Positions 1 through 13,036 of a stretch of 13,036 nucleotides of DNA are shown here, piece by piece. Made by a program: the position numbers and the translations under genes. How positions within the stretch are numbered: the first letter of the stretch is position 1; each line of letters begins with the position of its first letter. The notes under the pieces are model-generated. The model worked only from the letters and a program-made list of their open reading frames with translations. It was not told the origin of the DNA and ran no database searches. The DNA comes from Desulfobacterales bacterium. Its GTDB lineage: Bacteria; Desulfobacterota; Desulfobacteria; Desulfobacterales; Desulfobacteraceae. The DNA is taken from NCBI GenBank assembly GCA_022361535.1, contig JAKSAU010000293.1, positions 1-13,036 on the forward strand, written 5' to 3'.

Positions 1-40
1 CATCACTGCGAAATTGTTGCAATACCCATAGCCGCGTTTT

Positions 41-58
41 AGTCTTTTCTTAAAGACT
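41..58 (-). repeat. second stem-loop after rplC
   Basis: Inverted repeat AGTCTTT/AAAGACT with a 4-nt loop, 5 nt beyond the first stem-loop. Again no T-run follows on the minus strand. The two hairpins form a tandem structured spacer between rplC and whatever follows outside the window. The bases 1-40 contain an ATG at the very edge (1-3) without a Shine-Dalgarno, so rplD cannot be called. Confidence 0.5.
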
Positions 59-63
59 GATGT

Positions 64-86
64 GCGTTCAACTATTTTTTGAACGC
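64..86 (-). repeat. stem-loop after rplC
   Basis: Perfect 8-bp inverted repeat GCGTTCAA/TTGAACGC with a 7-nt loop, beginning 7 nt after the rplC stop. On the minus strand no T-run follows it, so it does not look like an intrinsic terminator for rplC. On the plus strand it is followed by a T-rich tract (97-103), but no plus-strand gene leads into it. An mRNA stability or processing structure is possible. Confidence 0.55.
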
Positions 87-93
87 TAAAAAA

Positions 94-723
94 CTATTTT
101 TTTACATCAGTTTTCCGCACCTCGACAACCCCTGTTTTAAAGCCCGGGACTGCGCCCTTGACCAAGATGAGATTATCGTCGTGCTTAATATCTACAATCG
201 TAAGGTTTTTGACAGTGGTCTTGTCAACACCCATATGACCAGGCATTTTTTTGCCTTTTATGATTTTTCCAGGCCATGCGGAGTTACCCACTGAACCGGG
301 TTTCCGGTGGTTTCTGTTACCATGGGTTTCAGGTCCACGGCTGAATCCGTGTCTTTTGATGGTTCCCTGGAATCCGCGACCTTTTGAGATCCCGGTCACA
401 GTGACCTTTTCACCTACGGAGAACATATCTACACCCAGGGTAGCACCTGCTTCAACTTCTTCAACGGAGTCGGTTCTGAATTCTTTCATCACCCGAAACC
501 CTTTGTCAGTTGCTTTTTTCAGATGCCCTGCGATGGGTTTATTTAAACGTTCAACAGGTTTTTCATCAAACCCAAGCTGCAGCGCGGTGTATCCGTCGGT
601 TTCTTCAGTTTTAACCTGAGTAACCACACAGGGTCCGACCTGCAGCACAGTAACAGGAACGAGTCTTCCATCAGAGGAAAACACATTGGTCATCCCGATT
701 TTCTTTCCAAGTAATGCACTCAT
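94..723 (-). CDS. rplC: 50S ribosomal protein L3
   Basis: L3 (209 aa) is an early-assembly large-subunit protein whose loop reaches toward the peptidyl-transferase centre. Typical features: N-terminal LLGKKIGMTNVF (4-15), VTGISKGRGFQGTIKRHGFSRG (109-130), HGNRNHRKPGSVG and WPGKIIKGKKMPGHMG in the extended loop, then the strand LILVKGAVPG near the C-terminus. The E. coli methylated glutamine position in the loop is not Q here, as expected for many non-gammaproteobacteria. ATG start 25 nt after the rpsJ stop, with AGGAA 11 nt upstream. In the usual S10 order rplD follows within a few bases, but here it is not seen in the remaining 93 nt. Confidence 0.98.
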   Translation of the reverse strand: MSALLGKKIGMTNVFSSDGRLVPVTVLQVGPCVVTQVKTEETDGYTALQLGFDEKPVERLNKPIAGHLKKATDKGFRVMKEFRTDSVEEVEAGATLGVDMFSVGEKVTVTGISKGRGFQGTIKRHGFSRGPETHGNRNHRKPGSVGNSAWPGKIIKGKKMPGHMGVDKTTVKNLTIVDIKHDDNLILVKGAVPGFKTGVVEVRKTDVKK

Positions 724-748
724 AATCGTTTAAGTTCCTGTTAATGAC

Positions 749-1057
749 CTATAATTTAATTTCAACATCAACGCCGGGAGAAAGATCAAGTTTCATCAAG
801 GCGTCAACCGTCTGCTGCGTGGGCTCAAGAATATCCATCATTCTTTTATGCGTTCTGATTTCAAACTGCTCACGTGACTTTTTATTTACGTGAGGAGAAC
901 GCAGCACAGTAAACTTGTTGATCCTGGTGGGAAGGGGAACCGGCCCCACTATTCTGGCGCCGGTTTTCCTTGCCGTATCAACAATATCTACTGAAGACTG
1001 ATCAAGCAGCTTATGATCATAAGCTTTGAGCCTAATTCTAATTTTAGTCTTCAACAT
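749..1057 (-). CDS. rpsJ: 30S ribosomal protein S10
   Basis: S10 (102 aa) is a small-subunit head protein. In many bacteria it also acts as NusE, pairing with NusB in antitermination and with NusG to link ribosome and polymerase. Conserved parts: [15 protein letters not shown] (7-21), [13 protein letters not shown] (32-44), the extended loop [20 protein letters not shown] (53-72), and the C-terminal [16 protein letters not shown] start; the preceding AAGAAAG is only a weak Shine-Dalgarno, and the gap from the tuf stop is 15 nt, so translation may be coupled. The long S10 leader found in E. coli before rpsJ is absent because tuf abuts it. Confidence 0.98.
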
Positions 1058-1072
1058 TTTTATTGTTCTTTC

Positions 1073-2266
1073 TTATTCTACAATTTCACCAACAACGCCG
1101 GCGCCGACAGTGCGGCCGCCTTCACGGATAGCAAAACGAAGTTCTTTTTCCATTGCGATGGGGTTGATCAGCTCAACGTTAATGGTGGCATTGTCACCAG
1201 GCATGATCATTTCAACGCCTTCTTCCAGAGTCAGAACACCTGTAATATCAGTAGTTCTGAAGAAAAACTGAGGCCTATAACCGCTAAAGAACGGAGTATG
1301 ACGACCACCTTCTTCTTTACTCAGGGCATACATTTCAGCTTTAAACTTGGTGTGGGGATTAATGGAACCGGGTTTACAACAAACCTGACCACGTTCCACC
1401 TGATCACGCTTGGTACCGCGCAGCAGCAGGCCAACATTGTCCCCAGCCTGACCTTCGTCGAGAAGCTTTCTAAACATTTCAACGCCGGTACAAACTGTTT
1501 TCTGAGTTTCTCTGATACCAACGATTTCAATTTCTTCACCAGTCTTAATGATACCACGCTCGATACGACCGGTAACAACGGTACCACGACCTGAGATAGA
1601 GAAAACGTCTTCGATAGGCATCAAGAATGGCTTATCAGTATCTCTTTCGGGCTCATCAACATAAGTGTCAAGCGTTTCAAGCAACTCAAAAATAGGAGCA
1701 GCTTCATCAGCATCAACGTCATCACATTCAAGAGCCTTGAGAGCAGAACCACGGATAATCGGAGTATCGTCGCCAGGGAACTCATAAGTATCGAGAAGCT
1801 CCTGAAGCTCCATTTCTACCAACTCGATAAGCTCTTCGTCATCAACCATGTCACATTTATTCAGGAAAACAACGATCTTGGGCACACCAACCTGACGGGC
1901 AAGCAGAATATGCTCACGAGTCTGAGGCATGGGGCCATCATCAGCGGAAACAACGAGAACCGCGCCGTCCATCTGGGCAGCACCAGTAATCATATTCTTG
2001 ATATAGTCAGCATGGCCCGGGCAGTCAACGTGGGCATAATGACGATTTTCTGTCTCATATTCAACATGGGCGGTAGCAATAGTAATACCACGTTCTCTTT
2101 CTTCGGGCGCCTTGTCGATTTCATCAAAGGGAACAAAGTCGGCGTTGCCTTTCATACCAGCAAGCTTAGTGATTGCTGCGGTCAGAGTGGTCTTCCCATG
2201 GTCAATATGACCGATCGTGCCGATGTTCACATGCGGTTTAGTCCGCTCAAATTTCTCCTTAGCCAT
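1073..2266 (-). CDS. tuf: elongation factor Tu
   Basis: EF-Tu (397 aa) is the GTPase that carries aminoacyl-tRNA to the ribosomal A site. The G domain is intact: G1 GHIDHGKT (19-26), switch I with RGIT (59-62), G3 DCPGH (81-85) with catalytic H85, G4 NKCD (136-139), G5 SAL (174-176). Domain 2 begins near 215 with [18 protein letters not shown] (218-234). Domain 3 contains [21 protein letters not shown] (320-340) and ends in [15 protein letters not shown]. Length is as in the family. ATG start with a clear AGGAGG. It follows rpsG directly and lies 15 nt before rpsJ, so it appears to link the str and S10 clusters in one transcript. Whether a second tuf copy exists elsewhere cannot be seen. Confidence 0.98.
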
Positions 2267-2313
2267 CTTCTGTATTCCTCCTGTGGAATGTTTTCAAAGA
2301 TTTTTCAAACTAT
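2267..2313 (-). other. rpsG-tuf spacer, position where fusA usually lies
   Basis: This 47-nt gap ends in the Shine-Dalgarno AGGAGG (2277-2282), 10 nt before the tuf ATG. In the common rpsL-rpsG-fusA-tuf order, EF-G (about 690 codons) would lie here. No remnant of an EF-G reading frame is visible. Confidence 0.8.
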
Positions 2314-2781
2314 TTACCACCGAAAATGGGCAAATGCCTTGTTGGCTTCTGCCATCTTGTGCGTATCTTCTTTCTTCTTAATCGCCCCACCACGTTCATT
2401 GTAAGCGTCGAGCAATTCGGCTGCCAATTTATTGGCATATCCTTTTTCAGACCTGCTACGGCTGTAGCTGATCAACCATCTAAAGGCAAGCGCAGTCTGA
2501 CGACTCGGCTTGATATCAGTGGGCACTTGGTAGGTGGACCCGCCGATTCTTCTGGATTTCACCTCTACAGAAGGTCTGATATTGTCGATTGCTTTCTTGA
2601 ACACGTCCAGAGCAGGCTCACCAACTCTTTCTTCGGCGATCATCAATGCATTGGTTACCACTTTTCGAGCGGCATTCTTTTTACCGTCCTTCATAACACA
2701 GTTGACAAACTTAGCTGCAAGCTTCTCTTGCTGTGTGGCATCCTGCATGAAATTTTCTTTAATTATTAACTTTTCTGCCAT
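2314..2781 (-). CDS. rpsG: 30S ribosomal protein S7, divergent N-terminus
   Basis: S7 (155 aa) nucleates folding of the 3' major domain of 16S rRNA and lines the tRNA exit side of the head. Family blocks: LAAKFVNCVMKDGKKNAA (21-38), PSVEVKSRRIGGSTYQVP (70-87), a central ALAFRWLISYSRSR helix, and the C-terminal KKKEDTHKMAEANKAFAHFRW. The first 20 residues (MAEKLIIKENFMQDATQQEK) differ from the usual MPRRR-type basic tail, with only three lysines and several acids. An in-frame stop lies upstream and no better start exists. ATG at 2781 with GGTGG 9 nt before it. M12 is an alternative start but would shorten the protein. It lies 53 nt after rpsL and 47 nt before tuf. In E. coli S7 represses the str operon; no such site is recognised here. 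Confidence 0.95.
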   Translation of the reverse strand: MAEKLIIKENFMQDATQQEKLAAKFVNCVMKDGKKNAARKVVTNALMIAEERVGEPALDVFKKAIDNIRPSVEVKSRRIGGSTYQVPTDIKPSRQTALAFRWLISYSRSRSEKGYANKLAAELLDAYNERGGAIKKKEDTHKMAEANKAFAHFRW

Positions 2782-2834
2782 TTCTAATGTCCACCAAAAT
2801 TATTCTCTATTTAGTTACGAGTGTGCACCAGTCG

Positions 2835-3206
2835 CTATTTCGGACGTTTAGCACCGTATTTTGAACGGCCCTGACGCCTGTCATCCACACCCAGGGTATC
2901 CAACGCACCCCTGACGATATGATAGCGCACACCGGGAAGGTCCTTTACCCTGCCGCCCCTTACCAGAACAACAGAGTGTTCCTGAAGGTTATGACCCATA
3001 CCGGGAATGTAAGCCGCAACTTCCATGCCGGTTGTCAAACGAACCCGGGCCACCTTCCTCAAGGCGGAGTTCGGTTTTTTAGGGGTAGAGGTATACACCC
3101 TGGTGCATACGCCGCGTTTCTGGGGCCCACCCTTCAAAGCAGGTGTACTCACCTTCTTCTCTGCTTTCTTTCTACCTTTTCTTACCAATTGATTAATGGT
3201 CGGCAT
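2835..3206 (-). CDS. rpsL: 30S ribosomal protein S12
   Basis: S12 (123 aa) sits at the decoding centre of the small subunit and helps check codon-anticodon pairing. It is also the main site of streptomycin-resistance mutations. The sequence is canonical: [14 protein letters not shown] at the N-terminus, [17 protein letters not shown] (41-57), [22 protein letters not shown] (71-92), and a C-terminus ending in [10 protein letters not shown]43 and K88, the two classic resistance positions, are wild type, and D89 (the methylthiolation site in E. coli) is present. Start is ATG. The best Shine-Dalgarno, AAGGAG (3220-3225), is 13 nt away, which is long, so initiation may rely partly on the closer GGGAAAG. 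First gene after the promoter in the rpoC-rpsL gap. Confidence 0.98.
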
Positions 3207-3239
3207 AACTTTCCCAACGCTCCTTCATCAAATATAATA

Positions 3240-3256
3240 TGTCGCCAGACACGACA
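3240..3256 (-). repeat. stem-loop near the predicted 5' end of the rpsL mRNA
   Basis: Inverted repeat TGTCG/CGACA with a 7-nt loop, a few bases downstream of the predicted transcription start. It could be a 5'-end stabilising hairpin, an operator, or chance. Seen in sequence; the function is not shown. Confidence 0.4.
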
Positions 3257-3265
3257 AAATATTTA

Positions 3266-3294
3266 ATCTTACTTTCACTTTTAAAAATTGTCAA
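3266..3294 (-). promoter_or_regulatory. sigma70-type promoter for the rpsL-rpsG-tuf genes
   Basis: On the minus strand a perfect TTGACA (3289-3294), a 17-nt spacer and TAAGAT (3266-3271, 4 of 6 matches to TATAAT) lie in the rpoC-rpsL gap. Transcription would start near 3259, giving a 5' UTR of about 53 nt. No GC-rich terminator follows rpoC, so this promoter probably adds to read-through from the rpo genes. Confidence 0.7.
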
Positions 3295-3312
3295 GCAATA
3301 ATTATTTTTTAT

Positions 3313-6300
3313 CTAAACCTCGGTAAATTCACCATACTCTACTTCGATGTCGTTGTAACCAGGAAAGCCTGTCCCAGCAGGGATCAAACGCCCCATCACG
3401 ACATTTTCCTTTAGACCTTTCAGGCTATCGTACTTGCCTTCGATGGCTGCAAGGGTTAGCACCTTGGTAGTTTCCTGGAAGGATGCCGCGGAAAGGAAAC
3501 TGTCCGTAGACAAAGATGCTTTGGTAATACCAAGAATCAAAGGCTCACCTTTGGCAGGTTCGCCACCATTCATGGCGACTTCCCTGTTGGTCTCCTCAAA
3601 AAGGATACGGTCGACCTGCTCGTCGGGAATAAAGTTTGTATCTCCGGTAGAGATAACTTTTACACGACGCATCATCTGGCGGATGACCACCTCAATGTGC
3701 TTGTCGTTGATCCGTACACCCTGGAGCCGGTAAACCTCCTGGACCTCGTCAACCAGATATTTGGCCAGGGCCACTTCACCCATGATATTCATGATGTCCT
3801 GGGGATTGGCAGATCCGGCAATCAGCGGATCACCCGCTTTTACATAGTCGCCGTCATACACGGACACATGTTGCCCTTTGGGGATAGCATATTCTTTCTT
3901 CTCTCCCACATCAGACGGTGTCACGGTCACTTTCTGACGCCCCTTGGTACCTTTAGACACGGCAACGTAACCGTCGATTTCGGTTAGTACAGTGGGATCT
4001 TTTGGTTTTCTGACTTCGAACAACTCCGCAACCCTGGGCAGACCACCGGTAATATCTTTGGTTTTTGTAGTTGCACGGGGCAGCTTGGCGATAACATCAC
4101 CCGCCATGATCTGATCGTCTTCTTCAACGGTCAGAATGGCGTTGACCGGCAAGTAATACCGCGCAGGTGTTTTGGAATTTGGCAGCTTTACGGATTTGCC
4201 GTCGGTATCCTTGACAGTAATCCTTGGTCGAATATCAGCATCCTTGCCTTCAATAATTGTCCTAGACACCTTTCCGGTAACCGGGTCAATCTGTTCCTGT
4301 ACGGTATTACCGACCATAATATCAGCAAACCTTACCCTACCGGATACTTCGGTAATGATTGGCGTAGTAAACGGATCCCAAGAAGCAATGATATCACCCG
4401 GCTCAATCGTCTGACCATCTTTTACGTGAAGGGTGGCACCGTAAATTACGGTTTCTTTGGCGCGTTCACGCCCTTCTTCACCCACAATGGTCACACCGCC
4501 GCCTTTACGGTTCATGACAATAACTTCGCCCTCGGCAGAGGTTACGGTCTGGATATCTTCATTGTACTTGAGGATACCACCTACCCTGGCCTTGATCTCT
4601 GCGACCTCAACCTTTCGTGAAGCCGTACCACCGATATGGAAGGTACGCATGGTCAACTGAGTACCAGGCTCACCAATAGATTGGGCAGCCACAATACCGA
4701 TTGCCTGCCCGATCTCCACTGTAACGCCGTGGGCCAGATCACGTCCATAGCAGCGTGAGCAAACTCCGTGCTTGGAATTACATGTCAAAACCGATCTGAT
4801 TTTCACTTTTTGAACACCGGCCGCCTCAATTTGGGCAACGTGGGATTCGTCAAGCTCAGTATCCACACCAACGATGAACTCATCGGAATAAGGATCCCTG
4901 ATTTCTTCCTGTGTCACACGACCCAGAATTCTCTCACCCAGCGTCTGAATAATTTCTCCACCTTCATACAGGGCTTCAACTTCAATTCCGTTAATCGTAC
5001 CACAATCAACTTCCACAATTGTGCAGTCCTGCCCCACATCGGCAAGACGACGCGTCAGATAACCGGAGTTGGCTGTTTTCAGTGCCGTATCAGCTAGACC
5101 TTTACGGGCACCATGTGTAGAAATAAAGTACTGAAGAACAGAGAGCCCCTCACGGAAGCATGCAGTAATTGGGTTTTCGATGATCTCACCTGACGGCTTA
5201 GCCATCAAACCACGCATACCAGCCAACTGACGCATCTGATCTTTAGAACCACGGGCGCCGGAGTCGGCCATTACATAAACGGCGTTCAGTTCTTCTTTAT
5301 CTTCTTCACCTTCTTTTCTGGGGGGATTCTTCATGACTTCCATCATGGAATTGGCAATATCGTCTGTTGCCTGAGCCCAGATATCAACAACCTTATTGTA
5401 TTTTTCACCCTGAGTAATCAGACCTTCAGAGTACTGATTTTTTATGTCTTCAATGCTCTGTTCAGCCTTATTTATCATATCCCATTTGGTATCAGGAATG
5501 ATCATGTCATCCACACAAATGGACAGTCCACCCAAGGTGGAGTATTTGTATCCGATATCTTTTAGCCGGTCAGACAGGATAACGGTTTCTTTCAACCCGA
5601 TATTTCTGTAGGCATAGTCGATAAGCCTTACAATGGATCCCTTATCCATAAGCTTGTTTACCAGGGTAAAAGGCAGAGTTGAATTCCTTTCGTCAACCTT
5701 GAAGATGGTATACTTATCACCTACAACTCTGACATCGGTAAACTGACCTTCTTTCATTCCGTAAAGCTGTTCAACCACAACATCAGAAACCTGAAAAATG
5801 TTCTTAAACTCTTTACGTGTCAGAATACCTGTTTTACCACGGGTCTTTTTAATCTCATCATCACTGTACTTATCCAGAACCGCATCGAAATCTTCACCTG
5901 CTTTGAGGTCGGCAAGCGCAGCTTCAGCATCTTCCTGGGTTTCAGTTCTGATCCGGCTCATGTCTAACAGCACATCACCCGGAATTGTTTCCCAAAGCAA
6001 AATTCGACCGGTAGTGGTCTCATACATCTTGTCATCGATGCGCACCTTAATCTTGGCATGCAGATCAAGCTCACCAGCATCGAATGCATAGCGCACTTCT
6101 TCGATACCTGAGAAGGTAATACCCTCTCCGCGCTGGCTGGATACCGCACGCGTCATATAGTAGATACCCAGTACAATATCCTGGGTGGGTACAATAATTG
6201 GCTGCCCGTTAGCAGGAGACAAAATGTTGTTGGTAGAAAGCATCATGACCCGGGCTTCAAGCTGTGATTCCAGCGAAAGAGGCACATGAACGGCCATCTG

Positions 6301-7695
6301 GTCACCGTCAAAGTCAGCATTGAATGCAGGACAAACCAAAGGATGAAGCTGGATAGCTTTACCTTCGATAAGCACAGGCTCAAAAGCCTGGAATCCGAGA
6401 CGATGGAGGGTTGGCGCCCTGTTGAGCATCACCGGGTATTCTTTTACCACAGCTTCCAATGCATCCCAGACCTCAGTCTCTTCTCTTTCCACCATTTTCT
6501 TGGCGCTTTTTACTGTTGATACCAGTCCTTTTTGCTCTAAATAGTTGTAGATAAAGGGCTTAAACAACTCAAGAGCCATCTTTTTAGGAATACCGCACTG
6601 GTGAAGTCTCAATTCTGACCCAACGGTAATAACGGTACGGCCGGAATAATCCACACGTTTACCCAGCAGATTCTGACGGAACCTGCCCTGTTTACCTTTT
6701 AAGGTATCAGAAAGGGATTTGAGAGGCCGTTTGTTGGTTCCGGTAACAACTCTGCCATGGCGGCCGTTGTCAAAGAGCACGTCGACTGCTTCCTGAAGCA
6801 TCCGTTTTTCGTTCCGAACAATAATGTCCGGTGCATTCAGGTCAACCAATCTCTTTAAACGGTTATTCCGGTTGAGGACACGGCGGTAAAGATCGTTAAG
6901 GTCAGATGTAGCAAACCGACCGCCTTCAAGCGGTACCAATGGCCTGAGATCCGGTGGTAAAATAGGACATGCTGTCAGGATCATCCGAGCCGGCTCAATG
7001 CCTGAATTCAAAAAGGCATCTATTACTTTAAGCCGCTTGGCCATTTTCTGCTGCTTGGCCACAGACTTGGTCATGCCGATCTCTTCTTTGAGCTCATCAT
7101 GAACTTCCTGAAGATGAATCTCTTCAAGAAGAGTCAGGATAGCCTCTGCACCGATACCCGCATCAAACGCTTCGTCACCAAAGGTTTCAATGGCTTCGTA
7201 GTATTGATCATCTGACAACAGCTGCATTTTCTTCAAGCCGGTGTCTTTGGGATCAATCACGATATAAGAGTCAAAATAAAGGACCTTTTCCAAATTTTTA
7301 AGTGTCAGGTCCAAAACATTGCCGATCTTAGAAGGCAGACTTTTCAGGAACCAGATATGGGAGACCGGAGAGGCAAGCTCGATATGAGCCATTCTCTCAC
7401 GTCTTACCTTGGACTGGATAACCTCAACCCCACACTTCTCGCAGACAACCCCACGGTGCTTCATGCGTTTGTATTTTCCGCAGTTACACTCGTAATCCTT
7501 TGTCGGACCAAACACCTTGGCACAGAACAGACCGTCACGTTCGGGCTTGAATGTTCTGTAGTTAATGGTCTCAGGCTTTTTTATTTCGCCGTGGGACCAT
7601 TCCCGGATCTGGTCGGAAGATGCCAGGCTAATCTGAACGCCCTGGTAAATCTTAGGATCTTTGGGTTTTGCGAAGAAATCATAAATATTGTCCAA
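3313..7695 (-). CDS. rpoC: DNA-directed RNA polymerase subunit beta' with an extra domain
   Basis: Beta' (1460 aa) supplies the catalytic Mg site and most of the clamp, bridge helix and trigger loop. Visible in order: N-terminal zinc site C70, C72, C85, C88; [14 protein letters not shown] (421-434); catalytic [12 protein letters not shown] with D461, D463, D465 (459-470); pore domain; rim-helix region (about 736-790); MADSGARGS (809-817) leading to the bridge region; second zinc site C898, C972, C979, C982; trigger-loop start [12 protein letters not shown] (1012-1023), then an SI3-type insert (about 1027-1214) as in Proteobacteria, then [13 protein letters not shown] (1215-1227). The C-terminus stops soon after [12 protein letters not shown] and lacks the E. 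coli tail. Residues about 574-673 are an extra block with no E. coli counterpart, described separately. Start is TTG (7695), chosen for its Shine-Dalgarno and for alignment with MDNIYDFF-type N-termini. Followed 106 nt later by rpsL. Confidence 0.98.
5677..5976 (-). other. parvulin/PpiC-like domain inserted in the beta' pore domain
   Basis: In-frame segment of rpoC encoding about residues 574-673. E. coli beta' runs directly from GRALLWMIVPKG to LPYSIVNQ. Here [11 protein letters not shown] (563-573) and LPFTLVNK (674-681) are separated by about 100 residues. Residue offsets to E. coli agree: about -12 just before the block and +87 just after it, placing the junction near E. coli residue 585-587. 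The inserted sequence follows the parvulin order: strand MSRIRTET, helix [14 protein letters not shown], then [26 protein letters not shown], the helix before [11 protein letters not shown], and the last strand [10 protein letters not shown]. PpiC-type domains show the pattern HILVK, DF..LAKK.S, GGDLG.F, GYHIIKV. The two usual histidine positions are R581 and T663 here, so isomerase activity is doubtful. The homology call is from pattern recognition, not a profile search. Confidence 0.75.
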
Positions 7696-7701
7696 TGTCT
7701 T

Positions 7702-7707
7702 CTCCTT
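7702..7707 (-). promoter_or_regulatory. ribosome binding site of rpoC, overlapping the rpoB stop
   Basis: AAGGAG on the minus strand, 6 nt before a TTG codon (7693-7695). Its first two bases are the last two of the rpoB TAA. This supports the TTG as the rpoC start and suggests that ribosomes finishing rpoB re-initiate on rpoC, keeping the two subunits in step. Confidence 0.85.
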
Positions 7708-10700
7708 ATTTGCTTCCTTCTATAAGATTCATATCCAGACCCAGCGCATTCAGCTCTTTTGTCAGAACCCTGAAGGATTCCGGCATACCAGGTTCAAGGA
7801 CGTTCTGGCCTTTTACAATTTTTTCATACATACGGGTTCTACCGGTCATATCGTCAGACTTAACCGTGAGGAACTCCTGTAGCGCGTGAGCTGCACCATA
7901 AGCTTCCATGGCCCACACTTCCATCTCACCAAGACGCTGACCACCAAACTGGGCTTTACCGCCAAGTGGTTGCTGGGTTACCAGCGAATAAGGACCAATA
8001 GACCGGGCATGAAGCTTATCATCAACCAAATGGTGAAGCTTAAGCATGTACATGGTTCCAACAGTCACAGGCTTATCAAATGGCTCACCAGTACGGCCAT
8101 CGTAAAGAATGGATTGGCCGGAAGGGTCACAATCTGCCATTTGGATCAGCTCTTTGATTTCCTCCTCGGTGGCACCATCAAAAACCGGTGTGGCTGTATG
8201 AACCCCCCTTCTGTAAAGAGAAGCAAAATCCACCAGCTTGTCATCATCCATTGCGTCGATATCACGGGTAAGGACATCTTCTACCTGCCCGTCTTTCTGT
8301 TTTTGGGTCAGAGCAAAGATAGCTTTTACCTTATCCCGGAGCTGCTCTAATTTCTTTTCTTCGAGCATTTCATCAATCTGCTGTCCCAATGTAAATGCAG
8401 CCCGACCCAGATGAATTTCAAGAATCTGACCAACATTCATACGAGATGGAACACCCAAGGGATTGAGCACCATATCAACCGGACGGCCATCAGCAAAATA
8501 CGGCAAGTCCTCAACTCTCAAGATCCTGGAAACAACACCTTTGTTCCCATGACGACCCGCCATTTTATCACCAACTGACAATACCCGCTCCATAGCAACG
8601 GAAATCTTGATCAGTTTGAGTACGCCTGGCGGGAGGTCATCACCCTTTTCAAAACGGGATACCTGACGGTTAAAGTGCTCTCTTGCTTTTTTAATCTGAT
8701 CCTGGGCTTGCTCAAGAACAACTTGTGCTTTCTCTGTAAGTACTGCATCTTCGACAGCCACATTCACAAGCACGGAGACCGGAATTTTTTCAAACACACC
8801 GGCCTTTACCTTGGCGCCAGCCTTTACCATGACTTTACCGTTACGCTCAAGGTCACTGAGCAGCTCAGCACCCTCTAAGAGGGTTTCGACTTTTTCACGA
8901 CCAACCTCGGTGATGATTTTAATTTCATCATCTCTGTCTTTTTCAAGGCGCTCGATTTCTTCGTCTTCAATGAGGCGGGTTCTGTCATCTTTGGGCAATC
9001 CGCGCCGTGAAAAAACTTTAGCATCGATAACCTTACCTTTAACACCAGGAGGCACGCAAAGAGACGTATCTTTTACATCACCGGCTTTTTCACCGAAAAT
9101 GGCCCGAAGCAATTTTTCTTCGGGAGAAAGCTGGGTTTCACCTTTTGGCGTGATCTTACCAACCAGGATATCACCTGACTGCACTTCAGCACCTAAACGG
9201 ATAATGCCGCTTTCATCAAGATTTTTAAGGGCTTCTTCACCCACATTGGGAATATCCCTTGTAATCTCCTCTTTACCAAGCTTTGTATCACGGGCCAGGA
9301 CTTCAAATTCCTCTACGTGAACCGAAGTATAGACACCGTCTTTAACCAGACGTTCGGAGACCAGGATGGAATCCTCGTAGTTGTACCCATCCCAAGGCAT
9401 AAAAGCTACGGTAACGTTTTTACCCAAGGCAAGCTCGCCAAGCTCTGTAGAAGGCCCGTCAGCGATAACCTGACCCTTTTTGACAGCCTCACCTTTTTCA
9501 ACAATAGGCCTGTGGTTAAAACAGGTGTTCTGGTTGGAGCGAACGAATTTTGTACAATTATATATAGAGACAGCTTTTTCAAATTTGGGATCAGGGCTGT
9601 CATCATTTTTTACAACGATTCGCTTGGAATCAACATCCACAACCACTCCGTCACACTCAGCTACGATAGTAACACCGGAATCTCTGGCAACCACAGGTTC
9701 CATACCTGTACCTACCAGCGGTGCCTCACTCTGAATCAAAGGTACGGCCTGGCGTTGCATATTGGACCCCATCAGCGCCCTGTTGGCATCATCGTTTTCG
9801 AGGAAGGGAATCAACGATGCGGACACGGATACCAGCTGGTTTGGAGAAACGTCCATAAACTTAACGTCCTCCGGAGAGATCATTTCAAACTCACCTGCCA
9901 CCCTGGCTGAAACCGTAGGATTAATATAATTGCCATCTGCATCAAGGGGCGCATTTGCCTGGGCAATTGGGTGTTCTTTTTCCTCAAAGGCACTCAGGTG
10001 CTGGATTTCTTTGCTGGCATTTCCGCCCTCAACGAGACGGAATGGGGTTTCAATAAACCCAAAGTCATTTACCCGGGCATAGGTGCACAAAGAAACAATC
10101 AGACCGATGTTCGGCCCTTCAGGCGTTTCAATAGGACAAATTCTGCCGTAATGGGAAGGATGAACGTCACGAACCTCAAATCCGGCACGTTCACGGGTCA
10201 GACCGCCAGGTCCCAAAGCAGACAGACGCCTTTTATGGGTTGTTTCAGACAGCGGATTGGTCTGATCCATAAACTGGGAGAGCTGAGATGTACCAAAGAA
10301 TTCCCTGACAACGGCTGAAACCGGTTTCGGGTTGATCAGGTCGTGGGGCATCATTGCATCCACTTCCTGCATACTCATTTTTTCTTTGATGGCTCTTTCC
10401 ATTCGAACCAGACCAATGCGATAGTGATTCTCAAGCAGCTCACCAACCGCGCGTACACGCCTGTTACCAAGATGATCAATATCATCTACCTGGCCCTGAG
10501 TATCTTTAAGCTCAATCAGGGTAGAAGCTGTCAGCAGAACATCTTCTTTTCTCAAAGTTTTGACGTCAATCTTGGTATTAACACCGAGACGGTGGTTCAT
10601 TTTCAAACGTCCAACCTTGGACAGGTCGTAGTAAGCCTGACGGAAAAACAAATGATCGATAAAGTCCTGAGCCACTTCAATAGTAGCAGGGTTACCGGGA

Positions 10701-11827
10701 CGGAGCCGACGGTAGATATCCATCAAGGCCTCTTCCTTGGTCTCAATCTTGTCAGAAACCAGGGTTTTGCGCATGGAATCAGAACTTCTTTGATCTACGT
10801 AAAGGATGTGAAACTCATCAAGACCTTTTTCTTCGAATTGCTCAAAAGTATCTTCGGTGATAACTTCACCTGCTTTGAACAACATTTCATTTCCGTCGAA
10901 GTAATTTTTTGCAAATCCCTTATCAAGAATTTCATCCTCGTTGATGGGGATGAAATCCAGGGACTCTTCCTTGAGCTGTTTTAGTGCACGCTTGGTAAAA
11001 ATCCGACCTGCTTTAACCACAACTTCACCGGTTTCAGGAGATTTAATATCAAAGCTTGCCCTTTGACGAACCAGATTATCAGCTACAAACTCTCTGAAGA
11101 AAGATCCGTTTTTGCGGACAATTTTTTCTTTGGTATAAAAGAAATCAAGGATATCTTCTGCAGTATAACCAAAGGCTTTAAAAAGAATGGATACCGGAAA
11201 TTTGCGGCGCCGGTCTATACGGATGTTTACAATATCCTTAGCATCGATTTCCATATCGATCCAGGAACCGCGCACAGGGATAATTCTAGCATTGTATATG
11301 ATTTTACCGGTTGAATAGTTCTTACCTTTATCATGATCAAAGAAAACGCCTGATGAACGGTGCAGCTGGGAGACTACGGCACGCTCCGTTCCGTTAATGA
11401 TGAACGTTCCTCTCGGGGTCATCAACGGAATTGTGCCAAAGTATATTTCCTGCTCTTTTATGTCCCGAATTGTGGATAAATCAGTTTCTTTGTCATGATC
11501 ATAGACGACAAGCCTAACCCTGATATTAACAGGGATATCATAGGTCATCCCACGACTGATACACTCTTTCATGGAGTGTTTGGTTTCCCCAAAAGAATAG
11601 GACACATATTCCAAGGAGGAGGTATCGGTAAAATCCTTGATAGGAAACACCGATTTAAATACTGAATGGAGCCCCTTTTCCTCTCTTTCCTGGGGAGGAA
11701 TGTCTCTTTGAAGGAAACTCTCGAAAGAATCGCGCTGCATCCCGATAAGATCCGGGATATCTATAATTTTTCTTTTACTGCCAAACTCTTTTCTAATACG
11801 CTTGTTCGTCAAAAGACTTCCGGTCAT
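7706..11827 (-). CDS. rpoB: DNA-directed RNA polymerase subunit beta
   Basis: Beta (1373 aa from the chosen start) forms one half of the RNA polymerase clamp/active-site cleft and contacts the RNA-DNA hybrid and incoming NTP. Conserved blocks in order: protrusion with [20 protein letters not shown] (131-150); rifampicin region [13 protein letters not shown] to [11 protein letters not shown] (510-542); [18 protein letters not shown] (556-573); [11 protein letters not shown] (810-820); an acidic helical stretch rich in E/D/K/R (about 940-1055) where E. coli has its SI2 insert; the [12 protein letters not shown] active-site loop (1087-1098); and the C-terminal [20 protein letters not shown] clamp segment (1287-1306). 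Rifampicin contact residues Q518, D521, H531, R534 and S536 (E. coli numbering +5) are the sensitive forms. Length is slightly above the E. coli protein. The stop codon TAA overlaps the rpoC ribosome binding site, implying translational coupling. Confidence 0.98.
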
Positions 11828-11940
11828 GATATCTCCCAATGTGAGTTTTTCCAACCGTAAAAGCGGAGACATGGCACTATTGCCTTGCCCCCGCATATAG
11901 TTTATGCACAAACAGAATTGTGCTTATCAGCTATGCAAAA
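11828..11940 (-). other. rplL-rpoB intergenic leader with overlapping stem-loops
   Basis: In E. coli the equivalent gap carries an attenuator and an RNase III site that uncouple ribosomal protein and polymerase output. Here two short inverted repeats are visible on the minus strand: GCACAA/TTGTGC (11906-11923, 6-bp stem) and GCATA/TATGC (11893-11907, 5-bp stem). They share two bases, so the full stems exclude each other. No T-run follows either, and I see no convincing promoter. The reading frame of rpoB stays open through the 3' part of this gap, but the start choice leaves it untranslated. A regulatory role is inferred from position only. Confidence 0.35.
11833..11837 (-). promoter_or_regulatory. 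ribosome binding site deciding the rpoB start
   Basis: GGGAG on the minus strand, 5 nt before the ATG at 11825-11827. The longer open frame could begin at a TTG (11911) or an ATG (11872), but I see no Shine-Dalgarno before the ATG, and the added 28 residues do not look like the family N-terminus. The short start gives [16 protein letters not shown], which leads straight into the conserved region. Confidence 0.8.
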
Positions 11941-12327
11941 CTATTTTACAGATACCTGAGCGCCTGCACCCTCAAGTTGTTCTTTGATCTTTTCGGCTTC
12001 ATCTTTAGCAACACCCTCTTTAACAGCTTTGGGGGCTTCTTCGACGAGCGCTTTGGCTTCTTTCAGACCAAGGCCTGTAATGGCACGAACTTCTTTGATA
12101 ACATTGATCTTTTTGTCACCAACAGTTTCCAGAACAACGTCGAACTCGGTCTTTTCTTCAGCAGCAGCACCGGCATCGCCAGCAGCAGGCATTGCACCAC
12201 CCATCATAACGGGTGCAGCAGCAGATACGCCAAATTTGTCTTCAAGTTCTTTAACCAGTTCGGAAAGTTCCAGAACGCTCATGTTTGCAATGAATTCTAT
12301 AACATCATCTTTAGTGATATCAGCCAT
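11941..12327 (-). CDS. rplL: 50S ribosomal protein L7/L12
   Basis: L12 (128 aa) forms the mobile ribosomal stalk dimers that bind EF-Tu, EF-G, IF2 and release factors and stimulate GTP hydrolysis. Domain order is typical. The N-terminal helical dimerisation and L10-binding part (about 1-34) contains [16 protein letters not shown]. An Ala/Gly/Met-rich flexible hinge spans about 35-57. The acidic globular C-terminal domain (about 58-128) contains [25 protein letters not shown] and [13 protein letters not shown]. Length matches the family. ATG start with AGGAG 7 nt upstream. It is co-transcribed with rplJ and lies 113 nt before the chosen rpoB start. Confidence 0.98.
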
Positions 12328-12395
12328 TTTATTTCTCCTAAAATTGTAACGAAAGTATATCGTACTTTAAAAATTTATATTTTGGTTTAATTGGG
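12328..12395 (-). other. rplJ-rplL spacer with a small stem-loop
   Basis: This A/T-rich 68-nt spacer contains AAAGTA/TACTTT (12352-12368, 6-bp stem, 5-nt loop) with no T-run after it, so it is not a classical terminator. The Shine-Dalgarno AGGAG (12335-12339) sits 7 nt before the rplL ATG. The hairpin could help expose the rplL ribosome binding site or stabilise the message. High L12 output (several copies per L10) is expected from this position, but no mechanism is shown. Confidence 0.4.
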
Positions 12396-12920
12396 TTAAG
12401 CTGCGTCTTTTTGATCTTTAACAGCATTAAGCACATTGACAAAAGACCTGGGCACACCAGAAAGCACGTTGACCAGATTTGTTGGAACGGCATTGAGTGT
12501 GTAGACCAGTTTTGCAAGCAGATCTTCTTTGGATGGCATTTTTGCCAGCTGCTTGATGTCATCTACGCTAAGAAGATTTCCGCCAAGGGCTGCGCCTTTG
12601 ATCTCCAGTTTTTCATTGTCTTTTGCAAAATCTACGAGAATTTTAGCAGGGGCTACAGGATCGTCCTGAGAAACGATGATTGCATTAGGACCTTTGTATA
12701 GATCCTCAAGCACCTCAGAGTCGGTTCCTTTGGAAGCCAATCTCATGAGAGTGTTTTTAACAACCTCCATCTGAACGCCTGCTTCCCTGAGCTTCGCGCG
12801 AAGTTCTGTCACCTGCAATACGGTCAAACCCTTATAGTCTACCAGTACTGAGATTTCCGCATCGGCCAGCTGCTTTGAAAGCCTTTCGACCAGCTCTTTT
12901 TTCTGGGATATGTTCAGCAA
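12396..12920 (-). CDS. rplJ: 50S ribosomal protein L10
   Basis: L10 (174 aa) is the base of the large-subunit stalk. Its N-terminal domain binds 23S rRNA near L11, and its C-terminal helix carries L12 dimers that recruit translation factors. The sequence shows the L10 pattern: an N-terminal helix with QKKELVERL, the VDYKGLTV strand near residues 27-34, ELRAKLREAGV, VVKNTLMRLA near residues 53-62, then DPVAPAKILVDFAK in the middle. The C-terminal helix (about 145-174) is the expected L12-binding segment. The start is TTG, set by an in-frame stop immediately upstream and a strong Shine-Dalgarno. The gene is followed 68 nt later by rplL. L10 normally represses this mRNA by binding its leader, and a partial leader motif is present upstream. 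Confidence 0.97.
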   Translation of the reverse strand: MLNISQKKELVERLSKQLADAEISVLVDYKGLTVLQVTELRAKLREAGVQMEVVKNTLMRLASKGTDSEVLEDLYKGPNAIIVSQDDPVAPAKILVDFAKDNEKLEIKGAALGGNLLSVDDIKQLAKMPSKEDLLAKLVYTLNAVPTNLVNVLSGVPRSFVNVLNAVKDQKDAA

Positions 12921-12927
12921 TTACTTA

Positions 12928-12936
12928 CACCTCCTT
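12928..12936 (-). promoter_or_regulatory. ribosome binding site of rplJ
   Basis: AAGGAGGTG on the minus strand, a near-perfect anti-16S match, with its GGAGG core 9 nt from a TTG codon. An in-frame TAA lies directly before that TTG and no ATG follows until well into the conserved domain, so this site decides the TTG start of rplJ. Confidence 0.85.
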
Positions 12937-12980
12937 CCATTAATAAAATACGTCGAAGGTGCCAACGAAACCAAAACAAA

Positions 12981-13009
12981 ATTATATTTCCGTCTCGGCA
13001 GGCCGGCAA
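12981..13009 (-). promoter_or_regulatory. possible sigma70-type promoter within the rplJ leader
   Basis: On the minus strand a perfect TATAAT (12981-12986) lies 17 nt from TTGCCG (13004-13009, 4 of 6 matches to TTGACA). The spacing is ideal. However, the elements overlap the L10-leader-like motif, which would have to be transcribed from further upstream to work. Either this is a secondary promoter for rplJL or the match is chance in an A/T-rich stretch. Confidence 0.3.
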
Positions 13010-13036
13010 ATCCGATTATGCATAGACTCATGCACC

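Follow-up and report, generated by a model that had tools for sequence, protein, structure and literature searches.

Few machines in life are as conserved as the core of RNA polymerase. Ess1/Pin1, a separate parvulin, acts on the phosphorylated Rpb1 tail of RNA polymerase II, and in the periplasmic chaperones SurA and PpiD there are parvulin domains without activity, in which the parvulin fold is used for binding and not for catalysis. Within the polymerase itself, excerpts of PMC2939025 describe large blocks restricted to single lineages between conserved parts of beta', such as beta'i6 of E. coli and beta'i2 of Thermus, both of them sandwich-barrel hybrid motifs. The beta' subunit encoded in the window studied here (the whole stretch of 13,036 nucleotides, contig JAKSAU010000293.1 of the Desulfobacterales bacterium assembly GCA_022361535.1) likewise has one large lineage-specific block; however, this block reads as a parvulin and lies at another site. 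The beta' inserts of known fold cited so far are sandwich-barrel hybrids, whereas here the pore domain appears to contain the domain of a folding enzyme. Like Ess1/Pin1, it would be a parvulin on a transcription machine, but as part of the catalytic subunit, and it differs from free parvulins in being embedded in RNA polymerase and, in the clade of the window, in lacking both signature histidines. With the inactive SurA and PpiD domains it may share the use of the parvulin fold for binding, although the insert itself belongs to RNA polymerase. No description of a parvulin insert in beta' was found in the open-access literature, where an earlier listing in surveys of beta' inserts is possible; the class of insert is known, and a parvulin fold at this beta' site appears to be new.

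The minus strand of the window encodes rplJ, rplL, rpoB, rpoC, rpsL, rpsG, tuf, rpsJ and rplC, with rpoC identified by family match and the other gene names read from the translations of open frames. No tRNA was found in the window, nor any RNA family at gathering score. The rpsG and tuf genes are about 48 bases apart (window 2266-2314) without fusA between them, and they are similarly close at every locus of L001-L036 where both were matched, which suggests that fusA has moved away in the family of the window. The features that frame the insert are the following.

3313..7695, minus strand: rpoC, RNA polymerase beta', 1460 aa with a TTG start (TIGR02386, 1728.6 bits)
6301..6321, minus strand: active-site NADFDGD motif, RpoC residues 459-465 (read from the sequence)
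5503..6228, minus strand: pore domain RNA_pol_Rpb1_3 (PF04983, Pfam), RpoC residues 490-731, split by the insert
5677..5973, minus strand: predicted parvulin insert, RpoC residues 575-673, 99 residues (alignment with E. coli K-12 RpoC)
5326..5490, minus strand: RpoC residues 736-790, aligned to E. coli 649-703, the rim helices (alignment with E. coli K-12 RpoC)

In this alignment the insert is the single large extra block of the pore domain relative to E. coli, starting after window residue 574 (E. coli G586) and followed by L674 (E. coli L587), and it is in frame within an open rpoC frame. A first-pass annotation made from the letters of the DNA had described about 100 extra residues that split the beta' pore domain between flanks contiguous in E. 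coli, and this description is borne out by a 99-residue in-frame block inside PF04983, bracketed by G586 and L587. The coordinates proposed then, 5677..5976, were right at the start and one codon off at the end, which the alignment places at 5973, and the position given as just before the rim helices holds only roughly, as the block ends about 60 residues ahead of them in sequence, with E. coli beta' 649-703 being what we take to be the limits of these helices. The position of E. coli K615 follows some 28 residues after the insert; together with I619, D622 and Y626, K615 is presumably one of the ppGpp site 1 residues of beta'. The first three of these are conserved in the window as K702, I706 and D709. 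Residue 713 (window 5557-5559) is D in the window, at the position of Y626 in E. coli.

The assignment to parvulins rests on family profiles, the first of which was matched in the whole protein:

5668..5952, minus strand: Rotamase_2 match (PF13145, Pfam), RpoC residues 582-676

In the untrimmed RpoC of the window this match reaches 28.7 bits, where the cut-off is 27, with an E-value of 2.5e-6. On its own, the block also passes the Pfam cut-offs of PF00639 (29.3 bits vs 21.7) and PF13616 (23.4 vs 22.5). Because the margin of the window's own copy over the Pfam cut-off is small, its relatives matter for the identification. In another member of the order (P0061), RpoC scores 43.2 bits with PF00639, for which the cut-off is 21.7 (E 8e-11), and in a diverse alignment of 11 inserts PF13145 was matched in all 11 members and both PF00639 and PF13616 in 10 of 11. 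Compared with the PDB, the profile of these 11 inserts finds PrsA (2.5e-11, the best match), a PpiC-type protein (6.4e-9) and SurA (7.5e-7), and in all 24 distinct sequences at E <=0.01. Parvulin-type names are given to 23 of the 24, including PpiD, NIMA-interacting 4 and, weakly (E 0.0013), ESS1 next to PrsA, PpiC and SurA, and the remaining one is named basic membrane protein. As a single sequence, the window insert finds PDB entries weakly, with a best E-value of 0.003. NCBIfam PRK10788, presumably PpiD, matches the isolated insert at 1.8e-4, with 20.3 bits against a cut-off of 493.

Curated cut-offs and profile matches identify the roughly 99 residues inserted in the beta' pore domain as a parvulin domain of PpiC/SurA type, in the same family as the PpiC/SurA/PrsA-type parvulins (PF00639, PF13145, PF13616) and in line with the rotamase identity proposed in the first-pass annotation; we infer its parvulin fold from the sequence. 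Most of the length of the insert profile is also matched by secreted-type parvulin domains from this phylum, and in the alignment the insert has six or seven more residues than two of these domains after the pocket phenylalanine. There are 76 solved RNA polymerase sequences that match this region, and among the 60 of them listed the best matching stretch never goes past about the first six residues of the insert.

The insert is encoded at 36 loci on 36 contigs (one genome per species), two of them in the strain-titled records of Desulfobacter vibrioformis DSM 8776 and D. latus AcRS2, a recurrence that speaks against an assembly error. The titles of the 36 loci include Desulfobacter, Desulfotignum, Desulfobacula and Desulfobacterium, unspecific labels and one Gammaproteobacteria. 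For the order to which Desulfobacter vibrioformis belongs (here Desulfobacterales, after its named members), 126 genomes were searched with the insert and its flanks together. The site was matched in 115 of them, with the insert present in 107 of the 115 (three of them matched in two pieces) and absent in eight. A search with the insert only matched 218 of 291 order genomes. When 20 of its 73 misses were searched with the flanked query, nine were found to span the insert, one is split at contig ends, four are without the insert and six were unmatched, and four further weak hits of the insert-only search all span the insert with the flanked query.

The comparison of the RpoC site was extended to Desulfobacterota by a phylum sample of 138 genomes, of which 132 were matched and five span the insert, all five from the same order. 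For the remaining 127, the top match is confined to the downstream flank; the site was aligned directly in 25 of them and has no insert residue there (empty site). The class sample consists of approximately the same genomes as the order sample and thus gives no independent boundary. A wider spread in the phylum was looked for and not seen: among the matches listed (E-values up to about 2.6e-10), those in frames of at least 1,100 aa come from 16 genomes, all of the order sample. The evidence from outside the phylum consists of the scan of the genome collection with an alignment of close relatives and of three protein searches, which rely on shared 5-residue words. The search with the window insert gave 59 proteins at E <=0.01, all with RNA polymerase domains, and those with two divergent members gave 25 and 18 proteins, including a named Desulfosalsimonas sp.; P0087, in the set of 25, is the sole match without RNA polymerase domains. 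Where these searches give organism names, they are Desulfobacterota or unspecific labels, and nothing was found in a plasmid search for the insert. Three RpoC-type proteins of 846-890 aa (P0104, P0105 and P0106) have the source name 'peptidylprolyl isomerase', apparently due to the parvulin domain. Such names on partial RpoC fragments of the order mean that the domain is visible to annotation, and they are also a naming trap.

Trees of RpoC were built without the insert columns, with split supports read from unrooted trees, and 14 of 120 sequences were left out of the first tree as duplicates or too short. The split of the insert bearers (with the non-bearers nested among them) from the rest has supports of 0.999 and 1.0 in two trees, and the non-bearer side consists of other members of the phylum and of order genomes with a simple empty site (L086 and L087; also L204). 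Support is poor for the branching order of the deepest bearers. Nested among the bearers, in three places, are five genomes of the order that lack the domain. The first is L201, which pairs with L092 at a support of 1.0 and keeps the boundary residues of both sides with the domain between them absent, a clean in-frame excision in this lineage. The second is the group of L084, L202 and L203 (support 0.998), with a remnant of its own, and the third is L085, also with its own remnant, which joins the bearers L079 and L082 at 0.921. From the split of the bearers and the three nested places, about one gain and at least three losses are counted, and the tree supports vertical descent of the domain after it entered at, or close to, the base of the order. 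The closely paired L201 (L201:1-3301) and L092, without and with the domain, could serve as a natural comparison pair.

When the parvulin domains themselves are placed in a tree, the 92 inserts form a group with a support of 0.982 that includes a single secreted-type domain (L188) and excludes the 32 other parvulin domains from the phylum, and by branch length the nearest secreted-type domain is L183 for 90 of the 92 inserts. No donor is named, as the donor comparison is small (33 domains from 20 stretches).

For the active-site positions, 130 unique inserts were obtained from 148 fragments after merging identical copies and dropping L132, L161, L163, L168 and L171, whose frame or site was unrecognised. 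The clade of the window has 46 unique copies, set by locus number (L001-L053, L063 and the window), and it forms one clade with a support of 1.0; the other 84 copies are outside. Three codons of the window correspond to the following positions.

5953..5955, minus strand: codon of R581, at the first parvulin histidine (R in 46 of 46 copies inside the clade, H in 67 of 84 outside)
5707..5709, minus strand: codon of T663, at the second parvulin histidine (T in 40 and N in 6 of the 46 inside, H in 72 of 84 outside)
5794..5796, minus strand: codon of F634, at the prolyl-pocket phenylalanine (F in 46 of 46 inside, 73 of 84 outside)

We take these to be equivalent to H59, H157 and F134 of Pin1, respectively. 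Outside the clade, 62 of the 84 copies have both signature histidines and 7 have neither, in a set where higher-scoring, window-like copies are over-represented because 60 extra order stretches came from near the top of the 218 matches. Inside the clade, neither histidine is present in any of the 46 copies. At the same time, T626, K628, F630 and N632 are found in 46 of 46, R627 in 45 and K631 in 41. Taken as a set, the pocket positions show no significant excess of conservation over the other insert positions (p 0.08 inside the clade and 0.056 outside).

The insert is kept under purifying selection, including in the clade of the window. Median dN/dS is 0.079 for the insert and 0.061 for the flanks over 183 pairs of moderate synonymous divergence, which are non-independent and come from loci mostly of the window's clade. 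Insert dN/dS is below 0.2 in 23 of 26 listed pairs, two of which repeat another pair as some loci in the dN/dS and divergence sets are the same genome under two ids; the three higher values are 0.52, 0.59 and 1.13, the last for the pair L093-L075. At 70-95% flank identity, the insert diverges in amino acids 1.75 to 2.21 times as much as its flanks within the clade and 2.50 to 3.20 times as much in the copies outside; in the closest bin the factors are 4.3 and 5.7. With low dN/dS and a lower relative divergence in the clade, the histidine-free copies are unlike decaying ones and are, if anything, more constrained than the others.

The loss of both histidines under retained constraint in the clade of the window favours binding over catalysis, and here it is tentatively proposed, as the reading to which we lean with less than even confidence, that the domain is a peptide-binding dock, gained about once, possibly catalytic in many relatives and non-catalytic in the family of the window. 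The insert would bind a stretch of another protein that contains proline, on the side of RNA polymerase where the pore domain lies, and candidate partners are a secondary-channel factor, another RNA polymerase subunit or some other protein. In most of the order the domain may still isomerise the bound prolyl bond, and in the window's family it would bind without catalysis and serve as a dock. Counted against a dock are the weak constraint in three of the 26 pairs, a pocket whose conservation does not clearly exceed that of the other insert positions, and the lineages without the domain, at least three, in which it is evidently not needed. The first-pass annotation had suggested a docking surface for a transcription factor or for the nascent-chain machinery. 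A docking role is compatible with the histidine loss under retained constraint, and a link to the nascent-chain machinery finds no support, as the beta' pore domain is on the secondary-channel side, away from the RNA exit.

Published work gives some context for such a module. DksA, which binds in the secondary channel, was reported to show prolyl isomerase activity in an excerpt of PMC7461557, and its homologue TraR contacts the rim helices at the channel entrance, according to an excerpt of PMC6970531. From these two reports, a module near the channel could bind or tune such factors. In extracts of PMC7353009, RpoB, RpoC and RpoA are among the proteins that aggregate in E. coli without six cytoplasmic prolyl isomerases, and beta and beta' co-purify with PpiB, and less with its R43A variant.

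It is also conceivable, although somewhat unlikely, that the domain is a passenger, a lineage-specific surface insert with no partner, tolerated since its loop faces outward, which persists mainly because in-frame loss is rare and a misfolded insert would be harmful to beta'. Large beta' inserts not shared across species are indeed known (in the excerpts of PMC2939025), the insert evolves faster than its flanks and it was lost independently at least three times. However, a median insert dN/dS of 0.079 and the fixed or nearly fixed T626, K628, N632 and R627, at what is assumed to be the surface, count against a passenger, and so does the presence of the domain in 107 of 115 genomes when it can be cleanly excised, as in L201.

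A built-in folding helper, which would isomerise or chaperone beta' or beta during folding or assembly, acting in cis before synthesis of the C-terminal half of beta' is complete, is considered unlikely. The aggregation of the three subunits and the co-purification with PpiB, as given in the extracts of PMC7353009, make it conceivable where the histidines are kept, as they are in the majority of the sampled copies outside the window's clade (62 of 84); nevertheless, they are lost throughout that clade (0 of 46) with the domain still constrained, and the lineages without the domain retain a long rpoC frame.

A bolder reading, which we regard as speculative and probably wrong, is that the RNA polymerase of this whole order has a built-in prolyl isomerase whose target is a proline switch, either of a transcription factor or of the polymerase. 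This isomerase would be a fused bacterial counterpart of the parvulins of RNA polymerase II, and in the Desulfobacter family it would have become a non-catalytic receptor with a new binding specificity.

Direct regulation of the secondary channel is quite improbable. Here the domain would partly cover the channel or the region of ppGpp site 1 and tune NTP entry, the access of Gre factors and DksA or the response to ppGpp, as its place in the pore domain shortly before the K615 position and the isomerase activity reported for DksA, a secondary-channel factor (PMC7461557, in part), might suggest; sequence distance, however, is no guide to contact in three dimensions, and DksA is a different protein with a different fold.

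Finally, chance resemblance or an assembly or frame artefact, to which the bare 28.7 bits of the window copy and its weak single-sequence PDB matches could point, is ruled out with near certainty by relatives scoring 43.2 bits against a cut-off of 21.7, by the match of the insert profile to PrsA at 2.5e-11 and by the recurrence of the block at 36 loci of the genome collection and in 107 of 115 order genomes.

With roughly one gain, retention in about nine of ten order genomes, loss of the histidines in one family and excision elsewhere, the domain amounts to an experiment set up by nature. Members that have both histidines, neither of them or no domain at all can be compared for what a chaperone fold does on a polymerase. 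The order-wide distribution, the approximately single gain, the mostly intact histidines elsewhere and the several losses go beyond what the first reading of the DNA had offered.

Some single copies have features of their own. Enlarged inserts of approximately 124-126 residues are found in the order members L205 and L206, and L063, also from the order, has a long serine- and lysine-containing stretch in the insert. One rpoC with the insert, inside the clade of the window, comes from a record titled Gammaproteobacteria bacterium isolate Bse_11 (L025:1-6473); its nearest neighbours are L022 (Desulfobacula) and L033, and from this placement the assembly is probably misbinned or mislabelled.
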